Part shown: piece after piece, positions 1 to 64,000 of the stretch
Numbering within the stretch: position 1 is the first letter of the stretch
Layout: the number at the start of each line of letters is the position of its first letter
Assembly: GCF_000190575.1 (NCBI RefSeq)
Contig: NC_015164.1
Span: forward strand, 1,550,001-1,614,000
Direction: 5' to 3'
DNA length: 64,000 nt
Source: Phocaeicola salanitronis DSM 18170
Lineage (GTDB): Bacteria; Bacteroidota; Bacteroidia; Bacteroidales; Bacteroidaceae
Notes under the pieces: model-generated
The model's input: only the letters and a program-made list of their open reading frames with translations
Database searches by the model: none
What the model was told of the DNA's origin: nothing
Program-made: the position numbers and the translations under genes

Positions 1-2
1 CG

Positions 3-800
3 ACCAGTGCCGCACGCTATCAGGACATTTCGCTCAATCCGCAAAAGCTGGCAGGACAATGCGCCAAACTTAAATGTTGCCTCAACTATGAAGTGGATGC
101 CTACGTGGAATGCCAAAAGCGCCTGCCCAGTAAGGAAATCACACTGGAAACCGCAGATGCCACCTATTATTATTTCAAAGCAGACATTCTGGAAGGAACC
201 ATCACCTACTCGACCGACAAGAATTTCCTTGCCAATGAAGTGACTATCCCGGCAAAGCGTGCTTTCGAAATCATCAACAAGAACAAGCAAGGAGAAAAAC
301 CTGCCAAACTTTCTGATGAAGGAAGCACCGATTCAACGAAATCGAAAGACTTGCTGGAGCAGGAAAGCGTAACCCGCTTCGATAAGAGCAAAAACAAGAA
401 AAAGAAGAAAAAAGGAGGAGAAAACCGGAACAACAATAACCCGGAAGCTCAGGCAAGAAACAATGCCGAGCCCAAATCCAATGCAAACGGGAACGCTACA
501 TCCACGGCTCCTCAAGCTTCTGCCCAATCCAGCAAAAAGGCTAAGAACAAAGGTGAACGTACAGAGCACAAAGGTAACGAAGCTCAGAAGCAAGCCAATG
601 CCAAGCTTCCGGTACCTGTATCCAAACAACCGGCATCGAAAAAACTCCCGATGGTAGCAAAAGCAAGCACGCCGAACCCGCCTTCGGGCAAAGCGGAAAA
701 CAACGGAAACCGGCACAACAACCGAAACCGGAATAACCGGCGCCCGAAAGGAAATGAAGAAGGAGACGCCTCATCGGCCACAAATATAAAGGCCAATTAA
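3..800 (+). CDS. PSP1-domain protein, 3' part only
   Basis: The gene enters from outside the window; the open frame runs from base 3. The first residues (ARYQDISLNP, then GQCAKLKCCLNYE) match the conserved core of the PSP1 family (YaaT/RicT-like), including the clustered cysteines typical of that family. The next ~80 residues finish the domain. The last ~150 residues are a low-complexity tail rich in Lys, Asn, Ala and Gln, beginning with a run of six lysines, probably disordered and nucleic-acid binding by charge. In Bacillus, RicT works with RicA and RicF in RNA maturation; the role in Bacteroidetes is not established. The next gene, gldH, lies on the same strand after about 220 bp containing two strong hairpins. 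Confidence 0.85.
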   Translation, partial: TSAARYQDISLNPQKLAGQCAKLKCCLNYEVDAYVECQKRLPSKEITLETADATYYYFKADILEGTITYSTDKNFLANEVTIPAKRAFEIINKNKQGEKPAKLSDEGSTDSTKSKDLLEQESVTRFDKSKNKKKKKKGGENRNNNNPEAQARNNAEPKSNANGNATSTAPQASAQSSKKAKNKGERTEHKGNEAQKQANAKLPVPVSKQPASKKLPMVAKASTPNPPSGKAENNGNRHNNRNRNNRRPKGNEEGDASSATNIKAN

Positions 801-802
801 AA

Positions 803-847
803 TTCAGCTTGATGAATGTCCGCATCCAGCCAATTCATCAAGCTGAA
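803..847. repeat. 15-bp perfect inverted repeat
   Basis: TTCAGCTTGATGAAT at 803-817 is repeated in inverted form at 833-847, three bases after the PSP1 stop codon. The loop holds GAATGTCCGCAT, which is also the outer arm of a palindromic repeat family found elsewhere in the window. There is no T-run after the stem, so a classical terminator is unlikely. Confidence 0.8.
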
Positions 848-850
848 AAC

Positions 851-930
851 GAAGATATACTTCATTAGCCATTTCAGTTAACTGCTATAGCACACGAAGA
901 TAACTGAAATGGCAAAGTAAGTATATCTTC
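851..930. repeat. 30-bp near-perfect inverted repeat (27 of 30 pair)
   Basis: Bases 851-880 and 901-930 pair at 27 of 30 positions around a 20-base loop. Together with the preceding 15-bp stem this fills most of the PSP1-gldH gap with secondary structure. It could end or protect a transcript, or be a mobile palindromic repeat. The sequence alone does not decide. Confidence 0.8.
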
Positions 931-1020
931 ATTTGCATGCATACTTCATTGAATGGAATCCGATTGGAAACGAAGAATTTAGAATAACATTACGTGGCTC
1001 TATCAAACAAAGACGAAATC

Positions 1021-1512
1021 ATGAAACGCTTCACTCCCCTTTTCATCATGGCAATGCCCTTCTTCTTAGCCGGATGCGAAAACGATGCAACCGTCTATCA
1101 CCAATACCGCACCGTATCGCCTCAGGGCTGGGAACGGGAAGACACCCTTTCGTTCGTCCTCCCCGACTCAACTTTCACAGAGCATTGCTATCAACTGGAA
1201 ATCGGATTGCGGCATACAGAAAACTATGCCTACCGTGATTTATGGATAGCCATCATCCGTCCTCATTCCGTTCCCCCGGCTTGTGACACCCTCCATCTGG
1301 AACTTGCCGACAGGAAGGGGAAATGGCATGGAGAAGGAAACTCAAGCACTTTGTACCAATTTCATGCCCCTGCCGGGAAAATTACACTTTCGCATGCCGA
1401 CACGTTGGTGCAATTGGTACACCTCATGGCTTCCCCTTGCCTGAAAGGCATTACCGATGCGGGCATCCGTCTATCGCTCACGGGAAGCGTCGATACGCAA
1501 AAAGACAAATAA
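1021..1512 (+). CDS. gldH: Gliding-motility-type lipoprotein GldH
   Basis: A 163-residue lipoprotein with a short hydrophobic signal and lipobox ending FLAGC near residue 17, followed by a beta-rich body. Sequence and position resemble GldH, a lipoprotein that supports SprB-type gliding and type IX-associated functions in Flavobacterium; gut Bacteroides keep it although they do not glide. The ATG at 1021 is chosen over a GTG at 994 because it places the signal peptide at the N-terminus. The last 42 bases overlap, tail to tail, with the 3' end of rodA on the other strand. Confidence 0.8.
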   Translation: MKRFTPLFIMAMPFFLAGCENDATVYHQYRTVSPQGWEREDTLSFVLPDSTFTEHCYQLEIGLRHTENYAYRDLWIAIIRPHSVPPACDTLHLELADRKGKWHGEGNSSTLYQFHAPAGKITLSHADTLVQLVHLMASPCLKGITDAGIRLSLTGSVDTQKDK

Positions 1513-2925
1513 CAAGATAGTGAATCCCCACAACGAAGAGCCGCCATAACTGAAGAAAGGCAAAGGAATGCCGATAACCGGAGTCAAGCCGAGCACCATG
1601 CCGATATTGACAAATAGATGAAAAAAGAAAATGCTCAGCACACTATACCCGTACACCCGCCCGAAACGTGTGGATTGCCGTTCAGCCAAATAAATCAGCC
1701 TCCAGATAAACACGGCAAAAAGGATAATGACCGTCGATGCCCCCACAAATCCCTGTTCCTCGCCTACGGTGCAAAAGATAAAATCGGTATCCTGTTCGGG
1801 CACATATTTCAGCTTGGTTTGCGTACCATTCAGGAAACCTTTCCCCAAGAATCCTCCCGACCCTATGGCAATCTTACTTTGATTGACATTATACCCAGCT
1901 CCCGTAGGGTCGTCTTCCATACCCAGCAAAACCTTAATCCGGACTTGCTGGTGTGCCTCTAATACATTATTGAATACATAATCTGCTGAAAGGAAGAAAC
2001 CTATCGACCCTATGGCAAAAAGGAAGATATAAAAATAGTTACGGACACGCTCGTGCAAAGCAAGAAATATCAAGTAAATGCACAACGCTACGCATAAACC
2101 GACCTGCACATATACCACATTAAAAGGAATGACATAAAGCGAAAAAAGCAAACTTAAGAATGTGACTCCCAATCCTATGGAAAGGATATACGTAACCGGT
2201 TTCCGGCTTTCCTTGCAATAAGAATTGACCAACAAGCCTGAAAAAGCCACTATCAATCCCAATACGGAAAACTCGCCCCACGAAGTATACCCGTCCGACA
2301 TCAAATCATCTCCGAACCGGATTCCTACGATAAAATAAATAATCGAACACACCCCTGCAAAAAGAATCGAACCGGTCATCCCCTCCCGATACAGCACCAG
2401 AAAAAACGCAAGGTAAACCAATGCCGAACCGGTCTCTTTCTGGCAGATAATAAGTATCATGGGCACAAGGATAATAACCAAAGAAAGCAGCATATCACGT
2501 CCGCGTTCAATCGAATAAGTATATTCTCCCATAAACTTGGCGAGCGCGAGCGCCGTAGCAAACTTAGCGAACTCAGCCGGTTGCAAGCTGACAGGTCCCA
2601 ACACAATCCATGAACGAGAGCCCTTGATTTCATGCGGATTAAATATCGTTCCGAACAACAACAAGAGCAAAATGCCATAAATCAAATAAGCATAGGTATC
2701 GTAAAGCCGGTCTTCCAACATCAATAAGACAAACCCCAATACCAGCGAACATCCAATCCACATCAATTGCTTTCCGGCACGGGTTCCTAAATCGAAGAAG
2801 TCGGGGTCGCCATAATCATAGCTTGCTCCGCACACGCTGAACCACCCGCAAACCACAAGCACCAGATAAAGCGCAATGGTCCACCAGTCCACCGATTTCC
2901 ATACACTATCTTTCTTGTAAGCCAT
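1471..2925 (-). CDS. rodA: Rod-shape SEDS glycosyltransferase RodA
   Basis: A 484-residue polytopic membrane protein of the SEDS family, which polymerises lipid II into glycan strands during sidewall growth in partnership with a class B PBP (here the adjacent mrdA). About ten membrane segments are visible, with the conserved PAEFAK motif and, near the C-terminus, GxTPxxGIPLPFxSYGGSS. The ATG at 2925 (MAYKK) is preferred over an in-frame ATG at 2967, which would extend far into mrdA; even so the two genes overlap by 20 bases, fitting translational coupling. It is the last gene of the mreBCD-mrdA-rodA operon and converges with gldH. Confidence 0.95.
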   Translation of the reverse strand: MAYKKDSVWKSVDWWTIALYLVLVVCGWFSVCGASYDYGDPDFFDLGTRAGKQLMWIGCSLVLGFVLLMLEDRLYDTYAYLIYGILLLLLFGTIFNPHEIKGSRSWIVLGPVSLQPAEFAKFATALALAKFMGEYTYSIERGRDMLLSLVIILVPMILIICQKETGSALVYLAFFLVLYREGMTGSILFAGVCSIIYFIVGIRFGDDLMSDGYTSWGEFSVLGLIVAFSGLLVNSYCKESRKPVTYILSIGLGVTFLSLLFSLYVIPFNVVYVQVGLCVALCIYLIFLALHERVRNYFYIFLFAIGSIGFFLSADYVFNNVLEAHQQVRIKVLLGMEDDPTGAGYNVNQSKIAIGSGGFLGKGFLNGTQTKLKYVPEQDTDFIFCTVGEEQGFVGASTVIILFAVFIWRLIYLAERQSTRFGRVYGYSVLSIFFFHLFVNIGMVLGLTPVIGIPLPFFSYGGSSLWGFTILLFVFLRIDASRER

Positions 2926-4756
2926 AATCAATTCTTCTGTGTTGAATATCGGAAGCCAACGCTTCATCCGCTTCCGTCAATTTTCCCGTTAAGTATTTCT
3001 CTATCATCAATCTCCCGATAGGTACTCCGTAAGTGGCTCCCCATCCTCCGTTTTCCACGTAAACGGCTATGGCTATTTTCGGATTGTTCATGGGAGCAAA
3101 TCCCATAAAAGCAGAATGGTCTTTCCCATGGTTCTGCGCCGTTCCGGTCTTCCCGCAGACCTCTATGTCAGGAAGGTTCGCCATCCGGCATGTCCCGCCC
3201 AATACCGCCGCACGCATCCCCTGCACCACCTCCTCGTAATGCACCGGCTCCACCTTCGTATACCGTTTGGTACGGTACACCGAATCGATTTGCTCACCTT
3301 CTATCTTTTTCACGACGTGCGGTGTGATGAAATACCCACGGTTAGCGATTGTCGCGCCCAAATTAGCTATCTGCAAAGGCGTAGCGGTCACCTCGCCCTG
3401 CCCTATGGCGATACTGATAATAGTCAATCCGTTCCACGACCCCCGATAGGCTTTATCATAGAACTGGGCATTCGGTATCATCCCACGCTTCTCTCCCGGC
3501 AAATCAATGCCCAATGTATATCCAAATCCCATTGACACCATATAGTCGCGCCATGTATTCATGGCCTTCTGTACCGACCCGTACTTTTGGTGCGCCCCAA
3601 TCATGTGATATAAACCCCAGCAAAAATAACCGTTACACGAGGTTGCGATTGCCGGAATCAGCGGCAAAGGAGACGGATGCGCATGGCATCCCACATGAAG
3701 CCCACGGAAAGAAAACCCTTTCACACAAGAATACATTGTATTCGGCGTAATAATCCCTTCTTGCAAATAAGTCAGAGCCTGCGTTGTCTTAAAAGTGGAA
3801 CCAGGCGGATACGTTCCCATTATCGCGCGGTTGAGCAAGGGTTTCCAAGGGTCGCGTGCCATCATCTGATGGTTCTTCCCCCGGTTTCGCCCAATCATCA
3901 TACTGGGGTCGTACGTAGGAGAAGATACCAGGCACAACACTTCTCCCGTAGAAGGTTCTATCGCCACAATGCTTCCGATTTTCCCTTCCAGCAACCGTTC
4001 TCCCAGCATCTGAAGTTCAATATCCAAGCTTAGTGTAAGGTTCTTTCCCGGAACGGGAGCCTTATCGAACTTCCCGTCCATATAATTCCCCTGAATGCGT
4101 CCGTGCGCATCACGCAACAAAATTTCCACACCTTTCTCGCCCCGCAATTGCTTTTCGTATGAACGCTCCACGCCCAAGCTCCCGATAAAGTCGCCCGGCT
4201 CATAATATTCATCCTTTTCTATATCGCCCTTAGACACCTCCGAAATATCTCCCAAGATATGCGCGCCCGCATGATAGCTATATTGCCGGATGGTACGGCG
4301 CTGGATGTAAAAGCCGGGGAACATGAACATCTTTTCCTGAAAAACGCCACAATCCTCCGCCGAAAGCTGGGTAAGGAATACTTGATGGGTATAAGGAGAG
4401 TATCCGGGATTCAGTTTCCTGTTCTTCAAGTCCTTGAACCTGCGCCTTACAAACTCAGGCGTAAGCTTTAACGTACGGCACAAATCGGCTGTATCAAGGC
4501 GGGTTATCTCTTTCATGATGACCGTAATATCGTATGCGGGCTGGTTATAAACCAATAACTTGTCCGTACGGTCGTACATGACTCCACGGCTGGGATATTG
4601 CACCCTCCGCAACAACGCATTGCTGTCGGCATTCTTTTTATAATCATCGCTTAGAATCTGCAAGGCAAACAAACGCATGATGAAAAGAAGGACTACCGCC
4701 AGTACTGCCCCGCCAATCACATACTTCCTTTTTACCAACTGATAATTCCGGTCCAC
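2906..4756 (-). CDS. mrdA: Penicillin-binding protein 2 (elongation transpeptidase)
   Basis: Class B PBP of the elongasome, cross-linking sidewall peptidoglycan. It has one N-terminal membrane anchor, a dimerisation domain and a transpeptidase domain with the SxxK motif (GSTFK), SCN (ATSCNGYF) and KTG (CGKTGTAQ). An open frame reaches an ATG at 4795 inside mreD, but the N-terminus MDRNYQLVKRKYVIGG fits the family better from the GTG at 4756, whose first base is the last base of the mreD stop codon and which has an AGGAGGA stretch about 10 bases upstream. I therefore annotate 616 residues from GTG; the ATG start would give 629. It overlaps rodA downstream. Confidence 0.93.
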   Translation of the reverse strand: MDRNYQLVKRKYVIGGAVLAVVLLFIMRLFALQILSDDYKKNADSNALLRRVQYPSRGVMYDRTDKLLVYNQPAYDITVIMKEITRLDTADLCRTLKLTPEFVRRRFKDLKNRKLNPGYSPYTHQVFLTQLSAEDCGVFQEKMFMFPGFYIQRRTIRQYSYHAGAHILGDISEVSKGDIEKDEYYEPGDFIGSLGVERSYEKQLRGEKGVEILLRDAHGRIQGNYMDGKFDKAPVPGKNLTLSLDIELQMLGERLLEGKIGSIVAIEPSTGEVLCLVSSPTYDPSMMIGRNRGKNHQMMARDPWKPLLNRAIMGTYPPGSTFKTTQALTYLQEGIITPNTMYSCVKGFSFRGLHVGCHAHPSPLPLIPAIATSCNGYFCWGLYHMIGAHQKYGSVQKAMNTWRDYMVSMGFGYTLGIDLPGEKRGMIPNAQFYDKAYRGSWNGLTIISIAIGQGEVTATPLQIANLGATIANRGYFITPHVVKKIEGEQIDSVYRTKRYTKVEPVHYEEVVQGMRAAVLGGTCRMANLPDIEVCGKTGTAQNHGKDHSAFMGFAPMNNPKIAIAVYVENGGWGATYGVPIGRLMIEKYLTGKLTEADEALASDIQHRRIDYGLQER

Positions 4757-5256
4757 TATCTCTTCCTCCTCATTACGTCTATCCCCATGATGCAAACCAC
4801 CGTCATAAACGTATCTGTCACAATCCGAAGCAACAGTTCTACCCAGTGAAAGAAACTAAAAGCGTCAATCACCCTTACCACAACCATAAATGCAAGCACC
4901 GCACTCGCCACATAGCGCAAGAAAGAGCCGAAGCCCATGCTTTGAATGCCGGGCTCATAATCGTCTGTAGTTTCACGCAACATCTGCGCCTGTAACAAAG
5001 GACGCCGGGAAAAAGCCAAAAAGGTGCTTGCCGCCGCATACATGCCCGGCGTATTGCCAAAAACATCCACACAAAGCCCCAATAAAAAGGCTTGCAGCAA
5101 TAAAGACTTACGGGGAGTCTCCGAATTGAGAACCAGAATATAATAGATAAAAACAACCGGAGTAGCATAGCCCATGGTATGCACATGATTCAGAATCTCC
5201 GTCTGAACCAAGATTAACACCACAAACCACACAATACGATGCAAAGTCTGAACCAT
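4756..5256 (-). CDS. mreD: Rod-shape protein MreD
   Basis: A 166-residue integral membrane protein with about five hydrophobic segments, matching MreD, which links MreB/MreC to the RodA-PBP2 enzymes at the inner membrane. The ATG at 5256 (MVQTLHRIVWF) puts the first membrane helix at the N-terminus; an upstream ATG at 5337 would add 27 polar residues overlapping mreC and is rejected. The stop codon shares one base with the probable GTG start of mrdA. Confidence 0.9.
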   Translation of the reverse strand: MVQTLHRIVWFVVLILVQTEILNHVHTMGYATPVVFIYYILVLNSETPRKSLLLQAFLLGLCVDVFGNTPGMYAAASTFLAFSRRPLLQAQMLRETTDDYEPGIQSMGFGSFLRYVASAVLAFMVVVRVIDAFSFFHWVELLLRIVTDTFMTVVCIMGIDVMRRKR

Positions 5257-5278
5257 AGGATGCTTCCCTTTATTATTT

Positions 5279-6118
5279 TTAATGAATACTATCTTCCAGC
5301 GCGGCCTGCTCCGCCCTTCCGTTGTAGCGGATGACACTCACATCGGTCAACCGCGCAAAATCCGTCAGCAAACGTACTTTCAAAAGATAAGACAACCCGT
5401 CCTGACTGTCTTTCCGGTCATCCACGATACCCACCGGAATGCCTTCCGGAAACACGGCGCTATGCCCGCTCGTTACAATGGTATCACCCAACGTAAATTC
5501 AGAATGGCGGGGAATATCCTGCAACCAGGCATATTGCGAAGAGCCTCCGTCCCATTTCAATACGCCAAAATAATCCGTACGCTGTATCTTGCAACTAATG
5601 TTGCTTCTTGAATTCAGCAGGGGAAGCACCAATGCATAATGTGCCGATGCCTGATAAACAATGCCTACAATGCTATTGCCATTCAATACACCCATTTCCG
5701 CATGGATACTGTCGGACATGCCTTTATCTATCGTTATGAAATTATTGCTTCGCGTGATGCTGTTATTTACGACCTGCGCCGGAACCACAAGGTAATCCCT
5801 CAATGCATCGCGTTGCATTTGCCGGATAAGAAGCGTATCTGTTTCACGCTCTTTCAGGGCTTCCTTCAAACGCTTCACTTCCAGTTCTAAAGCAACGTTA
5901 CGGTCTACCAGCTTCCGATTTACAGAGCGCAAGCCAAAATAGGACGACACTTCATAAACCATTTCGTCCACATAACCGACCACACGATTGGCAGAAGTAA
6001 AGAATACGCTTCCCTGATAATGATTGAAACGGAACAATAAAGTGAAACTGACTGCTTCCAAGAAAATAAAAAGCAGCCAGTAATCATATTTCAATAAAAA
6101 GTTCAGCAGGTTCCGCAT
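5279..6118 (-). CDS. mreC: Rod-shape protein MreC
   Basis: A 279-residue bitopic protein: short cytoplasmic tail, one membrane helix around residues 13-30, a coiled coil around residues 65-100 (RKLVDRNVALELEVKRLKEAL), then the beta-barrel periplasmic domain with SGHSAVFPEGIPVG, typical of MreC. It forms a periplasmic scaffold activating the RodA-PBP2 complex. It starts 5 bases after mreB ends and is followed by mreD within 22 bases. Confidence 0.95.
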   Translation of the reverse strand: MRNLLNFLLKYDYWLLFIFLEAVSFTLLFRFNHYQGSVFFTSANRVVGYVDEMVYEVSSYFGLRSVNRKLVDRNVALELEVKRLKEALKERETDTLLIRQMQRDALRDYLVVPAQVVNNSITRSNNFITIDKGMSDSIHAEMGVLNGNSIVGIVYQASAHYALVLPLLNSRSNISCKIQRTDYFGVLKWDGGSSQYAWLQDIPRHSEFTLGDTIVTSGHSAVFPEGIPVGIVDDRKDSQDGLSYLLKVRLLTDFARLTDVSVIRYNGRAEQAALEDSIH

Positions 6119-6123
6119 ATCCT

Positions 6124-7146
6124 TTACCGCATCAGGAACGAAAAACGGTCTACATTCTTCAACGCGATTCCCGTGCCTTTCGCCACACTCAACAGAGGAT
6201 CTTCCGCTATATGGAACGGGATGTTGATTTTATCCGTCAACCGTTTATCCAATCCGCGAAGCAATGCTCCCCCGCCAGCCAAATAAATGCCATTGCTCAC
6301 AATGTCCGCATACAGTTCGGGAGGCGTATTCTCCAATGCATTCAGCACCGCTGTCTCAATCTTGGCTATGCTCTTCTCCAGGCAATGCGCAATTTCCTGA
6401 TAGCATACAGGCACTTCCATCGGCAATGCCGTAATGCGGTTCGGCCCACGCACGATATAGTCTTCGGGCGCATCATCGCCCAAGTCGGTCAAAGCAGCGC
6501 CTACATGAATCTTGATACGTTCCGCCATACGCTCGCTCACTTTCACATTGTGCTGGCGGCTCATATACTCCTGAATATCAGCCGTCAAGTCATCGCCTGC
6601 GATACGAATGGAATTGTTCGAAACAATGCCGCCCAATGAAATGACGGCAATCTCAGTCGACCCTCCGCCTATATCTACAATCATATTGCCTTCCGGAGCT
6701 TCCACATCCAGCCCGATACCGATAGCAGCCGCCATCGGCTCGAATATCAGATACACATCGCGCCCTCCGGCATGCTCGGCGCTATCACGCACCGCACGCA
6801 ATTCCACCTCGGTCGAGCCCGAAGGCACGCCAATCACCATACGGAGCGAAGGCGTAAACAAACGGCGTCCCGGATTCACCTTTTTAATCAATCCGCGCAT
6901 CATCTGTTCACAAGCATTAAAGTCCGCGATGACCCCATCACGCAACGGCCGCACGGTACGGATATTCGGATTTTCCTTTTCGTACATCATCTTAGCCCGT
7001 TCGCCTACAGCAATCATCTTATCCGTACGGCGGTCTAACGCAACTACCGAAGGTTCATCCACCACAATCTTATCATTGCTCAGGATAATGGTATTTGCCG
7101 TACCAAGGTCCATCGCTATTTCTTGTGTAAAAGAAAACAATCCCAT
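6124..7146 (-). CDS. mreB: Actin-like rod-shape protein MreB
   Basis: A 340-residue bacterial actin that orients sidewall synthesis. Nucleotide-binding motifs are visible: phosphate 1 (AMDLGTANT, residues ~11-19), phosphate 2 (VDIGGGSTE, residues ~165) and the adenosine motif (LAGGGALLRG, near 300). The ATG at 7146 (MGLFSF) gives the normal N-terminus with an amphipathic membrane-binding start; the extra eight residues from the upstream ATG come from an AT-rich repeat. It follows the PurH-like gene after a 46-bp spacer made of AATTGTCAATTG-type repeat. Confidence 0.96.
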   Translation of the reverse strand: MGLFSFTQEIAMDLGTANTIILSNDKIVVDEPSVVALDRRTDKMIAVGERAKMMYEKENPNIRTVRPLRDGVIADFNACEQMMRGLIKKVNPGRRLFTPSLRMVIGVPSGSTEVELRAVRDSAEHAGGRDVYLIFEPMAAAIGIGLDVEAPEGNMIVDIGGGSTEIAVISLGGIVSNNSIRIAGDDLTADIQEYMSRQHNVKVSERMAERIKIHVGAALTDLGDDAPEDYIVRGPNRITALPMEVPVCYQEIAHCLEKSIAKIETAVLNALENTPPELYADIVSNGIYLAGGGALLRGLDKRLTDKINIPFHIAEDPLLSVAKGTGIALKNVDRFSFLMR

Positions 7147-7192
7147 GATTCCAAAATTAATAATTGACAATTAACCATTGACAATTGACGCA

Positions 7193-7789
7193 TCATTTGC
7201 CCGCAAACCAATTATGGATAGCCGTATCGTAAGAAGAAGATACGCCAAAGGCTTCACACGCCAACCGGCGGCGTTCTTCGCGGGTAGTGGCTGCTCCTCT
7301 CTCCTTTAATATATCGAGCAACGTGCCGTATTGAGCCTTGCTTGCCACAATTACGACATCATTGAAATTCTTTGCAGCCGCACGGATTAAAGAGATGCCG
7401 CCTATATCGATTTTTTCGATAATATCCTGTTCGCCGGCACCCGAAGCAACCGTGTCTTCGAACGGATACAGGTCGACAATCACCAAGTCGATTTCCGGAA
7501 TCTCATATTGCTTCACCTGATTCTGGTCTTCTTCCAGCGCACGGCGGCACAGGATGCCTCCGAACACTTTCGGGTGAAGGGTTTTCACACGGCCGCCCAA
7601 AATCGAAGGATAACCGGTCAAGTCTTCTACTGCATGGCACTTATAACCCAAATCTTCTATAAAATGACGCGTGCCGCCGGTAGACAAGAACTCTACTCCA
7701 TCTTCCGCCAGCATACGGATAATCTCATCCAAACCGTCTTTGTGGTAAACGGAAACCAATGCTGTCTTTATTTTCTTCGTTTCTGACAT
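7193..7789 (-). CDS. IMP cyclohydrolase (PurH N-terminal domain only)
   Basis: A 198-residue protein covering only the MGS-like IMP cyclohydrolase domain of PurH (ALVSVYHKDGL, LSTGGT, GGRVKTLHPKVFGGIL, VDLYPF, GGISLIRAAAKN). It would close the purine ring, FAICAR to IMP, in the last step of de novo synthesis. Bifunctional PurH is about 510-530 residues; here the ORF ends cleanly at the domain boundary (IHNWFAGK) and the AICAR transformylase domain is absent downstream, where only a 46-bp repeat separates it from mreB. A separate transformylase gene is expected elsewhere. The intact reading frame argues for a natural one-domain enzyme rather than a truncation. Confidence 0.88.
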   Translation of the reverse strand: MSETKKIKTALVSVYHKDGLDEIIRMLAEDGVEFLSTGGTRHFIEDLGYKCHAVEDLTGYPSILGGRVKTLHPKVFGGILCRRALEEDQNQVKQYEIPEIDLVIVDLYPFEDTVASGAGEQDIIEKIDIGGISLIRAAAKNFNDVVIVASKAQYGTLLDILKERGAATTREERRRLACEAFGVSSSYDTAIHNWFAGK

Positions 7790-7830
7790 AGCTATATGGC
7801 TTTAAAAGTTAATAATATTATGCTTGGGCG

Positions 7831-7838
7831 CAAAGTTA
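7831..7838 (-). promoter_or_regulatory. -7 element for the purH/mreB operon
   Basis: On the minus strand this reads TAACTTTG, matching the Bacteroidetes -7 consensus TAnnTTTG, 41 bases before the start codon of the IMP cyclohydrolase gene. Confidence 0.6.
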
Positions 7839-7932
7839 CAAAATATCTGTTTATAAACATACTAACCGGACGTGAAATTATCTTTCTTTTATTTTGTAAC
7901 ACGTTTGTAATATGTATTAATTGATTTTTCCC

Positions 7933-7940
7933 TACTTTTG
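7933..7940 (+). promoter_or_regulatory. -7 element for the phosphate transporter gene
   Basis: TACTTTTG matches TAnnTTTG and lies 24 bases before the ATG at 7965. No well-spaced TTTG -33 box is visible; the nearest, at 7904-7907, is 25 bases upstream. Confidence 0.6.
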
Positions 7941-7964
7941 CGCCTGAAATATTAAAGCAACAAT

Positions 7965-10256
7965 ATGGAAACTGTTTATTTAGGAATTGTGATATTCCTT
8001 TTCATGCTGGCAGTGTTCGACTTGCTGGTGGGTGTCAGCAACGACGCCGTGAACTTTATGAATTCGGCTGTAGGCGCAAAAGTCGCCAAGTTCCGCACAA
8101 TCATTATTGTAGCAGCCGCAGGAGTCTTCTTAGGAGCCATTATGAGTAATGGCATGATGGACATCGCCAGACACGGCATCTTCCAACCGTCCAACTTCAG
8201 TTTTTACGAAATCATGTGCATCTTGCTGGCGGTAATGGTCACCGACGTGGTGCTGCTCGATGTGTTCAACACCCTCGGGCTTCCTACCTCTACCACGGTA
8301 TCCATGGTCTTCGAACTTCTGGGAGGTACATTTATCCTGGCAATACTGAAAATCTTAGGCGATGAAACAGGCATGTATTCATTAGGCGACATGATGAACA
8401 CCGAAAAAGCCTTCTCGGTCATCATGGCGATTTTCCTCTCCGTAGCGATTGCGTTCATAGCCGGTACGGTCGTGCAATACATCTCCCGCCTCATCTTCAG
8501 CTTCAATTACAAGAAAAACCTCTCGTGGACCATCGGCATCTTCGGAGGCCTCTCTACAACGGCACTCGCCTACTTCATCCTGCTGCAAGGACTGAAAAGC
8601 TCACCTTATATATCTCCCGACACGCTGGCATGGATCAGCGACCATAATTCGCTATTGATTTTGGGCTGTTTCATCTTCTTCACCCTGCTGATGCAAGTAT
8701 TGCACTGGTGTAAGGTGAACGTGTTCCGCATCATTGTCTTGTTAGGAACATTCTCGCTGGCGCTTGCTTTTGCGGGCAACGACTTGGTGAACTTCATCGG
8801 TGTGCCCCTCGCCGGCTATTCTTCGTATATGGACTATGTGGCGAATGCCAACGGGACAGGCATCCACGACTTCATGATGAGCTCGCTGATGTCATCCGCC
8901 AAGACCCCCATGATATTCCTCTTCCTTTCGGGCCTGGTCATGGTCTACGCGCTGGCTACTTCTAAAAAGGCGCAAAACGTCATCAAGACTTCGGTCGACC
9001 TCTCTCGCCAGGAAGAAGGCGACGAGATGTTCGGTTCGTCTGCCTTGGCAAGAACCATCGTGCGCCGTGCTACGGCAACGAATGAGTTTTTGGTGCGTGT
9101 CATCCCTGCCAACGTACGGAATTGGATAAATAACCGTTTCAATAAAGACGATGTGATACTCGAAAACGGAGCTGCATTCGACTTGGTGCGCGCTTCGGTC
9201 AACCTCGTCCTTTCGGGCTTGCTCATCATCATCGGTACCACGATGAAATTGCCCCTCTCTACCACGTATGTGACCTTTATCGTAGCCATGGGCTCTTCAC
9301 TTGCCGACCGTGCATGGGGACGCGAAAGCGCCGTTTACCGCATCACCGGCATGTTCTCCGTCATCGGCGGATGGTTCATCACCGCATTCGTGGCATTTAC
9401 GGTCTGCGCCCTCGTCACCATTATCATGTATTATACCAGTTTCGTAGGCATGTTCATCTTTATCTGCCTTGCGGTATTCCTGCTGGTAAGAAGCAACATT
9501 AAATATAGCGAAAAGCAAAAGGCGGAAAAGCAAGACGATATCTTCAAGCGCATGATGGCATCCAAAGACAAGAACGAAATCCTCACCCTGCTCCGCCAGC
9601 ACGTGCGTGAGACCTTGTCCGACTACATCGACTATACCGAAAAGACCTACGTACAGGTGACCGACGGCTTTATCAACGAAGACCTGAAGAGCTTGAAGAA
9701 GGGGCTGAACTCGGCGGAAGAAAAGCGCAAGATGCTGAAGAAACGCCGCCGCAAGGAAATCCTCGGCCTGCGCCGCATTCCTATCGCCCTTGCCATCGAA
9801 AAGAACACGTGGTTCCACCTTGGAAGCAACAGCTGCGAACAGATGCTCTACTGCTTGAAACGTATCTGCGAACCGTGCAAAGAACACGTGGACAATAACT
9901 TCAACCCCATCTCGAAAGAAAGCATAGCCGACTTCCTGCCCATCCGCGAGGAATTGTGCAAGCTGATGGAAAACACACGTGCCGACATCGAGAACAACAA
10001 CTATGCCGATGCCGACGATATTCTGGTGAAAGGCGATACGTTGAAGAACAAGATTTCAGCCCTGCGCAAGGCACAGATGAACCGCCTGCAAGAGACCGAC
10101 AACACAAGCCTGAAAGCCGCCATGGTTTACCTCAACATCTTGCAGGAAACGCAAGAACTGGTCAGCATCTGGCGCCACCTGCTCCGTGCAAGCCGCTTCT
10201 TCCAGAACGACTATGTGCCTCAGCAGGAAGCTCAAATCTTGAGTCTCGCCGAATAA
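7965..10256 (+). CDS. PiT-family phosphate permease with C-terminal PhoU-like region
   Basis: A 763-residue inner-membrane transporter. The first ~530 residues carry the two PiT signature repeats (GVSNDAVNFMNSAVG near residue 23, AGNDLVNFIG near 268) and paired LPTSTT / LPLSTT motifs, with about twelve membrane segments. The last ~230 residues are polar and helical, resembling the DUF47/PhoU-like region found as a separate gene in many bacteria, so this is a natural fusion probably regulating uptake of phosphate with H+ or Na+. It is transcribed alone from a divergent region shared with purH, and ends in a strong terminator. Confidence 0.9.
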   Translation: METVYLGIVIFLFMLAVFDLLVGVSNDAVNFMNSAVGAKVAKFRTIIIVAAAGVFLGAIMSNGMMDIARHGIFQPSNFSFYEIMCILLAVMVTDVVLLDVFNTLGLPTSTTVSMVFELLGGTFILAILKILGDETGMYSLGDMMNTEKAFSVIMAIFLSVAIAFIAGTVVQYISRLIFSFNYKKNLSWTIGIFGGLSTTALAYFILLQGLKSSPYISPDTLAWISDHNSLLILGCFIFFTLLMQVLHWCKVNVFRIIVLLGTFSLALAFAGNDLVNFIGVPLAGYSSYMDYVANANGTGIHDFMMSSLMSSAKTPMIFLFLSGLVMVYALATSKKAQNVIKTSVDLSRQEEGDEMFGSSALARTIVRRATATNEFLVRVIPANVRNWINNRFNKDDVILENGAAFDLVRASVNLVLSGLLIIIGTTMKLPLSTTYVTFIVAMGSSLADRAWGRESAVYRITGMFSVIGGWFITAFVAFTVCALVTIIMYYTSFVGMFIFICLAVFLLVRSNIKYSEKQKAEKQDDIFKRMMASKDKNEILTLLRQHVRETLSDYIDYTEKTYVQVTDGFINEDLKSLKKGLNSAEEKRKMLKKRRRKEILGLRRIPIALAIEKNTWFHLGSNSCEQMLYCLKRICEPCKEHVDNNFNPISKESIADFLPIREELCKLMENTRADIENNNYADADDILVKGDTLKNKISALRKAQMNRLQETDNTSLKAAMVYLNILQETQELVSIWRHLLRASRFFQNDYVPQQEAQILSLAE

Positions 10257-10279
10257 TCAAGCCACACTAATATTCATTC

Positions 10280-10327
10280 AAGCCGGTATCTCTCCTGAAT
10301 GCTATCAGGTGATACCGGCTTGTTTTA
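10280..10327 (+). terminator. Intrinsic terminator after the phosphate permease gene
   Basis: AAGCCGGTATC at 10280-10290 pairs perfectly with GATACCGGCTT at 10311-10321, with an inner CCTGA/TCAGG stem, followed by GTTTTA. It lies 24 bases after the stop codon. Confidence 0.85.
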
Positions 10328-10384
10328 TAGCTCCTTTACATAAAGAAGGCAAATGAAAAATAGAACGCAACGTAGTTTCAAAGA

Positions 10385-10472
10385 AGTTTAGATATACTGA
10401 AACTTTAGTTTCAATGCACTGAAACTAAAGTTTTAATGCGCTAAAACTCCAGTTTCAACCAGCAGAAACCAA
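10385..10472. repeat. Array A: four 22-bp dyad units
   Basis: Four units begin at 10385, 10407, 10429 and 10451, exactly 22 bp apart. Each has the form AGTTT(C) - 8 bases - GAAAC(T) - 2 bases, so each unit is itself an imperfect inverted repeat. The middle two are nearly identical and the outer two are more diverged. The array occupies 88 bp between the terminator of the phosphate permease gene and the first MITE copy. See arrays B, C, D and E. Confidence 0.85.
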
Positions 10473-10505
10473 GCACGAAACCGCAAGCATCGTGCATAGC
10501 CCTCA

Positions 10506-10697
10506 GAAGCTGTTTTGAATTTATCGTGCGATGATTTGGGATGAGCTTTTGAGGCATTTTCGCTTCTGTGATGAGGAAGATAGCGGGCTATCTGACGAAG
10601 AACAGGAGCGGAAAGGACCAAAAAATCGCCCAAAGCACACACGAAAAAGGATACATCAAGCCAAGAAAAACTTTTTGAAGAAATTCAAAACAGCTTC
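10506..10697. mobile_element. MITE-like element, copy 1 (192 bp)
   Basis: A 192-bp element with perfect 17-bp terminal inverted repeats GAAGCTGTTTTGAATTT. It is flanked by the direct duplication TCA (10503-10505 and 10698-10700). It is nearly identical to the copies at 57522-57713 and 60244-60435. It has no transposase; an internal open frame of ~55 codons is shared by the copies but looks passive. The right-hand TCA is, on the minus strand, the TGA stop codon of the DUF4833 gene. Confidence 0.9.
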
Positions 10698-11261
10698 TCA
10701 GTCCGTTATCCGCTCCACCACCTCTTCCTTCGAAGAAAGGGCTTCTCCGTGAAGCTCCACATAGTCCACTCCCATCGGATTGTGCTCGCTTACCTTCACA
10801 TACAAGTATTTCAGAACCGCCTTCTTGCCGTCAATCGTAGTCTCGCATACGTAACGCTCTCCCCGCCGGCAAATCAGGAACTTCTTCCCCGAATAGGCGG
10901 TCAGCGTGACCGTACAGCTATTCTCCCCTTCCTCCACCACCTTATAGCCATACACCATCTTGCGCTGGAAAAAGCTCAATCCGTTCTTTTCTCCCATCCG
11001 CTCTTCCCGGTTCACCCAATACACGGACAGAGGCTTTTCCTTATCCAGCTTCCCGCCGACCAGGTTCACATCGTAACACACCAGGTTACGGTTGATGCTC
11101 CGGGAGATATGGAACAACCGTTGCGGGGTCAGATACAAATTGCCTTCCGTCTCTGCCATGCACAAGCACGCGCCCGCCCACAAAAAACACAATAAGAAAC
11201 AAGGAATAAGCACGTTACGCTTCCCTTTATCCAAAAGCCTTTTCAAATCCGTTGCCTTCAT
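10698..11261 (-). CDS. DUF4833-type exported protein
   Basis: A 187-residue protein with an N-terminal basic stretch and a hydrophobic segment ending in a likely signal cleavage (LCFLWAGACLCMAE). The mature part (LFHISRSINRNLVCYDVNL, then PLSVYWVNRE) matches my recollection of the DUF4833 family, whose function is unknown. Start ATG 11261 places the signal peptide correctly; the frame extends upstream to 11324 without support. The stop codon coincides with the 3-bp target duplication of a MITE insertion. It is divergent from the cyclophilin gene. Confidence 0.75.
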   Translation of the reverse strand: MKATDLKRLLDKGKRNVLIPCFLLCFLWAGACLCMAETEGNLYLTPQRLFHISRSINRNLVCYDVNLVGGKLDKEKPLSVYWVNREERMGEKNGLSFFQRKMVYGYKVVEEGENSCTVTLTAYSGKKFLICRRGERYVCETTIDGKKAVLKYLYVKVSEHNPMGVDYVELHGEALSSKEEVVERITD

Positions 11262-11291
11262 AAGTTTTCTCTCATTTAAGGATTTACAAAG

Positions 11292-11299
11292 CAAAGTTA
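11292..11299 (-). promoter_or_regulatory. -7 element for the DUF4833 gene
   Basis: On the minus strand this reads TAACTTTG (TAnnTTTG), 30 bases before the start codon at 11261. Confidence 0.55.
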
Positions 11300-11328
11300 C
11301 GATATTCCCTGTATTTCCCAACATTTTT

Positions 11329-11360
11329 TTTGACGGTTCATGCCACTTTTCTTACCTTTG
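11329..11360 (+). promoter_or_regulatory. Full Bacteroidetes promoter for the cyclophilin gene
   Basis: TTTG at 11329-11332 and TACCTTTG at 11353-11360 are separated by 20 bp, matching the TTTG/TAnnTTTG consensus of the primary sigma factor of Bacteroidetes. The ATG is at 11382. Confidence 0.75.
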
Positions 11361-11381
11361 CAAGATAAATTATCCCCAGAC

Positions 11382-12212
11382 ATGAGAAAAACAATTATTT
11401 TACTAACCCTGATAGCCTGCTGCCTTGCCTGCACGGGCAATCATAAAAAGAAGTACTCCATGACAAACGAAACCTTGGTCCGCCTGGAAACGACTTTGGG
11501 CGACATTACCGTAAAGCTATACGACGAAACCCCGAAGCACCGGGACAACTTTATCAAGCTGGTGAAAGAAGGCGCGTATGACAGCACCCTGTTCCACCGC
11601 GTCATCAAGCATTTCATGATTCAGGCAGGCGACCCGGAAAGCAAGACCGCCAGCGATACCGCCATGTTGGGAAGCGGCGATGTGGGCTATACCGTCCCCG
11701 CCGAATTTGTCCCCTCCCTCTACCATAAGCGGGGAGCGCTCGCCGCGGCACGCAAGCCGGACAATGTCAATCCCGAACGGGCTTCGTCGGGATGCCAGTT
11801 CTACATCGTGACAGGAAACGTGTTCAGCGAAGCGCAACTCATCAACATCGAAAACGATGTCAACCAGGCACGCCTCGACACCATTTTCCAGAACTTGGCG
11901 CGCCGGCACATGAAAGACATCTATAAAATGCGCAAAGCCGACGATACCGCCGGACTTCTCGCCTTGCAAGACACACTGGAAGCACAGGCGAAAGTGCAAC
12001 TCAAACAAGAAGGCCCCTTGAGGTTCACGCCGCAACAAGTCCAGGCTTATACCACCATCGGCGGGGCGCCTCATCTGGACGGAGGCTATACCGTATTCGG
12101 CGAGGTAGTAGACGGCATGGATGTAGTTTCGCAAATCGAAGGAGCCAAGACCGGCAAGGCAGACCGCCCGGTACAGAACATCCGTATCCTGAAAGCAAGC
12201 ATTATTAATTAA
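11382..12212 (+). CDS. Cyclophilin-type peptidyl-prolyl isomerase, lipoprotein
   Basis: A 276-residue prolyl isomerase with a lipoprotein signal (CCLACTGN, cysteine near residue 14), so likely anchored in the outer membrane facing the periplasm. The cyclophilin fold motifs are clear: FHRVIKHFMIQAGD, SSGCQFYIVTG and GGYTVFGEVVDGMDVV. A ~60-residue helical insertion (QLINIENDVNQARLD to QVQLKQEGPLRFTPQQ) sits between the last two, as in other Bacteroidetes cyclophilins. Start at 11382 is chosen for the signal peptide; the frame opens upstream at 11340, within the promoter. Confidence 0.92.
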   Translation: MRKTIILLTLIACCLACTGNHKKKYSMTNETLVRLETTLGDITVKLYDETPKHRDNFIKLVKEGAYDSTLFHRVIKHFMIQAGDPESKTASDTAMLGSGDVGYTVPAEFVPSLYHKRGALAAARKPDNVNPERASSGCQFYIVTGNVFSEAQLINIENDVNQARLDTIFQNLARRHMKDIYKMRKADDTAGLLALQDTLEAQAKVQLKQEGPLRFTPQQVQAYTTIGGAPHLDGGYTVFGEVVDGMDVVSQIEGAKTGKADRPVQNIRILKASIIN

Positions 12213-12315
12213 TGAAGAATGAGGAATGAAGAAACAACGTTCGGCGTAAGCCAATGAAGAATCGCTTCGCCCGCATGGAAAATTCTTCATTCTTCATTCT
12301 TAATTCTTCATTTAT
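12213..12315. repeat. GAAGAAT-type intergenic repeat
   Basis: The spacer between the cyclophilin and M16 genes is made of AATGAAGAATGAGG direct units and their inverse ATTCTTCATTCTTCATT, able to fold into a long AT-rich hairpin. The same words recur at 20649-20672, 20800-20880 and 48600-48614. Confidence 0.7.
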
Positions 12316-13554
12316 ATGATAAAGGTAAACCATTATACACTGGGCAACGGGCTGCGCATTGTGCACAATGAGGATAATTCCACCCAAATGGTGGCGCTCA
12401 ACATCCTGTACGACGTAGGCGCGCGCGACGAGTCCCCCGAACATACAGGCTTTGCCCATTTGTTCGAACACCTGATGTTCAGCGGTTCGGTAAATATCCC
12501 CGACTATGACACGCCTGTCCAAAACGCCGGAGGGGAAAACAACGCATGGACCAATAATGACATCACCAATTATTACATCACCCTCCCCTACCAAAACGTA
12601 GAGACCGGGTTCTGGCTGGAAAGCGACCGCATGCTGAGCCTCGACTTCAATCCGCAAAGCCTGGAAGTGCAACGCCAGGTAGTTATCGAAGAATTCAAGC
12701 AACGCAACCTGAACCAGCCCTACGGAGACGCGTCACACCTGTTGCGCGAAATGGCTTACCGGCACCATCCGTACCGCTGGCCTACCATCGGGAAAGAAAT
12801 CAGCCACATCGCCAACGCCACACTGGAAGAAGTGAAAGACTTCTTCTACCGCTTTTACGCGCCCAACAATGCCATACTTTCCGTAACGGGGCATATCCCG
12901 TTCGAAGAGACCATCCGCCTGGCGGAGAAATGGTTCGGACCGATACCGGCGCGCCAGATACCTCCGCGCAACCTGCCCGCCGAAAAGCCCCAGACACACA
13001 TCCGGCGGCTCAGCGTAGAACGGAAAGTCCCGGTAGACGCCTTGTACATGGCATTCCACATGTGCAACCGCTTTTCGCCGGAATATTACACATTCGACGT
13101 CATCACCGACCTGCTTTCCAACGGCCGTTCCTCACGCTTTATCCAGACGCTGGTGCAGCAAAAGAAACGGTTCGCTTCCATCGACGCCTACATCTCCGGA
13201 AGCCTGGACGAAGGCCTGCTGCACATCACGGGCAAGCCCGCGCCGGGCATATCGCTGGAAGAGGCGGAACAAACCATTTGGGAAGAGCTGGACAAGCTGA
13301 AAACATCCCCGGTGTCCGCCGAAGAACTGGAAAAGGTAAAAAACCGGTACGAAAGCGAACAGATATTCAACAACATCAATTACCTGAACGTAGCCACCAA
13401 CCTCGCCTTCTACGAACTGATAGGCAAGGCGGAAGACATCAACACTGAAGTGGACAAATACCGCTCCGTCACCCCCGGGCAAATACAGGAAACGGCAAAA
13501 CGGACATTTGTCCCCGAAAATTGCAACATACTTTATTATAAAGCCATCCAATGA
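12316..13554 (+). CDS. M16-family zinc metalloprotease
   Basis: A 412-residue single-module peptidase of the pitrilysin/PqqL superfamily. The inverted zinc motif HLFEH occupies residues ~48-52 and the third ligand region is VVIEEFKQR near 128. The C-terminal half is the usual inactive partner domain. No signal peptide is visible, so cytoplasmic. It overlaps the next gene by four bases (ATGA), indicating coupled expression with the MATE transporter, although a functional link is not obvious. Confidence 0.92.
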   Translation: MIKVNHYTLGNGLRIVHNEDNSTQMVALNILYDVGARDESPEHTGFAHLFEHLMFSGSVNIPDYDTPVQNAGGENNAWTNNDITNYYITLPYQNVETGFWLESDRMLSLDFNPQSLEVQRQVVIEEFKQRNLNQPYGDASHLLREMAYRHHPYRWPTIGKEISHIANATLEEVKDFFYRFYAPNNAILSVTGHIPFEETIRLAEKWFGPIPARQIPPRNLPAEKPQTHIRRLSVERKVPVDALYMAFHMCNRFSPEYYTFDVITDLLSNGRSSRFIQTLVQQKKRFASIDAYISGSLDEGLLHITGKPAPGISLEEAEQTIWEELDKLKTSPVSAEELEKVKNRYESEQIFNNINYLNVATNLAFYELIGKAEDINTEVDKYRSVTPGQIQETAKRTFVPENCNILYYKAIQ

Positions 13555-14909
13555 AACAATCACACTACCGCGCACTGCTCTCCCTGGGCCTTCCCATCGT
13601 TATCGGGCAAATAGGCGTCATCATCCTGGGCTTCGCCGACACGATTATGGTAGGGCATCACAGCTCCACCGAACTCGCCGCAGCCAGCTTCGTAAACAAC
13701 ATGTGCAACCTCGCCATTATCTTCAGCACCGGATTCGCCTACGGGCTGACACCGGTAGTAGGCCGCCTGTTCGGAGAGGGGAACAAAGAAAAGACCGGAG
13801 AAGTCTTGCGGAACAGCCTTTCGGCAAACACCCTGCTTGCGCTCATCGTATGCGGCATCATGTACGCCCTCTACCTGAACCTCCACCGCTTGGGACAACC
13901 CGAAGAACTGCTGCCCTACATGCGCCCCTACTTCATTGTATTGCTCCTTTCGCTTCCGTTCGTGCTTTGGTTCAACGCCTTCAAGCAATTCTCCGACGGG
14001 ATTACCGACACCAAAGTATCCATGTGGATGCTCTTAGGTGGCAATGTCCTGAACATCATCGGAAACTATATCCTGATTTACGGCAAGCTGGGATTCCCCG
14101 AACTGGGCCTGCTGGGCGCCGGCATCGCGACGTTGGCATCCCGCATCCTGATGGTCGCCGCCTACCTGGTCCTGTTTTTCTTCACCGCCCGCTACAAGCC
14201 CTTCCGCGTCGGATTCCTTGCCGGCAAGACCAACAAGGAAGACTTTTCCCTGCTCAACCGCCTGGGGTGGCCCATTGCCGCCCAAATGGGGATGGAAACC
14301 GCCTCGTTCAGCCTTAGCGCCATCATGGTAGGGTGGCTGGGCAGCACCGAACTCGCCAGCTACCAAGTGATGATAGCCGTTTCCCAAGTCTGCTTCATGA
14401 TGTACTACGGCATGGGAGCCGCCGTATCCGTACGCATCAGCAATTTCCTCGGCCTGCACGATTTCGCCAATATCCGCCGGATAGCCAACACCGGCTTCCG
14501 CATCATCCTGGTGATGATTGCCTGCACCTCCATCCCCATCTATCTGTTGCGGAACGACATCGGAGGCTGGTTCACCGACGATGCAGCCGTCAGCCTGATG
14601 GTGGCGCAAGTGATTATCCCCTTCCTGCTCTACCAGTTCGGCGACGGGCTTCAAATCAACTTCGCCAACGCGCTCCGCGGGATAGCCGACGTGCGCCCGA
14701 TGATGCTGTTCGCCTTCATTGCCTATTTCGTCATATCCCTGCCCTTGGGATACCTCTTCGGATTCACGCTCGGATGGGGCATTACAGGCATCTGGACGGC
14801 ATTCCCCTTCGGGCTTACCTGTGCCGGAATCATGTATTACCTCCGCTTCCGGTACAAAGTGAAGACACTGGGCAACAAATTATTAAATGAATATCCGCAT
14901 TTTACCTAA
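13551..14909 (+). CDS. MATE-family efflux transporter (first of two)
   Basis: A 452-residue polytopic protein with about twelve membrane segments and MATE hallmarks (GLPIVIGQIG at the N-terminus, GFADTIMVGH, FSTGFAYGLTPVVGRLFGEG). It exports cationic compounds with H+ or Na+. It starts within the M16 stop codon. The final residues EYPHFT and the stop codon are encoded by the first bases of a 127-bp palindromic repeat, so the native C-terminus has been replaced or trimmed by that repeat. Confidence 0.92.
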   Translation: MKQSHYRALLSLGLPIVIGQIGVIILGFADTIMVGHHSSTELAAASFVNNMCNLAIIFSTGFAYGLTPVVGRLFGEGNKEKTGEVLRNSLSANTLLALIVCGIMYALYLNLHRLGQPEELLPYMRPYFIVLLLSLPFVLWFNAFKQFSDGITDTKVSMWMLLGGNVLNIIGNYILIYGKLGFPELGLLGAGIATLASRILMVAAYLVLFFFTARYKPFRVGFLAGKTNKEDFSLLNRLGWPIAAQMGMETASFSLSAIMVGWLGSTELASYQVMIAVSQVCFMMYYGMGAAVSVRISNFLGLHDFANIRRIANTGFRIILVMIACTSIPIYLLRNDIGGWFTDDAAVSLMVAQVIIPFLLYQFGDGLQINFANALRGIADVRPMMLFAFIAYFVISLPLGYLFGFTLGWGITGIWTAFPFGLTCAGIMYYLRFRYKVKTLGNKLLNEYPHFT

Positions 14910-15015
14910 TTGACTGTAGGGGCGTATCGCATACGCCCTGAAAGCATCCGCGTGGATAAGTGGACGCATTCGGGCGTATGCGATACGCCCCTACATGGGA
15001 TGTTTGCGGATATTC
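14889..15015. repeat. GGGGCGTATCGCATACGCCC palindromic repeat, copy 1 (127 bp)
   Basis: Outer arms GAATATCCGCA (14889-14899) and TGCGGATATTC (15005-15015) enclose a strong stem formed by TGTAGGGGCGTATCGCATAC and its inverse near 14971-14995. The second copy at 20673-20799 is the same length and in opposite orientation. A core-only copy lies at 60457-60534 and a variant at 56942-57058. The left arm supplies the 3' end of the MATE gene. Confidence 0.9.
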
Positions 15016-15054
15016 AAAATTATTAATTATTAATTGTTAATTATTAATTGCAAA

Positions 15055-17556
15055 ATGTTTTCCACCCCTGTCAAAATAGCGTTCGGATACATCCTGCTGA
15101 TAGCCCTGCTTTTCGGAGCCGGCGGATACATCTACCGGCAAATGGCGTTGCTGACCGCCCCCTCCGATGCTGAAAGCACCATCAGCTCGCGCCGGAAAAC
15201 CACGCATCAGATTATCACCCGGCTTTACGATGCCGAAATCATCGGGCAGACCCTGCATGCAGGAAGGCTCGACGAATACCCCAACTACAAACGCGCGATG
15301 AGGGAAGCGGGAATCCTGATCGACTCCCTCCAGCAACAACTCGCCGACACCCTGCAACAAGCCCGGCTGGACACCGTACGCACCCTGCTGAAACAAAAGG
15401 AGCGGAACATGCTGAGCGTATTGGAAGCCATCAAGGAAAACCCTACCGACGAACTCTACCGCCAACAACTGGACAGCCTCATCCTCCAGCAAGACTCCAT
15501 ACTGAGCAGCACCCACGTGCGCCGGCGCGTGGTCACACACCACAATTCATACATGATACACCATAAGCCGAAGAAATTCTTCCGGCGGCTTGCCGACCTC
15601 TTCGCACCTGGGAAACCCGACTCCACACAAGTAGACAACATCATACAAGAAGAATACACCGACACCATCGACGAAGCCTATAACCCCGCAGACACCATAG
15701 CCAGCATACTGACCTCTATCCAGCACAAAGTCTACCAAAACCGGCAGGAACAGCAACGCACCCTCGAAATACGGATAAACCAGCTGCGCATAGCCGGGAA
15801 CATGCTGAGCCAACGGGTGAACCAGCTATTGGAAAGCATCGAGACAGACGAACAGGCCGCCATGGAACAACGGATTGCCCACGAACAGGACATCAGGGAA
15901 CAGGCGGCACAAACCATGGGAACCATCGCCACAATCGCCGTAGCCCTCGCGCTGCTGTTCTTCATCATCGTCTGGCGCGACTTTACCCGAAGCAACCATT
16001 ACCGCAAAGAACTGGAAAAATCGAAACAATACGCCGAAAACCTGCTCGCGGCACGCGAAAAACTGATGCTCACCATCACACACGACATCAAAGCCCCCGC
16101 CGGTTCCATCATCGGATACATCGACCTGCTGCTCAGGCTGGTGCACGACCAACGCCAGCAATTCTACCTGCGCAACATGCAAGGCTCGGCACGCCACCTG
16201 CTCGAGCTTGTAACCTCCCTGCTCGATTACCACCGGCTGGAAGCAGGGAAAATGGACCTGCACCCCGTCGCTTTCAACCCCTACGAACTGTTCGAGCACA
16301 TCTATACCAGCTTCCTCCCCATCGCCGGGAAAAAACAGCTGGAACTCATCTTCCATACCGACCTCCCGCACGACCTGAACGTGGAAGGAGACCCGTTCCG
16401 CATCCGGCAAATCGCCGAAAACCTCTTGTCGAACGCCTTGAAATTCACCGAAAAGGGAAACATTACCCTATACGCCACCTACAAGGAAAGCCACTTCCGC
16501 TTCCAGGTAAGCGATACAGGATGCGGCATGAACGCACAAGAACAGGCACGCGTATTCCAGGCATTCACCCGCCTGAGAAGCGCGCAAGGGCAAGAAGGCT
16601 TCGGATTAGGGCTTTCCATCACGAAAAAATTAGTCGAACTCCTGAACGGAAACATCCGCATCGAAAGCACCCCCGGAACAGGAAGCACATTCTACGTCTC
16701 CATGCCGCTCCCGCAAGCCAAAACCATCGCAGGACCTCCCGAAGAAACAACCCTCATGCCCGACAAGCAATGGCACATCCTGCTCATCGACGACGACCGC
16801 ATCCAGCTGACACTGAACGAAACCATGCTGCGCGCCATGTTCGCCCACCTCCAGGCAAGCCATGCGCCCGTCGTCCATTGCTGCACACAGCCCGACGAAC
16901 TGTTCAAGCTCCTCCGCTCCGAACCCGCCGACCTGATTCTGACCGACATACAAATGCCCGCCATGAACGGCTTCGAACTGCTGAAAGCCATCCGGAAGCT
17001 CGACACACCGCAAGCACAAAACGTGCCCGTCATAGCCATTACCGCACGAAACGACATGAACGAAGCCGATTTCCGGCAACAAGGTTTCGCCGGATGCCTC
17101 TACAAGCCGTTCAGCCGGGAAGAACTATGCCAAATATGCCGGCAAACCCTGCAATTGAAATGGAAAGACACCGAAGCTCCCCAAAAAGCCGAAGCACCCG
17201 CCCCGCCGGTATCAAAGAAGTTCAACTTCGCTCCCCTGACCGCCTTTTCCGAAAACGATGCGGAAGCGGCGCACCAGATTATCCGCACCTTCATCGAAGA
17301 AACCCGGAAAAACCGGTGCCGGATAGAAAAAGCGGTACAGGAACAATCCATGCAAGAGTTGGGAGAAACAGCACACAAGATGCTCCCCACCTTCACCCTG
17401 ATAGAAGCCCAAGAAGCGCTCCCCTCCCTCCAATGGCTGGAAGCACACCGGACAGCTACAGCATGGGAAGAGGAAGCGGAACAACATGCCCAAAACGCAC
17501 TACGCTGCATGGAGGAAATGCTGAAAGAGGCGGAAGAAACCGGAAGGCAAGCATAA
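15055..17556 (+). CDS. Hybrid histidine kinase with receiver and HPt domains
   Basis: An 833-residue membrane phosphorelay kinase. From residue 1: membrane helix ~8-26, a helical periplasmic sensor ~30-285, second helix ~290-307, HisKA with His343 (TITHDIKAPAGS), HATPase (NLLSNALKF, DTGCGM, GFGLGLS), receiver with phospho-Asp631 (LILTDIQMPAMNG) and a C-terminal HPt with His774 (ETAHKMLP). This layout (kinase-receiver-HPt) implies a separate response regulator, which is not in the window. The periplasmic part has no recognised sensor fold. ATG 15055 (MFSTPVK) is preferred over an ATG seven codons earlier inside an AT-rich repeat. It is followed only by repeats and a small peptide. Confidence 0.9.
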   Translation: MFSTPVKIAFGYILLIALLFGAGGYIYRQMALLTAPSDAESTISSRRKTTHQIITRLYDAEIIGQTLHAGRLDEYPNYKRAMREAGILIDSLQQQLADTLQQARLDTVRTLLKQKERNMLSVLEAIKENPTDELYRQQLDSLILQQDSILSSTHVRRRVVTHHNSYMIHHKPKKFFRRLADLFAPGKPDSTQVDNIIQEEYTDTIDEAYNPADTIASILTSIQHKVYQNRQEQQRTLEIRINQLRIAGNMLSQRVNQLLESIETDEQAAMEQRIAHEQDIREQAAQTMGTIATIAVALALLFFIIVWRDFTRSNHYRKELEKSKQYAENLLAAREKLMLTITHDIKAPAGSIIGYIDLLLRLVHDQRQQFYLRNMQGSARHLLELVTSLLDYHRLEAGKMDLHPVAFNPYELFEHIYTSFLPIAGKKQLELIFHTDLPHDLNVEGDPFRIRQIAENLLSNALKFTEKGNITLYATYKESHFRFQVSDTGCGMNAQEQARVFQAFTRLRSAQGQEGFGLGLSITKKLVELLNGNIRIESTPGTGSTFYVSMPLPQAKTIAGPPEETTLMPDKQWHILLIDDDRIQLTLNETMLRAMFAHLQASHAPVVHCCTQPDELFKLLRSEPADLILTDIQMPAMNGFELLKAIRKLDTPQAQNVPVIAITARNDMNEADFRQQGFAGCLYKPFSREELCQICRQTLQLKWKDTEAPQKAEAPAPPVSKKFNFAPLTAFSENDAEAAHQIIRTFIEETRKNRCRIEKAVQEQSMQELGETAHKMLPTFTLIEAQEALPSLQWLEAHRTATAWEEEAEQHAQNALRCMEEMLKEAEETGRQA

Positions 17557-17968
17557 ATATATGATAAATTCCGCATTTCCTCCCCCAATTGCCTTGTAGA
17601 AACAGGCTTCATCGAACACAGAGGCACAGAGACACGGAGGAATAATTTATTTCTCAATATACGATTTAGAGCCTGTTTAAATTTTGCTCAGGTTAATTTG
17701 CGAATTGTTTTCGAGGATGTTTTTCTGATTTTATAAGGAGGATAGCGGGCTATCTGACGAAGAACAGGAGCGAAAAAGACCAAAAAATCGCCCAAAGCAC
17801 ACACGAAAACGGATACATCAAACCAAGAAAAACTTTTTGGAGAAATTCAAAACAGCTTCTTAAACAGGCTCTTACTATTTCAAGGATTTAATTGTACTTC
17901 GTAAATTGTAAAATCGTAAATATCCCTCCGTGCCTTCGTGTCTCTGTGTTCAATCAAACTCAAAAACT
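17557..17968. other. Gene-poor spacer built of nested repeats
   Basis: This gap contains a CACAGAGGCACAGAGACACG-type palindrome (left arm ~17613-17640, right arm ~17925-17956) with internal ACGATTTA/TAAATCGT-like arms, split by the 203-bp MITE at 17669-17871. Its right edge runs into the smalltalk gene. No other gene is evident. Confidence 0.7.
17669..17871. mobile_element. MITE-like element, copy 2, variant ends (203 bp)
   Basis: It shares ~130 bp of core and right end with copies 1, 3 and 4 but has different 12-bp terminal repeats GAGCCTGTTTAA. It is flanked by TTA on both sides (17666-17668, 17872-17874). At its right end the normal end of the other copies (AAATTCAAAACAGCTTC) is intact and followed by a further TTAAACAGGCTC, so one end is nested outside another. 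The left ~70 bp is unlike the other copies. Confidence 0.85.
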
Positions 17969-18064
17969 ATGGAAAAGAAAAACATTTGGGGGATTATTAT
18001 CCAGACATTGATTACGATTCTGACGGCTATCGGGACTACGCTGGGCGTGACTTCGTGCATCTAA
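17969..18064 (+). CDS. Smalltalk-type small membrane peptide
   Basis: A 31-residue ORF: MEKKNIWGIIIQ then TLITILTAIGTTLGVTSCI. It has a basic start, a single hydrophobic helix and an S-C-I end, the pattern of the short Bacteroidetes peptides annotated as smalltalk proteins, whose function is unknown. These often sit near HU-like and amidase genes; here it stands alone between the hybrid kinase and the glycerophosphodiesterase gene. No clear promoter was seen. Confidence 0.75.
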   Translation: MEKKNIWGIIIQTLITILTAIGTTLGVTSCI

Positions 18065-18160
18065 GCAATTGTAGTCCATCGGATTTCCGCGCAACATCTT
18101 TGTAACACAAATTACACGGTTTCTTTACACGCCGGTCACCGGAATGTAATACGCCTGCTT

Positions 18161-18168
18161 TATTTTTG
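18161..18168 (+). promoter_or_regulatory. -7 element for the glycerophosphodiesterase gene
   Basis: TATTTTTG matches TAnnTTTG, 36 bases before the ATG at 18205. Confidence 0.5.
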
Positions 18169-18204
18169 TTGCCTGCAATGAAAAGAACATAAACATCAAG
18201 CTAT

Positions 18205-18960
18205 ATGAAAACAAGAAAACTTTTCCTCGCTTTCGCCTGTGCGCTATCCGCACTGGCAGCACAAGCCCAGACCCAGGTCATCGCGCACCGCGGATTCTGG
18301 AAAGCAGAAGGCTCTGCACAAAACTCGGTTACAGCCCTGAAGAAAGCTGCCGAAGCCCAAGTGTACGGCTCTGAATTCGACGTGCAACTGACCAAAGACG
18401 GCATCATCGTCGTGAATCACGATGACACCATCGGAGGCTATACCATCGCCGAAACCGGCTATGACACGCTGAAAGGCCTGAAACTGAAGAACGGCGAACC
18501 GCTTCCCACGCTGGAAGACTATCTGAAAGCCGGCAAGCAGCTGCCCGGCATCCAGCTCATCCTCGAAATAAAGCCTCATAAGACAGAAGCTGAGGAGGAC
18601 CTGATTTCTGCCGGCTGCGTCAGAATGGTAAAGGAAATGGGCATGGAAAAACAGGTGGAATACATCTCGTTCAGCCTGCATGTATGCGAACAGCTTGCCA
18701 AGCTGGCGCCGGATTCGGAAATCGCCTACCTGAACGGCGACATCGCCCCCAAGGAGGTCAAGGCGAAGGGCATCAACGGCATCGATTACCATTACAAAGT
18801 GTTCGACAAGCATCCCGAATGGGTGAAGGAGGCGCACGACTTGGGCATGAAGGTCAACGCATGGACGGTGAACGACGCAAAAGACATGCAGAGGCTCATC
18901 CGCCTGAAAGTGGACTACCTCACCACCGACCAGCCGCTGGAAGCGAAAGGGCTTATTTAA
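18205..18960 (+). CDS. Periplasmic glycerophosphodiester phosphodiesterase
   Basis: A 251-residue GDPD-family enzyme with a Sec signal peptide (cleavage after AAQA, near residue 21). It hydrolyses glycerophosphodiesters to glycerol-3-phosphate and an alcohol. Catalytic motifs: IAHRGFW (residues ~26-32), EFDVQLTKDG (acidic metal ligands), NHDDT and LEIKPH. The C-terminal VNAWTVND and DYLTTDQP motifs complete the barrel. It is transcribed alone. Confidence 0.93.
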   Translation: MKTRKLFLAFACALSALAAQAQTQVIAHRGFWKAEGSAQNSVTALKKAAEAQVYGSEFDVQLTKDGIIVVNHDDTIGGYTIAETGYDTLKGLKLKNGEPLPTLEDYLKAGKQLPGIQLILEIKPHKTEAEEDLISAGCVRMVKEMGMEKQVEYISFSLHVCEQLAKLAPDSEIAYLNGDIAPKEVKAKGINGIDYHYKVFDKHPEWVKEAHDLGMKVNAWTVNDAKDMQRLIRLKVDYLTTDQPLEAKGLI

Positions 18961-19004
18961 CGGATTTATCACACCCCGGAAACACCGGTGTAACACCTTC
19001 CGCC

Positions 19005-19012
19005 TATCTTTG
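19005..19012 (+). promoter_or_regulatory. Orphan -7 element upstream of a terminator
   Basis: TATCTTTG matches TAnnTTTG but has no good -33 box. The predicted start of transcription, near 19019, lies after the only nearby ATG (19015), so this would drive a short non-coding RNA ending at the terminator at 19083-19119. Confidence 0.35.
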
Positions 19013-19018
19013 CCATGT

Positions 19019-19119
19019 CAAAAAAAGGAACAAGGAAAAAGCATCATAAATAAGCACTGATTAATTGACTCTCTCTTTCTTGACGTCGCCGCATGCTGAA
19101 AATGCCGCGACGTTTTTTG
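19019..19119 (+). ncRNA. Candidate ~100-nt small RNA before pyrH
   Basis: Between glpQ-type and pyrH genes, a -7 element (19005-19012) is followed ~75 bases later by a strong GC hairpin and T-run. The enclosed transcript has no ORF beginning after its predicted 5' end. The length suits an sRNA or an attenuated leader. The evidence is positional only. Confidence 0.3.
19083..19119 (+). terminator. Intrinsic terminator upstream of pyrH
   Basis: A 12-bp stem with one mismatch (19083-19094 with 19102-19113) is followed by six T residues (19113-19118). The last TTTG of the T-run is also the -33 box of the pyrH promoter. Confidence 0.8.
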
Positions 19120-19148
19120 TGTATTCCCGTAAATTCTTGTTACCTTTG
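19116..19148 (+). promoter_or_regulatory. pyrH promoter overlapping the upstream terminator
   Basis: TTTG at 19116-19119 and TACCTTTG at 19141-19148 are 21 bp apart, within the range seen for Bacteroidetes promoters. The ATG of pyrH is at 19174. Confidence 0.7.
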
Positions 19149-19173
19149 CCTGCAAACAAAAAAGATTCTGAAT

Positions 19174-19884
19174 ATGGCAAAATTTAAACGTATCTTGTTA
19201 AAGTTAAGCGGCGAAAGCCTGATGGGAGAAAAGAAATACGGCATAGACGAGAAACGCCTGGGAGAATATGCCTTGCAGATTAAGGAAATACACGACATGG
19301 GCGTGCAGATAGGCATCGTTATCGGCGGAGGGAACATTTTCCGCGGGCTGAGCGGTGCCGGAAAGGGATTCGACCGCGTGAAAGGCGACCAGATGGGGAT
19401 GCTCGCCACGGTAATCAACAGCTTGGGGCTAAGCTCGGCATTGACGGCAAACGGGGTGAAGGCACGGGTGCTGACGGCTATCCGCATGGAGCCGATAGGC
19501 GAGTTTTACACCAAATGGAAAGCCATCGAAGCCATGGAGAACGGTGAAGTGGCCATCATGTCCGCCGGCACGGGAAACCCGTTCTTTACCACCGACACGG
19601 GTTCATCGCTGAGAGGCATCGAAATAGAAGCCGACGTGATGCTGAAAGGCACGCGCGTAGACGGCATCTATACCGCCGACCCCGAAAAAGACCCGACCGC
19701 CAAGAAGTTTGACGATATCACGTACGACGAAGTGCTGGCACGCGGGCTGAAGGTGATGGACCTCACCGCCACCTGCATGTGCAAGGAAAACAACCTGCCC
19801 ATCATCGTCTTCGACATGGATACCGTAGGCAACCTGAAGAAGGTCGTTGCCGGTGAAAATATCGGTACGCTGGTACATAATTAA
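19174..19884 (+). CDS. pyrH: UMP kinase PyrH
   Basis: A 236-residue amino-acid-kinase-fold enzyme phosphorylating UMP to UDP. Motifs: FKRILLKLSGESLMG at the start, GIVIGGGNIFRG, TGNPFFTTDTGSSLRG and GTRVDGIYTADPEKDPTAKKF. ATG 19174 (MAKFKRILLKL) is the family start; the frame opens at 19093 inside the terminator. It is usually next to frr in bacteria, but here a repeat-filled spacer follows. Confidence 0.97.
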   Translation: MAKFKRILLKLSGESLMGEKKYGIDEKRLGEYALQIKEIHDMGVQIGIVIGGGNIFRGLSGAGKGFDRVKGDQMGMLATVINSLGLSSALTANGVKARVLTAIRMEPIGEFYTKWKAIEAMENGEVAIMSAGTGNPFFTTDTGSSLRGIEIEADVMLKGTRVDGIYTADPEKDPTAKKFDDITYDEVLARGLKVMDLTATCMCKENNLPIIVFDMDTVGNLKKVVAGENIGTLVHN

Positions 19885-19911
19885 TAATTAATAATTAATA
19901 ATTAACAATTA

Positions 19912-20111
19912 ATGCCAATCAGGAGTTAAAAGGGAGTTAAAAGGGAGTTAGATGCCAATGCCTTTTGCACCGCTTCTGTAGAGACGATGTGCACATCGTC
20001 TCTACTACGTGGCATATACAAAATGCACAAATAAATACCGCGTGAAGTATAACTTCTGAACGAAGTGATAACTCCTGTGAAACATAACTACGTTTAACTC
20101 CTGATTCGCAT
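19912..20111. repeat. AATCAGGAGTTA repeat family, copy 1 (200 bp)
   Basis: A 200-bp repeat with outer arms ATGCCAATCAGGAGTTAAA and its near-inverse ending in GATTCGCAT, an inner palindrome GAGACGATGTGCACATCGTC, and GGGAGTTAAAA direct units. A second copy lies in opposite orientation at 54873-55124. Both are flanked by AT-rich words such as TTAATTATTAATTG. Confidence 0.85.
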
Positions 20112-20124
20112 TAATTGTTAATTA

Positions 20125-20646
20125 TTAATTATTAATTGTTAATTGAATTGTTGTCCCGTTCTTCATCAGCGGTATTTCCTTCAGGCGGCCGAGGGGAATC
20201 CCCCGAGCCTGCGCAATGATGTTCCGGTTTATCTGCCCGTGGGCAACCACCAGCACCGACTTGCCCTCGCAATGCTGCTTCAGATAGTCGATGCACTTGC
20301 CTGCGCGTGCGTAAAGCATGGCGGGGGTTTCGGCGTCTTTCGGGAAACAGGAACGGTCGACACTGTTTATCGACATCCCCGTCCAGCTCCCCCAGTCCAC
20401 TTCGCGGAACAGGGCATTCTTTTCCCAGGGCAAATCCCGGCTGCCTACCGCAAGGCGTACCGTATCTGCCACCCGTTGCAGGTCGCTGCTGACAATGGCA
20501 TCCAACGGAATGTTTTCCAAGGCCTTTCCCAAGGCTATGGCCTGCCGCTTCCCTTCTTCGGTGAGGTGTCCGGGCAAATGCCCTTGGAATATCCGGCTCA
20601 GGTTTTCTTCTGTCTGCCCGTGGCGGGCGAGGTATATAGTCAACAT
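20125..20646 (-). CDS. Histidine phosphatase family protein
   Basis: A 173-residue phosphoglycerate-mutase-like phosphatase. The catalytic RHG motif is in LARHGQTEEN (residues ~6-15) and the second catalytic His is in VVAHGQINR. The substrate cannot be inferred. ATG 20646 (MLTIYLARHG) is the natural start; the frame continues upstream through a palindromic repeat to 20778, which I reject. The 3' end runs into an AATTGTTAATTATTAATT repeat, which supplies the last few codons (TINN). Confidence 0.9.
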   Translation of the reverse strand: MLTIYLARHGQTEENLSRIFQGHLPGHLTEEGKRQAIALGKALENIPLDAIVSSDLQRVADTVRLAVGSRDLPWEKNALFREVDWGSWTGMSINSVDRSCFPKDAETPAMLYARAGKCIDYLKQHCEGKSVLVVAHGQINRNIIAQARGIPLGRLKEIPLMKNGTTIQLTINN

Positions 20647-20672
20647 CTTATTAAATGAAGAATTAAGAATTT

Positions 20673-20799
20673 GAATATCCGCAAACATCCCATGTAGGGG
20701 CGTATCGCATACGCCCGAATGCGTCCACTTATCCACGCGGATGCCTTCGGGGCGTATGCGATACGCCCCTACAGTCAATTAGGTAAAATGCGGATATTC
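20673..20799. repeat. GGGGCGTATCGCATACGCCC palindromic repeat, copy 2 (127 bp)
   Basis: Same length as the copy at 14889-15015, inverted. The outer arms GAATATCCGCA and TGCGGATATTC are intact and the internal sequence is nearly identical. It separates the phosphatase gene from ettA. Confidence 0.9.
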
Positions 20800-20882
20800 A
20801 TTATTAAGAATGAGGAATGAAGAATCTTTTTTGAATGAAGAATGCTGTTTCTTCATTCTTAATTCTTCATTCTTCATTTAAA

Positions 20883-22571
20883 TCAGTCTTCCATCAGTTT
20901 CCGGTAACGCACGCGCTTCGGCTCTACATTGCCCATGCGCTTCATCTTGTTTTCCTCGTATTCGGTGTACGAGCCTTCGAAGAAGAACACCTCGCTGTTT
21001 CCTTCAAACGCCAGGATGTGGGTGCAGATACGGTCGAGGAACCAGCGGTCGTGGCTGATTACTACGGCACATCCGGCAAAGTCTTCCAAACCTTCTTCCA
21101 GCGCACGCAGGGTGTTGACGTCGATGTCGTTGGTAGGCTCGTCCAGGAGCAATACGTTGCCTTCTTCCTTCAGCGCCATGGCGAGGTGCAGGCGGTTGCG
21201 CTCGCCTCCCGAAAGCATGCCGCAGAGCTTTTCCTGGTCGGCACCCGAGAAATTGAACCGGCTCAGGTAGGCACGGGCGTTCACGTCGCGGTTGCCCATG
21301 CGGAGCAAGTCGTTGCCTCCGCTGATAACCTGGTATACGGTCTTGTTCGGGTCGATGTCTTTGTGCTGCTGGTCCACGTAGGCAACCTTTACGGTTTCGC
21401 CCACTTCGAAGTCGCCTTTGTCGGGCTTCTCAATGCCCATAATCAGGCGGAACAGGGTGGTTTTTCCGGCACCGTTGGGACCGATGACGCCCACAATGCC
21501 GTTGGGGGGAAGCATGAAGTTGAGGTCGTCGAAGAGCAGCTTGTCGCCGTAAGCTTTTGCCACGTGTTTCGCCTCGATTACCTTATTTCCCAGACGGGGG
21601 CCGTTCGGGATGAAGATTTCGAGCTTTTCTTCTTTCTCCTTCACGTCTTCGTTCAATAACTTGTCGTACGAGTTGAGACGTGCCTTGCCTTTCGCCTGAC
21701 GTGCCTTGGGCGCCATGCGCACCCATTCCAACTCGCGTTCCAGGGTCTTGCGGCGCTTGCTTGCCACTTTCTCTTCCATCTCCATGCGCTTGGTCTTCTG
21801 CTCCAGCCAGCTGGAATAGTTTCCTTTCCAGGGGATGCCTTCGCCACGGTCCAGCTCCAGAATCCAGCCTGCCACGTGGTCGAGAAAATAGCGGTCGTGC
21901 GTCACGGCAATCACCGTTCCTTCGTATTGCTGGAGGTGTTGTTCCAGCCAGTCGATGCTTTCGGCATCCAGGTGGTTGGTAGGTTCGTCCAGCAAGAGGA
22001 TGTCGGGCTTCTGGAGCAGCAGGCGGCACAGCGCCACCCGGCGGCGTTCGCCTCCCGAAAGGTTCTTCACCGGCTGGTCTTCGGGCGGGCAGCGCAAGGC
22101 GTCCATCGCGCGCTCCAGCTTGGAGTCGAGGTTCCACGCATCGGTAGAGTCGATGATGTCCTGCAGTTCCGCCTGACGGGCAAAGAGGGCATCCATTTTC
22201 TCGGGGTCCTCGTAATACTCGGGCAAGCCGAACTTCTGGTTGATTTCCTCGTATTCGGCAAGCGCGTCTACGGTTTCCTGCACGCCTTCCATCACGACTT
22301 CCTTCACCGTTTTCGTATCGTCCAGATGAGGTTCCTGCGCCAGATAGCCTACCGAGTAGCCCGGCGAGAACACTACTTCGCCCTGATAATTCTTGTCCAG
22401 TCCGGCGATAATCTTCAGCAACGTAGACTTACCGGCTCCGTTCAAACCGATGATGCCGATTTTCGCTCCATAGAAAAAGGATAGGTAGATGTCTTTCAAT
22501 ACCTGTTTGTTGTTCTGGAATGACTTGCTCACTCCGACCATCGAAAAGATAATTTTTTTATCGTCTGCCAT
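20883..22571 (-). CDS. ettA: ABC-F translation factor EttA
   Basis: A 562-residue soluble ABC-F protein with two ATPase domains (GLNGAGKST and GPNGAGKTT P-loops; NLSGGERRR and MLSGGERNR signatures; LLDEPTNHLD and LLDEPTNDID Walker B), joined by the charged linker and without membrane segments. Length and similarity point to EttA, which binds the ribosomal E site and gates the first elongation cycle according to ADP/ATP. It starts 13 bases after the MFS gene and is likely co-transcribed with it. Confidence 0.95.
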   Translation of the reverse strand: MADDKKIIFSMVGVSKSFQNNKQVLKDIYLSFFYGAKIGIIGLNGAGKSTLLKIIAGLDKNYQGEVVFSPGYSVGYLAQEPHLDDTKTVKEVVMEGVQETVDALAEYEEINQKFGLPEYYEDPEKMDALFARQAELQDIIDSTDAWNLDSKLERAMDALRCPPEDQPVKNLSGGERRRVALCRLLLQKPDILLLDEPTNHLDAESIDWLEQHLQQYEGTVIAVTHDRYFLDHVAGWILELDRGEGIPWKGNYSSWLEQKTKRMEMEEKVASKRRKTLERELEWVRMAPKARQAKGKARLNSYDKLLNEDVKEKEEKLEIFIPNGPRLGNKVIEAKHVAKAYGDKLLFDDLNFMLPPNGIVGVIGPNGAGKTTLFRLIMGIEKPDKGDFEVGETVKVAYVDQQHKDIDPNKTVYQVISGGNDLLRMGNRDVNARAYLSRFNFSGADQEKLCGMLSGGERNRLHLAMALKEEGNVLLLDEPTNDIDVNTLRALEEGLEDFAGCAVVISHDRWFLDRICTHILAFEGNSEVFFFEGSYTEYEENKMKRMGNVEPKRVRYRKLMED

Positions 22572-22584
22572 ATTCTTTATAGTT

Positions 22585-23709
22585 TTAATGTTTCTGATAA
22601 TGTCTCTTGAAATAACGGTACGTGAATGCCTGATACAGCAAAAGCCCTGCCACGGCTATCAGTATTTCCGCCCCAAACAAGCCTTTGCCCTGGCTTTGCA
22701 GATACACGCCCAAGAAGATGCCGCACGCCCACGCCAATTCCCACGACAAGCGGTATGTGTGATAACCCGTCCCGCGCTCGCAATGCAAGGGGAGCAAAAT
22801 CATCATCTGGAGGAACTGGCCGATGGAAAATCCCGTGCCTAAGCCTATCAGGCATCCGCCTATATAGAGGGGATAAACGCCCTCAGGATGATGCAATGCC
22901 ATCAGTCCGGCAATCATCAGCAATTGCCCCGCCCCAACTTGAATCCGCCCGTCGACCTGCCGCCTTACGCTCTCCCTCACCAACAGATAGAGCAGGAAGC
23001 CAAGCCCTGTGCAAAGATAAAAGGAAAAATCGGAAACCGAAACAAAAAGCATGCCTATCACCAACGGAACCGCCATCATATTGATGCCCGGAGGGACCGC
23101 ACGGAAAAGCAAGAAACGGTCGGACGAGCACAGGGGCAAATCCAAAGGGGCGCGGAAACTGATTTTCACATACCCGATTAGCACCATAGCCACCGCCAGC
23201 AAGCACGCCGAAGCACTTACCAGCTGCGTGAAAGCCACATGCTGCATCCCCGCCAAGCCAATCACAACACCCGCCAACATGCCCGCGATGCCCGACCATG
23301 TAAAAGCCCGGTTCGCTCCGTCCCGCTGATGGCTGGGAGCCACATCTATCGCCAATGTGCTTCCGGTAGCCATCAAAGCGATTCCGAACGCACTCCCCTG
23401 CAAGACGCGCAAAGCGACAATCTGCCATGTTGCCGAGGTCCACGGATAAGCCAGCGTCGCCAGACCTAACACAATCATGCTCCGTATGCATACCTGTTTC
23501 CGGCTGAATGTATCGACCAGATAACTGTTGAACACTCCCGGAATGAACAGGGACAAGCCGAACACTACCGCCATGCACGCCGCTTCCACTCCTGTATATC
23601 CCCAGACATTCGTCATCCACCGGTGCAGGACAGGAAACTGCATGTATACGGCGGCATGAAAAAACACATTTGCCGCTGCAAGCAAAGTAAAGTTTTTATT
23701 CCACAGCAT
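22585..23709 (-). CDS. Major facilitator superfamily transporter
   Basis: A 374-residue inner-membrane protein with about eleven or twelve hydrophobic segments. It carries the MFS loop motif region (YLVDTFSRKQVCIRS, residues ~62-76). The substrate is unknown; similar short MFS proteins of Bacteroides are annotated as sugar or drug efflux carriers. It heads a probable two-gene unit with ettA. Upstream is an AATTGACAATTGTC-type palindromic spacer (23716-23788). Confidence 0.85.
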   Translation of the reverse strand: MLWNKNFTLLAAANVFFHAAVYMQFPVLHRWMTNVWGYTGVEAACMAVVFGLSLFIPGVFNSYLVDTFSRKQVCIRSMIVLGLATLAYPWTSATWQIVALRVLQGSAFGIALMATGSTLAIDVAPSHQRDGANRAFTWSGIAGMLAGVVIGLAGMQHVAFTQLVSASACLLAVAMVLIGYVKISFRAPLDLPLCSSDRFLLFRAVPPGINMMAVPLVIGMLFVSVSDFSFYLCTGLGFLLYLLVRESVRRQVDGRIQVGAGQLLMIAGLMALHHPEGVYPLYIGGCLIGLGTGFSIGQFLQMMILLPLHCERGTGYHTYRLSWELAWACGIFLGVYLQSQGKGLFGAEILIAVAGLLLYQAFTYRYFKRHYQKH

Positions 23710-23715
23710 ATACCT

Positions 23716-23788
23716 TTATTATAATTGACAAATGACAATTGACAATTCTTTCACATCGCCGCAGGGCAATTGTCAATTGTCCATTGTT
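23716..23788. repeat. AATTGTCAATTG-type intergenic palindrome
   Basis: ATTGACAAATGACAATTGAC and its inverse CAATTGTCAATTGTCCATTG flank a short GC segment between panB and the MFS gene. The same words form the 7147-7192 spacer before mreB. Confidence 0.7.
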
Positions 23789-24609
23789 TAATATTGTTCC
23801 GACTCGTTCGGGAAACCGCCCGACTTCACATCCGTCACATATTGTCCGATGGCATCGGTCATCACCGCATTCAGGTCGGCATACCGGCGCAGGAACTTCG
23901 GGCTGAAGCCTTTGGTCATGCCCAACATATCAGCCACCACCAGCACCTGACCGTCTGTAGCTCCTCCGGCACCTATGCCGATGACGGGGATATGCAAGGA
24001 TTCGGTCACCTGCTGTGCCAATGCAGCCGGAATCTTTTCCAATACCAGCCCGAAGCAGCCGGCTTCTTCCAACAATTTCGCGTCGCGCAACAGCTTATCG
24101 GCTTCGGCATCGCCCTTGGCACGCACACCATACGTACCATACTTGTTGATGGATTGCGGCATCAGGCCCAGATGACCCATCACCGGGACACCCGCCCCGA
24201 TTATCTTGCGGATAGCCTCTATCACTTCTTCTCCGCCTTCCAGCTTCAGCGCATCGGCACCCGTCTCCTTCATCATCCGCATGGCGTTGCGCACCCCGTC
24301 GAACGGGTCTGCCTGATACGAGCCGAACGGCATATCCACCACCACCAGCGCACGCTTCACGCCCCGGACGACCGAACGGGCATGGTAAATCATCTGGTCG
24401 ACCGTAATGGGCAACGTCGTCACATTGCCTGCCATTACGTTCGATGCCGAGTCGCCAACCAATATCGCATCCACCCCGGCTTCGTCCACGATGCGTGCCG
24501 TGGTATAGTCGTACGAAGTCAGCATTGAAATTTTCTCACCTCTTTCTTTCATTTCCATCAAGCGGTGGGTGGTCACCTTCCGAGTGTCACTAACTAAATA
24601 TCCAGCCAT
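23788..24609 (-). CDS. panB: Ketopantoate hydroxymethyltransferase PanB
   Basis: A 273-residue TIM-barrel enzyme making ketopantoate from 2-oxoisovalerate and methylene-tetrahydrofolate, the first step to pantothenate and CoA. Motifs: [46 protein letters not shown] and GIGAG. No other pan gene is adjacent. The stop codon lies within a repeat that also supplies its last codons. Confidence 0.96.
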
Positions 24610-24947
24610 AATCTTTCTCCTTTCTTAAGTAATTAATCCTAATCAGTTTATACAATCTGCCCGTTTTATAGTCAATCAGAAATAAATTGCGAAAAATCAT
24701 TTGTCATGCTGAACGAAGTGAAGCATCTCGGATGCGCCCACGTGGATGTACACGAGATCCTTCACGTTCGTTCAGGATGACAATACATCAAGAATTTTTC
24801 GCAAACCAATTTTGTTTTACTATAAAACGCAGATTTTCACGGATTATCATTTTATTTTATCTGCGTTAATCTGCGAAAATCTGTGTTTCTGATAAATATC
24901 ATTTAAGTCCGTACACTCACTCAAATAAAAATCCGGGCAAAAGTAAA
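24610..24947. other. 338-bp spacer between panB and HAD genes
   Basis: Contains the 158-bp palindromic element at 24667-24824, then a GCAGATTTTCACGGATTATC / AATCTGCGAAAATCTGTG-type palindrome (24828-24891). No gene or clear promoter was seen. Confidence 0.7.
24667..24824. repeat. TATAGT-armed palindromic element, copy 1
   Basis: 31-bp outer arms (24667-24697 and 24794-24824; 24 of 31 positions pair, starting TATAGT and ending TTGCGAAAAAT) enclose a different inner palindrome, GTCATGCTGAACGAAGTGAA and its inverse TTCACGTTCGTTCAGGATGAC. The same outer arms occur at 63082-63283 with unrelated cargo, and one arm alone at about 55136-55168. Confidence 0.85.
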
Positions 24948-25607
24948 TCATTTCAACGAGTTAAGCAAGCTTTTCATCTTTTCGTAGCTGAACAAGGTGA
25001 AATCGGGGATAACCACCCGGCATTTATCACGGATTGCCTCAGCGGGATTCGTCGTGCTCAGCCCTACCACCGCCATTCCGGCGGCATTTCCCGCTTCCAG
25101 CCCATGAAACGAGTCTTCGAACACCACACAGTTCTCCGGTACCGTCCCCAGCACCTGCGCCCCCAGCAGGAAGCAGTCGGGGGCTGGTTTCGAGCGGGTG
25201 AACATCTCCGCCGTCAGGATTCGCCCGACCAGTTCCTTCAGTTCCGGATGCACGGCATACACGCTCCGCATCTTCTGTCCGTTCGAGCTGGTCACAATCG
25301 CCGTCTTCACTCCCTGCTCACGCAGCTCACGCATGAAACCGGTCACTCCCGGCACGTATTCATACTTCATCTCTGCCTCATAGCGGTTCAAATCTTCCGT
25401 AATTTCCGCCTGCTCTTTCTCCATCCCGGCAAAATAACGGCTGAAAATCTGGCTCAAGGTCTGCCCCTTGATTATCTTGCCGAAAGCCTCGTACTCCGGA
25501 TGATACTTCTTCCCCACCGCATCCCAGAAGACGGTATATTGCGGCTCGGTGTCCATCACCACCCCGTCGAAATCGAAAAGAGCGGCTATACATTTGGTTT
25601 TATCCAT
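24948..25607 (-). CDS. HAD-family hydrolase (beta-phosphoglucomutase-like)
   Basis: A 219-residue haloacid-dehalogenase hydrolase with the helical cap of subclass I. Motif I DFDGVVMDTE (nucleophile Asp near residue 13), motif II VTSSN, motif III Lys in SKPAPD, motif IV VFEDSFHGLEAG. DxDxxxxD-like details suit a sugar phosphatase or phosphomutase; the substrate is not determinable. Divergent from the second MATE gene. Confidence 0.88.
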   Translation of the reverse strand: MDKTKCIAALFDFDGVVMDTEPQYTVFWDAVGKKYHPEYEAFGKIIKGQTLSQIFSRYFAGMEKEQAEITEDLNRYEAEMKYEYVPGVTGFMRELREQGVKTAIVTSSNGQKMRSVYAVHPELKELVGRILTAEMFTRSKPAPDCFLLGAQVLGTVPENCVVFEDSFHGLEAGNAAGMAVVGLSTTNPAEAIRDKCRVVIPDFTLFSYEKMKSLLNSLK

Positions 25608-25669
25608 ATCCAGTTTTACATTTAGTTTGATTTAACAGCACAAATTTCCGAAATATTCGTCCATCTTCC

Positions 25670-25677
25670 TAACTTTG
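25670..25677 (+). promoter_or_regulatory. -7 element for the second MATE gene
   Basis: TAACTTTG matches TAnnTTTG, 30 bases before the ATG at 25708. TTTC at 25645-25648, 21 bp upstream, may act as -33. Confidence 0.55.
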
Positions 25678-25707
25678 CACCGCAATTTTAACGAAAGAAT
25701 ACACAAA

Positions 25708-27057
25708 ATGAACGCAAACAATCCGCACGTGCTGGGAGAAGCACCTATAGGGAAACTGCTGTGGCAATACTCCATCCCCGCCATCATCGGCATGACACTG
25801 ACCTCATTGTACAACATCATCGACAGTATTTTCATCGGCCACGGCGTGGGTGCCCTTGCCATCACCGCCCTTGCCATCAACTTCCCGCTGATGAACCTGC
25901 TGATAGCCTTCAGCACACTGGTAGGCGTGGGAGGCGCCACGCTCTCATCCATCCGTCTGGGGCAAAAAGACGTGCAGGGAGCCGAAGACATCCTGGGCAA
26001 TGTCACCATCCTGTGCGTGGTCAATGCCGTCGTGTTCGGAAGCATCTCGCTCATCTTCCTCGACCCCATCCTGTACTTCTTCGGCGCCACCGAAGCCACC
26101 ATCGGCTACGCACGCCAGTTTATGCAAGTCATCCTGATAGGCACGCCCGTATCGTACGTGATGATCGGACTGAACAACATCATGCGCGCCACGGGCTATC
26201 CGCGGAAAGCGATGCTCTCGTCGATGCTCACCGTAGGGTGTAACGTCGTCTTCGCGCCGCTCTTCATCTTCTGGCTCGAATGGGGGATGCGGGGTGCCGC
26301 ACTGGCGACCATCCTCTCGCAGTTCGTCGGCATGATATGGGTGCTTCACCACTTCTGCAGCCGGTCCAGCTACATCCGGTTCCAAAAACGGCGCCTTCGG
26401 CTGAAGAAAAAAATCATCCTCAACGTGTTCAGCATCGGCATGTCGCCCTTCGTAATGAACGTGTGCGCCTGCTGCATCACCATCTTCATCAACAGCAGCC
26501 TGCTGAAATACGGAGGCGACCTCTCCATCGGCGCATTCGGCATCCTGAACCGCATCCAGATGCTCTTTGTGATGATTGTAATGGGTATCACGATGGGGAT
26601 GCAGCCCATCACCGGATACAATTACGGGGCAGGACATTACCAGCGCGTGCGGCAGACACTAAGGCTGGGAATGACCGCCGCCGTTATCATCACCACCTGC
26701 GGCTTTGCCATCGGCGAACTGTTTCCGCGTGTGTTCGTAGGAATGTTCACCACCAATGACGAGCTGACCCGCCAAGCCACCGTAGCGGTACGCTTCGGAG
26801 TAGCCGCCTTTGCCGTGGTGGGTGCGCAGATTGTCATCACCCAGTTCTTCCAGTCTATCGGGAAAGCCAAAATCTCCATCTTCCTCTCCCTCTCGCGCCA
26901 GCTGCTGTTCCTTCTTCCGGGACTTGCCCTGCTGCCCCTTGCCTACGGATTGGACGGCGTATGGCTCAGCATGCCCGTGTCCGACTTTCTTGCCTTCATC
27001 GTGGCAGTACTGATGCTCGGACACCATTACCGCACGAAGATGAGCGTCGGCAACTGA
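25708..27057 (+). CDS. MATE-family efflux transporter (second)
   Basis: A 449-residue membrane protein with about twelve segments, closer to the DinF/NorM-like group that begins LGEAPIGKLLWQYSIPAIIGM. Other hallmarks: YNIIDSIFIGHGVG and the repeat-half motif GMQPITGYNYGAG. ATG 25708 is chosen because the promoter -7 element lies at 25670-25677, making the ATG at 25675 untenable. Array D begins at the base directly after its stop codon. Confidence 0.93.
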   Translation: MNANNPHVLGEAPIGKLLWQYSIPAIIGMTLTSLYNIIDSIFIGHGVGALAITALAINFPLMNLLIAFSTLVGVGGATLSSIRLGQKDVQGAEDILGNVTILCVVNAVVFGSISLIFLDPILYFFGATEATIGYARQFMQVILIGTPVSYVMIGLNNIMRATGYPRKAMLSSMLTVGCNVVFAPLFIFWLEWGMRGAALATILSQFVGMIWVLHHFCSRSSYIRFQKRRLRLKKKIILNVFSIGMSPFVMNVCACCITIFINSSLLKYGGDLSIGAFGILNRIQMLFVMIVMGITMGMQPITGYNYGAGHYQRVRQTLRLGMTAAVIITTCGFAIGELFPRVFVGMFTTNDELTRQATVAVRFGVAAFAVVGAQIVITQFFQSIGKAKISIFLSLSRQLLFLLPGLALLPLAYGLDGVWLSMPVSDFLAFIVAVLMLGHHYRTKMSVGN

Positions 27058-27162
27058 GCCGAAGCCTTCGGAATGCCGCCGACACGTTTCCGCAAGGTTT
27101 CCGAGGCTTCCGGAGTGTTCCCGACACGTGTCCACAAAGTTTCCGAGACCTCCGGAGTGTTC
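27058..27162. repeat. Array D: five alternating 21-bp units
   Basis: Units begin at 27058, 27079, 27100, 27121 and 27142. Odd units resemble TCCGAGGCTTCCGGAGTGTT and even units resemble CCGACACGTGTCCACAAAGT, giving a 42-bp period. Both unit types are imperfect palindromes. The array starts immediately after the MATE stop codon, between convergent genes. Confidence 0.8.
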
Positions 27163-27329
27163 CCAACAATCATTAGAAACGCAGATTAACGCGGATTTCC
27201 GCAGATTATTTTAATTTTCAATTTTTCGATTTACGAAGTACGATTTAATGCTCAAATAGTAGATAGTAAATTGTCAAATAGTAAATTAAAATAATTTGTG
27301 TTTCAAAAAAACTGTGGTAAATCCGCCTG

Positions 27330-28586
27330 TCAACTGAACAACAACATCAGATTAAGCACCGAAACCACCGCGGCGATGGTGTAGAGCACGAAGGTGCTCC
27401 AGCGCGAATTGGCGTACTCGCCCATCACACGCCGCGACGAGGTAAGCCCCACCTGCAGGAAGACGGTGAACGGAAGCTGCACGCTCAGCACCATCTGCGA
27501 AATAATCAGTCCCTGAAACGGGTCGTTGATGAAAAAGATGACCAGCAACGCCACGCCTAATGAGAGGAGCACACCCACGCGCGAATGAATATCCTTGATG
27601 TGATACGGCTCGCCGAACATCCCGGCAAAGATAGAGCCTGCCGCCATCCCGCTTGTCACCGTTGATGAAAGCCCCGCCATCAGCAATGCCAAAGCAAAAA
27701 TCGTACCCGCCTGATTGCCCAGCAAAGGGTCGAGCAACGATTTTGCCTGCTGCAACTCTTCCACCTGCACGCCCTGAGCAAAAAAGGTGGATGCCGCCAG
27801 CAGAATCATCGCACTGTTGATAGCCCAGCCCACGCCCATCGAGAAGAGTGTGTCGTAAAACTCGTACTTCAGCAACCGCCGGATGGAGCGGTCATCTCCT
27901 TTATTATATTCGCGGCTCTGCACCACCTCCGAGTGGAGGAAGAGGTTATGGGGCATCACCACCGCACCCAGCACGCTCATGATGATAAGCAGGCTGCCCT
28001 GAGGGATGCTGGGCACCACCCACGAACGGGCGGCAAGAGGCCAGTCGATGTCCACCAGAAACAGCTCGTAGAGGAAAGAAAGCCCGATGACCGACACAAA
28101 ACCGATGATGCCACGCTCGATGCGCCGGTATGAGTTGGTGAAAAGCAACACCACCACCAGCACCGTAGTGAGCAACGCGCCCCATACAATGGGCATCCCC
28201 ACCAGCATCTGCAGGGCTATCGCTCCGCCCAATATCTCGGCAAGCGAGGTAGAGATAGAGGCAAGCACCGCACTGCCCAATATGGGGCGGGCAATCCAGC
28301 GGGGCGCATAACGGTGTGCCGCCTCGCTCAGGCACAAGCCGGTCACGATGCCGAGGTGTGCCACGTTGTGTTGCAACACTATCAGCATCACCGTAGACAG
28401 GGTAACTACCCACAACAGGGTATATCCGAAATCAGAACCCGCGGCAAAGTTCGAAGCCCAGTTTCCCGGATCGATAAATCCTACGGTCACCAGCAGTCCG
28501 GGACCGATATACTTGAAGAAATCCAACCCGCCCAAATAGCGCTGGTGGTCTTTTCGTTTCAGTTCATTCAGTAGTTTTTTCAGCAT
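27330..28586 (-). CDS. mntH: Nramp-family divalent metal transporter (MntH-like)
   Basis: A 418-residue inner-membrane transporter of Mn2+/Fe2+ with protons. The metal-binding motifs are DPGN in segment 1 (GFIDPGNWASN, near residue 39) and MPHN in segment 6 (GAVVMPHNLFLHS). About eleven segments. Start at ATG 28586 (MLKKLLNELKRKDH), ten codons inside the longest frame. It is 73 bp downstream of the radical-SAM gene on the same strand, where a CTCCCC/GGGGAG palindrome lies. Confidence 0.93.
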   Translation of the reverse strand: MLKKLLNELKRKDHQRYLGGLDFFKYIGPGLLVTVGFIDPGNWASNFAAGSDFGYTLLWVVTLSTVMLIVLQHNVAHLGIVTGLCLSEAAHRYAPRWIARPILGSAVLASISTSLAEILGGAIALQMLVGMPIVWGALLTTVLVVVLLFTNSYRRIERGIIGFVSVIGLSFLYELFLVDIDWPLAARSWVVPSIPQGSLLIIMSVLGAVVMPHNLFLHSEVVQSREYNKGDDRSIRRLLKYEFYDTLFSMGVGWAINSAMILLAASTFFAQGVQVEELQQAKSLLDPLLGNQAGTIFALALLMAGLSSTVTSGMAAGSIFAGMFGEPYHIKDIHSRVGVLLSLGVALLVIFFINDPFQGLIISQMVLSVQLPFTVFLQVGLTSSRRVMGEYANSRWSTFVLYTIAAVVSVLNLMLLFS

Positions 28587-28659
28587 AATAAAAAAGCCCC
28601 TTCCAACCTCCCCCAAAGGGGAGGAGAAAGGAATGGTTTATAGATTAATATTCGTACTA

Positions 28660-29928
28660 TTAGTCGAGGGGGCTGAAATCCAGCGTCAATTGCCTCTCGT
28701 CCTCTTTCCGCTTCGGCTTGGGAAGCAAGAGCCTGCGCACGCCCGCCGGTCCCAGCTCGTGGATGGTCTTGTCGGGAAGCTCGCGGCACGTAATGAAAAA
28801 ACGCGCTTTCTTCATCACCGCCCCCATCTGCTTCAACTCGTAAAAACCGATGCGCGAGAAACGACGCGACATCACAATCATCTTTGCCGACTTCACCCCG
28901 ATGCCCGGCACACGGAGCAACATCTCGTAGTCGGCACTCTGGATATCGACCGGAAACAGCTCGGGATGCTTCAACGCCCACGCCAGCTTGGGGTCAATCT
29001 CCATATCCAGGTGGGGCGAAGCGTCGTCCACCAGTTCGTCTACCCTGAACTGGTAATACCGCAAGAGCCAGTCTGCCTGATACAAGCGGTTCTCGCGCAC
29101 CAGCGGAGGCTGTTTCAGCAAGGGCAGGCGTTTGTCGTACGTGTTCACCGCCACATAACCCGAATAGTAAACCCGCTTCATCGTGGGCTGGCGGTAGAGC
29201 GTCGACGATACGCTGAGGATGTCCTTGTCGGTCTCGTCGGTGGCACCCACAATCATCTGCGTGCTCTGCCCTGCCGGCACGAAACGCGGGGCATGGCGGT
29301 GCAGCTTGCGCTCTTCCGCACTTTCCAGCACGCCCTGCTGAATGTACTTCATCGGCAAGTACACGCTACGATGGTCTTTCTCCGGAGCCAGCAGCTTCAG
29401 ATTCCGCTCGGTAGGGATTTCCAGGTTCACGCTCATACGGTCGGCATACAGCCCCGCCTCGTGCACCAGCTCCTGACTGGCACCGGGGATACTCTTCAAG
29501 TGGATATAGCCGTTGAAACGGTGCTTCACCCGCAGGTCTTTCGCCACCCGCACCAACCGCTCCATCGTATAATCGGGATTGCGCACCACGCCTGAGCTAA
29601 GAAACAACCCCTCGATATAATTGCGACGGTAAAACTCCATGGTCAATTCCACCAGCTCCGTCACCGAGAGCGTGGCACGCGGGATGTCGTTGCTCACCCG
29701 GTTGATGCAATAGGCACAATCGTAGATGCAATAGTTGGTCAGCATAATCTTCAGCAGGGAGATGCACCTCCCGTCCTCGGCAAAGCTATGGCAGATACCC
29801 ACACCACCCACGGTATTGCCCACACCGCCCTTCGTATTGCGGCGCACCGTCCCGCTCGACGCGCACGACACGTCATACTTAGCCGACTCGGCAAGCACCT
29901 TCAGTTTATGCAACACCTGTTCGTTCAT
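28660..29928 (-). CDS. Radical-SAM putative DNA modification/repair protein
   Basis: A 422-residue protein. N-terminal radical-SAM core with the 4Fe-4S motif CIYDCAYC (residues ~68-75), conserved flanks GRCISLLKIMLTNYC and NYIEGLFLSSGV, and a C-terminal helix-hairpin-helix-like stretch (LLRVPGIGVKSAKMIVMSRR) that suggests DNA contact. It matches the family usually called putative DNA modification/repair radical SAM protein. That family is normally followed by a uracil-DNA-glycosylase-like partner; none lies downstream here, where mntH follows. The reaction is unknown. Confidence 0.88.
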   Translation of the reverse strand: MNEQVLHKLKVLAESAKYDVSCASSGTVRRNTKGGVGNTVGGVGICHSFAEDGRCISLLKIMLTNYCIYDCAYCINRVSNDIPRATLSVTELVELTMEFYRRNYIEGLFLSSGVVRNPDYTMERLVRVAKDLRVKHRFNGYIHLKSIPGASQELVHEAGLYADRMSVNLEIPTERNLKLLAPEKDHRSVYLPMKYIQQGVLESAEERKLHRHAPRFVPAGQSTQMIVGATDETDKDILSVSSTLYRQPTMKRVYYSGYVAVNTYDKRLPLLKQPPLVRENRLYQADWLLRYYQFRVDELVDDASPHLDMEIDPKLAWALKHPELFPVDIQSADYEMLLRVPGIGVKSAKMIVMSRRFSRIGFYELKQMGAVMKKARFFITCRELPDKTIHELGPAGVRRLLLPKPKRKEDERQLTLDFSPLD

Positions 29929-29958
29929 CTCTTTCGTTATTTAGAATCATTTCAAATT

Positions 29959-29990
29959 CAAAGATAACAAGAGTTTCCCAGTTATGCAAA
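29959..29990 (-). promoter_or_regulatory. Full promoter for the radical-SAM repair gene
   Basis: Minus strand: TTTG (29990-29987), 20-bp spacer, TATCTTTG (29966-29959), matching the TTTG/TAnnTTTG consensus; the start codon is at 29928. Confidence 0.75.
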
Positions 29991-30023
29991 CTTTTGCCAA
30001 GTTACTGTTCTTTATCCTGCTTT

Positions 30024-30731
30024 TTATCCTACAACACTGTCCACGTCCACATAGTAGTCTGAAGGATTGTTCCTATCCATGTAGACACGCACTTTCTTCT
30101 TGGGATTGATTTCATAACTTTCATACCAAAACGAAGCACTGCGAAATAAATGTATCCGCCCGTCGGGAGCCACGAAACGGCAGCTTATGATAATGGGATG
30201 CCGCCCGTTCATGCTTTTCTCCGTGTCTTCGCTGATATCCGTTATTTCTGCGTCCACCACCTTGCCTGTTGCCAGCAACCTCTGGACTTTCCGTCTGTAT
30301 GCTTTATCCACAGCCCTAAAAGCCGTACCTATGCCAACAAACACACCCCCCATAAACACCAGCACGGCAACGACCCATCCGTTTTCTTCCAAATAGCGGA
30401 CTTCTTGAGGGTTATCTTTCCGGTAATACACAATTATTTTCCCTCCGGGACGCATGGAGGAAGTAACCACATTCAACGCAGAACCATACGTTTTGCCATT
30501 AATGGTATATTCCACAAAGGGAATACCCAAAGATTCACTGTTTCTGCCTTGCATGGACGTAATGACAGCTTCCGCCGGCTCTGCATTTTGCTTGAAAGTC
30601 CGGCTTTCGACACCTATATAAATAGAAATGGCGAACAGGAAAAGACCTATCGTGGTAAACACACCGCTGAATACACGGATAAATAACCTGTTTTTCTTTC
30701 TGCTCTTGGTGAATTTTGTGCCGTACGACAT
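30024..30731 (-). CDS. DUF3592-type membrane protein
   Basis: A 235-residue protein with a basic N-terminus, a membrane helix at ~22-44 and a second at ~115-138, separating two beta domains with the DUF3592 pattern (AVITSMQG ... YTINGKTYGSALNV ... KIIVYYRKDNPQEVRY; then VDAEITDISED ... KVRVYMDRNNPSDYYVD). Function is unknown. It stands alone between rSAM and DMT transporter genes. Confidence 0.8.
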   Translation of the reverse strand: MSYGTKFTKSRKKNRLFIRVFSGVFTTIGLFLFAISIYIGVESRTFKQNAEPAEAVITSMQGRNSESLGIPFVEYTINGKTYGSALNVVTSSMRPGGKIIVYYRKDNPQEVRYLEENGWVVAVLVFMGGVFVGIGTAFRAVDKAYRRKVQRLLATGKVVDAEITDISEDTEKSMNGRHPIIISCRFVAPDGRIHLFRSASFWYESYEINPKKKVRVYMDRNNPSDYYVDVDSVVG

Positions 30732-30756
30732 GAGATAAGGGTTTAAATTATTTTCT

Positions 30757-30764
30757 CAAAGATA
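30757..30764 (-). promoter_or_regulatory. -7 element for the DUF3592 gene
   Basis: Minus strand TATCTTTG (TAnnTTTG), 25 bases before the start at 30731. The nearest TTTG is 25 bp upstream, longer than usual. Confidence 0.5.
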
Positions 30765-30915
30765 GCAAGCCGTTATTTCATCTTAATGACAAAGCCTGAA
30801 AGTTCCATTATCTCCGAATAAGATTCACCGCCTCATCCATTTCAAGCTCTGCGTAATTGCGCATTTTCCGTATTCAATTATTAAGTGCCCCGTTAGCAAT
30901 TACCAATTGTTTTCG

Positions 30916-30923
30916 TACCTTTG
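30916..30923 (+). promoter_or_regulatory. -7 element for the DMT transporter gene
   Basis: TACCTTTG (TAnnTTTG), 29 bases before the ATG at 30953; it excludes the in-frame ATG at 30857 as start. Confidence 0.6.
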
Positions 30924-30952
30924 CACCCGATTTAGAAACTAAACGAAACGAC

Positions 30953-31855
30953 ATGTGGTTATTATTAGCATTCTGCTCGGCAGCATTGCTGGGCTTTTAT
31001 GACGTGTTCAAAAAGAAATCGTTGAACGGGAATGCGGTGCTCCCCGTACTGGCGTTGAACACGCTGTTCTCCAGCCTCATCTTCATCCCGTTCATCCTTG
31101 TGTCCCGGTTCTGTCCGTCGGCATTGCAGGACACGATATTTTTCGTACCCGAAACGGGAGGCTGGGAAGTGCACAAATACATTGTGCTGAAATCGGTAAT
31201 TGTACTTTCATCGTGGACCTTCGGCTATTTCGGGATGAAGCACCTGCCCCTTACCATCGTAGGACCGATTAACGCCACACGCCCTGTAATGACCCTGGTG
31301 GGCGCATTGCTCATCTTCGGCGAGCGGCTGAACCTGTACCAGTGGATTGGTGTGCTGCTGGCAGTGGTATCGTTCTTCATGCTGAGCCGCTCGGGCAAGA
31401 AAGAAGGCATCAGCTTCGAACATAACCGCTGGGTGTGGTTCGTGGTGCTTGCCGCCTTACTGGGAGCTATCAGCGGCCTGTACGACAAATACCTGATGGG
31501 AATGTTCAACAACATGGTGGTGCAGTCTTGGTATAACATCTACCAGCTCTTCATGATGGGGGCGGTGCTGATGTTCCTGTGGCTTCCGAAACGCAAGACC
31601 ACTACCCCTTTCCACTGGGACTGGTGCATCCCGCTGATTTCCCTCTTCCTTTCGGCGGCAGACTTCGTATATTTCTATGCCTTAGGAATGGATGACTCGA
31701 TGATTTCCATCGTGTCGATGGTGCGGCGGGGAAGCGTGGTGGTATCGTTCCTCTTCGGTGCCATGGTGTTCCGCGAAAAGAACCTGCGGAGCAAGGCGGT
31801 CGACCTCGCACTGGTGCTTCTCGGCATGTTCTTCCTGTATCTGGGAAGCCGGTAA
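30953..31855 (+). CDS. DMT-superfamily (EamA-type) transporter
   Basis: A 300-residue protein with about ten membrane segments in two EamA-like halves (MWLLLAFCSAALLGFYDVFKKKSL at the start; GPINATRPVMTLVGALLIFGERL; RRGSVVVSFLFGAMVFREKNLRSK). Substrate unknown; such proteins export amino acids or other metabolites. It converges on the GH27 gene with a 20-bp gap. Confidence 0.88.
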   Translation: MWLLLAFCSAALLGFYDVFKKKSLNGNAVLPVLALNTLFSSLIFIPFILVSRFCPSALQDTIFFVPETGGWEVHKYIVLKSVIVLSSWTFGYFGMKHLPLTIVGPINATRPVMTLVGALLIFGERLNLYQWIGVLLAVVSFFMLSRSGKKEGISFEHNRWVWFVVLAALLGAISGLYDKYLMGMFNNMVVQSWYNIYQLFMMGAVLMFLWLPKRKTTTPFHWDWCIPLISLFLSAADFVYFYALGMDDSMISIVSMVRRGSVVVSFLFGAMVFREKNLRSKAVDLALVLLGMFFLYLGSR

Positions 31856-31875
31856 GCATGCGTAGAAACTGTTTC

Positions 31876-33483
31876 TTATTTTTTCTGTAAGGTAAAACAG
31901 TCGATGTCGGGTGCCCAGCCAAAGTCATTCCCCATGCGGATGCAGTTATATCCTTCCGCAAGGGTGACGGGGAGTGTGACGGTGCTTACCTTGTCTTCTC
32001 CCCCCGATACCAGTCCTGCCAACTCGTGTTTTTCCCCGTTTACCCAGACATCCAGTTTGCGCTGTATGGGCGAACAGTAGTGTATGGTCATTTCATACGT
32101 GCCTCCTTGCCGGCTGTACACTTCTTTCCATTCGGCGTAATTTTCTTGCCTTCCCCCCAGATAATGCACTTTCATGCCTCCCGAACATTCCGGCGAAGCG
32201 GCATACAGGATTTGTTTCGGGTTCTTTACCAAATCATCGAAGCAAGGCAGGTATGCCCATTCGGCTTCGTAGCGGGAAGGTTCGATCCGGTGTTCGGCTT
32301 CCATCCGGCAAATCAGCACGCCGTGCGGTTGTACCGTATAGCGGCAAGTATCGGTTACGGGCGCAAGGTCTTTTCTCTGTATCAAGTCGCGCACATTGAC
32401 ATTGCCTCCTAATTCCAAGGTCTCCAAAGGAGTGCAAAATGTATAAGCGGTGTCTGATGCGTTGTAGAAAGCTACGGCACGGACCGTTCCACGCTTTTGA
32501 CCGATGTCTTTTACCAGCACGTAGCAATCCTTATCGCGTTGCGCCACGTATGCCTGAAGTCCAAGCCTGTCTTGGTTCAAGGCTATCAGTTCCTTGTTTT
32601 TCAAGAGAGCGAGCGATGCTTCGGGTATGGTGGTCAGGTCGCATCCGATAAGCAGGGGCGAACTCATGATGCACCACATCCCGAAGTGCGTTTCTTCTTC
32701 CGCAGGAGAGAGCCCCCGCCCTATTTCCAGCATATCCATGTCGTTGTAATGCCCTTCGCCAGCGTATGCCGAAAGATAGAGGTTTTTCTCGATGATGTGC
32801 TTTACAGAATTCCAGTTGGGACGGATGTCGGGGCTGATGCGCCACGAGCGTGCCAATTGCCTTGCCCATGTGCCGGGGAAAGCCCACCGGCAGATGTTGA
32901 TGGACACATCGGTACGGCCTGTGTTACGGATAGCTTCGCAAATGGTAGTGTAACGCTTTTCTTCGTCCAGCCCTAATTCTCGTGCGCCGCAATAGTCTAT
33001 CTTGATGAAATCATAATTCCATTCTTTCAAGTACAAATCCATGTCCTGTTGTTCGTGTCCGTACAGCCCTGCACCCACTCCGTTGGCGTCATCGTCGTAG
33101 ATAGAACCACAGGTGTTGTCGCCTGCATCCGAATAGATGCCTGCCTTTAGTCCCAAGGAATGGATATAGTCGGACACTACGCGCATCCCGTTGGGAAACC
33201 GTTCGGGATGGGCATGCATCTTTCCCGTTTCGTCCCGATGCCCGAAAAATCCGTCGTCTACATTTATATATAAGTAGCCTGCATCTTTCAGCCCTTGTGA
33301 GACCAAGGCATCTGCCTGCTTCTTTATCAGTTCCTCATTGATATTTACATGATAGGTATTCCACGAGCTCCAGCCCATCAGGGGAGGAAGGAAACCGGCT
33401 TTCTCTTGCCCGTTTTCTTGTGTACAGGCACTTGTTGCCAAAAGGAGGCACAGCAGTCCTCCGGTTAAGATTCGTTTGTTCAT
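31876..33483 (-). CDS. GH27 alpha-galactosidase lipoprotein
   Basis: A 535-residue exported enzyme with lipobox LATSAC (Cys20). The GH27 barrel runs ~30-400: MGWSSWNTYH, NVDDGF, KIDYCG with nucleophile Asp163, and RSWRISPD with acid/base Asp219. After a beta domain, residues ~415-535 form a carbohydrate-binding-like module (ECSGGMKVHYLGG ... DVWVNGEKHELAGL). It should release terminal alpha-galactose, at the cell surface or in the periplasm. It lies 27 bp after the GH59 gene and is probably co-transcribed with it. No SusC/SusD or regulator is adjacent. Confidence 0.93.
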   Translation of the reverse strand: MNKRILTGGLLCLLLATSACTQENGQEKAGFLPPLMGWSSWNTYHVNINEELIKKQADALVSQGLKDAGYLYINVDDGFFGHRDETGKMHAHPERFPNGMRVVSDYIHSLGLKAGIYSDAGDNTCGSIYDDDANGVGAGLYGHEQQDMDLYLKEWNYDFIKIDYCGARELGLDEEKRYTTICEAIRNTGRTDVSINICRWAFPGTWARQLARSWRISPDIRPNWNSVKHIIEKNLYLSAYAGEGHYNDMDMLEIGRGLSPAEEETHFGMWCIMSSPLLIGCDLTTIPEASLALLKNKELIALNQDRLGLQAYVAQRDKDCYVLVKDIGQKRGTVRAVAFYNASDTAYTFCTPLETLELGGNVNVRDLIQRKDLAPVTDTCRYTVQPHGVLICRMEAEHRIEPSRYEAEWAYLPCFDDLVKNPKQILYAASPECSGGMKVHYLGGRQENYAEWKEVYSRQGGTYEMTIHYCSPIQRKLDVWVNGEKHELAGLVSGGEDKVSTVTLPVTLAEGYNCIRMGNDFGWAPDIDCFTLQKK

Positions 33484-33510
33484 GGCAGTATGTTTTGTTC
33501 GTTTGGGATA

Positions 33511-35649
33511 TTATTCAATATCATCAGAAGCACTGTTTTCATAAATTGGAATTTGATTCGCGGAAGGCGGAGTTGGTGTAGAAACGCTCTCGCCTATGGG
33601 AGTAATGCACAGATTATCAAAATAAGGTGTGCTGGTTTTGTCCTCTGATTGTCCGGCAAGTAGTCCTGCCATACCGTAAGCATATAATGCATCTTCAACT
33701 TTCAGAATCTGTTTCCCATCAACAAATCCGGTCAGCTCGTTTCCTTTGAACCGTAATTTCAGGTTGTACCATTTCTTGGACGATATGCCGGGCAGCTTTG
33801 CGGAAGCCAACAGCTTCTCACCTCCTTCGCTTGTATCCTTATTCCGCTTGATGAGAGCCTGTTGTTCGGCATCGCCCACCAAGGCTTTCTTATCAACCTT
33901 GCCTCTGACCACCACCAACCGGCATTGTCCATCATCTGCCAATTGCAAATAGTATCCTTTGGGAATAAAGCCATAACCGCTTCCCACATCGTTGATGCGC
34001 CCCATAATGCCTGCCGTGTCACCCGGATTGAGGTATACATCAGCACTGACCTCATAGTCTGTCCAGGCGGAATCACCTATAATGGTATAAGGTTTCCAAT
34101 CGGGTGCCCACGAGATAGTAGGCGCCGGCACTGCTTGACGCATGCATTTTCCCGTTCCGTCAGGACGGTCGGCTATTTCAAATGCACCACAAATATCAGC
34201 GGTATAGCGAGGCAAGTAGCCATAGTGTTCCGGATGTTCGTATTGTTCGAATGTCTCGTAATAGGGAAACGGGAAAGGCCGGGATGCCGGAGCGGAATAC
34301 GAGCCTTTTTGCTGACCGGTAGTAGTAGAAAGCGAATAAACGGCATCGGGAGCTACCGTTATCGTAAATTCGTTATCCCTTACTGCAATGTCATTCAGAC
34401 GGACGAATTGTTCTTGTTCGTTGCTATGCCACACACATAAATTCTCTCCCGAAAGAGGACCTGACAATGTGAAGTGCAGCGTCTGCGCTTCTTTGGCATC
34501 CTTGGTCTCTATAATCACGCTATAATCTCCTTGCGGGGATTTCAAGGTAACCAATGACCCGCCGCCAGCCAAATCTGTGCATGCGTCGTTGAGATATTCC
34601 CATCCCACTTCGGAGAACTGTCCGTAATGCGCATACCCCCATAATGCCTTACGCACCCGGAAATGTCCACTCCAAGGCTCGTATGCCAATACCGTAGGAG
34701 GGTCTTCCGCATAAGGCTCTAACGGGTAGATGCCGGCAATGTCATACCAGTTTACGATTTTGGTAACTCCATAGCGGATGTAGTTTTCGTTGAAGCATTC
34801 CACCAGACTAATCAGGCAATCAAATCCTTTTTTATACACATGGTCTTCGGTATTCCATATCGGCTTGCCCAATTGCTCTGCCATCGCCTTTTCCTCTGCC
34901 GAAACCGGTATGCCTTGGTAAAAGACATGACCGCTGACAATGTCGATAGCGTCCCGCAATTCCTTATCGGAAGCCATGTCTTTCACAAAATTCAGTTTTC
35001 CGGCATTCCAATTGTCGAAGGCGTGAATCCTAAGGTCTGTGAAACCGTTGGCATCCAATGTCCGCCGCAAGCGTTTTACGAAATCATAGTCTGCTCCCTT
35101 TTCGTTGCGGCAACCGATAGCCGTAAGTTCCAGCCCATATACATTGCGCAAGCCTTTCAGCCAACTTACATAATAATCGGCTGCATCCTGCGACCAAAAC
35201 TTCCCGTTTCCAATCCAACCCGGAGCACTCCAAGCCGTTCCGTCAAGCGTCAGGCGAGGGTTTCGTCTCTTTGCCTCTTTCAGTATCCACCACGTATAGC
35301 CGCGCGAATAATTCAAGTCGCCCCGCACATGTTGGTGACTGGGCATAGAGCCTTGCGTAGAATTGCCGTCACCCGGAATCTCCACCAGCAAGGCACTGAT
35401 CGACGCACCGAATTTGGGTTTATACACCATATCCAATATCTGGCTGCGCTGAGGTTCCGGATAGTCTTTCAACAATACGGAAGTAGCTCCTCCTCCGTTC
35501 ACCACACCGATGCCGTCGAAGCGTTTGCCTCCGGCATTACCATCTAATCGAATCGTCTGTTCTTGTCCGTAGCTATATGGAATAGCAGCCAATGCCGGCA
35601 AGCTTAAGCCGATAACCAGCCCGATAATCAGTTTTCTCAGTTTGTTCAT
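33511..35649 (-). CDS. GH59 galactocerebrosidase-like glycosidase
   Basis: A 712-residue secreted protein with a signal peptide (~1-22). It closely follows the plan of mammalian galactocerebrosidase: FDGIGVVNGGGATSVLL (residue ~44), YPEPQRSQILD, KPKFGASISALLVEI, RGYTWWILKEAKRRNP, then NEKG with acid/base Glu183 and NTEDH with nucleophile Glu268, EPWSGHF, and a C-terminal lectin-like domain (~480-690). GH59 enzymes cleave beta-galactose from galactosylceramide and related lipids; the bacterial substrate is not established. ATG 35649 is selected over 35673 for the signal peptide. First gene of a pair with GH27. Confidence 0.92.
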   Translation of the reverse strand: MNKLRKLIIGLVIGLSLPALAAIPYSYGQEQTIRLDGNAGGKRFDGIGVVNGGGATSVLLKDYPEPQRSQILDMVYKPKFGASISALLVEIPGDGNSTQGSMPSHQHVRGDLNYSRGYTWWILKEAKRRNPRLTLDGTAWSAPGWIGNGKFWSQDAADYYVSWLKGLRNVYGLELTAIGCRNEKGADYDFVKRLRRTLDANGFTDLRIHAFDNWNAGKLNFVKDMASDKELRDAIDIVSGHVFYQGIPVSAEEKAMAEQLGKPIWNTEDHVYKKGFDCLISLVECFNENYIRYGVTKIVNWYDIAGIYPLEPYAEDPPTVLAYEPWSGHFRVRKALWGYAHYGQFSEVGWEYLNDACTDLAGGGSLVTLKSPQGDYSVIIETKDAKEAQTLHFTLSGPLSGENLCVWHSNEQEQFVRLNDIAVRDNEFTITVAPDAVYSLSTTTGQQKGSYSAPASRPFPFPYYETFEQYEHPEHYGYLPRYTADICGAFEIADRPDGTGKCMRQAVPAPTISWAPDWKPYTIIGDSAWTDYEVSADVYLNPGDTAGIMGRINDVGSGYGFIPKGYYLQLADDGQCRLVVVRGKVDKKALVGDAEQQALIKRNKDTSEGGEKLLASAKLPGISSKKWYNLKLRFKGNELTGFVDGKQILKVEDALYAYGMAGLLAGQSEDKTSTPYFDNLCITPIGESVSTPTPPSANQIPIYENSASDDIE

Positions 35650-36105
35650 AGTTTTCAAATACAGGTTATGCAATCAATGACGCAAATATCGGGAATTTTT
35701 CTTTCCGCATCCATGTAGAATTGTCCATAATGCTGTAATTTTATGCAACAGGCAGAATTTATTTGCTCTATAATTAACGGAATCGGTCATTTTCCTCTGT
35801 GGAGAAACCGTCATACAAGCTTATCCAACCAAACTACAGGCTGCATAAAGGAAGAAGATTAACCGTCCTGCCAGTCCCGACAAGCAAGTACTGCTATCCT
35901 GACCTGTCAGGACTGCAGTCCTTATAGGGAGGACTGGCAGGGGAAGCAGGCTGCGTTGCGACATGCAGCTATCTTCTCCGAGAAAAGAAACTACCTGTAT
36001 GACGGCTTCCAAACGGCAAGCGGCACAGACCGACATAGACCAATCATGCTTAGCCAATGTCAATCTGTGCCGCCTGTGTGCAACAATAAAATCAATACCG
36101 TATGC
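35650..36105. other. 456-bp spacer upstream of the GH59 gene
   Basis: Holds the presumed promoter region of GH59 (a GATATTTG word near 35692, one base off consensus) and the degenerate dyad array E at 35868-35941. A minus-strand 80-codon frame at 35821-36063 lacks any family resemblance and is not called. Confidence 0.6.
35868..35941. repeat. Array E: degenerate dyad repeats, ~22-bp period
   Basis: CTGCCAGTCC at 35868 and its exact inverse GGACTGGCAG at 35931-35940 enclose a perfect 14-bp palindrome AGGACTGCAGTCCT (35909-35922). CTG words start at 35868, 35891, 35913 and 35934, spaced 23, 22 and 21 bp, resembling a decayed form of arrays A to C. Confidence 0.6.
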
Positions 36106-36216
36106 TCAAATCATGTGGTTAGCCTTGAGCCATCTCCTGCCCCATGGAGTAAGACACCACAACAAGAATATTACGCAAGGTAATCCGATAGCGGATAAAA
36201 CAATTATCGCTTCCAT
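36106..36216 (-). CDS. Small membrane protein, 36 residues
   Basis: The sequence MEAIIVLSAIGLPCVIF followed by LLWCLTPWGRRWLKANHMI gives one membrane helix and a basic C-terminus. Its ATG overlaps the TGA of the DUF6722-like gene (TGATG), the usual sign of translational coupling, and tryptophan/arginine-rich tails like this recur in short Bacteroidetes proteins. Function unknown. It is too short for many gene finders. Confidence 0.65.
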   Translation of the reverse strand: MEAIIVLSAIGLPCVIFLLWCLTPWGRRWLKANHMI

Positions 36217-36404
36217 CACTTCTTCTCTTTTTTATTTGTTAACAATAAACCTGACAATAACGTAAAACCGGCTACTAACATTCCGATTCCGTACACCAAT
36301 AGCTTGTTATTGCCCATATCTTTGAACAAAGAGGCAATCACAATGCCCGTCAACACATACTTGGATACATCAATCAAGTATCCTCCCAATTTTTCTTTCC
36401 ACAT
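36216..36404 (-). CDS. DUF6722-like small membrane protein
   Basis: A 62-residue protein, MWKEKLGGYLIDVSKYVLTG followed by two membrane helices and a lysine-rich end (TNKKEKK). The N-terminal pattern K-x-L-G-x-Y/W-L-x-D-x-x-K-Y-x-x-T matches what I recall of DUF6722. Function unknown. It is coupled to the 36-residue gene downstream. Confidence 0.65.
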   Translation of the reverse strand: MWKEKLGGYLIDVSKYVLTGIVIASLFKDMGNNKLLVYGIGMLVAGFTLLSGLLLTNKKEKK

Positions 36405-36489
36405 TGCAAATATACTTTATTCTTTTCAAATAATAACGCATATTTGCCCAAATGTTTAAGATACAGAAACATGGAAATAAAAATGCCAG

Positions 36490-36831
36490 TCATTTGTCTT
36501 TCTCCAGCTCCTGCGGGATGCGGAAGGCTGTATAAAGCTCCAATACGGCAGCTATGGTGAGGCAGAGCACCCATTCGTTGCGGTTCCATATCAGCATCAT
36601 GACCCCGGCAAGAATCAATAGTGCCGCGCCTATCATTTGCTGGCGACGAAGGCGGCGGATGATAAGGTTTGCCCCTTCATAGCGGTCTGCCAGCTGGGTA
36701 TAGGCAAAGAGTATTGCCCCTGCCAAGTAGAGGTAAGGCGCCCATACGGCACGAGTGATTTGGATAACGGCTCCCGCCAATAACAATACGGCACCTATAG
36801 CCGCTATTACCGGATAATGTTTATTCTTCAT
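36490..36831 (-). CDS. Conserved four-helix membrane protein
   Basis: A 113-residue protein with four hydrophobic segments and a charged loop (QLADRYEGANLIIRRLRRQQ). No family recognised with confidence; similar proteins sit next to FtsB/DivIC genes in Bacteroides. Its start overlaps the end of the FtsB/DivIC gene by 11 bases, so they are probably co-transcribed. Confidence 0.75.
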   Translation of the reverse strand: MKNKHYPVIAAIGAVLLLAGAVIQITRAVWAPYLYLAGAILFAYTQLADRYEGANLIIRRLRRQQMIGAALLILAGVMMLIWNRNEWVLCLTIAAVLELYTAFRIPQELEKDK

Positions 36832-37144
36832 TTTTCTTGTCCAAGTCTTCTTCGAAGATGTAAATGTCTTCGTTCGGTTTCTTCATCAGGTATTTCTCAC
36901 GCGCCACCTTCTCCAACATTTCGGGGTTGGACAAAAGTTCTTTCAACTCCCGGCTATCCTCGTCGTACTGGTCGCGGTAATGCTTGATTTCACGCTTCAG
37001 CTCGAAGATTTCACGCTTGTGCCTGACCCGTTGTATCAGGTTATTCTCTTCGTCCAACACGCCGATAATCAAGAGAAACGCCAAAATGGTTATCAGGTAT
37101 TTGTGGCGGCGGATGTAATTCCACACGGCTTTAAGTTTACTCAT
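36821..37144 (-). CDS. FtsB/DivIC-type septum formation protein
   Basis: A 107-residue bitopic protein: basic N-terminus, membrane helix ~16-33 (YLITILAFLLIIGVLD), then a coiled coil (~35-75, RVRHKREIFELKREIKHYRDQ) and the conserved end NPEMLEKVAREKYLMKKPNEDIYIF. It belongs to the divisome bridge (FtsB/DivIC with FtsL and FtsQ). Divergent from dnaX. Confidence 0.9.
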   Translation of the reverse strand: MSKLKAVWNYIRRHKYLITILAFLLIIGVLDEENNLIQRVRHKREIFELKREIKHYRDQYDEDSRELKELLSNPEMLEKVAREKYLMKKPNEDIYIFEEDLDKKNEE

Positions 37145-37175
37145 AATCGGATGGTTTTATGCTAAGATGACGGGG

Positions 37176-37183
37176 CAAAGATA
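37176..37183 (-). promoter_or_regulatory. -7 element for the FtsB/DivIC operon
   Basis: Minus strand TATCTTTG (TAnnTTTG), 31 bases before the start at 37144. Confidence 0.55.
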
Positions 37184-37228
37184 GAAAGATTTCACGGCAA
37201 ACCGGCAAGGAAAACCGATATTTTTATG

Positions 37229-37236
37229 TACTTTTG
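37229..37236 (+). promoter_or_regulatory. -7 element for dnaX
   Basis: TACTTTTG (TAnnTTTG), 43 bases before the ATG at 37280. Confidence 0.55.
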
Positions 37237-37279
37237 TGCGGATGAATCACTAATCATATAAACAAGGATTATCGGAAGT

Positions 37280-39064
37280 ATGGAGAATTACATCGTATCG
37301 GCACGCAAATACCGCCCTTCCACCTTCGACACGGTCGTGGGACAAAGGGCACTGACCACTACCTTGAAGAACGCCATAGCCAACCACAAGCTGGCTCACG
37401 CTTATTTGTTCTGCGGTCCACGAGGGGTAGGAAAAACCACTTGTGCGCGTATTTTTGCCAAAACCATCAATTGCCTTCATCCTACTTCCGAGGGCGAAGC
37501 ATGCAATGCATGCGAATCGTGTGTCGCTTTCAACGAGCAGCGTTCTTATAACATCCATGAACTGGATGCGGCATCGAACAACTCGGTGGAAGACATCCGC
37601 TCGCTTATCGAGCAGGTACGCATCCCGCCTCAGGTGGGCAAGTACAAGGTGTACATCATCGACGAGGTGCACATGCTTTCGCAAGCAGCATTCAACGCTT
37701 TCCTCAAAACGCTGGAAGAGCCTCCCCGGCATGCCATTTTCATCCTTGCTACGACCGAGAAGCACAAGATACTCCCCACCATCCTGAGCCGCTGCCAGAT
37801 ATACGATTTCAACCGCATCAGCGTGAACGACATGGTGGAGCATCTGGAAAGCGTAGCCTCGAAAGAGCACATAGACGCGGAACCCGAGGCACTAACGGTT
37901 ATTGCCCAAAAAGCGGACGGAGGAATGCGCGACGCATTGTCTATCTTCGACCAGGTGGCAAGCTTCACCAACGGACACATCACTTACCGGAGCGTCATCG
38001 AAAACCTGAATGTGCTGGATTACGAATATTATTTCAAACTGACGGATTTCATTCTGGAAAACAAAGTGCCCGAATGCCTTCTTACATTCAACGATGTATT
38101 GCAGAAAGGATTCGACGGCAACCATTTCATCACAGGGTTAGCTTCGCATTTCCGCGACCTGCTGGTAAGCCATGACCCGTCTACCCTCCCTTTGCTGGAA
38201 GCTGGCGCTTCTATCCGTGAAAGGTATCTGGCACAAGCACAAAAATGCACCGCTCCGTTTCTGTTCAAGGCAATGAAGCTCTGCAACGATTGTGACCTGA
38301 ACTACCGGGTGAGCAAAAACAAACGTCTGCTAATAGAACTGACCCTAATCCAACTGGCACAACTTACCGAGCCCGATGCAGAAAGTGAGGGGCGTAGCCC
38401 TACACAGACTCTCAAACCCTTATTCAACCAAGCCCGACCCGTCCAGGTCTCCCAGCCTGCGGCACAAACGTCTGTAGCTTCCGAGCCTCAACCGGCTTAC
38501 CAACCGCCCCAAGCCGCTCCGGCTCCTCCGGTACACCCGAATCCGATGCAAAAGATAGACACAGGCAAAAAGATTCCTGTAATGAAAGCAGGAAGCATGA
38601 ATATCTCTATCAAGCGCCCGCATGCCGCACAAACGAATACGAACGCAACACAGACGAATGTAAAGGCTCCAGCAACCGATGAACAGGCATACGAAGACTA
38701 CATCATCAATGAAAAGGACTTGAACGTGTACTGGAACGAATTTGCCGCAAACCTTCCGAAGGAAGAAGCGGCAAACGCAGCACGCATGCGCAACATCCGT
38801 CCGCACCTGCTGGAAGACGGGGTGACTTTCGAGGCTGTTGTAGACAACGATATGGTGCAAAAAGACATGCAGAATTTGCGCACAAGCATCGAGACCCACC
38901 TGCGCGGACGGCTTCATAACCGTAAAATCACAATGAAGGTACGCGTAAGCGAACAAGGCGAACACGTGCGTGCCTATAGTCATCTGGAACGCTTCCAAAT
39001 GATGAGCAAGAAAAACCCCGACCTCCTGAAACTGAAAGAGGAACTGGGGCTGGAACTTGCCTGA
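37280..39064 (+). CDS. dnaX: DNA polymerase III subunit gamma/tau
   Basis: A 594-residue clamp-loader ATPase. Motifs: RPSTFDTVVGQ, P-loop GPRGVGKTT (residue ~46), zinc site CLHPTSEGEACNACESC, DEVHMLS Walker B and TILSRCQ sensor. Residues ~375-480 are a Pro/Gln/Ala-rich linker, followed by a C-terminal tau-like domain. I see no obvious A-run plus hairpin that would program a gamma frameshift. Transcribed alone, divergent from the FtsB/DivIC gene. Confidence 0.96.
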   Translation: MENYIVSARKYRPSTFDTVVGQRALTTTLKNAIANHKLAHAYLFCGPRGVGKTTCARIFAKTINCLHPTSEGEACNACESCVAFNEQRSYNIHELDAASNNSVEDIRSLIEQVRIPPQVGKYKVYIIDEVHMLSQAAFNAFLKTLEEPPRHAIFILATTEKHKILPTILSRCQIYDFNRISVNDMVEHLESVASKEHIDAEPEALTVIAQKADGGMRDALSIFDQVASFTNGHITYRSVIENLNVLDYEYYFKLTDFILENKVPECLLTFNDVLQKGFDGNHFITGLASHFRDLLVSHDPSTLPLLEAGASIRERYLAQAQKCTAPFLFKAMKLCNDCDLNYRVSKNKRLLIELTLIQLAQLTEPDAESEGRSPTQTLKPLFNQARPVQVSQPAAQTSVASEPQPAYQPPQAAPAPPVHPNPMQKIDTGKKIPVMKAGSMNISIKRPHAAQTNTNATQTNVKAPATDEQAYEDYIINEKDLNVYWNEFAANLPKEEAANAARMRNIRPHLLEDGVTFEAVVDNDMVQKDMQNLRTSIETHLRGRLHNRKITMKVRVSEQGEHVRAYSHLERFQMMSKKNPDLLKLKEELGLELA

Positions 39065-39136
39065 CAGGTAATGATTATACTTTAGTAAGTCAGTCGTATC
39101 ACAGATGTTCGTTTGAGGAGGCTTTGGACAATGTGT

Positions 39137-39592
39137 CTAAATATCGTGATTTCTCATCCGGTATTCCGCCAGTTCTTCGTACTTTGTGCCGGGGCGCCCA
39201 TAATTGCAATACGGGTAGATGGAGATGCCTCCACGGGGTGTGAAGATGCCCGTTACCTCGATGTACTTCGGATCCATCAGGCGGATAAGGTCTTTCATGA
39301 TGATGTTTACACAATCCTCATGGAAGTCTCCGTGATTGCGGAAGCTGAAGAGGTATAGTTTCAAGCTTTTACTTTCCACCATTTTCATATCGGGCAGATA
39401 GCTGATGCGTATTTCCGCAAAGTCGGGCTGCCCTGTAATGGGGCATAGACTGGTAAACTCCGGACAATTAAACCGTACCCAATAGTCGTTTTCGGGATGC
39501 TTGTTAGTAAACGCCTCCAACACTTCGGGGGCATAATCTTGCTTGTAAGCGGTGGTCTTTCCCAAGATAGTCAATTCGTCTTTTCTTTCCAT
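39137..39592 (-). CDS. queF: NADPH-dependent preQ0 reductase QueF
   Basis: A 151-residue single-domain (YkvM-type) tunnelling-fold enzyme reducing 7-cyano-7-deazaguanine (preQ0) to preQ1 for queuosine. The catalytic Cys is in [14 protein letters not shown] (residue ~50), and the ligand-binding [21 protein letters not shown] follows. Last gene of the queuosine operon; a 153-bp tandem-repeat spacer separates it from queC. Confidence 0.97.
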
Positions 39593-39611
39593 GATTTTTT
39601 AATTTGCTAAT

Positions 39612-39770
39612 GAGCTAATAAATAATGTGCTAATAAATAATGTGCTAATAAACAATGTGCTAATAAACAATGTGACAATAAACAATGAAATAATACGCTA
39701 ATTCATTATTACATTAGCACATTAGCACATAAGCACATTGGCACATTATTTATTATCACATTGTTTATTT
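39612..39770. repeat. 15-bp tandem repeats forming a hairpin between queF and queC
   Basis: Five direct units of about 15 bp (GTGCTAATAAAYAAT), starting near 39612, 39627, 39642, 39657 and 39672, are followed by their inverse ATTAGCACATTAGCACATAA. The whole spacer can fold into a long AT-rich stem within the operon transcript. Confidence 0.8.
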
Positions 39771-40414
39771 TCCAAGTACTTTTCCAACCCTTCCCGGCGG
39801 AGTTTGCAGGCGGGACAATGTCCGCATCCGTCTCCAGGGATTCCATTATAACATGTCAGGGTATCATTGCGTACGATGTCGAACGCACCTAATTCGTCTG
39901 CCAAAGCCCAGGTCTCTGCCTTGTCTATCCACATCAGTGGGGTATGGATGACGAACTGCTCGTCCATGGCAAGGTTGAGCGTGACATTGAGCGATTTGAT
40001 AAATGAGTCGCGGCAATCGGGATAACCGCTGAAGTCGGTTTGCGATACACCTGTCACCAGGTGGCTGATGCCCCGTTCGCGTGCATATACGGCGGCAATA
40101 CTCAAGAAAAACAGGTTGCGCCCCGGTACGAAAGTGTTCGGGTAGTTGCCTTCGGGCTTTTCTTCGTCCATCGGAATGGAAAGGTCGGTAAGCGAGTTTT
40201 TACCCAAATGCCCGATAAACGATACGTCCATCACATCGAAATGTACTTCTGCCTTACGGGCGATTTCGCGTGCCAAGTCCACTTCCTTTACATGTTTCTG
40301 CCCGTAAAGGAAAGTCAGTGCATATACTTCCTTGAAATGTTTTTTTGCCCAAAACAAGCAAGTGGTGGAGTCTTGTCCGCCACTGAATACGACTAATGCT
40401 TTGTTTTTGTCCAT
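39746..40414 (-). CDS. queC: 7-cyano-7-deazaguanine (preQ0) synthase QueC
   Basis: A 222-residue PP-loop enzyme converting carboxy-deazaguanine to preQ0 with ammonia and ATP. P-loop [12 protein letters not shown] (residues ~8-19) and the zinc cysteines in [19 protein letters not shown]. Between the transporter and queF genes in the same direction. The 3' end lies in the tandem repeat, which encodes the last residues. Confidence 0.97.
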
Positions 40415-40433
40415 TGTTTTTGTTATCTTAGGT

Positions 40434-40503
40434 ACTAGGTGACTAGGTTCTAGTTTTTTAATACCAAATACTAAGACTATTTAAAACCTAGTACCTAGTT
40501 ACC
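40434..40503. repeat. CCTAGTACCTAG inverted repeat between queC and the transporter gene
   Basis: GTACTAGGTGACTAGGTTCT (from 40431) is answered by AACCTAGTACCTAGTTACCT and following bases (to ~40513), giving imperfect ~25-bp arms. It is a second hairpin inside the queuosine operon. Confidence 0.75.
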
Positions 40504-40522
40504 TAGTCACCTGATCCCTGAT

Positions 40523-41209
40523 TTATAGTTCGTTAATTTTAAGAATGTTATAAGATATGTTCTCGTCGTAGGTGTCCGTTCCGTCAATGTGCTTGATGTA
40601 ACGTACGACACGGACGGTAACGGGGAGTACAATGATTTCGTACATCGTCTTCAGCGCTACTTGCACCAGCATCATTTTGCCCAGCTCGGGAAGCGGCATC
40701 AGTCCGCCGAATGCTAAGGGGAAGAAGATAAACGAATCGGCACTTTCGCCATATACCGTAGAGAGGATGGCACGCGCCGAGAAATGTTTTCCTTGTGAAG
40801 ACAGTTTCATACGGCTCATCACGTAGGCATTGATAAACGAGCCTGCCAGAAAAGCCAGCAAGCTTGCCGCGGCAATGCGGGGAGCCATGCCAAATACAAA
40901 ATTGAATCCCGCTTCACCTTCCCAAAACGGGGCAGCGGGCAATGCTACGGCAAGCTGGCCTAAGGCAACGGTCATAAAATTCATAAGAAATCCCATCCAG
41001 ATGATGAGACGAGCCTTACGGAAGCCCCACACTTCGGCTATGCAATCATTGATAATGTATGAGACGGGAAAAACAATCAGCCCGGCAGTAACCGCTATCG
41101 GCCCCAATTGCACGACTTTGGTTTCTAATAGATTTGCCGCTACGAGGCATACACAAAACACGATGCCCAAAACCATAAAAGGCACCGATACGAGATTTTC
41201 TTTTTTCAT
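40523..41209 (-). CDS. Queuosine-precursor transporter (YhhQ/VUT family)
   Basis: A 228-residue membrane protein with six or seven segments and family motifs (LLETKVVQLG, FPVSYIINDCIAEVWGFRKAR, STVYGESADSFIFFPLAF). YhhQ proteins import preQ0 or preQ1. With queC and queF downstream this couples salvage and synthesis; queD and queE are not in the window. Confidence 0.92.
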   Translation of the reverse strand: MKKENLVSVPFMVLGIVFCVCLVAANLLETKVVQLGPIAVTAGLIVFPVSYIINDCIAEVWGFRKARLIIWMGFLMNFMTVALGQLAVALPAAPFWEGEAGFNFVFGMAPRIAAASLLAFLAGSFINAYVMSRMKLSSQGKHFSARAILSTVYGESADSFIFFPLAFGGLMPLPELGKMMLVQVALKTMYEIIVLPVTVRVVRYIKHIDGTDTYDENISYNILKINEL

Positions 41210-41290
41210 CGCTCCTGTTTTTTACGTGGTTGTCCTAGAATACACGGAAGATGTTTCGGCAAAGAAACATCCTCATCTTTTTATCGGGCG

Positions 41291-41298
41291 CAAAGTTA
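41291..41298 (-). promoter_or_regulatory. -7 element for the queuosine operon
   Basis: Minus strand TAACTTTG (TAnnTTTG), with CTTG 20 bp upstream as a near -33 box. The downstream leader (41290-41210) holds a GATGTTTC/GAAACATC hairpin. Confidence 0.6.
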
Positions 41299-41305
41299 CG
41301 GATAA

Positions 41306-41337
41306 TTTGCCGGATTAGCAAGAAAACCCTATATTTG
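41306..41337 (+). promoter_or_regulatory. Full promoter for corA
   Basis: TTTG (41306-41309), 20-bp spacer, TATATTTG (41330-41337). It interleaves with the divergent queuosine promoter. Confidence 0.75.
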
Positions 41338-41359
41338 TACACTTTCTATAGGCAAGATT

Positions 41360-42400
41360 ATGGCAAAGAACAATCTTTTGACGGAAGAACTGAACTATAT
41401 CGGAGGAAGCAAGACCCCGACGCACCTGCACTTGTGTACGTATGGACCAGCCGGAGCGGAAAACCATGACGGTGACACCATAGAAGACATATTGCCTTAT
41501 TTCAAGGCGGGCTCCATGCACTGGATTCAGATACATGGGCTGAAGGATACGGAAGAAATACAGAAGGTATGCCGGCATTTCGGCATTGGGTTCCTTACCG
41601 AGCAGGATATTCTCAATTCGCTTCATCTCACCAAGATTGAAGCACACGAAGACTATAATGTCGTAATCCTGAAACTGCTTTCCGCTACAGGTGAGGACGA
41701 ATATCTTCCCCAGCAGCTTTGCCTGGTGCAAGGCGAAGATTACCTGCTCACTTTTACGGAAAACGATACCGATTTTTTCGATGAAATCTATACGGCGATA
41801 GAAAATGACGTGTTGAAAATCCGTACCCGCTCGTCAGACTTTCTGCTGAGCGTGATTCTGAATAGTGTGATGACCAGTTTCATGTCCATCATTTCGGATA
41901 TGGAAGACAAGCTGGAAGACTTGGAAGAGCGCTTGCTCACGCCCGGTGTGATGGACCCAACAATCGGCGACCTGCACGTGTTCCGGCGTAATTATCGCCT
42001 GATAAAGAAATGCATCTTCCCGCTGAAGGAACAAATCGCCAAACTTCTTCATCCTGAAGATACCCGGTTGCTGCATAAGGCGAGCCGCCCCTTCTTCAAC
42101 GATGTAAACGACCACCTGCAATTTGTCCTGCAAACATTGGAAGGATGCCGTGACCTGCTCGGTGCGCTGGTCGATATGATTCTTTCCAGCAACGACCGGC
42201 ACATGAACAACATCATGCGCCAGCTCACCGTGGTGTCTACCATCTTTATTCCGCTGACTTTTCTCGCCGGCATCTGGGGGATGAACTTCCGCGTCATGCC
42301 CGAACTGGACTGGAAATACGGATACCTCTATGCTTGGGGACTGATGTTGCTCATCGCCATCGGCGTATGCGTGTACTTTAAGCGGAAGAAATGGTATTAA
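41360..42400 (+). CDS. corA: CorA-type magnesium/cobalt channel
   Basis: A 346-residue protein with a large cytoplasmic N-terminal domain, long stalk helix and two C-terminal membrane segments; the selectivity motif GMNF is in LAGIWGMNFRVMPE (residue ~309). It forms pentameric Mg2+ channels. Followed by nth at 64 bp, possibly in the same transcript. Confidence 0.95.
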   Translation: MAKNNLLTEELNYIGGSKTPTHLHLCTYGPAGAENHDGDTIEDILPYFKAGSMHWIQIHGLKDTEEIQKVCRHFGIGFLTEQDILNSLHLTKIEAHEDYNVVILKLLSATGEDEYLPQQLCLVQGEDYLLTFTENDTDFFDEIYTAIENDVLKIRTRSSDFLLSVILNSVMTSFMSIISDMEDKLEDLEERLLTPGVMDPTIGDLHVFRRNYRLIKKCIFPLKEQIAKLLHPEDTRLLHKASRPFFNDVNDHLQFVLQTLEGCRDLLGALVDMILSSNDRHMNNIMRQLTVVSTIFIPLTFLAGIWGMNFRVMPELDWKYGYLYAWGLMLLIAIGVCVYFKRKKWY

Positions 42401-42464
42401 AAGCCGGAGAGATTGCGATTTGCCTCAACGGCACTTTTTATATAAAAATGGGAACGAAAGAAAA

Positions 42465-43109
42465 ATGAGAAAAAAAGAACTTTACGACCGGGTAATCGCT
42501 TATTTCGAGCAGGCGATGCCCGTGGCAGAAACCGAATTGCATTACGAAGACCCTTTCCAGTTGCTTGTAGCCGTTATCTTAAGCGCACAATGCACCGACA
42601 AGCGGGTCAATATGATTACTCCGGCATTGTTCCGTGATTTTCCTACGGCAGAAGCTATGGCAGCCACCACTCCCGATGTGGTTTACGAATACATCCGGAG
42701 CGTGAGCTATCCCAACAACAAGGCGAAGCATCTGGTAGGAATGGCACAGATGCTGGTGCGTGATTATGAAGGGCAGGTGCCCGATACGCTGGAAGAACTG
42801 GTGAAGCTTCCCGGAGTAGGACGGAAGACAGCGAATGTCATCCAAAGCGTGGTGTTCCATAAAGCCGCCATGGCGGTCGATACCCACGTGTTCCGTGTGA
42901 GCCACCGCATCGGGCTGGTGCCCGGTACCTGCACCACTCCGCTTGCTACCGAAAAGCATCTTACCCGTTATATTCCTGAAGCCTTGATACCCAAGGCACA
43001 CCATTGGCTTATCCTGCACGGACGGTACGTGTGTACGGCACGCAATCCGAAATGCGACAAATGCGGATTGAACGGCATCTGCCAGGCATCGCTGAAAGCA
43101 AAGATTTGA
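42465..43109 (+). CDS. nth: Endonuclease III
   Basis: A 214-residue bifunctional DNA glycosylase/AP lyase for oxidised pyrimidines. Helix-hairpin-helix LPGVGRKTANV with catalytic Lys121, Asp139 in AVDTHVFR, and the 4Fe-4S cluster CTARNPKCDKCGLNGIC. ATG 42465 (MRKKELYDRV) is the usual start; the frame opens at 42420. Confidence 0.96.
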   Translation: MRKKELYDRVIAYFEQAMPVAETELHYEDPFQLLVAVILSAQCTDKRVNMITPALFRDFPTAEAMAATTPDVVYEYIRSVSYPNNKAKHLVGMAQMLVRDYEGQVPDTLEELVKLPGVGRKTANVIQSVVFHKAAMAVDTHVFRVSHRIGLVPGTCTTPLATEKHLTRYIPEALIPKAHHWLILHGRYVCTARNPKCDKCGLNGICQASLKAKI

Positions 43110-43542
43110 TTGAAATATTCACCACAGAGCTTTTGGGTATGGATTTGTGCATTTCCTGCATGTTACACACCTTCTACATTTGATGGCATATACAAGAGTA
43201 AGACGGTAAGGAACATTCATTTTTGCATATAGGTCGTATCTTTGTTTCAGCAGGCATACTTTTACGTTCTTGATATCAAAACCGTACGGTTTTGAATTGG
43301 AAACCGTACGTTCTCAATATGGAAACCGTACGGTTTTCATATCGAAACCATAAATGGAAGCCGTCTGAAACGATCATGTAATCCAAATGTGGAAACAACT
43401 GTTCCGGGGAGAAATCAGAAACTCACCACAGAGGGTACAGGGAAAATCTATTTTTCTCAATTTACGAAGTACGATTCCATATCAAAATAGTAAATTGCCC
43501 AATCGTAAATTAAAAACCCCTGCGTCCTCTGTGGTGAACAAA
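43110..43542. other. 433-bp spacer between convergent nth and CoA-transferase genes
   Basis: Contains array B (43264-43351) and a CCACAGAGGGTACAGG / CCTCTGTGGTG palindrome with inner AATTTACGAAGTACGATT and CGTAAATT arms (43425-43540). No gene seen. Confidence 0.7.
43264..43351. repeat. Array B: four 22-bp dyad units
   Basis: Units start at 43264, 43286, 43308 and 43330, exactly 22 bp apart. Each runs ACG(G/T)TTT - AT-rich centre - AAACCGT, so each unit is an imperfect palindrome and the junctions form AAACCGTACGGTTT. The total of 88 bp and the architecture match array A although the sequences are unrelated. Confidence 0.85.
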
Positions 43543-45030
43543 TCATACGTATTTCGTATTCCGCATATCACCTGTTTCGGCAAATGCCAGATGCATCTGG
43601 AAGGCGTTACGGAGCGACATCGGGGTATGACAATGCCCTTCCGAAAGTTTCAGGTAATCCCAAAGCAGTTCTTTATAGTCGGGATGCGCGCAATTCTCGA
43701 TGATGAGGCGTGCCCGTTGAAGCGGTGATTTTCCTCTCAAGTCTGCTACTCCCTGTTCGGTTACAAGGATGCGTACATCGTGTTCGGTACTGTCTACGTG
43801 CGATACTTGAGGTACGATGGACGAGATAAGCCCGCCTTTCGCCGTAGAAGGGGTGGTAAAGATAGAAAGGTAGGCATTACGTGCAAAGTCGCCCGAGCCT
43901 CCGATGCCGTTCATCATCTTGCTTCCCGACACATGAGTGCTGTTTACATTGCCGAAGATGTCAGCTTCAAGTGCTGTATTGACCGCAATGATACCTAACC
44001 GGCGGATGACTTCAGGGTGATTGGTGATTTCTTGCGGACGGAGCAGGACGCGGTCTTTCATTTCACCGATGTGCTCGTAAAGCAAGTCCAACTTATCGTC
44101 CGAGAGTGTAAGCGAGCTGCCTGCCACAAAACGGATGCGCTCTTCCAGCATCAGGTCGATAACGGAGTTCTGTATCACTTCGGTATACATCGAAAAGGCA
44201 GGCAAGTGCGGGTCGCCGCCCAAAGCTCCCAATACGGCATTGGCAATGTTTCCTACGCCCGATTGTAAGGGAAGAAATTCTTTGGGAATCGCTCCTTGAC
44301 GATATTCCTTTACTAAAAAGTCTGCTACGTTTTGTCCGATTTGGCGTGTGGTTTCGTTCAGAGGAGTGAAGGCGGCTATCTGGTCACGCTCGTTTGTCAA
44401 CACCACTCCAGCCACTTTCTTGGAGTCTACTTTCACGCTGATGCTTCCGGTACGGTCGTTTACCTTATAGATAGGGATTTCACGGCGGTAAGGCGGATTG
44501 TCGAGCACAAAGATGTCGTGCATTCCCGTCAATTTGCCCGCATGAGCCTCGTTCAATTCGATAATGATTTTGTCTGCCACACATGTCAGGGTGGGCGAAA
44601 TGCCTACCGAAGTGCTCAGAATGAGGTCGCCTTCAGGGGTAATGCCGGAAGCTTCGATGATAGCCACATCGATTTTCCCCAAGAATCCGTAGCGCACGTC
44701 TTGTCCGATTTGCGAAAGGTGAAGATCGAAATATTGCACCTCGCCGCTATTGATGGCATTCCGCATTTCCTTGTTCGACTGGAAAGGAGTGCGGAAAGCA
44801 ACGGCATGTGCTTCGGTCAGGGCACTGTCCACCTGGTTTCCTGTTGCCCCTCCGGTAATAAGTCCTATTTTAAACGGTTTTCCTTCATTGTGTAATGTTT
44901 CTGCATGCTGTGCCAATGCAGCGGGGACTGCTTTCGGTGTACCTACTGACGAGAATCCTCCGATGCCGACCGTCTGTCCGTCGATGATAAGCGCTGCAGC
45001 TTCTTCTGCTGATAAAATTGGATATTTCAT
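43543..45030 (-). CDS. Acetyl-CoA hydrolase/succinyl-CoA transferase family protein
   Basis: A 495-residue class I CoA transferase of the Cat1/Ach1 group. Motifs: VGIGGFSSVGTPKAVP at the N-terminus, GIGGSGDFARNAYLSIF, EHDVRILVTEQGVADLRG near the C-terminus. Likely exchanges CoA between acetyl-CoA and succinate in the fermentation pathways of Bacteroidales. ATG 45030 (MKYPILSAEEAA) is used; the frame opens at 45129. Confidence 0.92.
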   Translation of the reverse strand: MKYPILSAEEAAALIIDGQTVGIGGFSSVGTPKAVPAALAQHAETLHNEGKPFKIGLITGGATGNQVDSALTEAHAVAFRTPFQSNKEMRNAINSGEVQYFDLHLSQIGQDVRYGFLGKIDVAIIEASGITPEGDLILSTSVGISPTLTCVADKIIIELNEAHAGKLTGMHDIFVLDNPPYRREIPIYKVNDRTGSISVKVDSKKVAGVVLTNERDQIAAFTPLNETTRQIGQNVADFLVKEYRQGAIPKEFLPLQSGVGNIANAVLGALGGDPHLPAFSMYTEVIQNSVIDLMLEERIRFVAGSSLTLSDDKLDLLYEHIGEMKDRVLLRPQEITNHPEVIRRLGIIAVNTALEADIFGNVNSTHVSGSKMMNGIGGSGDFARNAYLSIFTTPSTAKGGLISSIVPQVSHVDSTEHDVRILVTEQGVADLRGKSPLQRARLIIENCAHPDYKELLWDYLKLSEGHCHTPMSLRNAFQMHLAFAETGDMRNTKYV

Positions 45031-45053
45031 GGATACTGTTATTATTAGTGCCG

Positions 45054-45061
45054 CAAAAGTA
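45054..45061 (-). promoter_or_regulatory. -7 element for the CoA-transferase gene
   Basis: Minus strand TACTTTTG (TAnnTTTG), 23 bases before the start at 45030; it excludes the longer frame starting at 45129. Confidence 0.6.
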
Positions 45062-45180
45062 TAAGTTTTCAGATAAAATAGCAAGAAATACAGACGAATA
45101 TCTGACAAAAACAAAAACAACAAGCTCAAGCATGTAATATAATGATATTTTTATGCAGCCATTCCCTTCTTTTTTACACA

Positions 45181-45224
45181 ACAAAAAACGCAAAGCTTTG
45201 CCCAACAGAAGCAAAGCCTTGCGT
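45181..45224 (-). terminator. Intrinsic terminator after the POT transporter gene
   Basis: On the minus strand ACGCAAGGCTTTGC and GCAAAGCTTTGCGT form a ~14-bp stem followed by a T-run (TTTTTTG). Confidence 0.85.
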
Positions 45225-45274
45225 GAATCAATGCCAAGCGATACGATGCCTGGCACAAACGTATGCAATATTCC

Positions 45275-46807
45275 TTATGCCACTTTCTCCAACCGCTTCA
45301 TCACCGAGAAGATGAACAGGGCAGCCAAGAGGCAAAGCACCATCAGTGTACCCCATACGAAATACAACGGCAATTCGCCCCACAGCCACGAAGCCACCGA
45401 AGTGAGGTAATTACCGATAGCCGTAGCCACGAACCAGCCTCCCATCATCATCCCCTTATACTTAGGGGGAGCCACTTTCGACACGAACGAAATACCCATC
45501 GGCGAAAGCAACAATTCGGCAAACGTCAATACCAGATAAGTCGATACCAGCCAGTTGGGCGATACGAACGAAGCCGTACCCGCCTCGATGGCTTGCGTCT
45601 GGTCGGCAGGGCTCAACAAACCGATAGAAGCTGCAAGCATGATGACGTATCCGCAGGCTGCCACCAACATACCCAAACCGATTTTACGCGGAGCCGAAGG
45701 CTCTTTGCCACGGGCTGCCAACGAACCGAATATTGCCATGGATACCGGTGTGAGCGCTACGACAAAGAACGGATTGAACTGCTGGAAGATAGGTGCATCC
45801 ACCGGAGTGCTTGCAGGAAGTGCGGCATACTGATAACCCAAGAAGCACATTGCCAGAAAGATGACCACACACGAAACAAGCTTGCCTTTGCCTGTTTTCG
45901 ACTGGAAAAACGAGAACAGGGCATAAACGATGAATATCACCGCCACCAAGTTCCATACGCTGAACATCATGCTTTCCAATCCTTCCGAGCTGCGTGCGGT
46001 AAACTGCTTGGCAAAATAAGTCAATGTCAAACCGTTCTGATGGAATGCCATCCAGAAGAAAATCACCACGGCAAATACCAGACACAGTGCCACGATGCGC
46101 TCTTTCGTCTCACGCGGCGAAAGCTCCTCGTGCTTTTCTGCCGCAGCAGCACCCTTGCCTGCTTCTTTCACACTTCCCCCTTCCACGTGGCGGAACGTGC
46201 TACGGAACCCGTAATAGATAGCCATGGAAACAATCAGCGAAACACAAGCCACGCCGAACGCAAAGTGATAGGAATCGTTCGCACTTACACCCAGGCTGTT
46301 CTGCGCATACTTCATAATCTCGACCGCTGCTGTCGGAGCAAAAAGCGCACCGATATTAATCGCCATATAGAAAATGCTGAACGCCGAGTCGCGCCGCTTG
46401 GCATACCGGGGATCATCGTAGAGGTTGCCTACCATCACCTGCAGGTTTCCTTTGAAAAGTCCCGTACCGCAACTGATTACGACCAGTGCGGCAAACATCG
46501 CCACCAGCCCCAATGTGCTGCTTCCCATCGGCAGGGCAAGTAATACGTAACCGGCAAACATCGCAATGACGCCCACCGTCACCATACGCCCATAACCGAA
46601 CTTATCGGCAAGAATACCTCCTATAAACGGCAAGAAATAAACTAAAGCCAAAAACATGGCGTAAATGTTGCCGGCTGTACTCGGCGACATGCCGAAATTG
46701 TCCATCAAGAACAAAACGAAGATAGCCAGCATTGTGTAATAGCCGAAACGTTCGCCCGTATTGGCGAGCGCCAGCGCATAAAGACCTTTAGGTTGTCCTT
46801 CAAACAT
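45275..46807 (-). CDS. POT/PTR-family peptide transporter
   Basis: A 510-residue MFS protein with 12 or more segments. The proton-coupling motif is GERFGYYTM (residues ~18-26) and the second family signature region is near FKGNLQVMVGNLY. It imports di- and tripeptides with protons. Single-gene unit with its own promoter and terminator. Confidence 0.93.
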   Translation of the reverse strand: MFEGQPKGLYALALANTGERFGYYTMLAIFVLFLMDNFGMSPSTAGNIYAMFLALVYFLPFIGGILADKFGYGRMVTVGVIAMFAGYVLLALPMGSSTLGLVAMFAALVVISCGTGLFKGNLQVMVGNLYDDPRYAKRRDSAFSIFYMAINIGALFAPTAAVEIMKYAQNSLGVSANDSYHFAFGVACVSLIVSMAIYYGFRSTFRHVEGGSVKEAGKGAAAAEKHEELSPRETKERIVALCLVFAVVIFFWMAFHQNGLTLTYFAKQFTARSSEGLESMMFSVWNLVAVIFIVYALFSFFQSKTGKGKLVSCVVIFLAMCFLGYQYAALPASTPVDAPIFQQFNPFFVVALTPVSMAIFGSLAARGKEPSAPRKIGLGMLVAACGYVIMLAASIGLLSPADQTQAIEAGTASFVSPNWLVSTYLVLTFAELLLSPMGISFVSKVAPPKYKGMMMGGWFVATAIGNYLTSVASWLWGELPLYFVWGTLMVLCLLAALFIFSVMKRLEKVA

Positions 46808-46851
46808 ACATAAAACTATTTTAGATTAATAAAAAAACATTATTCCACCGA

Positions 46852-46859
46852 CAAAGGTA
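46852..46859 (-). promoter_or_regulatory. -7 element for the POT transporter gene
   Basis: Minus strand TACCTTTG (TAnnTTTG), 44 bases before the start at 46807. Confidence 0.55.
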
Positions 46860-46870
46860 TGAAAATTACT

Positions 46871-46878
46871 TATTTTTG
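46871..46878 (+). promoter_or_regulatory. -7 element for the glycerate kinase gene
   Basis: TATTTTTG (TAnnTTTG), 23 bases before the ATG at 46902. Confidence 0.55.
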
Positions 46879-46901
46879 CAAAGGAATAAGCACCATACGT
46901 T

Positions 46902-48077
46902 ATGAAAAAGATTGTTTTAGCTATCGATTCGTTCAAAGGATGTCTCACATCGGAAGAAGTGGAGCAATGTGTAGCAGAAGAAATACATCGCCTCCACCCT
47001 CAATGCCAAACCGTAGCCATCCCTATTGCTGACGGAGGAGAAGGCATGCTCGACACACTGATAAATGCCATGCAAGGACAAATCATTTATACCCGCGCCC
47101 ACGACCCACTCATGCGAATGCGTACAACACGCTACGGCATACTGGGCAATCAACAAACCGCTGTTATCGAAATGGCGGAAATAAACGGCCTGACCACACT
47201 CTCTCCCGCCGAACGGAATCCGATGGAGACCAGCACATACGGTACGGGAGAACTGATAAAGGAGGCTTTGAAAAAGGGATTCCGACGGTTCATTATCGGT
47301 ATCGGAGGAAGTGCCACCAACGATGCAGGCATGGGCATGATGCAGGCACTCGGTGCACGGCTCTACGATAAAGAAGGAAACGAATTGGGACAAGGAGGGA
47401 AAATCATGAAACACATCGCACGTATTGACCTCGATCTCCTGCATCCGGCTCTGAAGAAAACAAGTTTTACCGTAGCTTGCGATGTACAGAATCCTTTCTA
47501 CGGACCACAAGGAGCAGCCTATGTCTTTGCCCGACAAAAAGGAGCTACCGACGAACAAATACATCTGCTGGACAAAGGGATGCAACATCTCGCCCGTCTC
47601 ATCGAACAGGATTTTCACATCTATATAAATAAGGTAAAGGGAGCGGGAGCTGCCGGAGGGCTTGGCGGAGCCTTCCACGTATTGTTGAAAAGCCGGCTTC
47701 AATCGGGTATCGAATTACTGTTGGACACCGTAGGATTCGATGAACAAATCAAAGATGCCGACCTCGTCATCACCGGAGAAGGCAAGGCAGACCGCCAGAC
47801 TTGCGAGGGAAAGGTTCCTGCAGGAGTACTGAAAAGAGCGACAAAAGCCGGCATCCCTACCCTTCTGCTGGCAGGAAAGACAGAAGACCGCGACTTATTG
47901 GAAAAGATGGGGTTCTGCCAACTCATTCAAATCTCACCTGATAGCTTGCCTGCCGAACAAGCCATACAACCGGATATTGCACGGGAAAACATCCGCAAGG
48001 CTACGCAATGTGCATTCAAAACAATGCAGCCACTTCCGCCCGCGCCTCACGTATCAGGTCATCAGGAGCAAGCTTGA
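46902..48077 (+). CDS. Glycerate 2-kinase (GarK/GlxK family)
   Basis: A 391-residue kinase phosphorylating glycerate to 2-phosphoglycerate. Motifs: VLAIDSFKGCLTSEE at the start, PIADGGEGM, GIGGSATNDAGMGMMQALG, GAAGGLGGAF and VITGEGKADRQT. The last 62 bases overlap, tail to tail, with ybaK; the C-terminal tail beyond the kinase fold (PLPPAPHVSGHQEQA) comes from this overlap. Confidence 0.95.
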   Translation: MKKIVLAIDSFKGCLTSEEVEQCVAEEIHRLHPQCQTVAIPIADGGEGMLDTLINAMQGQIIYTRAHDPLMRMRTTRYGILGNQQTAVIEMAEINGLTTLSPAERNPMETSTYGTGELIKEALKKGFRRFIIGIGGSATNDAGMGMMQALGARLYDKEGNELGQGGKIMKHIARIDLDLLHPALKKTSFTVACDVQNPFYGPQGAAYVFARQKGATDEQIHLLDKGMQHLARLIEQDFHIYINKVKGAGAAGGLGGAFHVLLKSRLQSGIELLLDTVGFDEQIKDADLVITGEGKADRQTCEGKVPAGVLKRATKAGIPTLLLAGKTEDRDLLEKMGFCQLIQISPDSLPAEQAIQPDIARENIRKATQCAFKTMQPLPPAPHVSGHQEQA

Positions 48078-48489
48078 TTTGCAGCCCCCGTACGCCCGCA
48101 CTTACATAGATAAAAGGAAAATCCAGGCAGGTTTTATGGATATACGTCGGGAAATGCTTTTTCATCCCGATAGGCGAACATCCACCGCGTATGTAACCCG
48201 TAAGCGGAAGCAATTCCTTTACAGGTATCAAATCACACTTCTTATTACCCGAAACCTTTGCCGCTAATTTTAAGTCGACTTCATGCTCGCCGGGAATCAC
48301 ACAGACAAAATACCCGCTCTTATCGCCGTGCAACACCAAGGTCTTGAATACACATTCGATGTCTTCTCCCAACGATGCCGCCACATGCACGGCACTCAAG
48401 TCGTTCTCGTCCACTTCGTAAGGAATCAGTTCGTAAGGCACTTTTGCCTTATCCAGCAAGCGTGCCACATTGGTCTTGTTAATTTTCAT
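48016..48489 (-). CDS. ybaK: Cys-tRNA(Pro)/Cys-tRNA(Cys) deacylase YbaK-like
   Basis: A 157-residue editing-domain protein that hydrolyses mischarged Cys-tRNA(Pro). The family pattern is clear: NVARLLDKAKVPYEL, AASLGEDIECVFKTLVL, LKLAAKVSGNKK and GYIRGGCSPIGMKK. The ATG at 48489 is chosen; a TTG at 48495 is an alternative. It converges with and overlaps the glycerate kinase gene by 62 bp. Confidence 0.93.
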   Translation of the reverse strand: MKINKTNVARLLDKAKVPYELIPYEVDENDLSAVHVAASLGEDIECVFKTLVLHGDKSGYFVCVIPGEHEVDLKLAAKVSGNKKCDLIPVKELLPLTGYIRGGCSPIGMKKHFPTYIHKTCLDFPFIYVSAGVRGLQIKLAPDDLIREARAEVAALF

Positions 48490-48504
48490 AAGCAATTTCG
48501 TTTG

Positions 48505-48570
48505 AATCTCACCACAGAGTAACCACAGTGGAAAAATTTAAAAGACTCTGTGTGCCTCTGTGGTGAAAAT
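48505..48570. repeat. CACAGAG-type palindrome
   Basis: TCTCACCACAGAGTAACCAC and its inverse CCTCTGTGGTGA flank an AT-rich centre, between ybaK and uvrA. Related palindromes occur at 43425-43540, 17613-17956 and, as a fragment, 56899-56935. Confidence 0.65.
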
Positions 48571-48610
48571 ATGCACAATTTCATACCGCACATGGTATCA
48601 TTCTTCATTC

Positions 48611-51442
48611 TTAATTTACCTTCAGTTCTTCCTTCAAAAACTTAGGCGTATAACCTTTCGGACTCAGTGCCACTTCTTCGGGCGTGCCGGCAGAAAGCAC
48701 CTCGCCTCCTCCCCTTCCGCCTTCGGGTCCCATATCAATGATATAATCCGCCATTTTAATGACGTCCAGGTTATGCTCAATGACAATCACCGTATTGCCC
48801 TTGTCCACCAGACGGTTCAGCACGTTCATCAGTACCCGGATGTCTTCGAAGTGCAAGCCTGTGGTCGGCTCGTCCAGAATATACACGGTCTTGCCTGTAT
48901 CGCGTTTCGAAAGTTCGGTGGCGAGCTTCACACGCTGGCTTTCGCCTCCCGACAAGGTAGTAGAGGGCTGTCCCAGCTTGATATAGCCCAACCCTACTTC
49001 CTGCAACACCTTAATCTTATTCAGAATCTGTGGCACGTTTTCGAAAAACTCTACCGCACGGTTGATGGTCATATCCAGCACATCGGCAATCGACTTTCCT
49101 TTGAAACGCACCTCCAGAGTCTCGCGGTTGTACCGCTTGCCGTGGCACACCTCACAAGGCACCAGCACATCGGGCAAGAAATTCATCTCAATGGTCTTGT
49201 AACCGTTTCCTCCGCATGCCTCACACCTGCCTCCTGACACATTGAACGAAAAGCGTCCGGGCTTGTATCCGCGCATCTTCGCTTCGGGAAGACTTACAAA
49301 GAGATTCCGGATATCGCTGAACACGCCCGTATAGGTAGCCGGATTGGAACGCGGCGTACGCCCCAACGGCGACTGGTCGACATTAACCACCTTATCAATG
49401 TATTCCAGCCCTTCGACGGCATCGTAAGGCAACGGGTCTTGCAACGAGCGGTAGAAATGTTGCGAGAGAATGGGCTGCAAGGTATCATTAATCAACGTAG
49501 ACTTGCCGCTTCCGGAAACCCCGGTCACGCAAATCAGCTTGCCCAACGGGAATTCCACATCGACATGCTTCAGGTTGTTTCCCCTCGCTCCCCGAATCCA
49601 AAGCGATTTCCCGTTTCCTTCCCGACGCTTGGCAGGCACTTCGATTCTCATTTGCCCGTTAAGGTATTGCGAGGTCAGCGTACTGGTCTTCAGCATCTCA
49701 GCTGGGGTTCCGGCGAAGACCACTTCCCCACCCAGCCGTCCGGCTTTTGGTCCCATATCGACAACATAATCAGCCGCAAGCATCATGTCCTTGTCGTGCT
49801 CTACCACAATGACGGTATTTCCCAAGTCGCGCAATTCCTTCAACGAATTTATCAGGCGGATATTGTCGCGCTGGTGAAGCCCGATGCTCGGCTCGTCGAG
49901 GATATACAACACGTTTACCAGTTGCGACCCTATCTGCGTGGCAAGGCGGATGCGCTGGCTCTCGCCTCCCGAAAGGCTGACCGAAGAACGGTTGAGCGAC
50001 AGGTAATCCAACCCCACATCCAGCAGGAACTTCAGGCGGGTACGGATTTCTTTCAAGATTTCCGCTGCAATCAGGCGCTGCTTCTCTTCCAGAAAAGGCT
50101 CCACATGCTGCAGCCATGCATACAGCTCGCTGATGTCCATCGTTGCCAATTGATAGATATTCTTATCGTGAATGCGGAAATGCAACGCCTCCTTATTCAG
50201 CCGCGCCCCCTTGCATTCGGGACATACATCGGTCTTGGCAAACTGGTCCGCCCATTTCTGTGCGGTAGCCGAAGCCTCCCGGTCCTGCATCAGCTGGATA
50301 TATTTGACAATTCCCTCGTACGTCACAAAATAATCGGACGAAGCATGTATCAGGGAATCTTTTATCTTCAGACGTTCGTCGCATCCGTACAATATCTCGT
50401 TAATGGCATCCTCGGGCAACTGGTTGACCGGCGTCTTCAGGTTTGCGTCATACCGTTCGAGCAAGGCATCGATTTGCCAGAATATCATGCCGTTCTTATA
50501 CTTTCCCAAGGGAGCAATCGCCCCTTCGTAGACCGAGAGGGAACGGTTGGGAATCACTTTGTCCACATCTATCAGATTGACGTAGCCCAATCCCTTGCAA
50601 CGCGGGCACGCACCCTGAGGCGAATTGAAAGAGAAATTATGAGGAGCCGGCTCCTTGTACGAAAGTCCCGTGACGGGACACATCAGCCGCTTGCTGTAAT
50701 GGCGTACGCTTTCGGTCTGCGCATCGAGTATCATCAGCAGCCCGTCACCCTGCTGCATTGCCGTAGCCACGCTCTGTTTCAGGCGTTTCTCCTCTTTGTC
50801 CGTCACCACGGTCTTATCGATAACCACCTCGATATCATGGTTCTTGTAACGGTCCAGCTTCATGCCATGCACGATTTCCTTCACCTCTCCGTCGACCCGC
50901 ACATACAGGTAGCCTTTCTTCCGTACCTGCTCAAACAATTCCTTGTAGTGCCCTTTCCGGGTACGCACCAACGGTGCCAGGATATAAATGCGTTTTCCTT
51001 TATAATCACGGCGGATAAGGTCGAGAATCTGCTCCTCGGTATATTTCACCATTTTCTCTCCCGAAAGGTAAGAATAAGCGATGCCCGCACGCGCGAACAA
51101 CAAGCGCAGGTAGTCATAGATTTCGGTAGTGGTCCCGACCGTAGAGCGAGGATTCTTGTTCGTGGTCTTCTGCTCAATGGAAATCACCGGACTCAACCCC
51201 GTAATCTTATCCACATCGGGCCGCTCCATTCCTCCCAGGAAATTGCGGGCGTATGCCGAGAAAGTCTCGATATACCTGCGCTGCCCCTCGGCAAAAATGG
51301 TATCGAACGCCAACGAAGACTTTCCGCTTCCGCTCAATCCGGTGATAACCGTCAGGCTGTCGCGAGGTATGTCTACATCTATATTTTTCAAATTGTGCAC
51401 CCGGGCTCCCTGTACACTGATTGTTTCCTTTTCTTCTTTCAT
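48611..51442 (-). CDS. uvrA: Excinuclease ABC subunit UvrA
   Basis: A 943-residue damage-recognition ATPase of nucleotide excision repair. Two ABC modules (GLSGSGKSSLAFDTI near residue 33 and GVSGSGKSTLIND near 640), zinc fingers CPVTGLSYKEPAPHNFSFNSPQG-type and CEACGGNGYKTIEMNFLPDVLVPCEVC, and two LSGGESQR signatures. Full length. ATG 51442. Confidence 0.97.
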   Translation of the reverse strand: MKEEKETISVQGARVHNLKNIDVDIPRDSLTVITGLSGSGKSSLAFDTIFAEGQRRYIETFSAYARNFLGGMERPDVDKITGLSPVISIEQKTTNKNPRSTVGTTTEIYDYLRLLFARAGIAYSYLSGEKMVKYTEEQILDLIRRDYKGKRIYILAPLVRTRKGHYKELFEQVRKKGYLYVRVDGEVKEIVHGMKLDRYKNHDIEVVIDKTVVTDKEEKRLKQSVATAMQQGDGLLMILDAQTESVRHYSKRLMCPVTGLSYKEPAPHNFSFNSPQGACPRCKGLGYVNLIDVDKVIPNRSLSVYEGAIAPLGKYKNGMIFWQIDALLERYDANLKTPVNQLPEDAINEILYGCDERLKIKDSLIHASSDYFVTYEGIVKYIQLMQDREASATAQKWADQFAKTDVCPECKGARLNKEALHFRIHDKNIYQLATMDISELYAWLQHVEPFLEEKQRLIAAEILKEIRTRLKFLLDVGLDYLSLNRSSVSLSGGESQRIRLATQIGSQLVNVLYILDEPSIGLHQRDNIRLINSLKELRDLGNTVIVVEHDKDMMLAADYVVDMGPKAGRLGGEVVFAGTPAEMLKTSTLTSQYLNGQMRIEVPAKRREGNGKSLWIRGARGNNLKHVDVEFPLGKLICVTGVSGSGKSTLINDTLQPILSQHFYRSLQDPLPYDAVEGLEYIDKVVNVDQSPLGRTPRSNPATYTGVFSDIRNLFVSLPEAKMRGYKPGRFSFNVSGGRCEACGGNGYKTIEMNFLPDVLVPCEVCHGKRYNRETLEVRFKGKSIADVLDMTINRAVEFFENVPQILNKIKVLQEVGLGYIKLGQPSTTLSGGESQRVKLATELSKRDTGKTVYILDEPTTGLHFEDIRVLMNVLNRLVDKGNTVIVIEHNLDVIKMADYIIDMGPEGGRGGGEVLSAGTPEEVALSPKGYTPKFLKEELKVN

Positions 51443-51465
51443 ATCTTCTCAATGATATATCCTTG

Positions 51466-51473
51466 CAAAGATA
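51466..51473 (-). promoter_or_regulatory. -7 element for uvrA
   Basis: Minus strand TATCTTTG (TAnnTTTG), 23 bases before the uvrA start. It lies between uvrA and the end of the radical-SAM gene upstream. Confidence 0.6.
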
Positions 51474-51519
51474 GGGATTATTACGTTTTCCGCCAATACC
51501 TTGCCCGCATTTCGATGCA

Positions 51520-52527
51520 TCAAAACGTCCATACACCTGCAATATCCGCCCCACATGCCGGACATATACCCGAAAAGCTTCCGGAAGAGACGGCATACCC
51601 TTCGCGCTTGACCAGCAAACTTCCGCACTTCGGGCAATAAGTGTTTTCGGCATCCGCCAACGAAGTATTGCCTATATACACAAAGCGCATGCCTTCTTCT
51701 TGCGCCATCCGCCAGGCAGAGAGCAAAGCCGATAAGGGAGTGGCATCGATGTTCTGCAATTTATAGCGGGGAAAGAAGCGGCTGATATGCAAGGGATTGT
51801 CCGCAAATCCGTGTTCCATTAACCAATGACACATTGCACGAATGTCTTCTTCTCCGTCACTGATACCGGGAATCAGAAGACGGGTAATCTCTATCCACAC
51901 GCCGGCATCACGCATTGCCAATAAGGTGTCCAATATCGGCTGGAGCCGGACACGGCTTACCTTCCGGTAAACCTCGTCTGAAAATGATTTCAAATCGATG
52001 TTTACGGCATCGATAAAAGGCAGAAGGTCGCGTAAAGGCGCTTCATTCACATAGCCAGCCGTTACCAGCACGTTCTTCAGTCCGGCCTCTTGGCAAGCCG
52101 AAGCACAATCGCGCACATATTCCAGATACGTAAGCGGCTCGGTATAGGTATATGCCACCGCACTGCATCCGTACTTCTTAGCCAGGCGTACACAATCTTC
52201 GGGAAGCAAGGTCTGAGAAGGGATTTCCATCGGAGAAACCTGCGATACAGACCAGTTCTGGCAATTCAGGCACGAAAGGTTACACCCCGCCGAAGCGATA
52301 GAGAAACAAGTCGCTCCCGGCAAGAAATGAAACAAGGGTTTCTTTTCCATCGGGTCGGCGTGCATAGCGCATATACGTGCGTATGCCAACGAATATAGGT
52401 GCCCTCCCCGATTCATACGGCTCCGGCACCTCCCGCACTTAGCTTCATCTATCTTGCACCGGTGCGGGCAGAGCACACATACCACCGTCCCGTCGGGATT
52501 CGAAATATAATAAGCCGCTTCTTTCAT
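51520..52527 (-). CDS. AmmeMemoRadiSam system radical-SAM enzyme
   Basis: A 335-residue cytoplasmic radical-SAM protein. An N-terminal cysteine-rich part (CVLCPHRCKIDEAKCGRC) precedes the SAM 4Fe-4S motif CNLSCLNC (residues ~83-90), and the C-terminus has a rubredoxin-like pair CPKCGSLL and CPACG. This is the radical-SAM member (AmrS) of the AmmeMemoRadiSam set; its reaction is unknown. ATG 52527 (MKEAAYYIS) leaves 22 bp to the upstream Memo/AMMECR1 gene; the longer frame to 52593 would overlap it. Confidence 0.92.
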   Translation of the reverse strand: MKEAAYYISNPDGTVVCVLCPHRCKIDEAKCGRCRSRMNRGGHLYSLAYARICAMHADPMEKKPLFHFLPGATCFSIASAGCNLSCLNCQNWSVSQVSPMEIPSQTLLPEDCVRLAKKYGCSAVAYTYTEPLTYLEYVRDCASACQEAGLKNVLVTAGYVNEAPLRDLLPFIDAVNIDLKSFSDEVYRKVSRVRLQPILDTLLAMRDAGVWIEITRLLIPGISDGEEDIRAMCHWLMEHGFADNPLHISRFFPRYKLQNIDATPLSALLSAWRMAQEEGMRFVYIGNTSLADAENTYCPKCGSLLVKREGYAVSSGSFSGICPACGADIAGVWTF

Positions 52528-52549
52528 CCGTATCGTTTTATTTTCCTTT

Positions 52550-54040
52550 TTATTCGCCGAATACAATCGCCTCGTACACATAGAGTTCCGCATCCTTCCA
52601 GCCGTTCCAAGCCAGACCTGCCTTATCGCGTGCGCAATGCCCCAAGAATTCTTCTTTTGTCCATCCCGTTTCCCCTGCCACCTGAGGAAGGAACGTCCCC
52701 CGATGCTCTCCTTTTATGATATAGATGCCATGCCGCCCCAACTGGAACTCATCGATGGATTGAATCTTCCGCAAAGGGGAAAGCACCGAAATCTCGATAT
52801 CAATGTCTTTCATCTCGCTTTCTTCTACGGGATAGAAGCGCGGGTCTTCGAATGCGGCAAGTTTAGCCATATTAGCGACAAGACGGTGCAAAGGCAAAAA
52901 GCCTATCAGATTCCCGATACATCCCCGCAACTTTCCTCCCTTATGAAGGGTGACGAACGCACCGCAATGTTGTTGCAACGCAGGACTCATCTTCGTAGAA
53001 TCGTAGGGCAAATCCGTCCGTCGGGCAAGTGCATAGTCAATGCTCCTACGGGCAATTTGCAAAAGTTGCGCCTTCTCATCCTCTGCCAGCACAAATGCAC
53101 CTGTTTCTTCCTTCTTTACTATCGAAAAAGCATGATAGCCTACCACCCTGTCTTTATCTCCATAAACGGCATCGCCCGAATTGCAATAAGCCAAATGGCG
53201 GACTTGCAAATCCTTGCGTCCCTCCATTAATGAAAGGAGTACGGCGATAGGGCTTTGCCCGCACGCACTGGTCAACAATTGGGGCACACCCTCGCGGGCA
53301 TTCATCTCCAACGCATCCAGAAACTTCCGGAGCGAACCGCTCTCAATTGCTTCTCCCGTGGCTTTATCTACCCGGTTGGCATCCTCGTACGAAGGATAAT
53401 GCGAGAAGTCACTACTGATAACGAACAGATTATCCGAAGTAAAATAAGGCTGCAAAGCCTGGGCGATTCTTCTTAACTTTGCCAAGTCTTGCGTACCTAT
53501 GATAATCGGTACGATGGAAGGGACATCGCGCAAATGTACTTGCAAGAGGGGCAATTGAACTTCCAGACAATGTTCACGGACGTGCGCCTCAGGCACATAG
53601 GTAAAGACTGTATCGGCACGCAGCAATGCATCGCATGCCTCCTTGTCTACTTGCACTTCACCCAACGGTGTAGCATAACTACCGAAAGCACCGTTCACCG
53701 AAGCACCGTCGAATGCAGCCCGATGGCTGGGACCGAGCAAGAATATCCGCTTATAAGCAGCATCCGCAGGGATTGCCTTTATGGCTTTGGATGCAATCGC
53801 ACCCGAATAAACATAACCGGCATGCGGAACAATCACCGCTTGCATTTCCTTATCCGGTTCTACCGAAGAAGCATCGGACATGAACGATACTATCATCTTT
53901 CTCAACGTATCCGCCTTTGCCGGATAAAAAGCACCGGCAACCGCCGGCATACGGACACGCTTTTCACCCGAAGTACAGGCGTTTCCAATACTGTGTATCA
54001 TAATCAATAGGATTAAAACAAACTTTCCTTTCGTATGCAT
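52550..54040 (-). CDS. Memo-AMMECR1 fusion protein (AmmeMemoRadiSam B and A)
   Basis: A 496-residue fusion. Residues ~27-300 are the Memo domain (related to class III extradiol dioxygenases): VPHAGYVYSG, LLGPSHR, ISSDFSHYPS, SACGQSPI. Residues ~320-496 are an AMMECR1 domain with the hallmark LRGCIGNL. Start ATG 54040 gives an N-terminus (MHTKGKFVLILLIMIHSIG) like a signal peptide ending NAC, suggesting export, possibly as a lipoprotein though the -3 residue is unusual. It precedes the radical-SAM gene and is likely co-transcribed. Confidence 0.92.
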   Translation of the reverse strand: MHTKGKFVLILLIMIHSIGNACTSGEKRVRMPAVAGAFYPAKADTLRKMIVSFMSDASSVEPDKEMQAVIVPHAGYVYSGAIASKAIKAIPADAAYKRIFLLGPSHRAAFDGASVNGAFGSYATPLGEVQVDKEACDALLRADTVFTYVPEAHVREHCLEVQLPLLQVHLRDVPSIVPIIIGTQDLAKLRRIAQALQPYFTSDNLFVISSDFSHYPSYEDANRVDKATGEAIESGSLRKFLDALEMNAREGVPQLLTSACGQSPIAVLLSLMEGRKDLQVRHLAYCNSGDAVYGDKDRVVGYHAFSIVKKEETGAFVLAEDEKAQLLQIARRSIDYALARRTDLPYDSTKMSPALQQHCGAFVTLHKGGKLRGCIGNLIGFLPLHRLVANMAKLAAFEDPRFYPVEESEMKDIDIEISVLSPLRKIQSIDEFQLGRHGIYIIKGEHRGTFLPQVAGETGWTKEEFLGHCARDKAGLAWNGWKDAELYVYEAIVFGE

Positions 54041-54343
54041 GGCATCTCTCTTTATGCCGATAAATATAGCATAAAACCGGCACTCTATCAAGTCCGACTG
54101 ACTTTTTTTCTTCTTTCCTGCCAAATAGGCAATCCCTTATGACAAACTTCTTCCTTCCGGCTCTCCGAAAGTTTAAAAGCAAAGGCATTTTGTTTAAAAT
54201 AGTTTTCGCAAGTTTAAAAAACAAGCCATGCCGTCTGGCGGCACAGAGTTTGCACATCTGTAAGTGAACTTCGGAAGCCGAAAGGCAGAGGGAGTTCAAA
54301 AAGAATTGATAAACAAAGAACTTAAAAATAGGAGATTAAGATT

Positions 54344-54781
54344 ATGACACCGAGCAGAAGAAATTACAGTCAAGAATGGTTACCGAGTATTTTCAATGAC
54401 TTTTTCGATAACGATTGGATGGTAAAGGCCAACGCAACGGCACCTGCTATCAATGTTATAGAAAGCGACACCGACTACAAGGTAGAAGTCGCAGCTCCGG
54501 GTATGACGAAAGAGGATTTCAACATCCACTTGAGTGAAGACAACGAATTGGTCATCTCGATGGAAAAGAAGACCGAAAACAACGAAGAAGACAAGCAGAA
54601 CAAGAAGTACTTGCGCCGCGAGTTCTCTTATACGAAGTTCCAACAGGCATTGGTTCTTCCGGACGATGTAGAAAAAGACAAAATCAACGCCAACGTCACC
54701 AACGGTGTATTGACCATCGAATTGCCGAAACGTACGCCTGAAGAAAAAGCCAAAATCAACAAAGTGATTGAAATTCATTAA
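54344..54781 (+). CDS. Hsp20 small heat-shock protein
   Basis: A 145-residue alpha-crystallin protein: variable N-terminus, then the crystallin core from ~35 (NVIESDTDYKVEVAAPGMTKEDFNIHL) ending NGVLTIELPKRTPEEK, with an I-x-I-like tail (INKVIEIH). ATP-independent holdase. The ~217-bp leader region has no TAnnTTTG box in a sensible position but has a CTTCGGAAGCCGAAAG hairpin near 54270, so heat regulation by another sigma factor or RNA structure is possible. A strong terminator follows. Confidence 0.95.
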   Translation: MTPSRRNYSQEWLPSIFNDFFDNDWMVKANATAPAINVIESDTDYKVEVAAPGMTKEDFNIHLSEDNELVISMEKKTENNEEDKQNKKYLRREFSYTKFQQALVLPDDVEKDKINANVTNGVLTIELPKRTPEEKAKINKVIEIH

Positions 54782-54799
54782 TAGTAACCAGTAGGCGGG

Positions 54800-54840
54800 A
54801 GCCGGAAACATCACACGATTAGATGTTTCCGGCTTTTTTA
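54800..54840 (+). terminator. Intrinsic terminator after hsp20
   Basis: AGCCGGAAACAT (54800-54811) pairs perfectly with ATGTTTCCGGCT (54823-54834), followed by TTTTTTATTTT. Confidence 0.92.
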
Positions 54841-54872
54841 TTTTACCCCTACATGGGCCATTTGCGGAATTC

Positions 54873-55124
54873 ATGCGAATCAGGAGTTAAACGTAGTTAT
54901 GTTCCACAGGAGTTATCACTTCGTTCAGGAGTTATACTTCACGCGGTATTTATTTTGTGCATTTTGTATAAGCTACTAGTAGAGACGATTGCACATCGTC
55001 TCTGCACATCGTCTCTGCACATCGTCTCTACAGAAGCGGCGCAAAAAGGTATTGGCATCTAACTCCCAGCCCGCACCGGCGGGCGATAACTACCTATAAC
55101 TCCCTTTTAACTCCTGATTGGCAT
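54873..55124. repeat. AATCAGGAGTTA repeat family, copy 2 (252 bp)
   Basis: Inverse of the copy at 19912-20111 with the same outer arms and inner GAGACGAT/ATCGTCTC palindrome; here the unit GCACATCGTCTCT occurs three times in tandem and an extra CCCGCACCGGCGGGC hairpin is present. Just before it (54845-54872) is a right-end fragment of the GAATATCCGCA palindrome family. The whole 54835-55204 gap is repeat. Confidence 0.85.
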
Positions 55125-55135
55125 AATTCAATCTT

Positions 55136-55168
55136 TTATAGCGAAACAATATTGATTTGCGAAAAATA
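55136..55168. repeat. Single arm of the TATAGT-type element
   Basis: TATAGCGAAACAATATTGAT followed by TTGCGAAAAAT matches the outer arm of the elements at 24667 and 63082. No partner arm was found nearby. Confidence 0.6.
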
Positions 55169-55204
55169 ATGTATGCAAATATTCGCTTTTTATTTCGGAT
55201 TGAC

Positions 55205-55212
55205 TATATTTG
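55205..55212 (+). promoter_or_regulatory. -7 element for the acetyltransferase gene
   Basis: TATATTTG (TAnnTTTG), 42 bases before the ATG at 55255. Confidence 0.55.
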
Positions 55213-55254
55213 TCGAAGACGGACATACAACCGACATCCTTGTAGACAAGTGTA

Positions 55255-55722
55255 ATGAATATGGAAATAACAGAAATAAAAACCGACAAGAAACAATACC
55301 TTGACCTTCTGCTGCTGGCAGACGAACAAGAATCGATGATTGACCGCTACCTGGAAAGAGGTACAATGCATGTCATGCACCACGGAACAGATACCATAGG
55401 CATCGCCGTTGTAACGGACGAAGGAAACAAGGTATGCGAACTGAAAAACCTGGCTATTGCACCCTCTTTCCAACGGCATGGTTACGGACAGGAAATGATA
55501 AGCTATCTGTGCCGACTCTACAGCAAGCAGTTTACAACAATGATGGTAGGAACCGGAAACAGCATACAAACGGTCTCGTTTTACAAAAGCTGTGGTTTCA
55601 CCTATTCGCATACGGTACCGGACTTCTTCACGCTCCACTATGACCATCCCATCATAGAAGACGGAAAAGTACTTACAGACATGCTGTATTTCCAGAAAAA
55701 TCTGGCTTTTCCTTCATCTTGA
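55255..55722 (+). CDS. GNAT-family N-acetyltransferase
   Basis: A 155-residue acetyl-CoA-dependent transferase. Motif A is CELKNLAIAPSFQRHGYGQEMI (residues ~61-82, with Q/R-x-x-G-x-G/A), and motif B is SFYKSCGFTYS. Acceptor unknown. A second ATG three codons in is an equally possible start. Confidence 0.88.
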   Translation: MNMEITEIKTDKKQYLDLLLLADEQESMIDRYLERGTMHVMHHGTDTIGIAVVTDEGNKVCELKNLAIAPSFQRHGYGQEMISYLCRLYSKQFTTMMVGTGNSIQTVSFYKSCGFTYSHTVPDFFTLHYDHPIIEDGKVLTDMLYFQKNLAFPSS

Positions 55723-55767
55723 AATTTCATTAGCAGAAGTATATCATATCGTGCGTAAGCCCCGATA

Positions 55768-56730
55768 TCACTCCGGCTCAATCTCATTGGGCGAAGGAAG
55801 CTGCTTCCAGCCTTCACCGAACGTATCGTAAGCATCGGTCACTACCACGAAGGCACGCGGGTCGGCAAGCTTTATCGTGGCTTTCACGCCCGCCACTTCC
55901 TTGTAGCTCACTACCAAGAAAATCATTTCCTTCTCCTTCTTCGTGTACAAGCCGCTGCTCTTAATACATGTAGCGGTACGGTCCAAATCATTCAAGATAT
56001 ACTTATGCAAATCTGGCAACTCCTTCTCGCTGATAACGAATATCAGCTTGTCGTTCTTCGAGCCGTTTATCATATAAGCTATCACCCGCGATACGATGAA
56101 GATAGCTATCAACGAATACAAAGACAAATAAACGGAAGGTTCCTCGGATACTTCTCCGCTTCCCAATCCGAACCCAATCACCAACAAACCAAAGCAGACA
56201 ACGATCCCGTCCACCAGCAATATCGCCCGCGAGAAACGGATGTGCATGTACTTCTGAAGCATCATTGCCACAATATCGCTCCCACCCGTAGTAGCCTGAT
56301 TCTTCACCACAATACCGCTCCCGATACCTATCAGTACGGCACCCATCACGCAGGTCAGCATCAGATGGTCCGACAAGTCCATAATGCCTCCCAAAAGCTG
56401 AGACGGGTCAAGCGCATGCAAAGCTTCTTCCGTAGGATATACCAGACGCGACATGATGTTCATCAACAAAGGAGTGGTCAATGCAGCCGCAATGGTACGC
56501 GCCCCCAGCTTCGTGCCTAAAAAGATGACCGAAAGGATAAGCAACGGAATATCGAACATATACCCGAACGTACCTACCTGAACGGAAGGAAACAGGTTAT
56601 GCAACACGATACTCGCCCCATACACACCTCCCGGCACAATGTTATATGGATTGATAAAAAACACAAAACCTGCCGCCAGGATGATACATCCCAGCAAAAT
56701 ATTCAGCCAACCGTTTATTTCTTTCTTCAT
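55768..56730 (-). CDS. YitT-family membrane protein (DUF2179 C-terminus)
   Basis: A 320-residue protein with five or six N-terminal membrane segments (INGWLNILLGCIILAAGF, NPYNIVPGGVYGASIV) and a soluble DUF2179-like domain after ~220 (KLIFVISEKELPDLHKYIL ... GLYTKKEKEMIFLVVSYKE). Function unknown. The ATG at 56730 leaves a 16-base leader from the predicted transcription start; the ATG at 56742 would be almost leaderless. Confidence 0.9.
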   Translation of the reverse strand: MKKEINGWLNILLGCIILAAGFVFFINPYNIVPGGVYGASIVLHNLFPSVQVGTFGYMFDIPLLILSVIFLGTKLGARTIAAALTTPLLMNIMSRLVYPTEEALHALDPSQLLGGIMDLSDHLMLTCVMGAVLIGIGSGIVVKNQATTGGSDIVAMMLQKYMHIRFSRAILLVDGIVVCFGLLVIGFGLGSGEVSEEPSVYLSLYSLIAIFIVSRVIAYMINGSKNDKLIFVISEKELPDLHKYILNDLDRTATCIKSSGLYTKKEKEMIFLVVSYKEVAGVKATIKLADPRAFVVVTDAYDTFGEGWKQLPSPNEIEPE

Positions 56731-56752
56731 ATACAAACTCATTTTTATGCAG

Positions 56753-56784
56753 CAAATATACAAAGAAAGATTCAGATAAGCAAG
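56753..56784 (-). promoter_or_regulatory. Promoter for the YitT-family gene
   Basis: Minus strand CTTG (56784-56781), 20-bp spacer, TATATTTG (56760-56753): a 3-of-4 match at -33 and full match at -7. Confidence 0.65.
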
Positions 56785-56941
56785 TGCTCATTTCATCTTC
56801 TAAAGTCAACCAGAAGTGATTTTATAGTAAAATCTGTGTCCGTCTGTCCCCGTCTGCATTCTTTTATATTTTACGCGGTATGAAATTGTGCATTTTCTCA
56901 CCACAGAAGACACAGGTACACAGAATCTTTTAAATTTTTAT

Positions 56942-57058
56942 GAATGTCCGCATTTTGCCAATTAACTTGTAGGGACAGGGTTTGCCTGCCCGAATACATC
57001 CACGCAGGCGAATACGGACGGGCGAACCCCGCCCTTACATTGGCTCATTGCGGAATTC
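56942..57058. repeat. GAATATCCGCA palindrome family, variant (117 bp)
   Basis: Outer arms GAATGTCCGCA and TGCGGAATTC with a GTAGGGACAGGGTTTGCCTG stem and its inverse GGGCGAACCCCGCCCTTAC. Same plan as the 127-bp copies with a different stem sequence. Confidence 0.75.
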
Positions 57059-57240
57059 AATAAATAACATCTCTACCGGCCAAAACATTATAAGCTAATT
57101 GACTTATAAAATGGGGAAATAAGTAATTTAGCTTATTATGATGCGTTATAAGTCCTTAGTCTTATCTCGTTTAACTATCCTATTTTGAAAAGTATCTAGT
57201 GAAATCAAGAAAAGACACGCAACCAAGAGCCCCCGTAAAC

Positions 57241-57328
57241 GAACATAAGTGATACGCCTGACTCACTTATGTAAATCACCCGACTCACTTATGTTAAACG
57301 GGCAACTCACTTATGTTCGTCAAAACGC
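57241..57328. repeat. Array C: four 22-bp units
   Basis: TCACTTATGT starts at 57263, 57285 and 57307, exactly 22 bp apart, each followed by 12 variable bases; the first unit (57241) carries the inverse ACATAAGTGA. Total 88 bp, the same size and period as arrays A and B with unrelated sequence. Confidence 0.8.
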
Positions 57329-57342
57329 ATGCTTCGTTACCC

Positions 57343-57410
57343 CCAAGCACACAAAAAACGAATACGGCAAGCCAAGAAAAATTTTTCGTAGAAATTCAAA
57401 ACAAGTTCTA
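57343..57410. mobile_element. MITE remnant (right end)
   Basis: About 68 bp with clear similarity to the right third of the MITE (AAGCACACA ... GGCAAGCCAAGAAAAA ... GAAATTCAAAACAAGTTCT) but with many substitutions and a decayed terminal repeat. An old, truncated copy. Confidence 0.7.
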
Positions 57411-57521
57411 AATTTCTCATGCCATTTGTTTATCTTTACTGCGGATTTGAGTAACGCAATGCTTATTATCTTAGTAAAGCTCGTTTCTATTCATCTTTAT
57501 AAAAAGATAAGGAAACCTTGA

Positions 57522-57713
57522 GAAGCTGTTTTGAATTTATCGTACGATAATTTGGGATGAGTTTTTGAGGCATTTTCGCTTCTGTGATGAGGAAGATAGC
57601 GGGCTATCTGACGAAGAACAGGAGCGAAAAAGACCAAAAAATCGCCCAAAGCACGCACGAAAACGGATACATCAAGCCAAGAAAAACTTTTTGGAGAAAT
57701 TCAAAACAGCTTC
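57522..57713. mobile_element. MITE-like element, copy 3 (192 bp)
   Basis: Perfect 17-bp terminal repeats GAAGCTGTTTTGAATTT, flanked by TGA duplications (57519-57521, 57714-57716). It ends 89 bp before the AlbA_2 gene. Confidence 0.9.
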
Positions 57714-57752
57714 TGAATATAATGAATCGGCGGACTTGACCACTTTTTTGTT

Positions 57753-57775
57753 AATAGTCAGTTTAACAGACTATT
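57753..57775. promoter_or_regulatory. Dyad upstream of the AlbA_2 gene
   Basis: AATAGTC (57753-57759) and GACTATT (57769-57775) form a 7-bp inverted repeat 28 bases before the ATG. It could be an operator for the winged-helix protein encoded next. Speculative. Confidence 0.35.
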
Positions 57776-57802
57776 GCTGGCGGAAATCAAATAAAAACGG
57801 AT

Positions 57803-59377
57803 ATGGCAGTAACAGCAGAAGATATACAGAAATTATTAAGGGATTTGGAGAATGACAGTGTGGAACGTACTATTTCAACCAACAACACCGACAAGTTCGG
57901 ACAGGCTATTTGTGCCTTTGCCAACGATTTGCCGAACAACAACCGTCCGGGATATTTAATTATCGGTGCGAAAGATAACGGAGAAGTCCTTCCCATTCAA
58001 GTAACAGACGAATTGCTCAAAAACATTGCAGCCATCCGTACCGATGGCAATATTCAGCCACAACCGTCTATGAGCGTTCAGAAAATAACGCTTCCTAAAG
58101 GCGATGTCGTGGTAGCAGAGGTATATCCTTCACAATTTCCCCCAGTAAGATACAAAGGACGAGTATGGGTAAGAATCGGACCGAGAAAAGGAACGGCCAA
58201 CGAAGATGATGAACGGCGGCTATACGAGAAACGTGCTGCCCACATCAAAACTTTCGACGCAATGCCTTGCATGGGTGCAACCGTAAACGATTTGGACACC
58301 AACGTTTTCAAACAACAGTATTTGCCTAAGGCCATACCTGCCGATGTTTTGAACGATGACCGGCGTGATGTAAAGATACAACTTCAATCGCTTGGGTTCT
58401 TTGATACCCGTTATGACTGCCCTACGTATGCAGGTATTCTATTCTTTGGGAAAAATATAGAGCGGTTTCTTCCTGGCGCATATATTCAGTATGTGCGCTT
58501 TGGTGACAAGGGACGAGCTTCAGAGATAAAAAGCGAATACAAGTTTGCCGGAAATCTCTGCAAGGTACTCTACCAATTAGATACATTTGTAGATACAGCA
58601 ATCACCAACCGCCGTCCCGTACCTGTCAGTGCCCTCAGAGAAAAGACCGTGATGGACTATCCGCACTGGGCTACACGAGAACTACTGATGAATGCGGTTT
58701 GCCACCGTACATACGAAAGCAACGGCCCTATTCAGTTCTACCAATACGATGACCGCATTGAGATAATGAATCCCGGTGGATTATATGGCAAAGTCAATGA
58801 AAAAAACTTTCCATTGGTAAACGATTACCGCAATCCTATCGTGGCGGAAACCATGAAAGTGCTGGGGTTTGTCAACCGTTTTAGCCGTGGTATACTTCGT
58901 GTGGAAGAAGAGTTAAAAGAAAATGGCAACGGTAAACCTGAGTTCTGTCTGAACCTTGATACTGCTTTTATGGTTATAGAACATATATCTTCATCTTCAA
59001 ACGAAAGTGAAGGTGTAAATGAAAGTGTAAATGAAGGTGTAAATGAAAGTGTAAATGAAGGTGTAAATGAAAGTGTAAATGAAGGTGTAAATGAAGGTGT
59101 AAATGAAAGTGTAAATGAAAGTGTAAATGAAAGTGTAAATGAAGGTGTAAATGAAGGTGTAAATGAAAGTGTAAAAGTTTCGGCAAACGAATCGGCTATC
59201 TTGTCCATTCTGAAAAGCATGCCACAATCAACTTATAAACAACTTGCAGAATCACTGGGTCTGAGTGAATCTACGATTTACAGAACGATTGACCGCTTAA
59301 AGAAAAAAGGAGTGATCAAACGTCAAAATAGTGATAAAAAAGGTTCTTGGGTGATTTTAGCGGACAATGTGAAGTAG
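57803..59377 (+). CDS. AlbA_2 / HATPase_c_4 protein with winged helix and repeat linker
   Basis: A 524-residue protein. Residues ~15-140 match the AlbA_2 (Schlafen-like, formerly AAA_4) domain (FANDLPNNNRPGYLIIGAKDNGEV, VRIGPRKGTANEDDERRLYEKR). Residues ~280-390 match an HATPase-like part (RELLMNAVCHRTYESNGPIQ, DRIEIMNPGGLYG, RFSRGILRVEEEL). Residues ~403-458 are a tandem ES/GVN tetrapeptide repeat. The C-terminus is a winged helix (TYKQLAESLGLSESTIYRTI). Such proteins are putative transcription regulators, some linked to defence; no specific role can be assigned. Confidence 0.85.
   Translation: MAVTAEDIQKLLRDLENDSVERTISTNNTDKFGQAICAFANDLPNNNRPGYLIIGAKDNGEVLPIQVTDELLKNIAAIRTDGNIQPQPSMSVQKITLPKGDVVVAEVYPSQFPPVRYKGRVWVRIGPRKGTANEDDERRLYEKRAAHIKTFDAMPCMGATVNDLDTNVFKQQYLPKAIPADVLNDDRRDVKIQLQSLGFFDTRYDCPTYAGILFFGKNIERFLPGAYIQYVRFGDKGRASEIKSEYKFAGNLCKVLYQLDTFVDTAITNRRPVPVSALREKTVMDYPHWATRELLMNAVCHRTYESNGPIQFYQYDDRIEIMNPGGLYGKVNEKNFPLVNDYRNPIVAETMKVLGFVNRFSRGILRVEEELKENGNGKPEFCLNLDTAFMVIEHISSSSNESEGVNESVNEGVNESVNEGVNESVNEGVNEGVNESVNESVNESVNEGVNEGVNESVKVSANESAILSILKSMPQSTYKQLAESLGLSESTIYRTIDRLKKKGVIKRQNSDKKGSWVILADNVK
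59009..59176 (+). repeat. 14-unit 12-bp coding tandem repeat
   Basis: Fourteen 12-bp units, GAAGGTGTAAAT or GAAAGTGTAAAT (last GAAAGTGTAAAA), encode E-G/S-V-N. The only internal variation is G versus A at one position (Gly/Ser). Being a multiple of three, slippage would lengthen or shorten the linker without a frameshift. Confidence 0.95.
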
Positions 59378-59518
59378 ACAAAATGACTATACAAGACAAC
59401 TTTTATAATTACTACAGACCCAACCACAGTTACTGCCGGAGAAGATAACTTCATCGGCAGATGCAGTATATATTACTTTTCAAGTGACATAAAAGCACTG
59501 CATTACAGGAAAATTTCG

Positions 59519-59526
59519 TATATTTG
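59519..59526 (+). promoter_or_regulatory. -7 element for the glycine-zipper lipoprotein gene
   Basis: TATATTTG (TAnnTTTG), 27 bases before the ATG at 59554. Confidence 0.6.
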
Positions 59527-59553
59527 TCGAGGAAGAATCTAAAATCCGAAAAT

Positions 59554-60213
59554 ATGAAACAGAAGATGATTGCTTTAAGCTTGGCAACCCTTGTCCTATG
59601 CGGATGCGGAAGCGCATATCAGACAACTTCCACCCTGGCTGGAGCTTCGATAGGAGGAAACGTAGGCGGAGCCATAGGAGGACTGGTAGGAAGCAACCGG
59701 CACTGGGACGGAGGTTATCGGGGTTCGGCTATCGGCACACTGGTAGGCACCTTGGCAGGAGCCGCTATCGGAGGAGCCATCAGCTCGGCACAAGAACGCA
59801 AGGCGCAGCAGGGTTACGTGATAGAAGAGAACCATGACTATGTCCCACACCCGCAAGACGCACCGTCAAGCGTAAGCTATCTGCAAATACGTAACATCCG
59901 TTTCATTGATGAAAACCGTGACCACATCATCCAGGCGGAAGAGGGAAGCAAAGTCATCTTCGAAATCATCAATACCAGCCAAGAGACGGTATACAATGCC
60001 GTACCGATTGTACAGACCGACAACAAGCGCATTTACGTATCGCCTTCGGTGATGCTGGAGCAAATCGCTCCTCACGACGGCATCAAATATACGGCTCATC
60101 TAAGAGGAGACAAACGGTTGAAAAACGGAGAAGTAACTATCCACATCGCCATTGCCGATTACGAAGGGACGGAATACGACTGGCAGGAGTTTACGCTTCC
60201 TACCCGACGGTAA
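59554..60213 (+). CDS. Glycine-zipper lipoprotein
   Basis: A 219-residue protein with lipobox VLCGCG (Cys near residue 17) and two glycine-zipper stretches (AGASIGGNVGGAIGGLVG, residues ~28-45, and GTLVGTLAGAAIGGAIS, ~60-77), as in outer-membrane proteins that form membrane-embedded helices. The remaining ~110 residues are a beta domain (RFIDENRDHIIQAEEGSKVIFEI). Function unknown. The ATG at 59554 is set by the signal peptide; the frame opens upstream at 59524. Confidence 0.8.
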   Translation: MKQKMIALSLATLVLCGCGSAYQTTSTLAGASIGGNVGGAIGGLVGSNRHWDGGYRGSAIGTLVGTLAGAAIGGAISSAQERKAQQGYVIEENHDYVPHPQDAPSSVSYLQIRNIRFIDENRDHIIQAEEGSKVIFEIINTSQETVYNAVPIVQTDNKRIYVSPSVMLEQIAPHDGIKYTAHLRGDKRLKNGEVTIHIAIADYEGTEYDWQEFTLPTRR

Positions 60214-60243
60214 ATATATCAAAAATTAGATTATAATGATTGA

Positions 60244-60435
60244 GAAGCTGTTTTGAATTTATCGTGCGATGATTTGGAATGAGTTTTTGAGGCATTTTCG
60301 CTTCTGTGATGAGGAAGATAGCGGGCTATCTGACGAAGAACAGGAGCGGAAAGGACCAAAAAATCGCCCAAAGCACACACGAAAACGAACACATCAAGCC
60401 AAGAAAAACTTTTTGGAGAAATTCAAAACGGCTTC
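60244..60435. mobile_element. MITE-like element, copy 4 (192 bp)
   Basis: 192 bp with 17-bp terminal repeats (one mismatch, CGGCTTC at the right end), flanked by TGA (60241-60243, 60436-60438). Right flank TGAATAT equals that of copy 3. Confidence 0.9.
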
Positions 60436-60456
60436 TGAATATGAATTCCTCTTTTG

Positions 60457-60534
60457 GTAGGGGCGTATCGCATACGCCCGAAAGCATCCACGTGGATAAG
60501 TTGGTGTATCCGGGCGTATGCGATACGCCCCTAC
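60457..60534. repeat. GGGGCGTATCGCATACGCCC palindrome, core only
   Basis: GTAGGGGCGTATCGCATACG to its inverse ending CGCCCCTAC, without the outer GAATATCCGCA arms. Internal GCATCCACGTGGATAAG resembles the full copies. Confidence 0.85.
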
Positions 60535-60568
60535 ATGTTTGCAAAAAAGCCCATGCGTTTTTATCCTA

Positions 60569-61591
60569 TTACAACGTAAGAACCGGTACGATATAATCGA
60601 GCATATCGCCGATGGTCTCGAACGAAACCTCTTCTCCTGATTCCGGATGCCAGACAAAAGAATCGGTCTCCAAACTTCCGGCATCTATATAAGACAAGGA
60701 ACAGACCTCATGCCCAGCACGGATGCCCTGCCTGCGCAACGCTTTCCGAACCATGTCATACCGATATCCCTCGCCTACCAGACGGACGTTTTGCACATAA
60801 TCAAACGCTATACGGAACAAGCCTGCATGAGGGTCGAACACGATGCCTTCGTGAGTAAAAAAAGTTTCCAGCGTACCGCTCAAAGAAAGGTCTTCGGGAG
60901 TTCCCGTAACGATTCCCTGTGCATTCATCAGCCAAAGCTTATCGGCAATCTGAAGCGCCAACTCTAAATCGTGCGTAGAGAGGAAAACCGTTTTCCCTAA
61001 ATCGTGCGCCAACGAACGCAACAGGCGCATCACTTCCACCTTGCTGGAGAAATCAAGAAAGGCTGTCGGCTCGTCTAAAAGAATGATAGGAGTCTGTTGC
61101 GCCAACGCCTTGGAAATCATTACCTTCTGGCGTTCCCCATCGCTCAGGGTCTGCACCATACGGCCGGACAACTTCGCAATGCCGACTTGCCCGATAGCTT
61201 CTGAAACAATCTGTTTGTCTTCTTTCCGAAGCGTCCCCCAAAAACCGGTATACGGAGTCCGTCCCATTCCCACCAATTCTTCTACGGTCAGATTTTCCAC
61301 GTCGCACCGTTCAGTCAGAACAATGCCTACCAACTTTGCCAGTTCTTTATCCGCATACTCAGCCAGACGCTTCTCCCCTATCCATATTTCGCCCGATACA
61401 GGAGGCTGGGAAGCGGACAACGTACGCAGCAAGGTAGACTTTCCGGCACCGTTCGCTCCCAGCAAACAAGTCAATTCCCCTCCGTATAGCGATGCCTCGA
61501 TATCCGCAGCTACCCGCACCGTATGGTGCTTTCCCCAATAACCGGTCGAAAGCCGGCTGAGCCTAATCGTTTCTTTTCTTCTCATCTGCAC
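60569..61591 (-). CDS. ABC transporter ATPase with C-terminal extension (FecE/BtuD-like)
   Basis: A 340-residue ATPase. Walker A GANGAGKST (residue ~45), signature LSDGERQ, Walker B IILLDEPT, H-loop STHD. The core resembles ATPases of iron-siderophore/B12 importers (~255 residues); the last ~85 residues (FDPHAGLFRIAFDYVQNVRLVGEGYRYDMVRKALRRQGI ...) are an added domain. No permease or binding-protein gene is adjacent. A second ATG two codons in (61585) is also possible. Confidence 0.85.
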   Translation of the reverse strand: MQMRRKETIRLSRLSTGYWGKHHTVRVAADIEASLYGGELTCLLGANGAGKSTLLRTLSASQPPVSGEIWIGEKRLAEYADKELAKLVGIVLTERCDVENLTVEELVGMGRTPYTGFWGTLRKEDKQIVSEAIGQVGIAKLSGRMVQTLSDGERQKVMISKALAQQTPIILLDEPTAFLDFSSKVEVMRLLRSLAHDLGKTVFLSTHDLELALQIADKLWLMNAQGIVTGTPEDLSLSGTLETFFTHEGIVFDPHAGLFRIAFDYVQNVRLVGEGYRYDMVRKALRRQGIRAGHEVCSLSYIDAGSLETDSFVWHPESGEEVSFETIGDMLDYIVPVLTL

Positions 61592-61603
61592 GCTTTCCTA
61601 AAG

Positions 61604-61640
61604 AAAAAAAGAGAAGCCACCCGATAAGGATGACTTCTCT
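61604..61640 (-). terminator. Intrinsic terminator after gapA
   Basis: On the minus strand AGAGAAGTCATCC and GGGTGGCTTCTCT pair over 13 bp (with two G-U pairs) around TTATC, followed by seven T residues. Confidence 0.88.
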
Positions 61641-61684
61641 CTATCTAAATGTTTGTTTTAATCAAAATGTCTAAAGACCGATGA

Positions 61685-62716
<1,032 letters not shown>

Positions 62717-62806
62717 CTATAATATAGTTATAAACACTCGCATTTACTTTTCTGCATCAGGCATCCGAAGCATCTCGCCGACCCTTCTTCTTTCCTAACT
62801 GCGTTG

Positions 62807-62814
62807 CAAAAATA
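62807..62814 (-). promoter_or_regulatory. -7 element for gapA
   Basis: Minus strand TATTTTTG (TAnnTTTG), about 112 bases before the start codon, giving gapA an unusually long leader of ~105 nt. Confidence 0.5.
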
Positions 62815-63081
62815 GCAAATTCTTTTTTGACTTGAGCACGAAAAAGTATTAAAATTAAGAAAAAACCAAGCGATATTTTACCTTCTTCTTGTTAAATCCT
62901 CTCTCTATGCCTGACAAACTTATCATTTTGCAATCCATACTTTACACGATAATGAATTTTCCCACCCACCCCAACCACTCATTTGTTTTCCTTACCTATT
63001 ATATATAGGATTCACGCTATTCATTTTTTAACATGGAATATTAGGATATATCCCATCACATTCCTTACATTTGTAATAAAT

Positions 63082-63283
63082 TATAGTCAATCAGAAATGG
63101 ATTGCGAAAAATGGAATGGAACGCAGAGACGCAGAAGCGCAAAGTTTATTTTTTTTGAGAGAGCAAAGCGCACAGAGAGTGGCATTTAGCTCCGTGTTCT
63201 TTGCCTTCTCTCTAAATTGTTCCTCTGCGTCTTTGCGTCTCTGCGTTCGATTTTTTTTCGCAAACTAATTTTGTTTTACTATA
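63082..63283. repeat. TATAGT-armed palindromic element, copy 2
   Basis: Left arm 63082-63112 is nearly identical to that of the 24667 copy; right arm 63250-63283. The cargo is different: ACGCAGAGACGCAGAAGCGC and its inverse GCGTCTTTGCGTCTCTGCGT, with an inner GAGAGAGCAAAG/CTTTGCCTTCTCTC stem. Confidence 0.85.
63266..63273 (+). promoter_or_regulatory. Possible -7 element for the GH3 gene within a repeat arm
   Basis: TAATTTTG (TAnnTTTG) lies in the right arm of the palindromic element, 34 bases before the ATG. The equivalent arm at 24806-24813 reads CAATTTTG, so the box arises from one base change. Confidence 0.4.
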
Positions 63284-63307
63284 TATCAAATTTCAAAACA
63301 TAGGACC

Positions 63308-64000
63308 ATGAAACACATCAACAAACTCTTTGTTTTAGCAGGACTTGCTTCCGCCGCCTTATACGGATGTACACAACCGGGAAATAATACCCAAGAAAAA
63401 GAAATGGACGAATTTATTTCCGGACTTATGGACAAAATGACCTTGCGGGAGAAATTAGGACAACTAAACCTGCCTGCCGGAGGAGACCTGACGACAGGCA
63501 CCGTACAAAACAGCAACTTAGCCGAAATGATCCGCAAACAAGAATTGGGAGGATTCTTCAACGTGATGAGTGTAGAGAAAATCCGGGAACTGCAACGCAT
63601 CGCCGTAGAAGAAACCCGGCTGGGCATCCCTCTCGTAGTAGGAGCCGATGTTATCCACGGCTACCAGACCATCTTCCCTATTCCGCTGGCATTGGCATGC
63701 AGTTGGGACACATTAGCCACGGAGCGCATGGCGCAAATCTCCGCCAAAGAAGCTACAGCCAACGGAATCGCCTGGACATTCAGCCCCATGGTAGATATCT
63801 GCCGTGATGCACGCTGGGGACGCATTGCCGAAGGAAATGGTGAAGACCCTTTCATCGGCGCAATGATGGCACGTGCATACGTGCGCGGATACCAAGGCGA
63901 GAACCTGCACGAATCAGACAGCAGCATGATGGCATGTCTCAAGCACTTCGCCCTCTACGGAGCATCGGAATCAGGCAGAGACTATAACCGTACAGACATG
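63308..64000 (+). CDS. GH3 beta-glucosidase-type lipoprotein, 5' part
   Basis: The first 231 residues of a glycoside hydrolase family 3 enzyme (BglX-like); the gene runs off the window. Lipobox ALYGC (Cys ~21), then MTLREKLGQLNL, GIPLVVGADVIHGYQTIFPIPLALACSWD, FSPMVDICRDARWGRIAEGNGEDP and CLKHFALYG, all conserved in the N-terminal barrel. The catalytic Asp (SDW motif) would lie beyond the end. Probably cleaves beta-glucosides in the periplasm or at the surface. Confidence 0.94.
   Translation, partial: MKHINKLFVLAGLASAALYGCTQPGNNTQEKEMDEFISGLMDKMTLREKLGQLNLPAGGDLTTGTVQNSNLAEMIRKQELGGFFNVMSVEKIRELQRIAVEETRLGIPLVVGADVIHGYQTIFPIPLALACSWDTLATERMAQISAKEATANGIAWTFSPMVDICRDARWGRIAEGNGEDPFIGAMMARAYVRGYQGENLHESDSSMMACLKHFALYGASESGRDYNRTDM

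Follow-up and report, generated by a model that had tools for sequence, protein, structure and literature searches.

REP/BIME and BOX elements are dispersed intergenic palindromes or modular repeats that are linked to RAYTs or to insertion sequences. Autoregulated dimeric regulators, for their part, have arrays of palindromic operators in helical register at their own promoters. How do the arrays described here compare with these systems? With REP/BIME and BOX they share dispersed, intergenic palindromes, but they differ in size, number and arrangement, and instead of RAYT or IS it is HU-HIG genes to which they are linked. Like operator arrays they are palindromes in helical register, at a protein's own promoter and at other sites. 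On the other hand, HU-domain proteins are concerned here, the dyads are mostly four, the pairs of paralog and array are many, and the dispersed sites are mostly without a promoter box.

Two systems of Porphyromonas gingivalis also bear comparison. The MITE BrickBuilt contains from 1 to 22.8 direct repeats, and its terminal inverted repeats (TIRs) resemble those of ISPg1 and ISPg9 of the IS5 family (PMC4596501). It too belongs to the Bacteroidales, is intergenic and dispersed, carries tandem imperfect repeats of ~22–23 bp between a leader and a tail, and occupies locations that are partly conserved between strains. It differs in being a single sequence family, with repeats that are not mostly four and, in the portion of the account at hand, no described linkage to paralogs of a DNA-binding protein (PMC4596501). 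Array A, the array of chief concern here, has four palindromic units at a period of 22, as against a variable number of 23-nt direct repeats, and is not a BrickBuilt; nor was a BrickBuilt-type TIR (GAGACC..) found in the array flanks inspected by eye. The HU protein PG0121 has some of the DNA binding characteristics of Escherichia coli HU and others that are distinct (PMC3969353). This HU-fold DNA-binding protein of the Bacteroidales was studied with a large, 77-bp inverted repeat, but the portion of that account at hand describes no four-unit, paralog-specific arrays (PMC3969353). Our literature searches returned no description of four-dyad arrays or of sites for HU-HIG proteins, a mention in the paper that defined HU-HIG being possible.

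The window, the whole 64-kb stretch of Phocaeicola salanitronis DNA that was analysed, contains three arrays, none of them assigned to a strand. Array A (10385..10472) consists of four imperfect 22-bp palindromes of the type GTTTCA..TGAAAC with short linkers, the units starting at 10385, 10407, 10429 and 10451, and represents family A. Direct reading finds AGTTT at each of these positions and GAAAC or AAAAC 14 bp further on, spaced at exactly 22 bp; the words, coordinates and spacing given by the sequence-only reading are exact. We rejected a CRISPR array for this locus, where near-identical repeats would alternate with unique spacers of similar length; here only a few bp of linker separate one unit from the next. 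Array B (43262..43349) comprises four 22-bp palindromes of the type GTACGGTTT..AAACCGTAC and represents family B, whose arrays also occur upstream of the HU-HIG paralog HU2. Some 24 bp before it lies TATCTTTG (43237..43244, + strand), a Bacteroidota -7-type box, for which we take the consensus to be TAnnTTTG. The HU2 promoter has a box likewise, and array B of the window looks like a dispersed copy of the HU2 promoter region. Array C (57241..57328, family C) is built at a period of 22 from ACTTATGT words, one inverted (57243-57252) and three direct (57263, 57285 and 57307). Four 22-bp units had been proposed for B and C as well, and this is borne out, with B placed at 43262-43349 and the words of C partly inverted. 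Both A and B sit between convergent genes.

Might such arrays arise by chance? We scored lag matches over the 64-kb window at periods 12–39, comparing 66 pairs spanning 88 bp with a threshold of 40. Period 22 returns A (46), B (48) and C (43) and nothing else; the other periods returned (12, 13, 15, 18, 24, 30 and 36) are all due to three short-unit repeats of 12, 13 and 15 bp. At periods 21–23 the real window yields three matches at 38 or more and four at 36 or more, whereas 100 first-order Markov shuffles of the window, scored in the same way, yield none at 38 or more and one at 36. Four-unit 22-bp arrays thus exceed the shuffles, and a chance origin of the window arrays is rejected. The window holds no known structured RNA, in that no Rfam match rises above the gathering score.

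The source genome comprises 4,308,663 bases in four contigs, the chromosome accounting for 4,242,803. We sampled 857 kb of it, made up of the window, 35 stretches anchored on MITEs and five that were unanchored. At a cut-off of 42 of 66, periods 21, 22 and 23 gave 5, 16 and 5 matches; elsewhere in the range 10–60, 28 of the 48 periods were empty and the remaining 20 had between 1 and 6 each. The sample was enlarged to 1.10 Mb of P. salanitronis and ~0.26 Mb each of three relatives, Phocaeicola intestinalis Sa1CVN1, Bacteroides sp. An322 and the metagenome assembly (MAG) SI.B2.metabat-bins.82. At the same cut-off, the four genomes gave 13, 7, 6 and 8 matches at period 21; 25, 11, 10 and 11 at period 22; and 5, 0, 0 and 0 at period 23. 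Periods 17, 19–20, 25–29, 31, 33–35 and 37–39 gave 0 or 1 per genome, and periods 14–16, 18, 24, 30, 32, 36 and 40 gave 0–8, those inspected being low-complexity or coding sequence. The 109 matches at periods 20–24, less 16 judged by eye to be low-complexity or coding, leave 93 arrays; as the stretches were mostly picked around MITEs or B/E matches, these counts are not genome frequencies. Array density can be gauged from the three arrays of the unselected 64-kb window and the single one in the five unanchored stretches (100 kb). In 400 kb of genomes G011 (5,163,189 bases) and G046, which we take to be P. vulgatus and P. dorei, there are four array-like matches; L236 among them is similar to the array that lies upstream of L335, a G011 gene. 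Four of the 25 arrays identified first overlap a mechanical open reading frame (ORF) of 91–261 aa, and the others lie between ORFs or touch the end of one. We conclude that the arrays are a class in gut Bacteroidales, mostly of four imperfect palindromes at a period of 21–23 bp and mostly intergenic; the fixed geometry proposed for three loci is general.

By eye the class divides into at least ten sequence families, several of them dispersed in up to ~24 copies. Families A (GTTTCA..TGAAAC), B, C and F (GCATACGGCTGC) have a period of 22, family E (TTCC-N7-GGAA) one of 21, and families D (AAGATTATTAATCTT), D2 (CGATTAGTAATCG) and G (a single array) one of 23. The sequence-only reading had described A, B and C as wholly different and their sequences as locus-specific. 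The three do differ from one another, but each belongs to a family that recurs at other loci; the sequence is specific to the family and not to the locus.

How constant is the number of units? By a chain rule, 69 of the 75 B and E arrays in the four genomes have four, a sample biased by the 88-bp lag scoring, which favours arrays of at least four units. The exceptions have five units (four arrays, of which L165 and L186 may be artefacts of the rule), three (one) or two (one, a shifted array). A pattern for family E that needs only two and a half units, run on a genome collection, found 44 stretches, all titled as Bacteroidales taxa and spanning several genera; four units occur in 38, three in 5 and five in 1. 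The array ends TTTTATA/TATAAAA likewise recur across several genera. Unit numbers, then, do not vary freely. Nor are they absolutely fixed: the sister species, P. intestinalis, has a further 22-bp unit in its orthologue of array B.

Which genes accompany the arrays? Clustering of the neighbouring genes brought out a protein of ~202 aa, assigned to PF18291 (an HU domain fused to a wHTH, Ig or Gly-rich motif); Pfam confirmed the assignment for three array-linked proteins. In all four genomes an E array lies ~25–55 bp upstream of the HU-HIG gene HU1, which is found beside a glnS-like gene (by eye) at three of four loci, and in all four a B array lies ~52 bp from the ATG of the paralogous gene HU2. 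E pairs always with HU1 and B with HU2, from which follows the prediction that other families will lie upstream of other paralogs. HU3 of P. intestinalis has a third array family upstream. G011 and G046 contain five pairs of paralogs with five further arrays, the d pair being weak (36 and 39). Family D is found upstream of an HU-HIG gene in P. salanitronis (45) and the SI.B2 MAG (42), family D2 in P. salanitronis (42, at 232 bp from the ATG) and An322 (35, with two clear units), and a TCGTCGGGGACAAACGA family upstream of two more HU-HIG genes of P. salanitronis. At least ten types of HU-HIG paralog have different arrays upstream (by eye). In P. intestinalis a truncated copy of HU1, which contains a stop codon, retains its upstream E array (L139/L307, C106).

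Of the 30 PF18291 loci of P. salanitronis and G011, 11 score at least 40 of 66 in the 330 bp upstream, and one more reaches 36; with HU1 and HU2 of P. salanitronis, the discovery genes, left out, 9 of 28 do so. By comparison, the 467 mechanical ORFs taken from unselected stretches, each 150 aa or longer, include none with that score (2 reach 38 and 10 reach 35; Fisher p 5e-15 against 11/30). The link is closest for proteins of 202–234 aa, six of seven passing the cut-off and the seventh scoring 36. The 19 loci below the cut-off take in all the ~90-aa HU genes and most of those of the ‘MINYS’ type; the only shorter ‘M-x-x-YS’ proteins above it are L335, L336 and L338.

Further species came from a tblastn search of a plasmid collection, which returned 13 places in 12 records (contigs of P. 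massiliensis, B. finegoldii and Pb. distasonis labelled as plasmids, and a Bacteroides plasmid), the best place of each record being scored. Eight of the 12 HU-HIG loci reach 40 or more, L387 and L388 score 38 and 39, and L385 and L390 score 35. The best period among 19–25 is 21 or 22 in all 12, although not all are independent of the first set: L379 and L380 are probably orthologues of the G011 paralogs a and b, whose arrays theirs resemble. L390 has three direct units and one inverted, as in families C and G. The HU-HIG gene of L387 (B. finegoldii), with its upstream repeat, is directly followed by a gene for an Rpn-family nuclease, and those of L382 and L384 (B. finegoldii) by genes for an ATPase or ATP-binding protein. 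Array B itself found no match in the plasmid collection. In IMG/VR the strict E pattern gave no match, and a scan for close relatives of HU1 gave three candidate stretches, none of them confirmed. Among the 44 pattern-found E loci an HU-like ORF occurs within the fetched stretch in only 4, none of these in Prevotella.

Where do the gene-proximal arrays sit? TAnnTTTG starts 16–33 bp ahead of the array in 18 of 30, a set that includes orthologues and five arrays scoring below 40; the background, taken 350–800 bp upstream in DNA that may be coding, has the box in 2 of 353 windows. From array end to ATG the distance is 29–102 bp in all but one of the 30. With the box before it and this distance after it, the array spans roughly the start of transcription and the early leader. 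All four HU2 arrays have the box, whereas the five HU1 arrays (the truncated copy included) have none that is exact, the sequence there being TATCTTTA, one base off. At dispersed arrays the box is mostly absent (E 0/27, A 1/21, C 0/6 and B 9/39, two of the nine, L163 and L183, possibly adjoining an HU2 remnant of which only the flank is seen). Capture of promoters does not fit most of these copies; the dispersed arrays are therefore not simply captured promoters.

The search with HU1 returned at least 120 proteins (120 of 143 listed). An AlphaFold model built from 44 of the listed proteins is weak overall, with a mean pLDDT of 58.5, rising to ~70–90 from about residue 141, where the order of elements at the C terminus is that of a winged helix. 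Winged-helix proteins are numerous among the best Foldseek matches of the model, none of which is better than E 0.0046; against the PDB there was none at E 0.001 and none that was significant. By eye, the putative recognition helix is identical in the HU2 proteins of both clades, whose arrays have arms in common, and differs among HU1, HU2 and HU3, whose array arms differ.

Do the arrays change between species? The HU1 array is conserved above its flanking DNA: between P. salanitronis and An322 it shows 4 differences in 78 sites, as against 88 in the 299 sites of its 150-bp flanks. With 30 differences in 79 sites (flanks 88 of 294), the HU2 array is not conserved between clades. The HU1 array has thus been held, while the HU2 array has shifted together with its dispersed copies. 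Within a genome the centres of family B agree. In P. salanitronis and P. intestinalis they are of the ATAT/GATA/AATT type, in An322 and the SI.B2 MAG of the GGAC/GAAC/AACC/GTAC type, in each case at the HU2 promoter and the dispersed copies alike. The E arrays of Prevotella have centres of the types GCACTGC, CCACTGC and GCAGTGG. Pooled over close pairs of one family, substitutions number 97 in 1343 array sites and 863 in 4982 flank sites, a rough ratio, as the flank figure includes poorly aligned stretches. At three loci one clade has an E array in the place where the other has a B-like one. The downstream flank stays in register at a MatE locus and both flanks do so at an ATPase locus, with a looser alignment at an ABC-transporter locus. 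The swaps that are in register (L109/L102/L105 and L141/L164/L189) may reflect gene conversion through shared arms. At L195 P. salanitronis has E and P. intestinalis B in the same intergenic region, which is otherwise replaced.

What of families A and C? Family A has ~20 sites in P. salanitronis, some of them weak, copies in P. intestinalis and the SI.B2 MAG, and one weak match in An322. Family C has ~23 sites in P. salanitronis, a similar number in P. intestinalis, a single one in An322 and none in the SI.B2 MAG. Of the 26 A arrays that could be classified, 13 are flanked by convergent genes, an arrangement that supplies 16% of the available intergenic bases (p 7e-5); the corresponding counts are 11/38 for B, 5/26 for E and 2/6 for C. 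No HU-HIG gene was found within the fetched 0.6–1.5 kb around any of the 28 A arrays covered in three genomes. No A or C array was found within 330 bp upstream of any of the 14 PF18291 loci of P. salanitronis. One C array lies ~460 bp upstream of an HU-HIG gene, not at its promoter, and none of four genes neighbouring arrays of families A, C, F and G proved HU-like when run through Pfam. Array A has the three to five palindromes at a period of 21–23 that mark an HU-HIG-linked array. An array of the same family at an HU-HIG promoter of the genome, as found for B, E, D, D2 and others, was not found for A. Families A and C would, by analogy, have HU-HIG cognates of the same kind, a reading that rests on shared form because no promoter-proximal cognate was found. 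For the same reason we liken array A to the HU-HIG-linked arrays and do not file it as a proven member.

How might the arrays work? We think it likely that they are binding arrays of sequence-specific HU-HIG dimers, autoregulatory at one site and dispersed at others. Such binding, predicted from the sequences, is the simplest explanation for the HU-HIG-linked arrays. The protein would consist of an HU domain followed, in the best-linked class, by a C-terminal winged helix, and each paralog would recognise its own palindrome. Four dimers would occupy neighbouring units on the same face of the helix, each some two turns from the next. Just downstream of the paralog's own promoter lies one array, in the order -7 box, ~10–15 bp, array, mostly 30–100 bp, ATG, and protein bound there would block or modulate its own transcription. 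The dispersed copies, mostly intergenic, would nucleate the same complex where they stand. We infer autoregulation, and this role for the dispersed copies, from the linkage and the promoter position. A family of binding sites for different proteins, suggested from the letters of three loci, is thus the reading we favour: different HU-like paralogs have different upstream arrays, to which binding is predicted.

The arrays might instead be the core of small non-autonomous repeats, that is, of a MITE-like or modular mobile element (leader, repeat array, tail) resembling BrickBuilt, with no regulatory role and with the copies upstream of HU-HIG genes as the source. Outer arms of ~45 bp common to B and E copies on both sides (by eye), many copies per genome with patchy presence, the added unit in P. 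intestinalis and the swaps of E for B-like arrays at the MatE, ATPase and, more loosely, ABC loci would all suit such an element. However, no target-site duplication, clean empty site or transposase was seen at the loci compared, and comparison of three loci with P. intestinalis showed replaced intergenic DNA or no clean alignment. The units are mostly four across genera, against 1 to 22.8 in BrickBuilt, unrelated families have one geometry, and each of the ten or more paralog types has a different array; we regard a mobile element as rather unlikely. The arrays could also be neutral minisatellites, or products of slippage that number four by chance. The same extra unit in P. intestinalis speaks for them, but hardly any credence is left by the sharp period peak at 21–23 across families, the four units of 38 of 44 E arrays, the empty result for 467 control ORFs and the lower rate of substitution, roughly measured, in arrays than in flanks.

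E. coli HU binds RNA, and the array could form the 5' leader of the HU-HIG mRNA, with four hairpins bound by the protein so as to control its own translation. The array often follows directly on the -7 box and so is probably transcribed, and many units could form hairpins (by eye). On the other hand, asymmetric centres are found pointing either way in a single array, a poor fit to RNA loops; dispersed A arrays favour the space between convergent genes; most dispersed arrays lack the promoter box; and the window is without an Rfam match. An RNA element appears improbable.

If the binding of HU-HIG dimers is accepted, what would it mean? A wider proposition, on which we stand evenly divided, is that in the Bacteroidales a large HU-domain family has turned sequence-specific. 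Its members would have private four-palindrome arrays at the promoter and at several to dozens of dispersed sites, protein and sites changing in concert between species, to give orthogonal, rapidly diversifying systems of which our searches found no counterpart. HU is the textbook non-specific nucleoid protein, and sequence-specific relatives would represent an unread layer of chromosome organisation or regulation in gut Bacteroidales. HU-HIG proteins and their sites could then be paired from sequence alone, and would offer both a test bed for a DNA-binding protein and dozens of dispersed sites changing specificity together and a set of separate protein–operator pairs for Bacteroides.

The window contains other repeats. 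A MITE of ~200 bp with 21-nt terminal inverted repeats (GAGAAGCTGTTTTGAATTT..) occupies 10502..10701, unassigned as to strand and 30 bp from array A, of which it is probably a neighbour and not a part. This ~197-bp element has at least 40 matches in the P. salanitronis genome. Arrays of families A and C are often near a MITE, an association biased by the MITE anchoring of the first P. salanitronis sample. The P. intestinalis copy downstream of array B has the 8-bp direct repeat AAATAGTA on either side, which is single in P. salanitronis. Tandem 7-bp repeats, with the units AATTGAC, ATTCTTC, AATTATT, ATAATTA, TTAATTG and TTCTTCA, occur at 7155-7189, 12282-12312, 15018-15049, 19877-19913, 20111-20145, 20849-20878 and 23723-23787. 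A two-copy 42-bp repeat, beyond the limit of period 39, lies at ~27079-27168, and 5.3 copies of a 15-bp repeat (AATGTGCTAATAAAC) followed by an 8-bp repeat at 39609-39687. Fourteen copies of a 12-bp repeat (59008-59175) lie within the ORF at 57803-59377, which has Schlafen AlbA_2, RecG-like and HTH matches; the reading frame is kept throughout.
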